From contig NZ_JAPSLH010000037.1 in NCBI RefSeq assembly GCF_031180965.1, positions 1 to 34,905 on the forward strand: a DNA stretch of 34,905 nucleotides. Direction: 5' to 3'. Below are positions 1 to 34,905 of the stretch, piece after piece. The translations under genes and the position numbers were made by a program. How positions within the stretch are numbered: the first letter of the stretch is position 1; every line of letters begins with the position of its first letter. Below the pieces are notes generated by a model. It did not search any database, had not been told where the DNA came from, and saw nothing but the letters and a program-made list of their open reading frames with translations. Source of the stretch: Chelativorans sp. Its GTDB lineage: Bacteria > Pseudomonadota > Alphaproteobacteria > Rhizobiales > Rhizobiaceae.

Positions 1-893
1 GCCCCGGTGACGACTGCCGCACCGCCCTGCTTCGCCTCTTCGGTCTCCAGCGGCCCCAGCGAGCCCGGAACCTCCTCCGGCGCGACCTTGAACGACGACA
101 GAGCGCGCATGGTCTCGGGACCGGCTACGCCATCTGCAGTGATCTTTCTGGCGCGCTGGAACTCGGTCAAGGCCGCCTTGGTGCTCGGCCCATAGTCGCC
201 GTCCACCTTGACCGCGTAGCCGGCGCGCACGAGCAGCGCCTGAAGCTCCCTCACCCGCGCGCCCTTGGAGCCCATGCGCAGCATGCCGGACGCGGCAGAG
301 ACCGGCTTCTTGCCGGATAGTCGGGCATAGGCGGCCGCCATCTTCGTGTGGTAGCGGTTCCTCGAATAGCCCGGCCCGTTGTAGCCGCGGGCGAAGGCGG
401 TGAAGTCTTTGCGCTGCAGTTCGTCGGCGAGGCCGAATTTCTCGATGTAGCACGCCATCGCCTCGATCTGGCCGGCGACATCCTTCCGGACCGCCGCGAC
501 CATGGCCTGCACGCTCTCGTAGCCGAGCGCCTTCCAATGGGCGCCCATCACCTGCCCTACGCCGTAGGATGCGCTTTCGAGCGCAGCGTCCTCGTCGATC
601 GCCATAGCCGCCCTGAGCATCCGCCAGCGCGCGGCCTGGCTCGATGGGTTCTTGACCGCGCCGGCGTTCGGATGGGCAAGCCCTTCCTTCCGTGCCCGCT
701 CGCGCTCCTTGCCCGTGAGACGCCGGTCGAAATAGTGCCCCTCAAAGCGGATCAGCGGCTCCTTGCGGCCTTCCACAGTCGCATAGGTCTTGCCGTCGCT
801 CTCGACCTCGATCACGGCCATGAGCACTTCGGCCTCGACTTTCATGCGCGCGGCAATGCGCCGGACCGCGCGAGCGGTCGCAGTGTCAAGCAT
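1..893 (-). CDS. Phage endolysin: N-acetylmuramidase with peptidoglycan-binding domain (partial, 3' end off window)
   Basis: The reading frame opens at the ATG at 893-891 and stays open to the left edge, so the C-terminus is missing. Residues about 20-180 match the N-acetylmuramidase family (PF11860): an early Glu-rich motif (AVIEVES, with E29 the likely acid), then LIRFEGHYF, then SYGVGQVMG and FARGYNGPGY. Residues about 200-265 match a PG_binding_1 module (LQALLVRAGY, VDGDYGPSTKAALTEFQ). The enzyme would cleave the glycan backbone of peptidoglycan to release virions. No signal peptide is seen, so it should depend on a holin, which is not in the window. It is the last gene of the leftward late transcript seen here. 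It is divergent from the acyltransferase gene. Confidence 0.9.
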   Translation of the reverse strand, partial: MLDTATARAVRRIAARMKVEAEVLMAVIEVESDGKTYATVEGRKEPLIRFEGHYFDRRLTGKERERARKEGLAHPNAGAVKNPSSQAARWRMLRAAMAIDEDAALESASYGVGQVMGAHWKALGYESVQAMVAAVRKDVAGQIEAMACYIEKFGLADELQRKDFTAFARGYNGPGYSRNRYHTKMAAAYARLSGKKPVSAASGMLRMGSKGARVRELQALLVRAGYAVKVDGDYGPSTKAALTEFQRARKITADGVAGPETMRALSSFKVAPEEVPGSLGPLETEEAKQGGAAVVTG

Positions 894-1004
894 GGGATGT
901 GTCCTTTTTGGATGTCAGGCGAATTGGTGAAGGCCGGGCGACGCGCGGCTTTAATCCTAGCGGGATTTGCTGTATGGCCGGGAGAACTTCCCAGCGGGCC
1001 GTTG

Positions 1005-2147
1005 ATGTCGAAGAAGATCGAATTTGCGCATATGCTGCGCGGCGTGGCCGCACTGTCGGTTCTCGTCGCCCACTATTGCTCCACGTTCTTCGTGCATCAT
1101 GAAGGCCTTGCAGGCCTGCTCCAGGTACCGCCACTGGCCGAACTTCCCGCTCCAACCGGCGTGGTCAGCCTGATCGGGGGTTACGGAACTGTGTTGGGTC
1201 AGTTCGGCGTGGGAGTCTTCTTCATCATCAGCGGCTTCGTGATCCCGTTTTCCATTCGGTCAGGGAGCCGAATGTCGTTCATGACGCGCCGGGCGCTCCG
1301 CATCTTTCCGGTCTACATCGCTGGCTTCGGCGCCGTCATCGCATCGATTTGGGTTCTCACCCGCTATGCCGGGTCTGACTTTGGCTACACGACGCCGCAC
1401 ATTTTGTCCCACTTCGGCATCCTGACGCGCGGCGTTCTGGGGTATGGTCGCATCGACGGCATCAGTTGGACGCTCGAGGTGGAGCTTGTCTTTTACATTG
1501 TAATGGCGGCCGTCGGAGCGCGGGTCTTTGCGCGCGGGGCTTGGGGCCTTGTGGGCGCTGCGATCGCAGTGGCTGCCCTGTCAATCGCCAGCACTCTTGC
1601 TCTTCATCATGGCCTTTACAACGTAGTCGGCAACACCGGTTTCCAGCTCTGGGCGTCAATATTGCTGATCCTGGGCCTGGCCTATCACGCGCTGTTCACA
1701 AGGCAGATTTCCAGCTCATCGTTTCTTGGCGTCCATGCCGCGGTCGTGACGCTGAGCATCGCCGTGTGGCTCTGTTCGGACCGCACTGTCTATACATGGG
1801 AATGGATGGCTGGATACCTCGTCGCAATGGCGGTTTTTGCCGCAGGGTTCTTGCTGCACGACCGCATCCGGTTGATCCCAGGGTTCAATCATCTCGCCAA
1901 TATCAGCTATCCGCTTTATGTCGTGCACGCTCTTCTCGGATACGCCGTCATGTACTGGGCAATCGACAATGGATTGAGCGCTGAAGCGGCGATCCTCTTG
2001 GCAATCGGCGCCGCCTATATCCTTTCTGTCGGACTTCACTTGGGTGTTGAAAAGCGCTTTATGCGCTCGACCACCGGGCCGGTCGGGCCTCATGTGAGCA
2101 GGTCAATCGAGGACCGCCTGCCCGCCTCTGCCTCCACCGCTCCCTAG
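1005..2147 (+). CDS. Membrane acyltransferase, OafA/YrhL type (Acyltransferase_3)
   Basis: This is a 380-residue integral membrane protein with about ten hydrophobic segments. It has the family signatures in order: LRGVAALSVLVAH near the start (H23 is the expected catalytic His), RRALRIFPVY, and ISWTLEVELVFYI. Members transfer acetyl or other acyl groups to surface glycans such as O-antigen or exopolysaccharide. The start at 1005 was chosen because the protein N-terminus aligns there with the family; the same frame is open upstream to 348 but antisense to the endolysin. No strong ribosome binding site is visible. The gene runs against the late operon and ends in a 4-base stop-to-stop overlap with the gene at 2144-2497. 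The likely role is lysogenic conversion by surface-glycan acylation, blocking receptor use by related phages; that role is inferred. Confidence 0.88.
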   Translation: MSKKIEFAHMLRGVAALSVLVAHYCSTFFVHHEGLAGLLQVPPLAELPAPTGVVSLIGGYGTVLGQFGVGVFFIISGFVIPFSIRSGSRMSFMTRRALRIFPVYIAGFGAVIASIWVLTRYAGSDFGYTTPHILSHFGILTRGVLGYGRIDGISWTLEVELVFYIVMAAVGARVFARGAWGLVGAAIAVAALSIASTLALHHGLYNVVGNTGFQLWASILLILGLAYHALFTRQISSSSFLGVHAAVVTLSIAVWLCSDRTVYTWEWMAGYLVAMAVFAAGFLLHDRIRLIPGFNHLANISYPLYVVHALLGYAVMYWAIDNGLSAEAAILLAIGAAYILSVGLHLGVEKRFMRSTTGPVGPHVSRSIEDRLPASASTAP

Positions 2148-2497
2148 ACCGACGACAGATCAGGCTGGATTGGCCAGTCCAAGTTGGGCAGCTCGGCTAA
2201 GAACTCGTCGAGCGCCGGCACTGGTCGCTCACCTACCTGGACTTTGGAGAGTTCAGCATAGCTGTAGACCCATACGGCGTCCCGCCAGGCGATGAACGTC
2301 TCGGCTTCTGCCTTCCATTGAGGAACGGTCGAGTTGGCGTAGTTGGCGAGTGCATGGCCGTCGGCGTAGTCTCTTTCCTGCGCCTGCACATCGATATGCG
2401 CCTGTATGCCCGCCTTGAAGGTAGCAAGCGTCTGCTGGCGCGCCTGCTCAGCTTTCTGCTCGGCCGTGATGATGATGGAGGGATCAGGCGTCCACAT
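2144..2497 (-). CDS. Small tail-fibre-associated protein, function unknown
   Basis: A 117-residue soluble protein, rich in Ala, Gln and Glu in its N-terminal half (EQKAEQARQQTLATF) and Trp-containing in the middle (VPQWKAEAETFIAWRDAVW). The composition and its position directly after the tail fibre resemble small fibre-assembly or fibre-end proteins with DUF4376-like helical content, but I cannot assign a family with certainty. It overlaps the end of the preceding gene in transcription order (2484-2834) by 14 bases, suggesting translational coupling. Its stop codon overlaps that of the convergent acyltransferase. Confidence 0.7.
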   Translation of the reverse strand: MWTPDPSIIITAEQKAEQARQQTLATFKAGIQAHIDVQAQERDYADGHALANYANSTVPQWKAEAETFIAWRDAVWVYSYAELSKVQVGERPVPALDEFLAELPNLDWPIQPDLSSV

Positions 2498-2834
2498 TGG
2501 TTGGCTCCTCGATTGCCATGGACGGCTCCGGATCAGACGGCACCTCGATCGGCCCGTCCTCCGTCACCGTGATTGGCTCCGGAAAGGCGACGGCATGCGA
2601 CGGGTTCGGTCCGTGCGGCAAGATGAGTGTGACGCGCACCTCCCCATCGATCCGCTCGACGGGACCGACAATCCACTCGCAAGGGATTTCGCCGGCCGGG
2701 ATCGTTCCTCCGTCCGGAATCGCATTGAAGTTGAACAACTCTCCGTTGATGCGCAACCGATCGCCGCTGGTCTTCTCCACGACCAGCGCGGTGGCCCAGC
2801 GACGCTGGGGGGAGAACGATATTCTCATTGCCAT
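2484..2834 (-). CDS. Conserved phage tail-region protein, function unknown
   Basis: A 116-residue protein, beta-rich by appearance (RWATALVVEK, GDRLRINGELFNF, GEVRVTLILPHG) with an acidic, Pro-rich C-terminal tail. No enzymatic motif is seen. It sits between the tail fibre and the small fibre-associated protein and overlaps both (10 bases with the fibre gene, 14 with the next), so it is probably co-translated with them and is part of the fibre apparatus or its assembly. I recognise the type from rhizobial phages but no functional name. Confidence 0.7.
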   Translation of the reverse strand: MAMRISFSPQRRWATALVVEKTSGDRLRINGELFNFNAIPDGGTIPAGEIPCEWIVGPVERIDGEVRVTLILPHGPNPSHAVAFPEPITVTEDGPIEVPSDPEPSMAIEEPTNVDA

Positions 2835-3961
2835 CTCCCGAATGCGAAAAGGTCAACCGTGATCGATGCCGAAAAGTTGGTATAGCAATAGATCACGGTT
2901 TCGGTGGTTGCCGTTGCGCTTATCTGGCCTGCGCCAGCCCAATAGATGGTGCTCCTCGGCGCGATACGAACTGAGGGCGCTTCAGCGAAAGCAGCAGGAA
3001 AGGTCCACCACGGCATGCTGGTAACGTCCCTGAAGATCGCGCCGGCGGCTACGAGAGATGCAGGAGTCATCGTTATGGTATGCCTGCAGAGCTGTGAGCC
3101 GTCCTGAAAACGCACGTAGCGCCCGTTGCCATTCGTGCCCGCTGTTTCGACGAGCATTCGCCACGGCGACCAAGTTGCGCCGCTGTCGTTCGACCCACGC
3201 ATGGCCATCTCCACCGCGGCGCCACCGGCGGCATAGGCGAACGTGACGATCTGAGTGATAGCAAAGGTCGATCTTTGCACCAGCAGCGGCCCGTATGGCA
3301 GAACGCTACCCGGAGGGGCATTCGCAGCACCGGCGCCCGCGCCCGTGTAAAGGCCGCTCTCGATTGCCTGATTATAGTTCCCGTTGGGTATAGTCCTGGT
3401 CTGCGGCATAGCTCCGAGCGTGCCGAGCATGGCTGCAGCGTTTGCGTCGTCCAGAAGCGTGCGTGCAAATGGTGTCAGGTCGGCGAGGGCGGCGGAGCCG
3501 GAAGTGTCGAGGAAGGGCAGCTTGTTAACGGCGGCCGTGCCTTGAAGATTGAGCAGTGCGCGCGCCGCTGCCGTGAGCGCCGTCAACCCCATCTGCCCCG
3601 CGCCCGTGCCATAGGGCAGCGTGTCGGCAGCGAGAGTCAGCCCCGCGAAGGCATCCACGTTCCCGCTCGCCAGCTTGGTCGTGAGGTCTTGCACGAAGGC
3701 GGAGAGCCGCGAGCCGTCGGGTTGGTAGCGGATGACGAGCGGATGCGTGCCGGCGGCGCCTGCCGGGCAAGGATCGGCAAGCGTTCCGGCATTCTGCCCC
3801 GTGATGGTTCCGATGATCAGAAACAGGCCGTTGACCCATATCGTGTCGCCGGTATTGACCGCGGCCATCTGGAGCGCCGCACCGGTCGTAGTGAAGGCTG
3901 TGCTTCCTGCCGTGAGCGTGATCGTCGCGCCGGCCGGTCTATAATCAGGTCTTCCCGGCAT
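2825..3961 (-). CDS. Tail fibre protein with pyocin-knob-like domain
   Basis: A 378-residue protein. Residues 1-90 form a Thr/Ala-rich beta region (ITLTAGSTAFTTTGAALQMAAV) of the kind that anchors fibres to the baseplate. The centre is Ala-rich with repeated LxxL segments (about 95-185). Residues about 190-275 resemble the pyocin knob repeat, with NYNQAIESGLYTG early and DSGATWSPWRMLV at the end. The C-terminus is beta-rich and likely receptor-binding (ITVDLFAFGRWQ as the terminal strand). It would form a trimeric fibre that recognises a host surface glycan or protein. It follows the J-like tip protein and overlaps the next gene by 10 bases and the preceding coiled-coil gene by 17. Confidence 0.8.
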   Translation of the reverse strand: MPGRPDYRPAGATITLTAGSTAFTTTGAALQMAAVNTGDTIWVNGLFLIIGTITGQNAGTLADPCPAGAAGTHPLVIRYQPDGSRLSAFVQDLTTKLASGNVDAFAGLTLAADTLPYGTGAGQMGLTALTAAARALLNLQGTAAVNKLPFLDTSGSAALADLTPFARTLLDDANAAAMLGTLGAMPQTRTIPNGNYNQAIESGLYTGAGAGAANAPPGSVLPYGPLLVQRSTFAITQIVTFAYAAGGAAVEMAMRGSNDSGATWSPWRMLVETAGTNGNGRYVRFQDGSQLCRHTITMTPASLVAAGAIFRDVTSMPWWTFPAAFAEAPSVRIAPRSTIYWAGAGQISATATTETVIYCYTNFSASITVDLFAFGRWQ

Positions 3962-4178
3962 TCTTCTTCTCCGCCCTTTCGAGCCGTTCCTTCATCGCTT
4001 CCATTGCGTCACGCTGCTGCTGGACGAGGAGGCTCAGCTTCCTGACCTCCTCCGCCAGGAGCAGGCTTGTGCTGCATTCCTGCTCCCACCGGCGCTGGAA
4101 CAGCGCACCGACGGCATCGGTGGGCACGACGTGTTGTTGCGGCGCAGCGGGTGCCGCACCGGGTTCATTCTCGGCCAT
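3945..4178 (-). CDS. Small coiled-coil protein in the tail-fibre cluster
   Basis: A 77-residue protein. The N-terminal third is Pro/Ala-rich and probably disordered; residues about 30-72 are a strongly charged amphipathic helix (LLLAEEVRKLSLLVQQQ, MEAMKERLERAEKK) suited to a coiled coil. It lies between the tail-tip gene and the fibre gene, overlapping the latter by 17 bases, so it probably supports fibre trimerisation or attachment. No known family is recognised. Confidence 0.65.
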   Translation of the reverse strand: MAENEPGAAPAAPQQHVVPTDAVGALFQRRWEQECSTSLLLAEEVRKLSLLVQQQRDAMEAMKERLERAEKKNAGKT

Positions 4179-4203
4179 TTGGGTTTCCTAGGATGTGGAG
4201 GGT

Positions 4204-7200
4204 CTAACGGCGCTGTGCCTGCACGTGTAACCGACGTTCGCTTACGCCGGCCGTTCCCGACTGGTTCGACTGAGCCCTGATGGTGAAGGTGTGGGCTCCC
4301 GCCGTGGGTGCAAGCCAAACATATTCCAGTTGGACGTTGCTGATGTTTCCGGGGATTATCGCACCCCCCGATACGCCGTTGAACCTGGTAATCTCCGTGC
4401 CGTCGACAAGGAACGCGAGATTCACGTTTGAGGTGATGCAGGCGAATATTATGCGGACGTTCAATGAGCTTGCAGGGACCGTGAGGGAAAGGGAAATGAC
4501 GTCAGAATATCCCGTTTGCTGAACAGTGACGGTCGCGGCGTCGTATGCATTGTTCGTGACGTGGATCGCGTCGCCCGCGATCTTCAGCGTGTCGACGGCA
4601 AGGTTGGCGATCATCGCGTTGGTCACTTGAAGATTGTTGACCACCGCGTTCTGGATCTGCGCCCAGGTGATGTCCGCGTTGACGATGTCGGCCCATTGAA
4701 CCTTGATGTTCTGCATGTAGGCCGTGTTGCCTTGGAACACGAAGGGCGCGAAAGCGATGCTGCCATTGACGTCATTGGCGAGCACGATCTGCGGCGCTAC
4801 CAGGGCAACGCGCGCCGTGCCGTCCGACTTGGATTGCAGAAGGACCGCTGCCTGCGCAAAGCTGAGGGAGGTGCTGACGCGCGTTCGCAGGCCAATGCTT
4901 GCCCATCCCCCCGCCCAGTCGGCATAGCTCTCCGCCCGAAACAGCGCGTCTGCCGAAACTGCACCGACCTGGCTCGTGAGCTGGGTAATCGCCGAAGTGT
5001 TGGCGCTGATGTTTCCCTCGGCCGTGCTCACGCGCGCGGTGACCGCATTCAGGGCCGTTGCAGTCGCCTGAAGACCCGTGGCAGGGTCGTTGAACTTCGC
5101 CTCAAGCACTTCGACGCGCTGCGCCACAGCCTGTGTTGCGCTGACCGCAACGGTGATCTGCTCGGTGAACTTGGCAGAGAGGTTCCCAGCCGTGGCAACG
5201 ACCTCGCGGCGCAGCTCCTGTTTATCGAGGAAGTTCTGCCCGCTCTGATCGGAGACGAGCTGGTTCAGCCGCTCGATCTCATCCCAGATTGTACGATCGT
5301 TGCCGCCCATCCAGTCGAGCAGGTTTTTTACCTCCTGCCCCAGCTGCCCGATGTCGATCGGGTAGATGTCGCTGGGGCCGAAGCGAACATCCGGCGTAAC
5401 GACCGTCAGCCACGCCGACCATTCCGTCGCACGGCCCGAGAACGGAATGTATTTGCCCGAAACTTCATATCCCGTGTTCGGCAGGAAGACGCCGTTCAGG
5501 ATAGTGGAGCTTGTCGGATAGTTCGGGTCGCCGGGCAACGACCTGTCGAACGGCACCTCGCCATCGAAGACGATCGCATCGGTAGCCGCGAGCCTCACCA
5601 GCACGCGCACGGCGCGCACGTCCTCCTGGTCCCCATCGTAAAAAACCTCGATGGAGGGGCGGCGCGCATTGCCCGTCGCATCGTAGAAGATGGCCGGCTG
5701 CACCTGCCAGCCCGTCATGGGCTGAGGCACTGGCCAGCGCGGCACCAGCGGACCTACTGTCCACGGGATTTCGTCGCTCGGCGACCAGTCATAATCCGAA
5801 GGATCGACCTCGATCAGCGCGACCGCCTGATTGACGTTCGCCTGGTCGTCCATCGAATTGATCAGGAAGCGCTTGCTGACATAGCCGTTGCGCGCGCTCG
5901 TCCACGAGATCACGTCAAGCGGCTCGAGAATGAAGGCGGCGGGCGCCAGTGTGCCGTTGTTCTTGCGGAAGCGCCGGTTCTCCAGCGCCAGCGCCTTCAT
6001 CAGCCGCTGTACCTGCAGCGCGAACGGAGCCGCATTGAATTGCACGTCGGCAAGCAGGATCCGGTCGTCGTCCTGAGCCTCGTATTCCGGATAGCGCCTT
6101 TGCGGCGCATCCTTCATCTCCCATGCCGCCTCCGGCTCCGGATAGGTCGCCGCCACACCGTTGAACGTGGCTTCAAGGCCGGGGAATGGGTCATATTCCT
6201 GCTCGGTGGTGACGACGAAGTCCTCGTCGGAGCAGAAGAAGACGGGCAGCGGCGGGGCACCGACGTGGATTTTGTAGATGCCGCCGATCTCGGCCATGCG
6301 GCCATTGCAGGCCTTCAAAAGCTCCTGGATGACATCGATCGGCTCTTGCTCGGCCACCTTGATCTCGTAGCCGCAGCGGAACTGCTTTTCTGTGCCACCT
6401 CCTTCCTTCGCGACGAGCACGTCGCATTCGTTCATTGCCGCGAACCAGTTCGACAGCGGAAGTCGCGGCGCCGGCACCTTCGGGCCATAGACCCATTCGC
6501 CTTGGAAATAGATGCCGCGCAGGATGTTGTAGATGATCACCGCCGGGTTGTCGGTGAACTCGTATGTGGCCTCCTGTCCCCAGCGCTGGGCACCAGAGCC
6601 GCCGACCGTGCTGTCCTTGCGCGGGTCGTAGAGCTTGATGCCCTGGGTCTCGACGCGCACCTGCGGGATAGCGGTGAAGAGCTCGCGATTGAACTGAGCC
6701 GTGACGATGACATAGGCCACGCCCCGGCCGATCATGTCGGCCTTCCACGGGCGCTCCGCATCGCCGCCGAACTTCTCCATCAGAAAGGCGTTGGCCGCCG
6801 TCTGGGTGCCGTACTCGATGGCTACCCAGAAATGATCGCCGCCCAGCCCCTCGGTGAATTCCGGAACGACATAGCCCGTGCCTTCGAGATTGCCGAAGTC
6901 AATGGTACAGGTCTCGCCGTTCACCCAGATGCGCGGAAGGATGGCCGAAAGCGGCACGTCCGAAAGGGAAATCACCTGCGAGACGTAGGCGTTCGGTGTT
7001 TTCCCCGACCTACCCCACGTCCCGATATATTCGAGTTGGCCGGCGGTGGCATAGGTGCCGACGATGAAGGAGCCGGAGTTAGCGCCCCCAAGCTGTACCT
7101 GAGCCGTGATGCCGGGCTGCGCCTGCTTCTTCGCCGTCGCCTGCAGAAGCAGCGAGCCGCCAACCTTGAGCGCTATGCCGAATGCAAGCGAAATGACCTT

Positions 7201-7332
7201 AGCAAGGACGCTGCCCTTGGCGAACCATGTCGCTATAGCGCCAATGGCGGCGCCGACGGGCCCAGCGTGCGCAAGCGCCGTCCATGCAAGCATGAACCAG
7301 ATGGTCCACGCCGCGAGACGCAGAAGCTTCAT
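4204..7332 (-). CDS. Tail tip attachment / host specificity protein (J-like)
   Basis: At 1042 residues this is the largest tail gene. It begins with about 75 hydrophobic residues (WTIWFMLAWTALAHAG, then two Gly/Ala-rich segments) that could insert in a membrane during DNA delivery. The middle resembles the phage lambda J / TipJ core (FIVGTYATAGQLEYIGTWG; DNPAVIIYNILRGI). Residues about 680-960 look like the DUF1983 stalk: long heptad-like stretches, then short repeats with INAxW/ITW and NLxV spacing (NIKVQWADIVNADITWAQIQ). The C-terminus is beta-rich. It would form the trimeric central tail spike that contacts the receptor. Its place after the NlpC/P60-like peptidase and two minor tail genes is the standard lambda-like order. 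Confidence 0.88.
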   Translation of the reverse strand: MKLLRLAAWTIWFMLAWTALAHAGPVGAAIGAIATWFAKGSVLAKVISLAFGIALKVGGSLLLQATAKKQAQPGITAQVQLGGANSGSFIVGTYATAGQLEYIGTWGRSGKTPNAYVSQVISLSDVPLSAILPRIWVNGETCTIDFGNLEGTGYVVPEFTEGLGGDHFWVAIEYGTQTAANAFLMEKFGGDAERPWKADMIGRGVAYVIVTAQFNRELFTAIPQVRVETQGIKLYDPRKDSTVGGSGAQRWGQEATYEFTDNPAVIIYNILRGIYFQGEWVYGPKVPAPRLPLSNWFAAMNECDVLVAKEGGGTEKQFRCGYEIKVAEQEPIDVIQELLKACNGRMAEIGGIYKIHVGAPPLPVFFCSDEDFVVTTEQEYDPFPGLEATFNGVAATYPEPEAAWEMKDAPQRRYPEYEAQDDDRILLADVQFNAAPFALQVQRLMKALALENRRFRKNNGTLAPAAFILEPLDVISWTSARNGYVSKRFLINSMDDQANVNQAVALIEVDPSDYDWSPSDEIPWTVGPLVPRWPVPQPMTGWQVQPAIFYDATGNARRPSIEVFYDGDQEDVRAVRVLVRLAATDAIVFDGEVPFDRSLPGDPNYPTSSTILNGVFLPNTGYEVSGKYIPFSGRATEWSAWLTVVTPDVRFGPSDIYPIDIGQLGQEVKNLLDWMGGNDRTIWDEIERLNQLVSDQSGQNFLDKQELRREVVATAGNLSAKFTEQITVAVSATQAVAQRVEVLEAKFNDPATGLQATATALNAVTARVSTAEGNISANTSAITQLTSQVGAVSADALFRAESYADWAGGWASIGLRTRVSTSLSFAQAAVLLQSKSDGTARVALVAPQIVLANDVNGSIAFAPFVFQGNTAYMQNIKVQWADIVNADITWAQIQNAVVNNLQVTNAMIANLAVDTLKIAGDAIHVTNNAYDAATVTVQQTGYSDVISLSLTVPASSLNVRIIFACITSNVNLAFLVDGTEITRFNGVSGGAIIPGNISNVQLEYVWLAPTAGAHTFTIRAQSNQSGTAGVSERRLHVQAQRR

Positions 7333-7352
7333 GTCGGACCTGTCTGGTTCGT

Positions 7353-7799
7353 TTAGGTGGTGGCGAAGGGCACGCGAAAGGCTCTCGCGGCGTGCAGCAA
7401 TTCGACCGTGCCGATGCCCCTCGCCTCCGGCCTCAGAACGTAGATGCGAGCCCCCTGGACGACGCCGAGAGCGATATGGCCGTCATCATCGATCGCCGCG
7501 AGGTCGCCCACCTGTGCATGCGAGGGATGGATCTCTTCAAAGATCGATGCGGCATACTCGGCATGATCCCTGGAGCCCTTGCGCTTCAGCAGCCGCATAC
7601 CGCCTGGCAGCGTCTTGTAGCGGGCTCGAAAGGGCGCAGCGATGTCGTGACCAGTCATCGCCTCGACCGCACCGGCGGCAAAGAGCGCACAATCGTGATG
7701 ACCCCAGGTGAAGGGTTTCCGCGCCACTTCCTCGACATAGGCGAACAGCCTGCCGCGCCAGTCCGGAAGGCGCCTGATCGCAGATGAGCTTATCTCCAT
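7353..7799 (-). CDS. NlpC/P60-like tail peptidase (DUF6950 type)
   Basis: A 148-residue protein from the ATG at 7799. The frame is open to 7874, but the shorter start leaves only a 10-base overlap with the upstream gene and begins with a natural N-terminus (MEISSSAIRRLPDW). A Cys nucleophile motif, WGHHDCALFAAGAV, and a later GDLAAIDDDGHIALGVV segment supplying His are as expected for NlpC/P60-fold peptidases of the DUF6950 type. Phage proteins of this kind sit at the tail tip, equivalent to lambda K, and cut peptide cross-links during DNA entry. It lies immediately before the J-like gene, as in lambda-like tails. Confidence 0.82.
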   Translation of the reverse strand: MEISSSAIRRLPDWRGRLFAYVEEVARKPFTWGHHDCALFAAGAVEAMTGHDIAAPFRARYKTLPGGMRLLKRKGSRDHAEYAASIFEEIHPSHAQVGDLAAIDDDGHIALGVVQGARIYVLRPEARGIGTVELLHAARAFRVPFATT

Positions 7800-8464
7800 G
7801 TCGGCAGCGGTCCGAACGTCGGGTTGGAAGAGTCCTTCGACTTCGCCTCGCCCCAATGGATATTCTGCAGCCAAGCCCCAGCGGCACCGGTATAGCGGCG
7901 GAAGCGATCGTCCTGGCGAAGCCGCTGCTGCTCGTCGGACCGGCGCATCGGGTTCACCTTGGTCAGCGACCGGGTGTGCGAGACGCAGGCGATTTCGATC
8001 CCACCCTCGCCGCCGACTGCCGGCGTTCTGATCGGCGCGCCATTGATCCAGCCGATGAAGCGAGGGAGCGCGGGGGCGACGAGAAGGTGGGTATTCGTAT
8101 CCATGAAGCCGCGATGGATTTCGACCGGAGCCAGGCGAGGGTCGTAGCCGCGGATTGCGTTCTCGACCGCGTCGTTGATCTGGGAAAGCCGAATGCGAAT
8201 GGTGCGGATCGTCAGATCACTTTCCAGCGGAATTGCCGGCACGTCGATGACGGAACCGCCTGCCTGGTACGGCCGCACCACCGGCAACATCGTATCCGGG
8301 TTGAGCACGGGCGCCGTGACGGCATCCCAGCCGCTCCAGAAGCCAACGGCCTCGATCTCGCCCGTCTGGCGGTTCTTCGCCTGGATCCAGATGAAGTTGA
8401 CCGGGATGATGCCCGTGCGAGACTGGATCGCAGCGGCGCTGGCGGAATCGACATAGGATCTCAT
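7790..8464 (-). CDS. Minor tail / tail-tip protein
   Basis: A 224-residue protein. The N-terminal half reads like a beta-sandwich tail hub (IPVNFIWIQAKNRQTGEIEAV; DLTIRTIRIRLSQINDAVEN), and the middle contains VEIHRGFMDTNTHLLV. The position between a minor tail gene and the NlpC/P60-like peptidase matches lambda L or the DUF2163-like proteins of similar phages, but no cysteine cluster of lambda L type is visible. It overlaps the upstream gene by an ATGA and the downstream one by 10 bases. A hub/tip structural role is likely; the exact family is uncertain. Confidence 0.75.
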   Translation of the reverse strand: MRSYVDSASAAAIQSRTGIIPVNFIWIQAKNRQTGEIEAVGFWSGWDAVTAPVLNPDTMLPVVRPYQAGGSVIDVPAIPLESDLTIRTIRIRLSQINDAVENAIRGYDPRLAPVEIHRGFMDTNTHLLVAPALPRFIGWINGAPIRTPAVGGEGGIEIACVSHTRSLTKVNPMRRSDEQQRLRQDDRFRRYTGAAGAWLQNIHWGEAKSKDSSNPTFGPLPTWR

Positions 8465-9114
8465 GGGCGCTGCATCACCTGAAACGACATGCCCGAAGTG
8501 ATCGGACCGGACGCGGTCCCTGGATTGAAACTGCCGGGCATGATGAAGACCTTGGCGGCGGGCTTGATTAGCGTGATAGGACGCCCCGTGGTCACCCCCG
8601 GCCGAAAGTGAGGGCGAACTTCGAAGGAGGGCGTGACGCCGCCAGCTGACGCCATGACAGTCTCCGCCACTCGATGAAAGCCTCGCCGGACCGGGTTCGT
8701 GCCGTAGTCGAAGGAGAAGAGGTCTCCTCTCGTGAGGACGTAGCCTGCCGGCAGCCCTGACACCGTCAATGACTTGTTGTTCGCCCCGAGGGAGCCGATC
8801 GTAGGAGTAGCGCTACCGAGAAGCGTTCCATCAGGATCGGCCATTGGGAATGCCTTCTGAGGGGCATAAAGATAGAAGCTGTTGATCGCGCCATCCAAAC
8901 TCTCGATCAGCGCCTGAACGCTCGCAGCATCGTCGTTGTACATCGGCGCGATCGACACGTCGCCAGACCAGCGCGGAGGCGCGAGCTCGGCGGCAATCAC
9001 ATCGCCATTGCCGAGCCCGGAATACTCATCCCAGCGCTCCAGCTTCCACGCGACGGTCTCAATGCTGAGCAAATCGGCGAAATCAGTGAGCGGAAGAGGG
9101 AAGTTCAAAGTCAT
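8461..9114 (-). CDS. Minor tail protein (distal tail type)
   Basis: A 217-residue protein starting at the ATG at 9114 (MTLNFPLPL), two bases after the tape-measure stop codon. The frame is open further upstream inside the tape measure, but the shorter start fits. It is beta-rich with SIETVAWKLERWDEYSGLGNGDV near the start, and a hydrophobic Gly-containing tail. The position directly after the tape measure corresponds to lambda M or a distal tail protein that joins the tube to the tip. An ATGA overlap couples it to the following gene. Confidence 0.78.
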   Translation of the reverse strand: MTLNFPLPLTDFADLLSIETVAWKLERWDEYSGLGNGDVIAAELAPPRWSGDVSIAPMYNDDAASVQALIESLDGAINSFYLYAPQKAFPMADPDGTLLGSATPTIGSLGANNKSLTVSGLPAGYVLTRGDLFSFDYGTNPVRRGFHRVAETVMASAGGVTPSFEVRPHFRPGVTTGRPITLIKPAAKVFIMPGSFNPGTASGPITSGMSFQVMQRP

Positions 9115-9116
9115 AG

Positions 9117-11294
9117 TCAACCCACAGCGTTCGGGTCGCGAGCGATTTGGCTCCATCGGCGCGGAAGGACTTCACGATCATATTGGGTGAGGCCCTGTTG
9201 CACGCCCTCAGCCACCATGTCCCGGATCTCCGTATTCCCGCGCGCGCCACTCACATTAACGTTGATGCTGACGCGCTGCGGAGCGTCGTTCACCGCTCCA
9301 CGCGCTTCCACCCCCAGCCGCCCGTCCGGCGTTCGCCGCAGCGGCATAATCGCTTCGGGTCCGGCCTCGCCCATCAGGCCGATCCCCTTCGCCATCGGAA
9401 ACACCGTCGGGCTGGTCACGATACCGCCGGCGGCGAACGGGATGACGTTGCCGCGGTTGAATGCAGCGCCGTTTGCATAGAGGCCAGCGCCACCGCCCGC
9501 GAGCACTGAGGAGGCGGCCGGCGAATAGCCGCCACCGCCGAAGCCAAGCAGCTTGCCGAGCCAACCGAATATTCCGCCGCCACCGCCACCGCCCGCGTTG
9601 CTCACCCTGAAAATGGCGTCGAGCACGTCGCCGAGCAGCTTATCTGTTATCTTGTTCAGCACATTCAGTGCAGCGTTGCCGAAGCTCTCCCAGAAGCCCT
9701 TGCCCTGCTCAAGTCCCGATTGGAGATCATTGATGAAACCTCGCGTCAGGTCCTTCGCGAAGGCCATGGCCTCCTTTACCCGCTCAGTCGCCACCTCAAC
9801 GCCGGCCATTGTTCCGGCGAGCGCGGAAAGGGCTGCACGCTGGCCCTCGGTTAGAGTGATGCCCTTCTGCTGGGCCTCGTTGAGCAAATCGGTCTCGTAG
9901 CGAAGCTTTGCCGCTTCGAACTCCGTCAGCCCGAGGGCCTCCTGCTCGGCGCGGAGAGTGGCGATACGGCGGTTCGCTCCATCGACGACGTCTTGGTACT
10001 TTTCGGCCTCTGTTTTCGCTCCGCGCTTTTTCTTGCCCTTCTCGTCGACAGTCGTCATCCAGGTGGCAAGCTCGCGGAGCTTCTCCGAAGCTGCGGAGGC
10101 GCCCTCACCGATTGCAGCGCCAAACTGGCCGAGGCGATCTTGGGCCATAATGCGCTCGTATTCTGCGGCTTGGTTTCTGTTGGCCGCGCCCAATCTTGCT
10201 CCAGCTCCGCCATCTCCGATCGGGCTTATCAGGTCTCCGGGGTCGCCGATCGGCTCCAACTTCACGCCGGGAATCTTGTTCGCGTAGGAGATCAATTCGT
10301 CGATGCCGGCGGCTGCGGCCCGCACCATATTGTTGACGCCTGAGATAAGGAAATCGACTGCGCTAAAAACAGCTACTGCAATGATCTCCGGGAAGGTCGC
10401 CCATAGGAACTTCATCTCGGAGTAGACGACTTCGAATGAGCTGAGGATGAAGTTTCCGGCGCCCTTCATGATGGCGACCACGTCGACGCCTATAGCTTGC
10501 TTGATCTCGTCGCGCAGAAGGTATGCCGCGGCGCCGACCGCGGCGAGAGCAGTGACCAACCAACCCACAGGACCCATGGCGGCGAGCCAAGCTGCCGTAA
10601 ATGATCCGGCGGCAGCCAAGGCGGCTACGCCAACACGAGCGATCAAGGCGATCAGGCTGACAAGTCCGGTGACGATGGAGGGCGCATAGATCAGAGCCAA
10701 TGCACCTGCGGCAGCCACCGCATACGGCGCTACAGTTTCAAGAGCACCCGCGAGCATATCCAGAGCCCATGCCGCGGCAGCAGGCCAGTCCACCATCTGC
10801 AGGCCGGCCGCAAGCAGTGCTGTCAAACCAATTGCCAGCAGAGAAACCGGAGACAGCAGTGACAAGAGGGCTTGCCTGAATACGCCTGCCGCCGATCCAC
10901 CGTTTTGCATAGCCGCTTCCATTTGACCGGCGATCTGGGTTCCTTGCTGGAGGGCGATGATCATCGGGTTCATGCCCATCGCCGCGGTAATCCCGATGTC
11001 CTGAACCTGGGCAGCAAGACCGGAAAAGCCGCCGCCCATACGCCGCATATTGTCGTTGACAGCCACTGCGGCCTGACGAGCAGCGCCAGCCTGCCGGGTC
11101 AGGGAAGCCGCCGCAACGTCGGCGGAACTGGCGACGACAGCATTCGCCTGGGCAGCAGCACGGGCTCCTGACGCCGTCCCCTTGGTCGCCTGCTCTGCCA
11201 TGCGGGCAGCGCCGGAGAGCTTCTGGAGCGAGATCGCGCCGCGCTCCGCCTGCGAGCTGTCGACGGCGATGCCTAGAGTCGCCAGATCAGCCAA
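9117..11294 (-). CDS. Tail length tape measure protein
   Basis: A 725-residue protein starting at a TTG (11294-11292) preceded by a strong TAGGAGAG ribosome site. The N-terminus is Ala-rich and helical with long runs lacking charged breaks, then GFSGLAAQVQDIGITAAMGMNP, the typical prophage tape-measure N-terminal domain. Several hydrophobic membrane-like segments follow (about residues 140-260). A charged helical region is around 400-500, and a Gly-rich segment (NAGGGGGGGIFGWLGKLLGFGGGG) with a GEAGPEAIMPL motif is near the C-terminus. The last two are hallmark features of tape-measure C-termini. It sets tail length and helps DNA cross the inner membrane. It follows the chaperone-like pair, with plus-strand cargo genes inserted between. 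Confidence 0.93.
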   Translation of the reverse strand: MADLATLGIAVDSSQAERGAISLQKLSGAARMAEQATKGTASGARAAAQANAVVASSADVAAASLTRQAGAARQAAVAVNDNMRRMGGGFSGLAAQVQDIGITAAMGMNPMIIALQQGTQIAGQMEAAMQNGGSAAGVFRQALLSLLSPVSLLAIGLTALLAAGLQMVDWPAAAAWALDMLAGALETVAPYAVAAAGALALIYAPSIVTGLVSLIALIARVGVAALAAAGSFTAAWLAAMGPVGWLVTALAAVGAAAYLLRDEIKQAIGVDVVAIMKGAGNFILSSFEVVYSEMKFLWATFPEIIAVAVFSAVDFLISGVNNMVRAAAAGIDELISYANKIPGVKLEPIGDPGDLISPIGDGGAGARLGAANRNQAAEYERIMAQDRLGQFGAAIGEGASAASEKLRELATWMTTVDEKGKKKRGAKTEAEKYQDVVDGANRRIATLRAEQEALGLTEFEAAKLRYETDLLNEAQQKGITLTEGQRAALSALAGTMAGVEVATERVKEAMAFAKDLTRGFINDLQSGLEQGKGFWESFGNAALNVLNKITDKLLGDVLDAIFRVSNAGGGGGGGIFGWLGKLLGFGGGGYSPAASSVLAGGGAGLYANGAAFNRGNVIPFAAGGIVTSPTVFPMAKGIGLMGEAGPEAIMPLRRTPDGRLGVEARGAVNDAPQRVSINVNVSGARGNTEIRDMVAEGVQQGLTQYDREVLPRRWSQIARDPNAVG

Positions 11295-11349
11295 TGGACT
11301 CTCCTACGAAAGGGCGGTTAAGCTGAGGATCGGGAAAGGGAGGGGAAAG

Positions 11350-11781
11350 ATGCCACAATCTATGCGCTTTCAGCCGGTCGATCTCGATGATCGCATAACG
11401 CTGAACGAACGCCAGGAAGCCTGTCTGCTGAAGATCTCGGATGCTCAGGGTAACATCGTCGAACTGGCTATGTCCGTCGAGTTCGGCGCAAAGCTCGTTG
11501 AGCGGACAAGAGCAGCCTTTCGTGCCTTGAAGGACCGAAAGCTAAAGGAAGAAGGCACCACGGCAGAGCAACGACAATCATTCGCAGCAAAATCTGCGTT
11601 GATCGGGATGCCCATCACAGCTGCTCCAAATCCGCATGGAACACCATTAGCACCCGTTCTGGTAACAGTTGCCCCTGCTTCAACATACGAGCAATCGTTT
11701 GGGCTGTCAGTGGAATGGGCGGAGCGTCTGGCGGAGGAACTTCGAGCGGCAGCCAGTCAGGTGAGTCAACGTCGATCGTGA
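11350..11781 (+). CDS. Hypothetical protein, plus-strand cargo
   Basis: A 143-residue frame from the ATG at 11350, preceded by a purine-rich GGGAGGGGAAAG. The N-terminal 85 residues look coding: a beta start (MRFQPVDLDDRITLNERQ) followed by amphipathic helices (VELAMSVEFGAKLVERTRAAF). The C-terminal part (TYEQSFGLSVEWAERLAEEL) overlaps antisense to a possible minus-strand gene at 11615-11821. No family is recognised. It diverges from the tape-measure gene, 55 bases away. Confidence 0.6.
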   Translation: MPQSMRFQPVDLDDRITLNERQEACLLKISDAQGNIVELAMSVEFGAKLVERTRAAFRALKDRKLKEEGTTAEQRQSFAAKSALIGMPITAAPNPHGTPLAPVLVTVAPASTYEQSFGLSVEWAERLAEELRAAASQVSQRRS

Positions 11782-11821
11782 GCGGCGCGGGACGGAACTC
11801 GGTGAAGCTCACCATCTCCAT
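11615..11821 (-). CDS. Possible small late protein between chaperones and tape measure
   Basis: A 68-residue frame with a strong ribosome site (AAGGAGAGGAGC just before the ATG at 11821) and a plausible sequence (MEMVSFTEFRPAPLTIDV, Pro-rich centre, helical AQTIARMLKQGQLLPERVLMVF). It has the same orientation as the tail operon and sits where small accessory tail genes can occur. It overlaps antisense by 167 bases with the plus-strand gene at 11350-11781, so at least one of the two may not be expressed. The early codons have the high-GC third positions typical of the late genes. Confidence 0.5.
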   Translation of the reverse strand: MEMVSFTEFRPAPLTIDVDSPDWLPLEVPPPDAPPIPLTAQTIARMLKQGQLLPERVLMVFHADLEQL

Positions 11822-11873
11822 TGCTCCTCTCCTTGTCGTGCGGTAGCGTCTCGCCCCTTTAGGGAGGACGAGG

Positions 11874-12173
11874 ATGCGAGCCTTGATTGCGTTGATGTTG
11901 ATGACTGGCGCAGCAGCCTCCGACCAGGATGCCGCGAACGAGGCCGGGTTCAGACTTGCAACGGCGTATCACTGCATCCCGGTAACGGGAGATTCGGAGG
12001 CATATGCAGCCGCCAAGGAACACGCACACAAGTTGCTGGGCTCATCCGCGGCCGAGATGATCGCCGCTGTGGAAGCGCAACAGCCGAACGCGGACGGCAA
12101 ACTCACAAAACCATTATGCGATGACCTAATTCGCTCACTGTCAAAAGAACCAGTTGAGGAATTGAACCGTTAA
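11874..12173 (+). CDS. Small exported protein, function unknown
   Basis: A 99-residue protein preceded by AGGGAGGACGAGG. The first 15 residues are a short hydrophobic signal-like segment (MRALIALMLMTGAAAS) with a plausible Ala-X-Ala cleavage site. The remainder is helical and contains two Cys (HCIP, LCDD) that could form a disulfide. It is probably periplasmic. It belongs to the plus-strand cargo island together with the HicA/HicB genes. A role in exclusion or envelope alteration is only a guess. Confidence 0.65.
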   Translation: MRALIALMLMTGAAASDQDAANEAGFRLATAYHCIPVTGDSEAYAAAKEHAHKLLGSSAAEMIAAVEAQQPNADGKLTKPLCDDLIRSLSKEPVEELNR

Positions 12174-12201
12174 GGATCAGCTACTCCCCGACCATTCACA
12201 T

Positions 12202-12210
12202 TTGCTAGCA
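12202..12210. promoter_or_regulatory. Upstream palindromic operator candidate for hicAB
   Basis: TTGCTAGCA, containing the perfect palindrome TGCTAGCA at 12203-12210. An identical 9-mer lies at 12246-12254, 44 bases away centre to centre, so the two flank the predicted hicAB promoter. HicB-type antitoxins with ribbon-helix-helix domains bind paired palindromes to repress their own operon; binding here is inferred. Confidence 0.6.
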
Positions 12211-12218
12211 CTTTGCGC

Positions 12219-12247
12219 TTGCATTTCGGCGATGTCTGGCCTACATT
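12219..12247 (+). promoter_or_regulatory. Predicted hicAB promoter
   Basis: A sigma-70-like pair: TTGCAT at 12219-12224 and TACATT at 12242-12247 with a 17-base spacer. Transcription would start about 12253-12255, at the hicA start codon itself, giving a leaderless or nearly leaderless mRNA. No ribosome site precedes the ATG, consistent with this. Confidence 0.55.
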
Positions 12248-12254
12248 GCTAGCA
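12246..12254. promoter_or_regulatory. Downstream palindromic operator candidate, overlapping -10 and hicA start
   Basis: The second exact TTGCTAGCA copy. It overlaps the last bases of the predicted -10 element and the first base of the hicA ATG, so bound antitoxin would block both polymerase and initiation. Confidence 0.6.
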
Positions 12255-12508
12255 TGAACAGCAAGCACAAAAAGACGTTGGCGGCAGTCTTTCGCAACCC
12301 GGTATCCGGCACGATAGATTGGGCCGACATCGAGAGCTTGCTTGTCGCAACGGGCGCTACCGTGATCGAAGGCAGCGGCTCTCGGGTAAGGTTCGAGAAA
12401 GATGGCATCGTTGCGACGTTCCATCGCCCTCACCCGGCCAAAGAAGCCAAGCGCTATCAGGTCAAGGATGCCCGTGAGTTCCTTTCGCAGATTGGAGTAG
12501 TGCCGTGA
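12254..12508 (+). CDS. hicA: HicA mRNA interferase toxin
   Basis: An 84-residue protein with the HicA double-stranded-RNA-binding fold. It has a typical N-terminus (MNSKHKKTLAAVF), the WADIESLL helix, the EGSGSRVRF strand, and the catalytic His region FHRPHP (H57, H60), ending with VKDAREFLSQIGV. HicA toxins cleave mRNA and tmRNA and stop growth until HicB binds them. The start is supported by the conserved N-terminus even though no ribosome site is visible. Its stop overlaps the hicB start by 4 bases. In a prophage the pair can stabilise the lysogen or act in abortive infection. Confidence 0.92.
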   Translation: MNSKHKKTLAAVFRNPVSGTIDWADIESLLVATGATVIEGSGSRVRFEKDGIVATFHRPHPAKEAKRYQVKDAREFLSQIGVVP

Positions 12509-12858
12509 ACACCATGACTTACAAGGGCTATGCCGCTCGGATTGAGTTCGACGAGGAAGACGAAATCTTCGTCGGCCGTATCGCCGGCATCAACGATGTC
12601 ATCGGGTTCCATGCCGACAGCGTGGCAAGCTTGAAAGCTGCCTTTCACGAAGCCGTGGACGATTACATCGATACGTGCGCCAAGATCGGAAAGGACCCGC
12701 AGAAGCCCTACTCCGGAAAGATGATGTTCCGCGTTCGGCCCGAGCTTCATCGCAAGGCGGCCCTTGCCGCTGAGCTTTCGGGTAAAAGTCTCAACCAGTG
12801 GGCGGAGGAGGCTTTGGAGAAGGCGGCGAGCGTCACCGCAGAAGGAATCAACGCTTAG
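12505..12858 (+). CDS. hicB: HicB antitoxin
   Basis: A 117-residue protein with two parts. Residues about 1-65 are the HicB RNase-H-like domain (YKGYAARIEFDEEDEIFVGRI, then a helix ending AVDDYIDTC). Residues about 75-110 are a ribbon-helix-helix DNA-binding domain (KMMFRVRPELHRKAAL, KSLNQWAEEAL). It neutralises HicA and probably represses the operon at the two TTGCTAGCA sites. It overlaps hicA by 4 bases and ends 11 bases inside the convergent tail gene at 12848-13189. Confidence 0.93.
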   Translation: MNTMTYKGYAARIEFDEEDEIFVGRIAGINDVIGFHADSVASLKAAFHEAVDDYIDTCAKIGKDPQKPYSGKMMFRVRPELHRKAALAAELSGKSLNQWAEEALEKAASVTAEGINA

Positions 12859-13189
12859 CTGTCTTCGCCCCCATGCCCCGCAGTAGCCCCTTCACCCCTG
12901 CTCCGTCAGAGGCCTCGGCGGTCGGCCGCTGTGGCCCCTGCTTGGAACGCTTGTCCAGGGCTGCCATGTGGACGCGAAATAGCGCCCGGAGCATGTCGAC
13001 CTCCCACGGAGAAGGTTCGGCACCGGTGAGGCGGGCAAAGGCCTCGATCTCAGAATGGAAGTTCGTGCCGCCCATCCCGCCGAACGAGACGGAGAGATCG
13101 CAGTACCAGTCCCAAACGTGCGCGGTTGCTTCGGGGGGCTGCAGATCAGCGCCGCCCGGGGCAAAGCGGGCCTCGGCAAACGAAATCAA
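12848..13189 (-). CDS. Tail assembly chaperone-like protein, second of pair
   Basis: A 113-residue protein starting with TTG at 13189. The TTGA overlaps the stop of the upstream gene, implying coupled translation. It contains HVWDWYCDLSVSFGGMGG and IEAFARLTGAEPSPWEVDMLRAL, a pattern seen in small proteins (GTA/phage tail chaperone T-like, DUF1799-like) placed just before tape measures. The likely role is holding the tape measure during tail assembly with its upstream partner. No classic slippery heptamer is visible for a G/GT frameshift. Confidence 0.7.
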   Translation of the reverse strand: MISFAEARFAPGGADLQPPEATAHVWDWYCDLSVSFGGMGGTNFHSEIEAFARLTGAEPSPWEVDMLRALFRVHMAALDKRSKQGPQRPTAEASDGAGVKGLLRGMGAKTAKR

Positions 13190-13599
13190 ATCGTTTGCGA
13201 GGCCGTCATAAAAGCCTGGCTGTCCTCAGCCGCTTTGTCGATCTGCTCGGCGATGAACCACAGGTCGGGATTGGAAACGACGGCGCGGACGTTCTCTGGC
13301 GTGCAAGGCAACTCCTTGCCATCGCGCTCGAAGCCGGTCCAGGAGATCACCGCCGCGACCATGAGGTCGTGCGCTTTTTCCTCGACCTCTTCGATGGTGG
13401 CCGCCTTTTTTGGATTGCGGCGCTGCTCACGCAGGGCCTGATTGGCCATCTTACGCTGCAGCTTCTTCACCCGCTCGCTCTGATAGCTGGCCACAGTCAC
13501 CGTCATGCCCAGCTTTTCGCCGGTCACGGGATGCCGAATATCGACCTCGACGCCTTCATCGAAGGTCTTTGCGAGGCCGTCGAACTTGGAGAGGTCCAT
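13186..13599 (-). CDS. Tail assembly chaperone-like protein, first of pair
   Basis: A 137-residue protein with a beta-rich N-terminus (GVEVDIRHPVTGEKLGMTVTVAS) followed by a charged helical region (SERVKKLQRKMANQALREQ) and WTGFERDGKELPCTPENVRAVV. This combination and the place between tube and tape measure match lambda G-like tail chaperones. The ATG overlaps the tube-protein stop codon by one base (TAATG), and the end overlaps the next gene by TTGA, so the three are tightly coupled. Confidence 0.78.
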   Translation of the reverse strand: MDLSKFDGLAKTFDEGVEVDIRHPVTGEKLGMTVTVASYQSERVKKLQRKMANQALREQRRNPKKAATIEEVEEKAHDLMVAAVISWTGFERDGKELPCTPENVRAVVSNPDLWFIAEQIDKAAEDSQAFMTASQTI

Positions 13600-14075
13600 T
13601 ACGGCACCACCGGGGCTGAGGGAACTTCGATGATGGCGGTGGTGATGCCGAGGTTGAACGTGGTCGTCACGACGGCATCGTTCTCTCCGAACGCGTCACG
13701 CGCCGACTGCACCAGTGCGTGAAAATAGAAGATGCTGTCGGCGTGATCTTCGTCGGGGGCATCGGCGGCCTCGATCTTGAAGGCATATGCTAACTTCGTC
13801 CGCTCGGCCGCCTTCGCTGCCTGCTGGCCGACATCGAGAGGATCGCGACCGCACACCAGCGCGAGCACACCAGCGTCCCGGGCGCCCTTCAGGTGCCGCA
13901 CCCGGCCGTCCGAAAGGGACGTGAAGGTCACATCATTGGCCTGGTCGCCGAACTCGCCAAGGCTCTGCACCTCGCCGATCTCGACATAGGTCAGCGCGGC
14001 ATATTCCGCCGCCGAGTCGGCGGCCGTGGTAGGCCCGATGAATACCTTCGAGCCCGATGCGGTTGTCACCGTCAT
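13599..14075 (-). CDS. Major tail tube protein
   Basis: A 158-residue protein from the ATG at 14075 (MTVTTASGSKVFIGPTT), which has a good GAAAGGA ribosome site; the frame is open upstream but without such a site. The sequence is the typical tube fold: Thr-rich N-terminus, a YVEIGEVQSLGEFGD loop, DVTFTSLSDGRVRHLKG, and a beta-rich end. Tube proteins stack as hexamers around the tape measure. The order tube, chaperones, tape measure is canonical. Confidence 0.88.
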   Translation of the reverse strand: MTVTTASGSKVFIGPTTAADSAAEYAALTYVEIGEVQSLGEFGDQANDVTFTSLSDGRVRHLKGARDAGVLALVCGRDPLDVGQQAAKAAERTKLAYAFKIEAADAPDEDHADSIFYFHALVQSARDAFGENDAVVTTTFNLGITTAIIEVPSAPVVP

Positions 14076-14097
14076 GGTTCTGTCCTTTCGTAGGGGA

Positions 14098-14319
14098 TTA
14101 CTTCTGCTCTTCCGCCCTGGTCTTGGGAAGAGCGCGCATCTCACTTACATCGGCCACCGGCACGCCGATCTGCTCGTAGGCGGCTTTCACGGCCGGCCAA
14201 TCGCCATTGAGATAGACCTTCGTCGCACCTTTGACGGGCGCGAGGAAACTGCGGGGGTTCTTAAATGTCCGCCCTTCCATATTCGGGACGGGCTGGGTCG
14301 AATAGACGACCTGTGTCAT
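14098..14319 (-). CDS. Small phage tail-region protein, function unknown
   Basis: A 73-residue protein with an AGGAGATCAGCC ribosome site before the ATG at 14319. It contains RTFKNPRSFLAPVKGATKVYLNGDWPAVKAAYEQIGV. No family is named with confidence. It sits between the tail-terminator gene and the tube gene, 10 bases after the former, and is likely a tail-completion or accessory factor. Confidence 0.7.
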   Translation of the reverse strand: MTQVVYSTQPVPNMEGRTFKNPRSFLAPVKGATKVYLNGDWPAVKAAYEQIGVPVADVSEMRALPKTRAEEQK

Positions 14320-14329
14320 GGCTGATCTC

Positions 14330-14743
14330 CTAGTGGATTGCCTCGATCGAGATGGTGACTGGCACCATCAAGTGCGTGTCTTCGCGCAACGGCTGCGCGA
14401 CATCCGGCGCCTTGGTGACCCGCGCCATCACGCCATGCGCGCCCATGCTCAGGTCGGCCGGAAAATGCGCGGCCACCTTGCCGGCAACCTCCAGCGCCTC
14501 GCCCACCGGCCTGTTGAGCTTGGCAAACACATCGATCTGCAGCAGCGAGAGCCGTTGGTGAGGATCGGAGCCGCGCAGGAAGAGCCGCCGGTTTAGGTTT
14601 GGTATCCAATTCACCCGCAGATAGCCCGTGAGCGGCGGCGAAAAGCTCTCGTTCGGCCAGGCAATCGGCAGCGCAGGCGTGAGCACGAGGGTCTCTACAC
14701 GGGCGCGCAGAGCCAGCCACAGGGCTGTTTCTATGGCAGGCAT
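14330..14743 (-). CDS. Tail terminator-like protein (DUF4128)
   Basis: A 137-residue protein that begins MPAIETALWLALRARVETL and carries the DUF4128 pattern: PNESFSPPLTGYLRVNWIPN, then LLQIDVFAKLNRPVGEALEVAGKVAAHFP. Proteins of this family occupy the tail-terminator slot (lambda U / HK97 gp10 region), capping the tube and joining it to the head. It lies between the HK97 gp10-like gene and the tube gene, as expected. Confidence 0.83.
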   Translation of the reverse strand: MPAIETALWLALRARVETLVLTPALPIAWPNESFSPPLTGYLRVNWIPNLNRRLFLRGSDPHQRLSLLQIDVFAKLNRPVGEALEVAGKVAAHFPADLSMGAHGVMARVTKAPDVAQPLREDTHLMVPVTISIEAIH

Positions 14744-14763
14744 TCTGCGCTATTCCTCTGTCG

Positions 14764-14970
14764 ATGAAGCCGCTCAGCGACAACCAGGCCCATGATCTGC
14801 TCACGGCCGCGCGCCGCGCGCTCGGCGACACACCGGGCGAGACGGTTAGGGCCGACACTGCATTGAAGGCGGCCCGGCAGGCCCTTTCAGGACTGGCGCT
14901 CGCACTGCTCTATGCGTCGGAAACCGGTTCCGACGAGGTGCCCGGCGTTAAAGGCCAAGACGAGATTTGA
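14764..14970 (+). CDS. Possible small plus-strand cargo protein
   Basis: A 68-residue frame filling the gap between two late genes. The product would be helical and Ala-rich (AHDLLTAARRALGD, KAARQALSGLALALLYASE). No ribosome site precedes the ATG, and the last 23 bases overlap the end of the convergent gene at 14948. It fits the pattern of plus-strand insertions in this phage but has the weakest support of them. Confidence 0.38.
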   Translation: MKPLSDNQAHDLLTAARRALGDTPGETVRADTALKAARQALSGLALALLYASETGSDEVPGVKGQDEI

Positions 14971-15364
14971 TCTCCCTCGCCTTGTCCGCAACGATCGCCT
15001 GCCAGCGCTGAACAACCATGTCCACCCATGGCCGCGGCGGCCGCCCGCCTGCGCCGTAGTGAACATAGGCGCCGTATTTTGCCGTGTAACCGAGGTAGAT
15101 CGTCTCCCCGACATCCGCGGCCATGATGACGAGCTCGATCTGACCATAGTCGGGCGTGAACGTGCCGCCCGGATTGTCCAGCGAGAGGACCGGCATGGCA
15201 GCGGTTGAAGCTCGGAGCGAGGCGCGAAGGAAGCCGGTATCTACCGGAACCAGCGCCTGCATCTGGGAGACGAGTTCTTGGACCGCCTCGCGAAATACCG
15301 CCTCGATCGCTCCCTCGACCCTGAAGACCCAGTCATCCACTTGGGCGCTGAAGGACTGGGCCAC
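14948..15364 (-). CDS. HK97 gp10-like head-tail/tail-completion protein
   Basis: A 138-residue protein with the gp10/minor tail Z-like pattern: a helical N-terminus (VEGAIEAVFREAVQELVSQMQAL), then VPVDTGFLRASLRAS, then YLGYTAKYGAYVHYGAGGRPPRPWVDMVVQRW. The TG-LR-S and YG-YVHYG motifs are strong signatures of this family, which completes the tail at the connector. It begins directly at the end of the Mu F-like gene. Confidence 0.86.
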   Translation of the reverse strand: MAQSFSAQVDDWVFRVEGAIEAVFREAVQELVSQMQALVPVDTGFLRASLRASTAAMPVLSLDNPGGTFTPDYGQIELVIMAADVGETIYLGYTAKYGAYVHYGAGGRPPRPWVDMVVQRWQAIVADKAREIKSRLGL

Positions 15365-16429
15365 CTACGCCGCCCTCTGCCGGCGCACTACACTGGCGAA
15401 GTAGTCGATCTTGTACTCCAGCCAGCAGCGGCAGCCGACAATCTCTGCCCCCGGCGCGTTCGGATCGCCAGGATAGCGCAGCATGGCACCGCTCGGGCTC
15501 TGGAAGAGGCCATCCATGGGCGTGGACTTGCCGTTCAGGATTCGATGGGTGTGCCTGACGCGCCCGTCTCCGGCGCTGCGCCAGACCTTCGTCACGTCCT
15601 GCGCATCGACCTTCCCCGCGATGATCTGCTGCCGGATAGCATCGTCCCGGCTCTTGCCTAGCGCCGTCATCGTCTCAGTGCGAGCCAGCATCTCGCCGCG
15701 CAGTTCCAAAAGCCGATCCGCATACCGGCCTGTGATCCGGTCGACCATTTCGCGGGGAATTGGCTTCCCCTCACGAATTGCAGCGGCCACGGTCCGGTCG
15801 AAGCGCCTGTCCCGCCTGCCGCGCTCCAGATAGGCATGCAGAAGCGCGCGGTCGCCAGACAGCAGTTCCTGCCGCGCACGCGCAACGGCGCGCTCCTGAA
15901 ACGCTGTGAGGCCGATTATACCGCCCTCGCGACGGTTGGTGGTGCGAGAGATGCGCCCGACAACATCGAGAGCCGTTGAACGCGGGTTTCGCCCCTCAGC
16001 CAAGCCCTCGGTCAGTGCGGTGCGGATAGCTTCTCGCTGGTCCTCCACAATCCTCGTCACGAGAGTTGACGAGTGCTCGCGCAGCCACGCCTCTGCCTCG
16101 GCGTTGCGAGCCCCGAAACGGAAGACGACACGGTCCCCTTCCGGATCGGTGATCCTCGGCAGGTTTTCGACCGTCGACGAGCCACCGGCGTTGTATGCCT
16201 CCGCGATCGCCAGTTCCAGCCGGGCGAAGGCATCCGGATCGAGGTGCATTGCCTCTATGGCACCGGTCACATCGCCGCGCTCCAGACGCTCGACGACCAC
16301 CCGGAGGACAATCGCATTCCGGATGTCATCGATCGCCGAGAGGAACGCGGTGCGCAGGCGCTCGTCATAGGTGGCGAGCAGTTCGGCGATCAGGTCACGG
16401 GTTGGTCGGGGCATCGGGTCCGGAACCAT
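15365..16429 (-). CDS. Minor head protein, Mu gpF-like
   Basis: A 354-residue protein that is helical through its N-terminal half. The C-terminal part (about 260-345) carries the Phage_Mu_F signature (PF04233): RGEMLARTETMTALGKSRDDA, then TKVWRSAGDGRVRHTHRILNGKS, and the closing GCRCWLEYK. These proteins are minor virion components in the head, some injected with DNA. Two starts are possible, the ATG at 16429 or at 16414. The place among tail-completion genes is unusual; most phages carry it next to the portal. Confidence 0.84.
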   Translation of the reverse strand: MVPDPMPRPTRDLIAELLATYDERLRTAFLSAIDDIRNAIVLRVVVERLERGDVTGAIEAMHLDPDAFARLELAIAEAYNAGGSSTVENLPRITDPEGDRVVFRFGARNAEAEAWLREHSSTLVTRIVEDQREAIRTALTEGLAEGRNPRSTALDVVGRISRTTNRREGGIIGLTAFQERAVARARQELLSGDRALLHAYLERGRRDRRFDRTVAAAIREGKPIPREMVDRITGRYADRLLELRGEMLARTETMTALGKSRDDAIRQQIIAGKVDAQDVTKVWRSAGDGRVRHTHRILNGKSTPMDGLFQSPSGAMLRYPGDPNAPGAEIVGCRCWLEYKIDYFASVVRRQRAA

Positions 16430-16473
16430 TGCCGCCGGCCCGAGTTGAGCGAGCGTTCATTGAGGGGATAGAT

Positions 16474-16635
16474 ATGAGTATGATAATCAGCGTCTTGATC
16501 ACCTTTCTTGTGGTGATCCTGGTGCTTTACCTGATCCGGATGCTTCCTATCGACGGGCGGGCCAAGCAAATCGCGACGATCGTCGTCATCATCATCGGCA
16601 TCGTTTCGCTGCTGAAATATCTGGCCGTCTTCTAA
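16474..16635 (+). CDS. Tiny membrane protein, plus-strand cargo
   Basis: A 53-residue protein with a GAGGGGAT ribosome site. It has two hydrophobic helices (MSMIISVLITFLVVILVLYLI and ATIVVIIIGIVSLLKYLAVF) flanking a short polar loop, RMLPIDGRAKQ. The layout matches small Thivi_2564-type membrane proteins, which have the same PxDGxxK loop. It would sit in the inner membrane. It lies between the connector gene and the Mu F-like gene on the opposite strand, and its stop overlaps the convergent stop (CTAA). Candidate roles are superinfection exclusion or membrane alteration, both inferred. Confidence 0.72.
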   Translation: MSMIISVLITFLVVILVLYLIRMLPIDGRAKQIATIVVIIIGIVSLLKYLAVF

Positions 16636-16994
16636 GCCGCGCACCACGCCTTCCACACCACCGGTTCGCCGGCGGCAGGAATGGGCGTCAGATTCGTGAT
16701 CGCGCGCTCCCGGCCGTCGATGACGAGCGTGTCAGTCAGGGCCGGCGTCACGCTCGATACAGCGAACAGCACCTGATCGCCAGTCTCGACGATCAGCACG
16801 CCGCCTTCGTACCGTTGATGTATGCGCCTGACGGTGGCGGAGAGATCGTAAAGCGTTTCGACCTCCGGTCCTGGCGTCCATTCGTTCGGACCCGGCGCGG
16901 TCGTAACGCGCTTCAGTTTCACGGCGCCCTGCTTGAACTCGCCGAGCATCTCCGTGGCGAACTCGCGCATCTCGTCATAGAAGGACGACATCAC
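16632..16994 (-). CDS. Head-tail connector / head closure protein
   Basis: A 120-residue protein. A helical start (SSFYDEMREFATEMLGEF) is followed by a beta-barrel-like body with TVRRIHQRYEGGVLIVETGDQVLFAV and LVIDGRERAITNLTPIPAAGEPVVWK. This helix-plus-barrel profile with an I-NLTPIPAAG segment is common to head-closure (stopper) proteins. An ATGA overlap couples it to the upstream adaptor gene. Confidence 0.72.
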   Translation of the reverse strand: MMSSFYDEMREFATEMLGEFKQGAVKLKRVTTAPGPNEWTPGPEVETLYDLSATVRRIHQRYEGGVLIVETGDQVLFAVSSVTPALTDTLVIDGRERAITNLTPIPAAGEPVVWKAWCAA

Positions 16995-17479
16995 ACCACC
17001 AGGATTGCAGGAAGCGGTGCTGCCGAGCCGAGCAGCGGGGCAAGAATGCCCTCAATGATCGATGAGATCGGCGCGTTGGGCGCAAAGAAGCCACCGCGGG
17101 CTGCAGGCTCGAAGAACTCGCGCTCGATCCCCTCGACCTTCTGCCGCTTAATCTGGCGCGACGGATCGACGGTCAGCGACAGCGAGCCAGGTCGAGTGAT
17201 TTCCAGAAATGCTGCCTCATAGGAGGCGTTCACGACCTGCTGCGGGATTACGTGCGGCGCGATAACATTGCCGTAGGCATCGACCGCACCAGTTCGCGGC
17301 CAAGCACGTTCCTGCGCGAGGCCCCCAGTGGGAATGCCGGGAAACCGGCTGCCATAGAAGCCGTCTATATAGACGCTGCCGCGCTGGCGGGCTGCCGTGA
17401 TGTTCGCGCCACTCGGCACGGTATAGCCGGCCGCGGCCACATAGGCCGTGAAGCCTTCATCGGTTCCGTAGCCGGCCAT
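16991..17479 (-). CDS. Head-tail adaptor (DnaT-like ssDNA-binding family, phage connector)
   Basis: A 162-residue protein with the pattern of the phage family often labelled DnaT-like: GFTAYVAAAGYTVP, AARQRGSVYIDGFYGSRFPG, ERAWPRTGAVDAYGN, IPQQVVNASYEAAF, then DPSRQIKRQKVEGIEREFF. The helix-rich N-terminus and the position directly after the capsid genes show it is the head-tail adaptor that docks on the portal, not a primosome protein. It diverges from the AAA_28-like gene, 33 bases away. Confidence 0.8.
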   Translation of the reverse strand: MAGYGTDEGFTAYVAAAGYTVPSGANITAARQRGSVYIDGFYGSRFPGIPTGGLAQERAWPRTGAVDAYGNVIAPHVIPQQVVNASYEAAFLEITRPGSLSLTVDPSRQIKRQKVEGIEREFFEPAARGGFFAPNAPISSIIEGILAPLLGSAAPLPAILVV

Positions 17480-17512
17480 TGTTCAACCTACCGTGAGGAA
17501 AGAGGAGGTCTG

Positions 17513-18046
17513 ATGAATCGCTTTGTCGTTATTTCCGGATGCTCAGGGGGTGGTAAATCCACCCTGCTCACCGAGCTCCAAAGACGCGGGTACAATGTTG
17601 TCGAAGAGCCGGGACGCCGCATTATCGCGGAGCAGCGAGAGTCTGGCGGTGAGTCGCTTCCATGGCGCAATCCAGAGGCCTTCGCGCGCCGGGCCATCGA
17701 GGTGGCGCTTAGCGATCGCGCAACCGCTCGGAAGACCACCGGATGGGTATTCTTCGATCGAGGACTGATCGACGCGGCCGCCGCGCTCCAGCACATTACC
17801 CGAGAGCCGACTCTTGCTCGATTCCTGCATCAACATCGGTACAACACGAAGGTGTTCCTCACCCCGCCATGGCCTGAAATCTTTTCGCAGGATGCCGATC
17901 GTAGGCACGATTTCGCCTCGGCAGTGGAAGAGTACGACCGGCTCTGCGCCGCCTACCCATCCCTTGGTTATGAGGTGCACGTGCTTGCGAAGCGGAGTGT
18001 CGCCGAACGGGCCGACATTGTACTGGCGGCGCTCACGAGCACGTAA
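17513..18046 (+). CDS. AAA_28-type NTPase / kinase-like protein, plus-strand cargo
   Basis: A 177-residue protein starting at 17513 behind a very strong site (AAAGAGGAGGTCTG). The P-loop is GCSGGGKST (residues 9-17), followed by VVEEPGRRIIAEQ, a hallmark of the AAA_28 family (PF13521), WVFFDRGLIDAAA as the DxG-type motif, and KVFLTPPWPEIF before the C-terminal helices. Members are predicted small-molecule kinases or NTPases of unknown substrate. It sits between the adaptor and a capsid-cluster gene on the other strand, so it is cargo rather than a structural gene. The strong ribosome site suggests it is well translated. Confidence 0.83.
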   Translation: MNRFVVISGCSGGGKSTLLTELQRRGYNVVEEPGRRIIAEQRESGGESLPWRNPEAFARRAIEVALSDRATARKTTGWVFFDRGLIDAAAALQHITREPTLARFLHQHRYNTKVFLTPPWPEIFSQDADRRHDFASAVEEYDRLCAAYPSLGYEVHVLAKRSVAERADIVLAALTST

Positions 18047-18076
18047 GACGCGGCAGCGAACCGCCGCGCCTGATCG

Positions 18077-18421
18077 TCACTTCTTGGCCACGTAGGCCGC
18101 CTTATCGGCGTCGGACATGGCATTGAAAGCTTCAGCATCCTCCTTCGACAGCTTCTCCACGACCTCGGCGCCGGAGGCATCGACGATCGAATAGGAGCCG
18201 CCGCCGCGGTGCTTGGCCTCGAAGGAGGGCTGGTTGGTATTCCCGCCCTTCTCCGCCTCCTTGGCCGCTGCGGAGCCGAATTTCAGGAAGGAGAGACGCT
18301 TGGCCTGCTTCTCGCCCTCCTTCGTGAACTCCACGTCCTTGGTCTCGCCGGGCCGGATATAGACCTGCCCGGTGCTGGTATTGACGCCCTGCAGCGCCTT
18401 CGAGATGTTCGTGACTTTCAT
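18077..18421 (-). CDS. Capsid-cluster protein, function unknown
   Basis: A 114-residue protein directly after the capsid gene, 12 bases downstream. The N-terminus has a beta pattern (NTSTGQVYIRPGETKDVEFT); the middle is polar, and the C-terminus is a charged helix (LSKEDAEAFNAMSDADKAAYVAKK). Small proteins of this layout between capsid and connector genes are common, with suggested decoration or assembly roles. No family is recognised. Confidence 0.7.
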   Translation of the reverse strand: MKVTNISKALQGVNTSTGQVYIRPGETKDVEFTKEGEKQAKRLSFLKFGSAAAKEAEKGGNTNQPSFEAKHRGGGSYSIVDASGAEVVEKLSKEDAEAFNAMSDADKAAYVAKK

Positions 18422-18433
18422 GGTTGCCTCCTA

Positions 18434-19408
18434 TCAGGCCGGGGGAGCGGAGATTTCGTCGGCATAGGCCATCGCACCCGGCAGCCGGACTTCGGTGCCG
18501 CCGGTACGGGCGATAATGCCGGTCTCCCAGCCCATGATGGACTTCTGGCGGGGCTGGAGCACCCGGCGCGGCATCGGCAGATGGAAGCGAAGCACCTCCG
18601 TGTCGCGCCGATAGGCCATCATGCGGCCGCCGCCGTCCTGGGAGGCGGTGGCGAGCTCGCGCAGCGGCTGGATGTCCAGCGCTTGGTTTGTCTCCGCCGT
18701 ATAGATGTTGTTGCGGCGAAGGTACTCGAGCACGGTGATCATGCCCTCTCCGGTGCCGAGCCGCATGGTCGAGACCAGACGGAACGCGGCAGGAGGAAGG
18801 CGCAGTGTGTCGGCCCACTCGACCTCTTCGGTATTCGTGCGAATGCTGGACAGGAGATCGTTCACATCGCGGAGGATCTGATCGGCCGTCTTGTTCGCCC
18901 AGTACGTGGACGCCCCAGTGCCATCGGCGGCGACATCGGTCCGGGAGACGGCCGGGTCGTTCACCAGGCCCGTCCAGTTCTTCTCGGTCGTGCCAACCAT
19001 GGCGATCGAGTTGAGCATACGCTCGACCTTATCTGCCGCCGACATCGCCTTGGTATTGTTCAGGTTGATCCCGTAAAGGGCCGCCTGATTGACCTCCTCC
19101 AGGTTCCATTCCCAGCCGGAGCCGATCATGGCGAAGTCATGGCTGGCCTGGTCTTTTGTCGCCTGGTTGAACGGCATGTCGGTGCCGGCGCCGGAAAGGA
19201 ACTTCGCCTCGCCGGCGGTGTCGACGGTGAAGAACGTGGTGCCGATGGCCCACTCGTTCCCTTCCGTCACCACGGGCACATGGGCCGCGTAGTTGAAGGT
19301 CGGGTATCGACGCTGATAAATCCGCGTCTCGATGTTGCGCCCCTGCGCGATCACGAAGGGGAATGCCGCCTGCGCGTCAGCGAAAGGCTGGCGGATGATC
19401 TGGTTCAT
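18434..19408 (-). CDS. Major capsid protein (DUF2184 family)
   Basis: A 324-residue protein with a GAAAGGA ribosome site. Features that fit the DUF2184 major capsid family (HK97 fold) are the early segment RNIETRIYQRRYPTFNYAAHVPV, the FEWNLEEVN-like WEWNLEEVNQAALYGINL, then the long helix-rich P-domain part with DTLRLPPAAFRLVSTM, and the closing MPRRVLQPRQKSIMGWETGIIARTGGTEVRLPGAM. Length is normal for the family. Its neighbours, a decoration-type protein and a protease/scaffold gene, confirm the role. Confidence 0.92.
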   Translation of the reverse strand: MNQIIRQPFADAQAAFPFVIAQGRNIETRIYQRRYPTFNYAAHVPVVTEGNEWAIGTTFFTVDTAGEAKFLSGAGTDMPFNQATKDQASHDFAMIGSGWEWNLEEVNQAALYGINLNNTKAMSAADKVERMLNSIAMVGTTEKNWTGLVNDPAVSRTDVAADGTGASTYWANKTADQILRDVNDLLSSIRTNTEEVEWADTLRLPPAAFRLVSTMRLGTGEGMITVLEYLRRNNIYTAETNQALDIQPLRELATASQDGGGRMMAYRRDTEVLRFHLPMPRRVLQPRQKSIMGWETGIIARTGGTEVRLPGAMAYADEISAPPA

Positions 19409-19428
19409 GGTGGTTGATCCTTTCGTGA

Positions 19429-19911
19429 TCAGACGGCTGGTGCCGAGGCGCGAAGGCGCAGAGCGATCTCGACCATGGAGCCGTCGGCGCCACTGGTATC
19501 GAAGACCGCGTCAGGGATCGGTCCGACAATGTCGGTACCCGCTGCGGCGACGTAGCGGTGGTTCGTGGTGTGGTAGAACACCGGATCACCCTGGGCGACG
19601 GCGCCGCCGGCCCTGACATACATCGTGCCCATCGTCATGAAAGCGGCTGTGAAGTGCTGCGGGTAGGAATCCGGTACAAGCACGTCAGGAGGGACGGCCG
19701 GGTTCAGGACGGCGATGCCAATGAACTCTCCGCCGGCGGCGAGCGGCACCACGCCGTGGTCCCCAGTTCCACGCTGGACCGGCTGGCCGAAGCGAACGCC
19801 GAGCAGGTTCTCGACAGTCCGGCTGATCTTGTTGCACTTCTCCTCGGAAGCAATCTGGCCGTGCAGACCCTTCGCCGGAGCATTCGTGTAGGTGGTCTGG
19901 TAGGTTGCCAT
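19429..19911 (-). CDS. Capsid structural (decoration/cement-like) protein
   Basis: A 160-residue protein with the pattern of the phage structural cement/DUF2190-like group: KGLHGQIASEEKCNKISRTVEN, RFGQPVQRGTGDHGVVPL, MTMGTMYVRAGGAVAQGDPVFYHTTN, and a beta C-terminus. Such proteins trimerise on the capsid surface to stabilise it. It lies between the protease/scaffold and the capsid gene, which is the normal place for this family. Confidence 0.8.
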   Translation of the reverse strand: MATYQTTYTNAPAKGLHGQIASEEKCNKISRTVENLLGVRFGQPVQRGTGDHGVVPLAAGGEFIGIAVLNPAVPPDVLVPDSYPQHFTAAFMTMGTMYVRAGGAVAQGDPVFYHTTNHRYVAAAGTDIVGPIPDAVFDTSGADGSMVEIALRLRASAPAV

Positions 19912-19925
19912 CGGTCAGGCCTCCC

Positions 19926-20507
19926 TCAGTTGGCCTTGGCCGGCTGGTGAGCGGACTGGAGGTCCTTCACCATGGCGGCATAGGCATCGGTAACGGTCTT
20001 GTCGGCGTCGTTCGCGGTCTGGAGACCGCCGGCGACGACAGTGCGGAAGGGATCGGCAGTCTTCACGTCCTTGGCGATGGCCTTGAACATGCCTGCGATC
20101 TCGGCATCGGACGCGTCCTTGACCATCTCATCGCCGAGCTTGGCCTTGACGGCTGCACGGCGGAGATCGGCATCCGACTTGCCGACGATCTCGATGCCGC
20201 TGTCGATCGCCTTCACGGTCGTGACGAGCTGCGCCCGATCCGCCGCCATACGGTCGATATCCTCCGGTTTCGGAAGCGCATCCTGCGCCTTCTTCAGGTC
20301 GGCCTTGAGGGTGCCGATCTCCTCGTCCTTCTTCGCGAGCTCGGCGTCCTTGGCCGCGATGGCCCGCTGGTGCTTCGCCTCGACATCGGCGAGCTTGGCC
20401 GCCGAGGACTCCAGGTCCTTGAGCAGCTTAGTGATGGCCTGGGCGCCCTGGTCGGTGGTCTGCACCGACAGTCCGTCCACGACCACAGTGCGAAGTGCGT
20501 CACTCAT
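19926..20507 (-). CDS. Nested internal-start scaffold protein
   Basis: An in-frame ATG at 20507 (residue 194 of the protease-scaffold protein, MSDALRTVVV) follows AAGGAG nine bases upstream. Translation from it would give a 193-residue scaffold without the protease domain, the same arrangement as lambda C/Nu3. The junction falls exactly between the protease domain and the coiled-coil region. Expression is inferred from the ribosome site. Confidence 0.55.
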   Translation of the reverse strand: MSDALRTVVVDGLSVQTTDQGAQAITKLLKDLESSAAKLADVEAKHQRAIAAKDAELAKKDEEIGTLKADLKKAQDALPKPEDIDRMAADRAQLVTTVKAIDSGIEIVGKSDADLRRAAVKAKLGDEMVKDASDAEIAGMFKAIAKDVKTADPFRTVVAGGLQTANDADKTVTDAYAAMVKDLQSAHQPAKAN

Positions 20508-21086
20508 GGTGCGCGTCTCCTTGTCCATGGTTGGAGTGATCGGGGCCGGGCCCCATTGCGCCGCATCGCCGATGCGGACCTGAGAACCGGCGCGGCCGCG
20601 GGCGACGATCGCCACGTGGTTGAGCCGGATGTTCCGTTGAATGGCGTCGTAAGCTTCCCCGGTGGGCGTCTTGCCGGTGGACCAATCGAGGTCACAGGTA
20701 TAGCCTGCGGAGAGTTCGCGCTTGCCCGCCTCGATATCCTGAATGGCGGCTTCATCGCTGACCATCAGGGGGACGCGGATGAAGATGCCCTCGCCCGCAA
20801 CCTCGTCGCCGGTCTGGCCGACAGCGTGCTGCTTCCAATTCTGTGAGGTGACGAGATCGGCGGGATGGTCATTCGTGACCGGGCGGTGCGCAGCGCTCTT
20901 GAGCGTGGCTTCCTTGAAGACCTCATCGCGCGGTCGGTAGACCCGCACGATCGGCATCTCAGGCTTGCCTACCTCGCTCCCGAGATACGTCTGCACGCCA
21001 GTGCGAGCGATACGGGCATCGGCAACAAGATAGCCGTCCTCGCGCCGCCGGGTGCCGGCGACGACTGCTGCGTCGGTGAATTGCAT
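19926..21086 (-). CDS. Prohead protease fused to scaffold (DUF2213)
   Basis: A 386-residue protein. Residues about 1-185 form the DUF2213 protease domain: VYRPRDEVFKEATLKSAAHRPVTNDHPAD with H74, and AGKRELSAGYTCDLDW with S126, the expected His/Ser catalytic pair of HK97-type prohead proteases. Residues about 195-386 are charged and helical with a long coiled coil (LADVEAKHQRAIAAKDAELAKKDEE), typical of a scaffold. A good internal ribosome site and ATG at 20507 would express the scaffold alone. The fusion drives capsid assembly and is then cleaved. Confidence 0.88.
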   Translation of the reverse strand: MQFTDAAVVAGTRRREDGYLVADARIARTGVQTYLGSEVGKPEMPIVRVYRPRDEVFKEATLKSAAHRPVTNDHPADLVTSQNWKQHAVGQTGDEVAGEGIFIRVPLMVSDEAAIQDIEAGKRELSAGYTCDLDWSTGKTPTGEAYDAIQRNIRLNHVAIVARGRAGSQVRIGDAAQWGPAPITPTMDKETRTMSDALRTVVVDGLSVQTTDQGAQAITKLLKDLESSAAKLADVEAKHQRAIAAKDAELAKKDEEIGTLKADLKKAQDALPKPEDIDRMAADRAQLVTTVKAIDSGIEIVGKSDADLRRAAVKAKLGDEMVKDASDAEIAGMFKAIAKDVKTADPFRTVVAGGLQTANDADKTVTDAYAAMVKDLQSAHQPAKAN

Positions 21087-21096
21087 GATGATTTTC

Positions 21097-21381
21097 CTAG
21101 ATGCCCGCAGGGGATTCGATTGCTGCCCGCTTGCAGCATTCCCATGCCTTCCGGCAAAGGCGGTCGATGCGAACCGCCTCTATCCGTTTCGGAGAGCCGG
21201 CCGGATACTGCCAGAAGGGCGCGTTGCCGAAGCGCCTGCGATAGAGGCGGAAGAGCCTATATTTCCTCCGCCGCAGATGCGCGGCTACGGCCATCCAGTG
21301 CGGCCCGCATATCCACTCGCTGCAATCTGCCGTGCGCGTTCGACGGCAGAACGGAACGCAGCAGTTGATGCGTTCTGCCAT
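21097..21381 (-). CDS. Small Cys/Arg-rich protein (putative zinc-binding)
   Basis: A 94-residue, very basic protein starting at 21381 (MAERINCCVPFCRRTR). It has CCVPFC, CSEWICGPHW and CRKAWECCK cysteine groups. The CxxxxC and WICGxHW pattern is one I recognise from small proteins of rhizobial phages, probably zinc-binding and nucleic-acid-binding. It lies between portal and protease genes on the late strand and is divergent from the Cas2-fold gene, 64 bases away. Confidence 0.72.
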   Translation of the reverse strand: MAERINCCVPFCRRTRTADCSEWICGPHWMAVAAHLRRRKYRLFRLYRRRFGNAPFWQYPAGSPKRIEAVRIDRLCRKAWECCKRAAIESPAGI

Positions 21382-21445
21382 AGGCTATTAGCCGGTGACT
21401 CGACACAGGGTTGCAGTTGTGGTTCGTTTCGCGCGGGAGGCAACT

Positions 21446-21730
21446 ATGACCACATATTTCATTATCTACGACCTCAATAAAGAAGCGGAGAATTACGCCA
21501 AGAAGAACAAGGCCGTTCGGGACCGCATAAAAGAGCTGTTCTCAACCTATTGGTCCCACCTGGATTCCACATGGATCGTGGTGACCGACATGAAGGCCAA
21601 GGCAATCCGAGACGATCTCAAAACGCTTCTCGACAACAATGATGAACTGCTTGTTGCTAGCGCTGGCGGCGAAGGTGCTTGGCATGGTTTCAATGACAAG
21701 GGCAGTAAGTGGCTTAAGGACAACCTTTAG
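21446..21730 (+). CDS. Cas2-fold (SinR-like) small protein, plus-strand cargo
   Basis: A 94-residue protein with a GGGAGG site before the ATG at 21446. The N-terminal strand TTYFIIYDLNKE, the helix with KAVRDRIKELFSTYW, the S-TWIVVTDMKA strand, the second helix RDDLKTLLDNNDELLVASAGG and the final AWHGF-strand give the ferredoxin-like beta-alpha-beta-beta-alpha-beta layout of Cas2/VapD. The family is often labelled SinR-like. No cas1 or CRISPR array is present, so it is not a spacer-acquisition component. Cas2-fold proteins can be nucleases or toxins (VapD). It is AT-richer than its neighbours, suggesting recent gain. Confidence 0.72.
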   Translation: MTTYFIIYDLNKEAENYAKKNKAVRDRIKELFSTYWSHLDSTWIVVTDMKAKAIRDDLKTLLDNNDELLVASAGGEGAWHGFNDKGSKWLKDNL

Positions 21731-21735
21731 GCAGC

Positions 21736-23571
21736 CTAATCCGCTTTAACCTCTTCGAATATCTCCGGCCCCAGCACGATCCGGCCCTGGTAGGGCTCGA
21801 CCTTGCTGAGATCGATGTCGCCGCCGATCTGGATGGAGATGTGCGGCTGATACTCCGGCCAATCCCAGGACGCGCCTGCCTCGCGGATTTCGCGATTGCG
21901 CCACACCAGCTCGTTGGCCGTGATCAGCAGCGCGACATATCGGCCGTCTTCACCAAGCCGCTCTATTTGGCGCGGGCCGCCGACGGCGATTTCCAGCTTC
22001 TCCGACCAGGACGTGCCCACCTTGAACCAATCGACCGGCTCGCGGCTGTAGGCAATCGTGACGTGGAGGTCGGGGACGATGTCTGTGAAGCCCTGCGACT
22101 TGGCCCATCGGACGATTTCCGCTCGATTGAGCACATCGCGGCGCACATACAGCGTACGCGGAGCAGCATCATTTGCGGCGCGTTGCATCCGCTGAACAGG
22201 CGCAGGCAACGGCGCTACCGCCGCGGCAACATCAACTTCATCCTCCTCCTGCTCGGAAAGCCGGCCGTATTCGTCGATGGCCGCTTCCAGCCCAGGCAGC
22301 GAGCCGTCCTCAACGAAAGCGTTCACCAGCGCATCGCTCAGCGCATCAATAGGCATGAGAGGCTGGGACTGACCGTTCCCGGCGATCGCCCTCGCCGCGT
22401 CAGCCTTCAGCTTGAAGATGTCGGCCTTTTCCTTGTCTGACATCTGCCAGAGCGGCGCCCATTCGTAGTAAATGTCGGTCGGCCGACTGCCGAGCGCCGA
22501 GCGGATCAGCGCCTCGTCCATACGATGCATGGCGGGCGTCATGATGATCGACTGTTCTGACGAAAGCCGGTCGTAATAGTTCCGGAGGTCGCTCTCGCCC
22601 GTCGCGTTCATACCTGCGGGGGACTGCCCCAGCAATCGGGTCGCCGGAATATCGGCCGCACCGGAAACGATCTGCAGGAACCTGTCGAGCACGTCGGGCA
22701 GTGTGGAGAAATTCGCCGACTTGCTCTCGTATTCCTCTTCCTTGTCAAGCAACAGCGTGCCGTTGATGCCCTTGGCCGTGTTCGCGAGGGCGTAGCGGTT
22801 GATGATCTTATTCTGGTATTCATCTTTGCCCAGCGAGGCCATGAAATTGGGCACGCGGATGATGTCGATCTTGGCCTCGAATACGAGGCTGGCAATGTTT
22901 GCCGCAGTGCCGTCGGCCTGCTTGATCGCCTCCATGACCGACAGCAATACGCTATCGCCCCAGGCGAGATCACCACCTCCGATCAGATCGACGTCCGGTT
23001 GAGGATTACCAGAAAAGATCACTAGGCGGGACGGATGAATATCGACCTGAACCTTGTCTCCGGTGGTGAGCTGATAGACCTTCGGTCGGCCGTAGAATTC
23101 GCTCTCGACGTCTCGGTCGATCTCGCCAGCCTTCAACACACGGCGGGTGAGGACGGTGAGGTGGCGGATGCCTTGTTTCCTGACCCGCTCTACATCGAGT
23201 GGCTCGGCTAGATTCTGATCACCGGTGCCAATGTGGATAGCCGCACCGCCCCAAAGCCGCGCCTTTATCCTCGCCTCGAGCACCTTTCCTTGGACGTCGA
23301 GGCGCCGCTCTTCGGCTTCGATTGCCTCGATCTGGTTGGCCTCGGCCTGCCAGTCGCGCCACGCCCGCACGCTATCGAATGCCGGAATGTCAACAATCTT
23401 CCGCGGCAGCCAGGCACCGCGATAAGCGTTGAGCAGCTGCTCATCGGTTAGGATCGGCACGGCATAGTAGCTGCTCGCCGCCTTGTCCCGATCCGTCCCC
23501 ATCCGCGAGACGAGATTGGTCAGGTTGTCAGCGAGATAGCCGACGAAATTCACAACCGCGCCCATAGACAA
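21736..23571 (-). CDS. Portal protein (DUF1073) with C-terminal Acb1-like 2H phosphoesterase domain
   Basis: A 611-residue protein. Residues about 1-440 are the DUF1073 portal core (YYAVPILTDEQLLNAYRGAWLPRKIVDIPAFDSVRAWRDW region near the start, AWGDSVLLSVMEAIKQ, and GQSPAGMNATGESDLRNYYDRLSSEQ), which forms the dodecameric DNA channel. After an acidic, Pro/Ala linker (about 440-475), residues about 480-611 carry two 2H phosphoesterase motifs: HVT at 503-505 and HIS at 577-579. This is the Acb1 anti-CBASS fold, whose phage T4 member hydrolyses cyclic-oligonucleotide alarms. Whether the domain is active, or cleaved from the portal, is not shown here. Confidence 0.88.
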   Translation of the reverse strand: MSMGAVVNFVGYLADNLTNLVSRMGTDRDKAASSYYAVPILTDEQLLNAYRGAWLPRKIVDIPAFDSVRAWRDWQAEANQIEAIEAEERRLDVQGKVLEARIKARLWGGAAIHIGTGDQNLAEPLDVERVRKQGIRHLTVLTRRVLKAGEIDRDVESEFYGRPKVYQLTTGDKVQVDIHPSRLVIFSGNPQPDVDLIGGGDLAWGDSVLLSVMEAIKQADGTAANIASLVFEAKIDIIRVPNFMASLGKDEYQNKIINRYALANTAKGINGTLLLDKEEEYESKSANFSTLPDVLDRFLQIVSGAADIPATRLLGQSPAGMNATGESDLRNYYDRLSSEQSIIMTPAMHRMDEALIRSALGSRPTDIYYEWAPLWQMSDKEKADIFKLKADAARAIAGNGQSQPLMPIDALSDALVNAFVEDGSLPGLEAAIDEYGRLSEQEEDEVDVAAAVAPLPAPVQRMQRAANDAAPRTLYVRRDVLNRAEIVRWAKSQGFTDIVPDLHVTIAYSREPVDWFKVGTSWSEKLEIAVGGPRQIERLGEDGRYVALLITANELVWRNREIREAGASWDWPEYQPHISIQIGGDIDLSKVEPYQGRIVLGPEIFEEVKAD

Positions 23572-23617
23572 TTCCTAGCCGTTGCGATTTCCTCCTCAAA
23601 AGGAAGGGGAGGCATGA

Positions 23618-23887
23618 ATGCGCTATTTGATTGCGGTCGGGCTACTGCTGGCGGCGCCCAAGGGCGCGCAAGCAGCATACTGCAGTGAACCGTCAGCACC
23701 GTATTGCGCCGAGCAATATGGTGAGTTTGATGATGGGTATGAGTTCGAGCGCTGTAAGAGCGAGATGGAAAGCTACCGGGCCGACGTCGAGAGCTACCTT
23801 GATTGCCTTCGCGAGGCATCAGAGCAAGCCCTTAGCGAATACAACGATGCCGTCGAAAGCTTCAATCGGAGAGCGCGAGGTTACTAG
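23618..23887 (+). CDS. Small exported Cys-containing protein, plus-strand cargo
   Basis: An 89-residue protein with AGGAAGGGGAGG upstream. The first 20 residues are a Sec-type signal peptide (MRYLIAVGLLLAAPKGAQAA, cleavage after AQA likely). The mature part has four Cys (YCSE, YCAE, RCKS, DCLR), enough for two disulfides, and is otherwise acidic and helical. It is probably periplasmic. It lies between TerL and the portal on the other strand, and its stop overlaps that of TerL in CTAG. Receptor masking or envelope modification is a possible role; no family is recognised. Confidence 0.72.
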   Translation: MRYLIAVGLLLAAPKGAQAAYCSEPSAPYCAEQYGEFDDGYEFERCKSEMESYRADVESYLDCLREASEQALSEYNDAVESFNRRARGY

Positions 23888-25209
23888 ACGTTAGCCAGGG
23901 TGAATGTGGAGCCGTCGACCAGCAATTCGCTTAGCGCCCATACAAGCGCATCTGCCCGGTCAGGACTGCCCTCACCCGAGAACCCCTCCGGCGCGATCAT
24001 GCAGAGCTGGTCCTCGAGCTCAGCAAAAGAGCCGACATGCGAGACGCGGCCTTGCTCGTAGAGCGCTGCTACCGGCTCAGCCCGCGCCACCTTCCCGCGC
24101 GATGCCGTCACTTCCTTGAACGGCACGGTCGGCTCGGTGGTCCTGATGACGTGCTCGACCATCGCGCCGCCGAAGTTTCGCTCGGCGATGATCCGATCGG
24201 CGCTGAACTCGTGGAATGCGGAGACTGCCCTCTTCCCCCATCCGGCCGGTGACAGCTTGCAGGTGCGATCGGCCAGGACATAGCCGCGGCCGTCGATCCC
24301 CTTCCCTGCCACAACGATGCCGATGTCGTCGCCATCATCGGACTGCCCGCGCGTGCCGGAAGGGTCGATCGACACGACCACGCGCACCATCTCCGGCGCT
24401 TCCCGAACCCGGTGCTTGTCGATCTGGTCGCGCATCCAGAGCGCGCCCGGCAGATCATCGAGGATCTCGGCGTTCAACTCCTGCCGGCCAAGCCGTGTGC
24501 CCTCGTATTTCGAGACCACCTGCGTCAGGAACGATGGGGCAAGGTTTGCCCGATTGTCGAAGGTGCTACCCTTCGTCACCGCCGTTGTGGGCGACGCCAG
24601 AATCTCCTTCAGGACAGGTATTGGCCTCGGCGTCGTCGTAATGATCTGCTTCGGGCCATTTCCTAGCCGAAGCCCGAATTGCAGCTGATCCCAGGTCTCC
24701 CTGGCGTACCGCCATTTCGCAAGCTCGTCGCAGAACGCGGCGTCATGTTGCGGCCCTCGCAGCTGATCGGGTTCAACCGCATTGTAGAGTGTTGCGACCG
24801 CACCGTTAGGCCACGTCAGGCGCCTCTTGCTGGGCTCATAATGAGGCCGGAAATCAACCGGGTGTACACTCAGGATGCCGCTGTCACCCTCGACGAGGAC
24901 GTCACGCGCATCGGCAGCGGTCTCGGCGATGATCGCGATGCGATGGTGCGAGCCTGCAGCGAGCGGAGTTGGGCCGCACGCTATGGACCGTACCCACTCA
25001 CTGCCGCACCGTGTCTTGCCGAAGCCTCGCCCCGCGAGGACAAGCCATGTCAGCCAGTCCCCAGGCGGCGGCAGTTGGTTAGGCCTTGCCCAAAACGGCC
25101 AATGGTAGGCGAGATAAGCCCGCGTTTCCGGCGGCAGAGACTTAAGCGCCGCCTCCCTCTCCCGCTCGGGTAGCGAGGCGAGCAATTGCGCTGGTGAAGC
25201 GTTCTGCAT
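23884..25209 (-). CDS. Terminase large subunit
   Basis: A 441-residue protein with the full motor-nuclease layout. The Walker A is LVLAGRGFGKT (residues 57-66), the Walker B is HDAAFCDELAKW (D161, E162), and the coupling TTTPRP is at 191-196. The nuclease domain begins VVVSIDPSGT (D282). It packages DNA into proheads and cuts it at the ends. The start at 25209 overlaps the TerS end by 68 bases; a shorter start is possible but the N-terminus aligns. The portal gene follows, with a plus-strand insertion between. Confidence 0.94.
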   Translation of the reverse strand: MQNASPAQLLASLPEREREAALKSLPPETRAYLAYHWPFWARPNQLPPPGDWLTWLVLAGRGFGKTRCGSEWVRSIACGPTPLAAGSHHRIAIIAETAADARDVLVEGDSGILSVHPVDFRPHYEPSKRRLTWPNGAVATLYNAVEPDQLRGPQHDAAFCDELAKWRYARETWDQLQFGLRLGNGPKQIITTTPRPIPVLKEILASPTTAVTKGSTFDNRANLAPSFLTQVVSKYEGTRLGRQELNAEILDDLPGALWMRDQIDKHRVREAPEMVRVVVSIDPSGTRGQSDDGDDIGIVVAGKGIDGRGYVLADRTCKLSPAGWGKRAVSAFHEFSADRIIAERNFGGAMVEHVIRTTEPTVPFKEVTASRGKVARAEPVAALYEQGRVSHVGSFAELEDQLCMIAPEGFSGEGSPDRADALVWALSELLVDGSTFTLANV

Positions 25210-25720
25210 CCTCGCTCACCTTGTGCTCGTGCTCGATCGGGCCTCCGTTAGGACCGGAATGGCCAAGCTGCTCGCGGAAGGCCTGCACCTCCACATGCTT
25301 GCCGATAAGCTCGATGCGCTTGACCCGGTCCGAGAGTTTGATCTTTCGCACCAATCCGACCACAGCGCCCTCTGACCTGATCTCCTCGACATCCACGCCA
25401 GCAACGAGGCCTTTTCGCCAGACCGGAGGCCAGTCGCGCACCGGCTTCAGTGCGCCGTGCTCATCGTAGAGATCGGCAAGGTCGGCATCAGCCTCTTCAG
25501 CGAGGCGGCGCAGAACCCAGTCGGCGTCGATCCTGGTCCGCTCGGACCGAGCTGCCTGACCCTCAGCCACGGCGGCGGAAACACTAGCTTTTGCTAACAG
25601 CCGCGCGCCCTGCTCATTGGCGGTACGCGGGCTATAGCCGGCCCTGATCGCCGCCTGCGTCGCGTTGAGATCGATCAGGTACTCATCGACGAAGCGGCGC
25701 TGCTTGTCGGTGAGCGTCAT
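25142..25720 (-). CDS. Terminase small subunit
   Basis: A 192-residue protein with the Terminase_2 pattern: LTDKQRRFVDEYLIDLNATQAAIRAGYSPRTANEQGARLLAKASVS as the N-terminal helix-turn-helix DNA-binding part (described by segments), an acidic central helix region, and a C-terminal tail that would contact TerL (EHEHKVSEDAERFTSAI). It recognises the packaging site, which often lies in or near its own gene. It is the first packaging gene of the leftward block. Confidence 0.9.
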   Translation of the reverse strand: MTLTDKQRRFVDEYLIDLNATQAAIRAGYSPRTANEQGARLLAKASVSAAVAEGQAARSERTRIDADWVLRRLAEEADADLADLYDEHGALKPVRDWPPVWRKGLVAGVDVEEIRSEGAVVGLVRKIKLSDRVKRIELIGKHVEVQAFREQLGHSGPNGGPIEHEHKVSEDAERFTSAIARLATRAGEGGGA

Positions 25721-25847
25721 TGTTCCGGTCCGGATGTTTTGGGAAGTAGGCGCAAATCAGCACCATGACGAATGTGTAAGGGGTTTCTGGCAGAAAGGTC
25801 TAGTGGCCGAAGGTGAAGGGCGATTTCATTTTTTACCCTTTCTCCCG

Positions 25848-26483
25848 TCACAGAAACCGGAAGTGCATCGCGACGGCCCGAAGGTCCTGGTGCAGCACAG
25901 CAGCCATGTCCCGGTCAGATTGCCCGTGTTTGCGGGCGAGTGACGCCGCGGTCTCGCCGATGACGCAATAGGAGATCAGGCGTTCGGCGGAATAGCGACC
26001 AATCTCCCTGACGGCATCGCTCACCTTCTGCTGCGCGTCCAGGCGCGAATCGGACTTCCCTGCCGGGTAGCCCGCCATGGTACCGCGAAGAAAATCGGCG
26101 CTGCTGGCGATCGCTATGCCGGCCCGTTCCCAGAGTTGGGCGAAATGACTGCCGGCATGGTAGAGCGCCGATTGCTTGTCCCGGCCGTAGCGCCACTCAA
26201 ACGTCCCTGGCCTGGACCGCACGGCCTGCACAAGTGTCCTGGCGCGCTGGCCCTGCAGGTCTCGAACCTTTACGCTCGAGACCTTCGCCCCCTCCTTGCC
26301 GCCATCCTCGCCAATGAGACGCGCAACGCTTCGTTGCTCGCGACGAAGTTCCCGCTGTGCCGCGGCACGGTCGACAGGAGTTCTCTCAGGCGAATTGAGG
26401 ACGAGGCCCCGGCATTCTCGCCTGGCCTTTAGATCGATGCGCCTTCCGCCATCGATGCGAATGGAGGGTAATTTCTTTTCCAT
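25848..26483 (-). CDS. DUF6456-like protein, possible late regulator
   Basis: A 211-residue basic protein. The N-terminal half is very Arg-rich and likely disordered. Residues about 95-205 resemble DUF6456: SALYHAGSHFAQLWERAGI, DAQQKVSDAVREIGRYSAERLISYCVIGE, and a closing helix-turn-helix-like stretch (AASLARKHGQSDRDMAAVLHQDLRAV). That part suggests DNA binding, which with its place just before the terminase genes makes a late-gene regulator plausible. The 347-base repeat region lies immediately upstream. Family assignment is by pattern and moderate in certainty. Confidence 0.65.
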   Translation of the reverse strand: MEKKLPSIRIDGGRRIDLKARRECRGLVLNSPERTPVDRAAAQRELRREQRSVARLIGEDGGKEGAKVSSVKVRDLQGQRARTLVQAVRSRPGTFEWRYGRDKQSALYHAGSHFAQLWERAGIAIASSADFLRGTMAGYPAGKSDSRLDAQQKVSDAVREIGRYSAERLISYCVIGETAASLARKHGQSDRDMAAVLHQDLRAVAMHFRFL

Positions 26484-26566
26484 GCGGCCTTTCCCAGGGT
26501 GGCGGACCTGAGGGAATGGCCACGGCAGGACGGGGATAGAGATACGGTTATTCGGGCGGAGGGGTC

Positions 26567-26585
26567 AACTGTTTCCACTGTTTCC
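26567..26585 (+). repeat. Repeat copy A of the GGAAACAGT iteron set (reverse orientation)
   Basis: AACTGTTTCCACTGTTTCC, two overlapping units in the reverse orientation. It is identical over 19 bases to copy C at 26742-26760 and the exact reverse complement of 26675-26693. It lies 84 bases upstream of the minus-strand gene at 25848-26483. Confidence 0.9.
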
Positions 26586-26665
26586 CGACTTCATATAACC
26601 ATCCCCATTTTGCACGTCATACAGGTTGTGCTACTCAACCTTTTCGGGAAAACCTGATTCAGGAT

Positions 26666-26693
26666 GGAAACAGTGGAAACAGTGGAAACAGTT
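26666..26693 (+). repeat. Repeat copy B: three tandem GGAAACAGT units
   Basis: Three head-to-tail GGAAACAGT units at 26666-26674, 26675-26683 and 26684-26692, with no spacer, followed by an extra T. It is inverted relative to copies A and C. Confidence 0.92.
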
Positions 26694-26741
26694 GATGATG
26701 ATTTTGATTTTAAAGGATATTTATAGCTGAACAGTTTCCGT
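26694..26741. other. AT-rich stretch between inverted iterons
   Basis: About 48 bases, strongly A+T-rich (GATTTTGATTTTAAAGG then ATATTTATAGCTGAAC), unlike the surrounding high-GC DNA. It lies between copies B and C, so it could be a duplex-unwinding element if this is a replication origin. It also contains one imperfect unit (ACAGTTTCC at 26731-26739) at its edge. No origin protein has been shown to bind here. Confidence 0.6.
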
Positions 26742-26760
26742 AACTGTTTCCACTGTTTCC
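26742..26760 (+). repeat. Repeat copy C of the iteron set (reverse orientation)
   Basis: AACTGTTTCCACTGTTTCC again, an exact copy of A. With the inverted copy B it can form a hairpin with a 19-base-pair perfect stem and a 48-base loop. Degenerate units follow at 26777-26784 (CTGTTTCC), 26792-26800 (GGAAACTGT) and 26802-26810 (GGAAACGGT), the last ending 20 bases before the DUF4062 gene start. Confidence 0.9.
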
Positions 26761-26830
26761 ATAAGCATTAGCTTATCTGTTTCCGGATTTTGGAAACTGT
26801 TGGAAACGGTGCCAATCGGAGAAATTCACC

Positions 26831-27868
26831 TTGTCGTATTCAGTTCGGTATCAGGTATTCGTCAGCTCCACGTTCACCGATCTAGTGGAAGAACGCGCTG
26901 AGGTAATTCAGGCAATCTGGGAACTAGATTGTATCCCCACCGGCATGGAGGCTTTTGTTGCTTCCAATGAGAGCCAATGGGACGTGATCAAGCGCGTCAT
27001 CGACGAATGCGATTACTACGTCCTGATTATTGGAGGGCGCTATGGCTCTGTCACCGGTGAAGGGATCAGCTACACCGAAAAGGAGTACCGCTATGCCAAG
27101 AAAATAGGAATTCCTGTGTTAGCGTTCGTCCATGCCAATCCGGATGAAATACCCTCGGGAAAGTCAGAACGTGATGAAGCATCAAGGAAAAAGCTCGAGG
27201 CGTTCCGTGCAGAAGTTATGAAGGATCATCCAGTAAGAAATTGGTCCTCAGCTTCAGAGCTCGGTGGCCTTGTGTCGAGATCCCTAGTGCGGGAAATGAA
27301 AGTTAGCCCAAGACCAGGTTGGATTCGAAATGATGGATCATCTCCAATCGCGCTACTAGAACAAATCAACAAGCTCACAGAAGAAAATCGTGAGCTTCGC
27401 AATGATCTTGAAAAGCAAATGATAGACATTGATGATGACACTTTGCAATCAGGATCTGACAAGATAACCTTGTCTGGATCGCGAAAAATAGCAACTCCAG
27501 GAAATTACTTTGGAAATACTGAGATGTGGACTGCCGATGTTTCTTGGGATGACATATTTCGCGATATTGGTCCGTCGCTAATCAACGAAGCAACTGAAGT
27601 CACGCTAAGAAATTTAATCGCTCGTTTCCACGTTTTCGACCCTGTCCCAAAAGGGCATACATTCAAAGGTGACGACAGAATCGACCTTGAAGTATGGAAT
27701 GAGATACTTATTCAGTTTCGCGCGCTGGGCTATATCGAGCAAGGCATTAAGAAGCGCGGCGTAAATGACCGGAATAGTTATTGGCGCATCACCCCAAAAG
27801 GAGATCGTCATCTTGTAAGTTTGCTTGCTCGACGCAAGAGAAGTACGGATTCAGAGCTTTTGGCTTAG
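26831..27868 (+). CDS. DUF4062-domain protein with coiled coil and winged-helix-like C-terminus, AT-rich cargo
   Basis: A 345-residue protein starting at TTG 26831 behind GGAGA. Residues about 5-100 are the DUF4062 domain (YQVFVSSTFTDLVEERAEVIQAI, then YYVLIIGGRYGSV and SYTEKEYRYAKKIGIPVLAFVH), a TIR/SLOG-like alpha-beta domain often fused to defence-type effectors. Residues about 175-200 form a coiled coil (LLEQINKLTEENRELRNDLE). The C-terminal 90 residues (VWNEILIQFRALGYIEQGI, SYWRITPKGDRHL) look like a winged helix. The gene is clearly AT-richer than its neighbours. It runs opposite to the phage genes and may be an exclusion or sensing gene; function is inferred. Confidence 0.82.
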   Translation: MSYSVRYQVFVSSTFTDLVEERAEVIQAIWELDCIPTGMEAFVASNESQWDVIKRVIDECDYYVLIIGGRYGSVTGEGISYTEKEYRYAKKIGIPVLAFVHANPDEIPSGKSERDEASRKKLEAFRAEVMKDHPVRNWSSASELGGLVSRSLVREMKVSPRPGWIRNDGSSPIALLEQINKLTEENRELRNDLEKQMIDIDDDTLQSGSDKITLSGSRKIATPGNYFGNTEMWTADVSWDDIFRDIGPSLINEATEVTLRNLIARFHVFDPVPKGHTFKGDDRIDLEVWNEILIQFRALGYIEQGIKKRGVNDRNSYWRITPKGDRHLVSLLARRKRSTDSELLA

Positions 27869-30145
27869 TACATACCCCGCAGCATCCGGCCCCGATGCTG
27901 ACCTAATCGTGCACCTCTCCAGCTGACCAGACTCGCACATCATGCTGATTAGGTCGCGCAGCTCCCTCGCCTTCACACCATGGCGCAGGGCATACAGCAA
28001 ATCCTTGTGCTTCACCCTTCCGCCCCGCGCCTTGATGATTCGCAACACCTTCTGCGCGTTGGCCTGGTTCTCATTCTCCGCCATGTAGTCGGCCGCGCCG
28101 TCCGCCATCATCTTCGCTGAGCGCAGGGCGAGATCGATCCCGAAATCTAAATCGCTCTTCCGTACCTGGTCGTCGTCCAGGCGGCCTATCGCGACGATGG
28201 TCGCGATCCTCAGCGCCATCTCGACAGTGCGGGCATAGAAGGCGCCGCGCTCTGCCTCTTTCCGCATAAGATCATCGATCTCGGCCGAGAAGGCCTTGTA
28301 CCGGTCGTGAGCCCCATCAGGGCACCAGGGGATTTCCCGCAATTGCCCCGCCATGGCCGGATCGGAATTCGGATCATTGCGGAAGGCCGAGGAAAGATCT
28401 CCGGAGCGGTAGTAAATCAGTTGGAGATCGTTGACGATGTCGACCGGAACGACGGCAGGATCACGTTGTGGGTCCTGCTCTGCCACTCTGCCGCGGCCGT
28501 TGAGAAGCAGGAAACGGTTCAGCGTCCCATCCTCCAGGCTCGCACCCTCCATGGAAGAGTAAAACTGTTCCGGCGTGGAAGCGCCAAACAACGTTATAGC
28601 AGGGCTATAGACGGTTTGGCTCTCCTTCTGAGCCCATTCCGGGGTAGCGTACGGGGCGAAGGATGAGGACCAGAGCGTCCTCAGCACCTTCGAGATCGCG
28701 CCTTCGAACCCGCTCGCCCTCTTGCTGTTGATCCTCTTCATGAAGCCGCCGAACTCATCCATGGCGCAGACCGCGAGCGGCTTACGCATGATGAAGTTCA
28801 CCACGGCTGGCATGGAGATGAACTCGGACGGGCCGAGATGCAGCCCCAGCTTAGCCGCTGTCATGGCGCGACCGATCTGCTGTAGCGGATGATCCTTGCC
28901 GGTACCGGTAGGAGCGAGGCCAAGGATGTAGAGGTGCGTCCCGCTTCTCGTTGGACCGCAGAACTGGCGCCCGGCCGCAGTTCCTACGATGGCCAGCGCT
29001 GCGCCTATCGCGAGCTCGGGCTGCGGCTTTCGAGCGGTCTGGACTATCCAGCCGGCCAGGTCGCCGACGAGGCCGGGAGGGTATATGTCGGGGTGAGCGG
29101 TTCGCTGGGATACCGAAATCTCGGTATTGACGATCTCCCCGGTTTCGGCATCGGCCAGTGTTCCGTCGTGGTTCTCGATCAGCCGGCGCGCCGCTGCGGC
29201 GGCTTCGAGGGGGTCCACCTGCGGCACCTTGTGCTTGAGGGCGATGGCGGAAAGGTCAGCCCCATGTTCGCGGGCGATCTGTGCGAGAGTGCGGCCAGTT
29301 ATGCCGCTGCGCTTGAAGGATCGCCACTTCTTCTCGATCTCCTTCGACCCCGGATATTTGACGCCGCCCTTCGATGACCACGCATCGGCGATAGCCAGCC
29401 CTTCGCCGCCTGTGGCGGCATGGATGGCCATAAGCACGGAAACCCAGTCGTGATAGCCGCAGTTGGCCGGGATGTAGGAAAGCAGCTCCTCGATTTCGGC
29501 AGTCGAGGGGTGATTTTCAACCGTTTGGGCACCACCTCCTGATCCTTGTGGCACAAGGCTTTGAGGTTGATTTCGTCCTGCTTCGGCACCACCCCTTCTT
29601 GCCTCCAGCAATTCCGAAAGCCAGGTCGGCAGTTCGGGCGCCTCGGCAATATCGCCGAAGACCTCGTACAGCCGCCCGTCCTGCATCACGGTGCCCGGTG
29701 CGATGACGTAGCCGCCATGGCCGCGAACGTCCACGCCGGCGGGCAGCGCCCCGGCAGAGTTCCCATGCCTCTTCCCTGGTGGCTGGCGATAGAAGAAATG
29801 GGTGCCCTCATTGGGAGTGGCAGCGAGCGGCACGCCGTGCGGCTCATAACCGACCTTGGCCATGAGCTCGCCGAGGGCTGAGACGCCGTCATGCTCTCCG
29901 TGCCGATCGGCATCAATGACGAGAAGGTTGGATTTAGCCAGATCGAGCCCGATCGCCGCTTCGGGCCACTTCTTCCACCATTGCAGGATCTGCGGCTCGG
30001 CAGTCGTCGAGGCGTCACGCCACTTGATGAATGGCATGGGCTGCTTCGCCTTCGACCCTCCGGAATGGCAGGGAAAGACGGCAAACCCGGCGCGCGCCAG
30101 GCGCAGGGCGGTATCGAGATTTGACGACAGATGCGTCACGCTCAA
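27851..30145 (-). CDS. Primase-polymerase / DUF3987 helicase fusion
   Basis: A 764-residue protein from the TTG at 30145, which overlaps the preceding stop as TTGA; the frame is open to 30211 but a coupled start fits. Residues about 10-180 are a Prim-Pol domain: LLVIDAD (D78, D80), THFFYRQP (H116) and GYVIAPGT. Residues about 215-295 resemble PriCT_2 (ELLSYIPANCGYHDWVSVLMAIHAAT). The C-terminal half is a DUF3987 ATPase with Walker A APTGTGKD (411-418) and Walker B VCAMDEFGG (D463, E464). It would prime and unwind phage DNA at the origin. It ends 18 bases inside the convergent DUF4062 gene. Confidence 0.88.
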   Translation of the reverse strand: MSVTHLSSNLDTALRLARAGFAVFPCHSGGSKAKQPMPFIKWRDASTTAEPQILQWWKKWPEAAIGLDLAKSNLLVIDADRHGEHDGVSALGELMAKVGYEPHGVPLAATPNEGTHFFYRQPPGKRHGNSAGALPAGVDVRGHGGYVIAPGTVMQDGRLYEVFGDIAEAPELPTWLSELLEARRGGAEAGRNQPQSLVPQGSGGGAQTVENHPSTAEIEELLSYIPANCGYHDWVSVLMAIHAATGGEGLAIADAWSSKGGVKYPGSKEIEKKWRSFKRSGITGRTLAQIAREHGADLSAIALKHKVPQVDPLEAAAAARRLIENHDGTLADAETGEIVNTEISVSQRTAHPDIYPPGLVGDLAGWIVQTARKPQPELAIGAALAIVGTAAGRQFCGPTRSGTHLYILGLAPTGTGKDHPLQQIGRAMTAAKLGLHLGPSEFISMPAVVNFIMRKPLAVCAMDEFGGFMKRINSKRASGFEGAISKVLRTLWSSSFAPYATPEWAQKESQTVYSPAITLFGASTPEQFYSSMEGASLEDGTLNRFLLLNGRGRVAEQDPQRDPAVVPVDIVNDLQLIYYRSGDLSSAFRNDPNSDPAMAGQLREIPWCPDGAHDRYKAFSAEIDDLMRKEAERGAFYARTVEMALRIATIVAIGRLDDDQVRKSDLDFGIDLALRSAKMMADGAADYMAENENQANAQKVLRIIKARGGRVKHKDLLYALRHGVKARELRDLISMMCESGQLERCTIRSASGPDAAGYVLSQKL

Positions 30146-30492
30146 AACGGCGCCTCGTCCTTCAGGCCAGCGATCAGCGCCTTCCGGTATCCCGCAACGA
30201 TGCGGCGGCAAAATTCAAACCACTCGTCAGGGGTGAGGCTCGATAAGGGAGAGTCCCCCTTCCCGATCTGGTCCAGGAAGGAACCGCCCTCGTCACCACC
30301 TTTGCCGGCAGCAAGCGATTCCAGGCGCGAAAATGTCTCCTGCTTCATCGTGTAACTGTCCTTCGCGATCTGAAGGCATTCCGGATCATCGCAGACCCAG
30401 AGCACCGTCTGACCGGTCCTCGGCGCATAGCCAAAGCCGGTCGCGACGCGGCCGCAGCACCCACAGATCGCATCTTCGAAACGGTTGATCAT
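30142..30492 (-). CDS. DUF6511 zinc-binding protein
   Basis: A 116-residue protein with paired Cys motifs CGCCGR (residues 10-15) and WVCDDPECLQ, a likely zinc ribbon, and the family-typical C-terminus EWFEFCRRIVAGYRKALIAGL. The function of DUF6511 is unknown; it is commonly found next to phage replication genes. It overlaps its neighbours by 4 bases on both sides in the replication operon. Confidence 0.82.
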   Translation of the reverse strand: MINRFEDAICGCCGRVATGFGYAPRTGQTVLWVCDDPECLQIAKDSYTMKQETFSRLESLAAGKGGDEGGSFLDQIGKGDSPLSSLTPDEWFEFCRRIVAGYRKALIAGLKDEAPF

Positions 30493-30821
30493 TGAAGCGG
30501 CTCCAGCTTGTACGAGGCCCGGTTGCCGCGGCCCGTCGGACCCCTCGGAATGGTCCAGCCATACAGGGCTAGCTTGTCGCGAAGCCGTGAGAGCTGGACG
30601 TTAAGGGCGGTGCGAGCGTTCTCCGGCTCGTGCGAACCGCTATAGATGCGCTCGATCAAAAATTCGGCCGGGACGGATCGGGGATATGCCTCGGCGAGCG
30701 CATTGACGATCGTGCGCGGTACCGTGGCTAGCGGAGCGGCGTCGAGCGCTTCTATGGGCGCCCTGCCCGCGTTTATGGGTTGGCCGCAGCAGGGGCAGTG
30801 ACGAGGCGTATGGAATGTCAT
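30489..30821 (-). CDS. Winged-helix protein with N-terminal CxxC, possible regulator
   Basis: A 110-residue protein. The N-terminus has CPCCGQ (C9, C12). Residues about 65-108 match a winged-helix DNA-binding pattern close to the OmpR-type Trans_reg_C (TALNVQLSRLRDKLALYGWTI, then a GRGNRASYKL wing). It is likely a DNA-binding protein of the replication operon, perhaps a regulator. Overlaps of 4 bases with both neighbours show it is translationally coupled. Confidence 0.72.
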   Translation of the reverse strand: MTFHTPRHCPCCGQPINAGRAPIEALDAAPLATVPRTIVNALAEAYPRSVPAEFLIERIYSGSHEPENARTALNVQLSRLRDKLALYGWTIPRGPTGRGNRASYKLEPLQ

Positions 30822-32584
30822 TCCGCCGCCTCCCGAAACGAAGTTTCCTCGGCGACGCGCCGCTTCGGTGCTGCATCAGCCATGATCGCGCCGACGCACG
30901 CCTTCATTTTCGCGACCGAGACGGCATTGCCGATCTGCTTGATCTTCTCGGTTTTTGTCCCGGCGAATTCGTATTCCTGATCTTCGGTGTTGAAGCCCAT
31001 GGCAGCCGCCAACTCGTGCGGCTCGAGCATGCGAAACAGGATGTCGTATTGCGGCGTGGCCTCGACCAGATTAACGCGGCCGCTGGCGCACAGCGTCGGC
31101 GTCGGCTCATCTACGTTGTGCACCCGCGGCGCCTGACCTTCGCGCTCGCCGAACTGTGCCGCGATGAAGGCGAGCTCGCCTCGGTTGGCGGTTGTGATGG
31201 TGGGAAGCGGATCGGCCTCGACGTCGCGGGCGCGATCACTGCCGTCCGCGTGTGTGATCGGCACGACCATACCGAAGCGGCCCTTGGTCGTGATCGGCGG
31301 CAGCGGGTCGTCGGCCGTGAAGCACGGAGGCGGGGCTCCAGCCTCGATCTGCCATCCGTTGCCGTAGTAGGGCGAAATCAGAACATGGCTGTGCTTCGCC
31401 ACCTGCGTCGGTGTTGGCTCGCTCACCGGTCGCGGCGCGCCTTCCCCCTGACGGGAGAGCATGAAGGGTTCGACGAGGTAGCCGCCGCCGTCGCAGTTCG
31501 ATGTCGGCGTCGGCTCATCCACGGAATGGGCGCGGGTCTCACCGTAGCCGTCGCCGTGGCGATTTAGAATGAAAGGCTCGATGAGCATCGGCCGGGCGCA
31601 GCCCTGGCGCTCCTCGGCCGCTGCCCCTCCGGTTGTGATCGTCGGAAGGGGGTCGCCGACGGATCGCGCCGCGCCGCTGTTGTGCTGCGAGAGCAAGATT
31701 GGCTCGGCGAGGCCAATATGGTTACCGTTTGCCGCGATCGTCGGCAGCGGTGCGTCCACCGATTGCCCCGCCATATGCTGGCGCAGGATGACCAGGAACG
31801 GCTCCGGCCAACCAAATTTCTGTGCGCCGGCATAGATTCTCGCCAGCGTCTTCGGCGCCAGAGGCTTCTTGCGGTTGAAGATCGACTTGCCCTTGATCGA
31901 CCAATCGATGATCTCGCGCGCGGGACGCCATGGTTTGGCATCGGAGAACAGCTCTCCGTAACTGCTGCTCCCATGGCGTTTGCGGTGGGTCGGCATCGGC
32001 CACGCGACCTTCCGTCTATCCGAGCGAGCCATAAGGATGAAGCGCTGCCGCGTTGTGGCATCGCCGTAGTCTGCTGCGTTCAGCTTCCGCCATTCCGGTT
32101 CAAAGCCGAGGCGCTTGATCGTCTCGATCCAGGCGTAAAAATACTCGCCCTTGCGGGATTTAATTGGCTTACCGGTCCGTAGGTCGACTGGCCCCCAGCC
32201 GATGAACTCCCACACGTTCTCGATGATGATGCGCTTTACCCTTAGCTCCGTCAGCCAAGTGATGATGTGCCATGGGTCGGAGCGCTGCTGATCCGATGTC
32301 GGCTTGCCGCCGCGCGCGACGCTATGATGCGTGCAAGTCGGCGATGCCATCAGCAGGTCGAGATAGCCTTCGGGAACGATCAGGTGCGGCCGGACGGTGG
32401 CGATATCCTGGACGTAGTGCCGCGCCTCCGGATGATTGCGCTTATGCGTCTCTATGGCGACGCCCCAGTGGTTGACGCATACCAGCTCCATTTCGAGCCC
32501 AAGTTCGGCGAGCGCCCGCTGACAACCGGTGGAGGAGCCGCCAGCACCACAGAGGAGGTCGGCGACGAGCATCTTTCGCTTCAT
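30818..32584 (-). CDS. DNA cytosine-C5 methyltransferase with repeat-built recognition region
   Basis: A 588-residue protein with the C5 methyltransferase motifs in order: DLLCGAGGSSTG (motif I, 9-20), SPTC with catalytic C84 (motif IV, PTC instead of PPC), ENV at 122-124 (motif VI), TTRQRFILM around 177-185 (motif VIII), and GNAVSV at 552-557 (motif X). Between VIII and X, where the target-recognition domain belongs, residues about 265-510 are seven repeats of 32-46 residues, each with a PxPT-like core (279, 312, 358, 390, 427, 459, 494). It would methylate phage DNA against host restriction. It overlaps the helicase gene by 4 bases. Confidence 0.92.
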   Translation of the reverse strand: MKRKMLVADLLCGAGGSSTGCQRALAELGLEMELVCVNHWGVAIETHKRNHPEARHYVQDIATVRPHLIVPEGYLDLLMASPTCTHHSVARGGKPTSDQQRSDPWHIITWLTELRVKRIIIENVWEFIGWGPVDLRTGKPIKSRKGEYFYAWIETIKRLGFEPEWRKLNAADYGDATTRQRFILMARSDRRKVAWPMPTHRKRHGSSSYGELFSDAKPWRPAREIIDWSIKGKSIFNRKKPLAPKTLARIYAGAQKFGWPEPFLVILRQHMAGQSVDAPLPTIAANGNHIGLAEPILLSQHNSGAARSVGDPLPTITTGGAAAEERQGCARPMLIEPFILNRHGDGYGETRAHSVDEPTPTSNCDGGGYLVEPFMLSRQGEGAPRPVSEPTPTQVAKHSHVLISPYYGNGWQIEAGAPPPCFTADDPLPPITTKGRFGMVVPITHADGSDRARDVEADPLPTITTANRGELAFIAAQFGEREGQAPRVHNVDEPTPTLCASGRVNLVEATPQYDILFRMLEPHELAAAMGFNTEDQEYEFAGTKTEKIKQIGNAVSVAKMKACVGAIMADAAPKRRVAEETSFREAAE

Positions 32585-34218
32585 GCCGCCCTCCCATTAG
32601 CGGCGGGAAAGGAGCGGCCCACCACATCAAAATATTTCCGGTTCTTAAGGCTCGGCCGCACGCTGATGGTGGCGGGCATTGTGAGCTCGCCCCCTTCCCA
32701 CCTCTCCAATGCTTCGGACGTGCTCTTCGGTAGAGGCGTGGCGCCGCCATGGTTGATCCACCACTGGCAGGCCCGCTGCCTCCAGTTGCCGCCCCATTCA
32801 AAGGCAAGCCACTCGTAATAGCTGTTCAGCCCGGCGAAGTAGGTGACCCGTACGGAGTCCGGTGACCCGATCTTCTCATGCCGGTCAAATCGCCAGTCGA
32901 CGACGGGCACCATCTGCGGCGGCACCGCTTCGGTGCTTAGGATGCCGACTTCGGATTCCGCCTCGGCCTGGTGCTTGGGCTTCTCCTCACGCGGCCATTC
33001 GTGGCCACAGACCTTGCACGACGATGCGTTAAGCGCGGCCAGGGATTGGCACTGTGGGCACTCCTTCGCCCGAACGCTATCGACTGCCACCTTTCCATCG
33101 TCGCCGGAGGATTTCCCTTTTGGCATGACGGAGACAGCGTCAACCGGCCCATGGCGCCGGACATTGCCGGCGAAATCGAGGACAAGGCAGTTTTCCTTGC
33201 CCTGCGCCAATCGTGTGCCCCTGCCGACGATTTGGACATAGAGGCTGGTGGACAGTGTCGGCCTCAGCATCGCGACCAGGTCGACCTGCGGCGCGTCGAA
33301 CCCAGTGGTAAGCACCTGGGCATTGGTCAGGCAGCGGATTTGGCCGGCTTTGAAGCGGCGGATGATGGAGTCCCGTTCACCGGTGGGAGTCTCGCCACTC
33401 ACCATTTCGCAGGAGATGCCGTGCGCCTTGATTGCGTCCCGCGTGCGAGCGGCGTTGCCAACACCGGAACAGAACACCAGCCAGGAGCGGCGGTTCTCGC
33501 CAAAGCGAACCAGCTCACGAACTGCCTCGATCGTAACCTTGTCCGCTGCGGTTTCGAGCGCGCCCGCGACGAATTCTCCGCCCCGGCGCTGCACATTGGA
33601 AACATCGATCTCTGTTGCAGAGGCTTTGGAAATCAGCGGCGACAGATAGCCGTCGGCGATACCTTCGCCGATGCCGTAGGAATATACCGTCTTATCGAAC
33701 AGCCGATCGCTGCCGTCATCCAGGCGTCCACTGTCGAGCCGATAAGGGGTAGCTGTGAAGCCGGCCACGCGCAGGTCTGGAGTGACAGAGCGGAGATCCT
33801 CGAGCAGCTTGCGGTACATGCCATTTCCTGCGCTCGGCACAAGATGCGCCTCATCGATCAGGATCAGGTCGCGTCGGCCGAGCGCAGCGGCCTTGCGGTA
33901 GACGGACTGGATCGAGGCAAAGGTAATGCGATGGTGTGCGTCTCGCTTGCCGAGCCCGGCGCTGTAGAGCCCGATTGGTGCGTCGGGCCAAAGCTTCAGC
34001 ACGGCCGTGAAGTTCTGCTCCACCAGCTCGCGCACGTGGACCAGCATGAGCACTCGCAACGTGGGGAATGTATTGAGCAACCCCTTCGTCAGTTCGGCAA
34101 TGACGAGCGACTTGCCGGTACCGGTAGCGAGATCGACCAGCGGGTTGCCTCCGCCGGTCTGCCAGAAATCAAGGACGGCCTGGATTGCTTCGGATTGGTA
34201 CGGGCGGAGCTGGATCAT
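32581..34218 (-). CDS. SF2 DEAH-box helicase with zinc ribbon
   Basis: A 545-residue protein. Helicase motifs are ATGTGKS (31-37), DEAH (122-125), FTATPYR (motif III-like), and QIVGRGTR (motif VI), so both RecA-like domains are present, like the phage UvsW/RadD-type helicases. After these lies a zinc ribbon, CPQC then CKVCGHEW. The C-terminus (about 430-545) is Trp-rich (WRQRACQWWINHGG), likely nucleic-acid-binding. A role in replication or recombination is likely. It overlaps both neighbours by 4 bases. Confidence 0.9.
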   Translation of the reverse strand: MIQLRPYQSEAIQAVLDFWQTGGGNPLVDLATGTGKSLVIAELTKGLLNTFPTLRVLMLVHVRELVEQNFTAVLKLWPDAPIGLYSAGLGKRDAHHRITFASIQSVYRKAAALGRRDLILIDEAHLVPSAGNGMYRKLLEDLRSVTPDLRVAGFTATPYRLDSGRLDDGSDRLFDKTVYSYGIGEGIADGYLSPLISKASATEIDVSNVQRRGGEFVAGALETAADKVTIEAVRELVRFGENRRSWLVFCSGVGNAARTRDAIKAHGISCEMVSGETPTGERDSIIRRFKAGQIRCLTNAQVLTTGFDAPQVDLVAMLRPTLSTSLYVQIVGRGTRLAQGKENCLVLDFAGNVRRHGPVDAVSVMPKGKSSGDDGKVAVDSVRAKECPQCQSLAALNASSCKVCGHEWPREEKPKHQAEAESEVGILSTEAVPPQMVPVVDWRFDRHEKIGSPDSVRVTYFAGLNSYYEWLAFEWGGNWRQRACQWWINHGGATPLPKSTSEALERWEGGELTMPATISVRPSLKNRKYFDVVGRSFPAANGRAA

Positions 34219-34544
34219 TGCCGTGCCTCCGCTCGAAGCCGGGCGATCCGATCCAGCATTGCTTGGTTGCCCCTTAGCCGGGCGGTATATTCCACAGGGC
34301 CATATCGGTCAGTTTCGACTGCGCCATAGCTGACAGCCAGGCGTCGCTTGGATCGGGCGATGTCGAAATGCTCCCAGGAAGCGTTCATCCCTGGAAGACC
34401 AATCCCCGGCGGCCGCTGGAACCATTTACGCTGCACGCCGATCCTATCGGCCACGGCAAACAGCTCTTCGCGGGTATCCGCCCACATGTGACACATGAGC
34501 ATTCGCCCGAAGGGTGCTCTCATATCGTCGACGTAGACGCTCAT
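34215..34544 (-). CDS. DUF4031 protein
   Basis: A 109-residue protein with the DUF4031 pattern: MSVYVDDMRAPFGRMLMCHMWADTREELFAVADRIG at the start (described by segment), then QRKWFQRPP, and W-HFDIARSKRRLAVSYGAVE. The function is unknown. Such proteins are common in phage replication clusters. It overlaps the helicase and the upstream methyltransferase by 4 bases each. Confidence 0.87.
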   Translation of the reverse strand: MSVYVDDMRAPFGRMLMCHMWADTREELFAVADRIGVQRKWFQRPPGIGLPGMNASWEHFDIARSKRRLAVSYGAVETDRYGPVEYTARLRGNQAMLDRIARLRAEARQ

Positions 34545-34905
34545 GCCGCCGCTCCCTCGAAGAGGTCGCCGGTCGCCTTATTCTTTTCGGCGCGCTGGAG
34601 GTTCCGGACGGCAAGCTGGAAATACTCCGGCTTCAACTCTGTCCCGATGAAGCGACGCCCGTGGCGGACGCTCTCGTATCCTTCTGAACCGATGCCCATG
34701 AAGGGCGAATAAACTGTCTCGCCGTCGTTCGTGTATTGCAGGACGAGGCGACGCGTCAGATCGAGCGGCATCGGACACAGATGCCGCTCCTCATCACCCT
34801 TCGCCCCGACATTAAGAACGTCGGTCTCGCGGGTGTTCATCCACACCGGCGAAGCCCACTCCTGCCAGACCTCCAACGGGAAGCGCTCCGGTGGATGGAC
34901 CACCG
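34541..34905 (-). CDS. DNA amino-methyltransferase (N6-adenine/N4-cytosine type), partial, 5' end off window
   Basis: The frame continues out of the right edge; only the C-terminal 121 or so residues are here. The SAM-binding motif SPFMGIGSEG and the following GRRFIGTELKPEYFQLAVRNL segment are those of the N6_N4_Mtase family (PF01555). In the beta-class order the catalytic (D/S)PPY motif precedes this, so it should lie beyond the edge. It is the first gene seen of the replication/modification operon and with the C5 enzyme gives the phage two kinds of DNA methylation. Confidence 0.85.
   Translation of the reverse strand, partial: VVHPPERFPLEVWQEWASPVWMNTRETDVLNVGAKGDEERHLCPMPLDLTRRLVLQYTNDGETVYSPFMGIGSEGYESVRHGRRFIGTELKPEYFQLAVRNLQRAEKNKATGDLFEGAAA

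What the first reader, a model, noticed from the sequence alone, without database searches (positions are those of the whole stretch)
21736..23571. Portal protein fused to an Acb1-like anti-CBASS phosphoesterase domain
The C-terminal 130 residues after a typical DUF1073 portal and a Pro/Ala linker carry two 2H phosphoesterase motifs, HVT (503-505) and HIS (577-579). In T4 Acb1 the same fold degrades the cyclic nucleotides that activate CBASS defence. A structural virion protein bearing an anti-defence domain would deliver it with the DNA at 12 copies per virion. Related portal fusions exist in databases (I recall the naming, not a test), so the novelty lies in activity and delivery.
Basis: partly seen in the sequence, partly recalled or inferred. 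Interest (0 to 1): 0.75.

Follow-up and report, generated by a model that had tools for sequence, protein, structure and literature searches.

The report
Portal protein carrying Acb1-like phosphoesterase domain
A phage's DNA-entry ring protein carries an extra enzyme-like domain related to a known disabler of a bacterial alarm signal; such fusions have been described before, so this is one more member of a known kind whose activity is still untested.

Summary
The gene is on the minus strand (23571-21736). It encodes a DUF1073 portal (PF06381, residues 45-393), a flexible linker, and a C-terminal 2H phosphoesterase domain of the Acb1 family (PF23474, residues 472-611, E 6.6e-34). The domain model (pLDDT 92) best matches solved Acb1 (7t26, TM 0.74). 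The tetrad H503/T505/H577/S579 is intact; of 110 non-redundant DUF1073 fusions collected, 109 keep it with Thr or Ser at the fourth place and one has an unreadable first His. The domain is under purifying selection like the portal core. Two Acb1 base-stacking positions (W74, lid W147) are not kept here.

The fusion is not new: 2H-portal fusions were reported in 2017 with much the same hypothesis, and the Pam3 homologue is in the PDB (8hds). Delivery with the DNA is unsupported: 8hds models 442 of 621 residues, apparently lacking this domain, and portals normally stay in the head.

I favour an active signal-cleaving enzyme, made with the head proteins at the stage when CBASS can be triggered. 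The same domain also occurs on a second portal family (PF04860) and as a separate gene beside portals.

The parts
21736..23571 (-). Whole gene: DUF1073 portal fused to Acb1-like 2H phosphoesterase; 611 codons from TTG at 23571, more likely start ATG at 23565
22393..23439 (-). Portal core, Phage_portal_3 / DUF1073 (residues 45-393)
   Evidence: Pfam E 3e-111; same place in the genome search; fold matches the Pam3 portal, 44% identity over 445 columns
22171..22251 (-). Flexible Ala/Pro/acidic linker (residues 441-467)
   Evidence: pLDDT below 50 at 441-467; linker dN/dS 0.25 against 0.13 for the domains; composition Ala 22%, Glu 12%, Asp 10%, Pro 10% over 110 fusions
21739..22158 (-). Acb1-family 2H phosphoesterase domain (residues 472-611)
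   Evidence: PF23474 E 6.6e-34; 7t26 by fold E 1e-6, TM 0.74
22057..22065 (-). First catalytic motif HVT (503-505), equivalent to Acb1 H44/T46
   Evidence: alignment
21835..21843 (-). Second catalytic motif HIS (577-579), equivalent to Acb1 H113/T115
   Evidence: alignment

Best explanation
A DUF1073 portal protein bears, on a flexible linker, a folded and probably active 2H phosphoesterase of the Acb1 family. The most likely job of the domain is to cleave cyclic di- or trinucleotide alarm signals (CBASS-type) in the infected cell. I think it acts mainly from newly made portal protein during head assembly, rather than by being injected: it is translated together with the head proteins, and head-assembly proteins are among the known CBASS triggers. 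Shown here: the fusion, the fold, the catalytic residues, the purifying selection, and that the domain is an accessory part of the portal. Inferred: catalysis, substrate, timing and place of action.
For: Family and fold: PF23474 E 6.6e-34, 7t26 as best fold match. Tetrad kept in 109 of 110 fusions, the other unreadable; 19 of 20 plus one X in the sample not chosen on the domain. Y475, W571 and E606 align with Acb1 Y12, F107 and E141. Domain dN/dS 0.13 equals the portal core 0.135 and is below the linker 0.25. The domain is accessory: of 80 DUF1073 portals in viral contigs 24 carry it, 53 do not and 3 run off the contig; 3 of the 6 found in 297 genomes of the order carry it. Coupling to head genes rather than to one portal: the domain is also fused to PF04860 portals (L015, L016; L207) and is a separate gene beside the portal in Synechococcus phage Yong-M3-232 and Edwardsiella phage ZHS. 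CBASS can be triggered by a prohead protease and evaded by capsid mutations (PMC12409349 and PMC11312562, passages; the primary papers were not read).
Against: No activity data. Acb1 W74 is replaced by Glu and the C-terminal lid with W147 is missing in the window protein, so affinity or substrate may differ from T4 Acb1; only 48 of 110 fusions have the lid Trp. The host genome has no CD-NTase by PF18144. CD-NTase is found in 4 of 14 host genomes of related fusions against 27 of 297 in the order sample; adding the three fusion-bearing genomes of the order (0 of 3) gives 4 of 17, Fisher p 0.04 and 0.08. The taxa are not matched, so this is inconclusive. Late timing is inferred from gene order, not from expression data.
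Confidence: 0.5

Rival explanations
1. Virion-delivered effector: the domain sits inside the capsid, is cut from the portal by the head maturation protease, and is ejected with the DNA to destroy signals at once.
For: In 8hds 442 of 621 residues are modelled and the domain appears absent, as cleavage would give. A DUF2213 head maturation protease/scaffold gene follows at 19926-21086. A related DUF1073 portal, L171, carries a PBECR3 nuclease in the same place, like an effector cargo. Proposed in print.
Against: Absence from a cryo-EM model is equally expected of a domain on a flexible linker. No cleavage site was identified. Portals are not generally known to leave the head (recalled). Two relatives make the domain as a separate gene without a portal link.
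Confidence: 0.2
2. RNA-directed 2H enzyme: an RNase or 2',3'-cyclic phosphate end processor (Usb1- or LigT-like), not an anti-CBASS enzyme.
For: The superfamily does this chemistry; LigT, Usb1 and plant CPDase structures are weaker fold matches. Iyer et al. preferred an RNase role by analogy with PBECR fusions. The lid and W74 of Acb1 are missing in the window protein.
Against: The closest family and fold are Acb1 by a wide margin (E 1e-6 against 5.6e-3 or worse for LigT and Usb1), and the position of the adenine-contacting E141 is Glu here and in 93 of 110 fusions.
Confidence: 0.17
3. Non-catalytic structural or packaging role of the domain in the portal (DNA or RNA binding).
For: It is part of a structural protein; purifying selection equals that of the core.
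Against: 53 of 80 DUF1073 portals do without it; the catalytic residues are among the most conserved in the domain; it exists as a separate protein.
Confidence: 0.08
4. A free Acb1 is also made from an internal start in the linker.
For: An in-frame ATG lies at residue 462 of the printed frame; best ribosome-site match of 4 or more bases in 37 of 110 linkers against 22.5% of core stretches.
Against: Matches of 5 or more are no commoner (7 of 110 against 7.4%), and 47 of 110 linkers have none against 36.6% of core stretches; the window ATG has no such site upstream.
Confidence: 0.04

Closest known systems
Pam3 cyanophage portal (PDB 8hds)
   Same: Same two-part architecture over the whole length, E 1.5e-168; the domain region is 49% identical
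   Different: Keeps a Trp in the lid region after the domain; from a myophage; no function of the extra domain was seen in the passages I read
Acb1 of phages FBB1 and T4 (anti-CBASS nuclease; 7t26/7t27)
   Same: 2H fold, HxT/HxS-T tetrad, aligned Y12, F107-site aromatic, E141-site Glu
   Different: Stand-alone 152-aa protein; has the lid (W147) and an aromatic at position 74, both missing in the window protein; forms a separate branch of the tree
2H domains fused to MuF or portal, Iyer et al. 2017 (PMC5512222) and the 2022 follow-up (PMC9503650)
   Same: Same architecture class and the same nucleotide-signal hypothesis
   Different: Those texts name no Acb1 in the passages seen, and I did not see whether this sequence subfamily was among theirs
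PBECR nuclease fusions to portal
   Same: A DUF1073 portal (L171) has a PBECR3 domain in the same C-terminal place
   Different: Unrelated predicted RNase fold

Membership tests
Acb1 (PF23474) | Sequence family score above the curated cut-off | tested here: met
   117.1 bits, cut-off 27
Acb1 (PF23474) | 2H phosphoesterase fold like solved Acb1 | tested here: met
   7t26 best match, E 1e-6, TM 0.74
Acb1 (PF23474) | HxT/HxT catalytic tetrad | tested here: met
   HVT and HIS (Ser for the fourth Thr); 41 of 110 fusions have this Ser
Acb1 (PF23474) | Aromatic base-stacking residues Y12, W74, F107, W147 (T4 numbering, mapped through FBB1 with a one-residue shift that I inferred) | tested here: inconclusive
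   Y475 and W571 fit; the W74 site is Glu and the W147 site is beyond the C-terminus. Of 8 stand-alone proteins aligned only 2 have an aromatic at 74, and 4 have Trp at 147 (7 an aromatic), so neither defines the family
Acb1 (PF23474) | Adenine-contacting E141 | tested here: met
   E606 by alignment
Acb1 (PF23474) | Cleaves 3'3'-cGAMP and cAAA; protects phage from CBASS | not testable with these tools
   Needs biochemistry and phage assays
DUF1073 portal (PF06381) | Family score, portal fold, and place after terminase | tested here: met
   E 3e-111; Pam3 and E217 portals as best folds; terminase genes 25720-23884 upstream, protease and capsid genes downstream
Virion-injected effector | Released from the virion into the cell | not testable with these tools
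   No data; 8hds leaves the region unmodelled

The most novel reading that the evidence does not exclude
The portal C-terminus is an exchangeable cargo slot: Acb1-like, PBECR-type or other anti-host domains are built into the head at the portal, are freed by the maturation protease, and enter the cell with the DNA or act locally where head assembly triggers CBASS. That one Acb1 subfamily rides on two different portal families would be the sign of it.
Probability: 0.15. Interest if true: 0.7.

Novelty: new member of a known kind. Interest (0 to 1): 0.35.

Why it matters
If the domain is active, some phages have tied an anti-CBASS enzyme to a structural protein, which would couple counter-defence to head assembly, the stage at which CBASS can be triggered. 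The comparative set (fused, separate and absent versions; lid present or lost; two portal families) makes the question directly testable with enzymes and phages already isolated, such as Pam3 and the Rhizobium phages. The fusion itself is already in Pfam, the PDB and the literature, so the surprise is limited.

Tried and rejected
Internal translation start giving a free domain: not supported at 5 or more matching bases, slight excess at 4. Link with host CBASS: inconclusive. Of the 20 loci I gave 14; left out were L008, L010, L012, L014, L017 and L019 (short contig, broken gene, domain absent or partial match). 'Prohead protease' fusions: the labels on DSS3P8 gp129 and ZHS_4 first suggested a third fusion partner, but these ORFs are little more than the Acb1 domain. 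PADLOC gives nothing for this protein at E 0.01. Literature searches for Acb1 with portal protein and CBASS (1 paper), for 2H phosphoesterase with portal (6 papers) and for five related terms (8 papers) gave no experimental test of a portal-fused domain among the passages I saw; most subscription papers are not held and the Pam3 structure paper was not read. Papers: PMC5512222 passages plus section 20 in full; PMC9503650, PMC9117128, PMC7824862, PMC10329688, PMC12657218, PMC9382816, PMC11249213, PMC12287305, PMC12409349 and PMC11312562 passages only.

Full report
What is there. The gene occupies 23571-21736 on the minus strand, between the terminase genes (TerS 25720-25142, TerL 25209-23884) and a DUF2213 head maturation protease gene (21086-19926), followed by the cement and major capsid genes. 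Its product has a DUF1073 portal core (45-393, E 3e-111) and a PF23474 Acb1 domain (472-611, E 6.6e-34). PHROGs also match it as a portal over 12-607 (phrog_146) and match the C-terminus alone to phrog_755, labelled 'RNA ligase', a label that phage records also give to the stand-alone 57B genes. The start is probably the ATG at 23565 rather than the TTG (inference).

Fold. The domain alone was modelled with 46 sequences at mean pLDDT 92.4. Of 95 PDB matches at E up to 10 (50 listed), the first two are FBB1 Acb1 (7t26 E 1e-6, TM 0.74; 7t27 E 8e-6), then a phage BCSR5 phosphodiesterase (1.3e-3) and LigT-type and Usb1 structures. The full protein was modelled at mean pLDDT 78.9 with residues 1-32, 270-272 and 441-467 below 50, so the linker is predicted flexible. 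Its best fold match is the Pam3 portal. By sequence that chain is homologous over its whole length, 621 residues, including the Acb1 domain at 473-610, but its structure entry has 442 modelled residues and is not among the 50 rows listed for the domain alone. I infer that the domain is unmodelled in the Pam3 virion, through mobility or cleavage. The output does not say which residues are missing.

Catalytic and binding residues. Acb1 uses H44, T46, H113 and T115, stacks bases with Y12, W74, F107 and W147, reads adenine with E141, and closes a C-terminal lid, 145-152 (PMC9117128, passages). Mapped through FBB1, the window has H503, T505, H577, S579, Y475, W571 and E606. The W74 position is E537, and the protein ends before the lid Trp. 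I collected 140 domain sequences, 127 distinct, 110 of them fused to a DUF1073 portal. Among the 110: first His 109 plus one X; first Thr 110; second His 110; fourth residue Thr 69 and Ser 41; Y12 site Tyr 110; E141 site Glu 93; F107 site Trp/Phe/Tyr 82 and His 25; W74 site Glu/Asp 105; lid Trp 48. Because one collecting pattern held HVT, the fairer sample is the 20 distinct fusions found through a portal-core pattern: 19 keep the tetrad and one has an X.

Selection. Over 246 pairs among 104 fusions the median dN/dS is 0.135 for the portal core and 0.13 for the domain; over 202 pairs it is 0.25 for the linker. Median dS is near 1, so the ratios are rough.

Distribution. In IMG/VR, 80 DUF1073 portals found with a portal-core pattern (ranked by likeness to a portal without the domain) comprise 24 with the domain, 53 without and 3 running off the contig, one of these with a long unexamined extension (L189). 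Of the 53, 48 end 26-88 residues after the core and five have 125-256 residues more. Three of these five proteins were scanned (L127, L130, L171): L171 has a PBECR3 nuclease, the other two have no further Pfam domain. In 297 genomes of the window's order, PF06381 occurs in 6 and three of these have the fusion; PF23474 occurs in 4. In 385 genomes of the class PF23474 passes the cut-off in 2. In 50,697 phage records 304 match the domain, 58 of them over at least 80% of it.

Other arrangements. It is a separate ORF directly after the portal in Synechococcus phage Yong-M3-232 and just before the portal ORFs in Edwardsiella phage ZHS. In L018 it is joined to a Gp49/RelE-like domain. In a tree of 80 rows the DUF1073 fusions, PF04860 fusions, L018, L026 and L010 fall together (91/93, below the starred level), away from the RcXuper-type and T4-type stand-alone proteins; the PF04860 pair lies with DUF1073 fusions (94/93). 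The bootstrap had not settled and several long branches are unsure, L034 among them. So the domain has probably moved between portal families, but the support is moderate.

How it may work. Acb1 proteins cleave CBASS signals; T4 Acb1 and nine others were tested by Hobbs et al.. CBASS can be set off by a prohead protease, and capsid mutations evade it (passages of PMC12409349 and PMC11312562; primary papers not read). A domain translated with the portal would appear with these triggers. In E217 the portal C-terminus forms a barrel projecting into the head (PMC10329688, passages), so in the finished virion the domain would lie among the DNA, out of reach of the cytosol unless cut free. That placement is inferred for this portal. 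I therefore put action in the producing cell at about 0.5, injection at 0.2, RNA as the target at 0.17, and a structural role at 0.08.

CBASS in hosts. The window's own genome has no PF18144 CD-NTase. Among 14 genomes with related fusions 4 pass the cut-off, against 27 of 297 in the order sample. Adding the three fusion-bearing genomes of the order (0 of 3) gives 4 of 17. Fisher p is 0.04 and 0.08 with unmatched taxa. I draw no conclusion.

What is known. Iyer et al. 2017 describe 2H domains fused to MuF or portal and propose RNase action or degradation of defence nucleotides (section 20 read in full). The 2022 paper adds packaging and injection against SMODS and CRISPR signals (passages). Pfam names the domain Acb1, and the Pam3 homologue has been deposited. 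The finding is therefore a new member of a known kind. What I add is the residue-by-residue check, the missing lid and W74, the selection estimate, the accessory distribution, the second portal family, and the likely absence of the domain from the Pam3 model.

Noticed in passing
window 26831-27868 (+): A 345-aa DUF4062 protein lies on the strand opposite to the head genes, between the primase and terminase regions; DUF4062 is recalled from defence-like proteins, and the PADLOC match is weak (E 0.0097).
   Followed up: partly
window 21395-21730 (+): A 111-codon ORF convergent with the portal gene looks by eye like a small Cas2/SinR-type protein; no Pfam match reached its cut-off and PADLOC gave none.
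   Followed up: partly
window 30818-32584 (-): A C5 cytosine methyltransferase of 588 aa whose middle part, unmatched by Pfam, repeats units like DPLPTIT/EPTPT several times; perhaps repeated target-recognition modules.
   Followed up: no
window 348-2147 (+): A 599-aa acyltransferase (Acyl_transf_3; PHROG O-acetyltransferase) at the edge of the tail genes, possibly modifying host surface sugars.
   Followed up: no
L018 7833-8894: Acb1 domain fused to a Gp49/RelE-like domain, followed by a helix-turn-helix ORF that looks like its antitoxin, behind a head gene with an intein-like stretch (the last two by eye).
   Followed up: partly
L207 973-3240 (-): PF04860 portal, then Acb1, then about 175 further residues without a significant Pfam match: a three-part portal.
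   Followed up: partly
L171 2932-4887: A DUF1073 portal with a C-terminal PBECR3 nuclease domain instead of Acb1.
   Followed up: partly
L033 4986-5438 and L034 2116-2715: Phage genes annotated 'prohead protease' that are Acb1-domain proteins (L034 PF23474 E 2.8e-22; L033 matched by my domain profile).
   Followed up: yes
L010 and L078: Portal-Acb1 genes whose portal reading frame is interrupted just before the domain.
   Followed up: no
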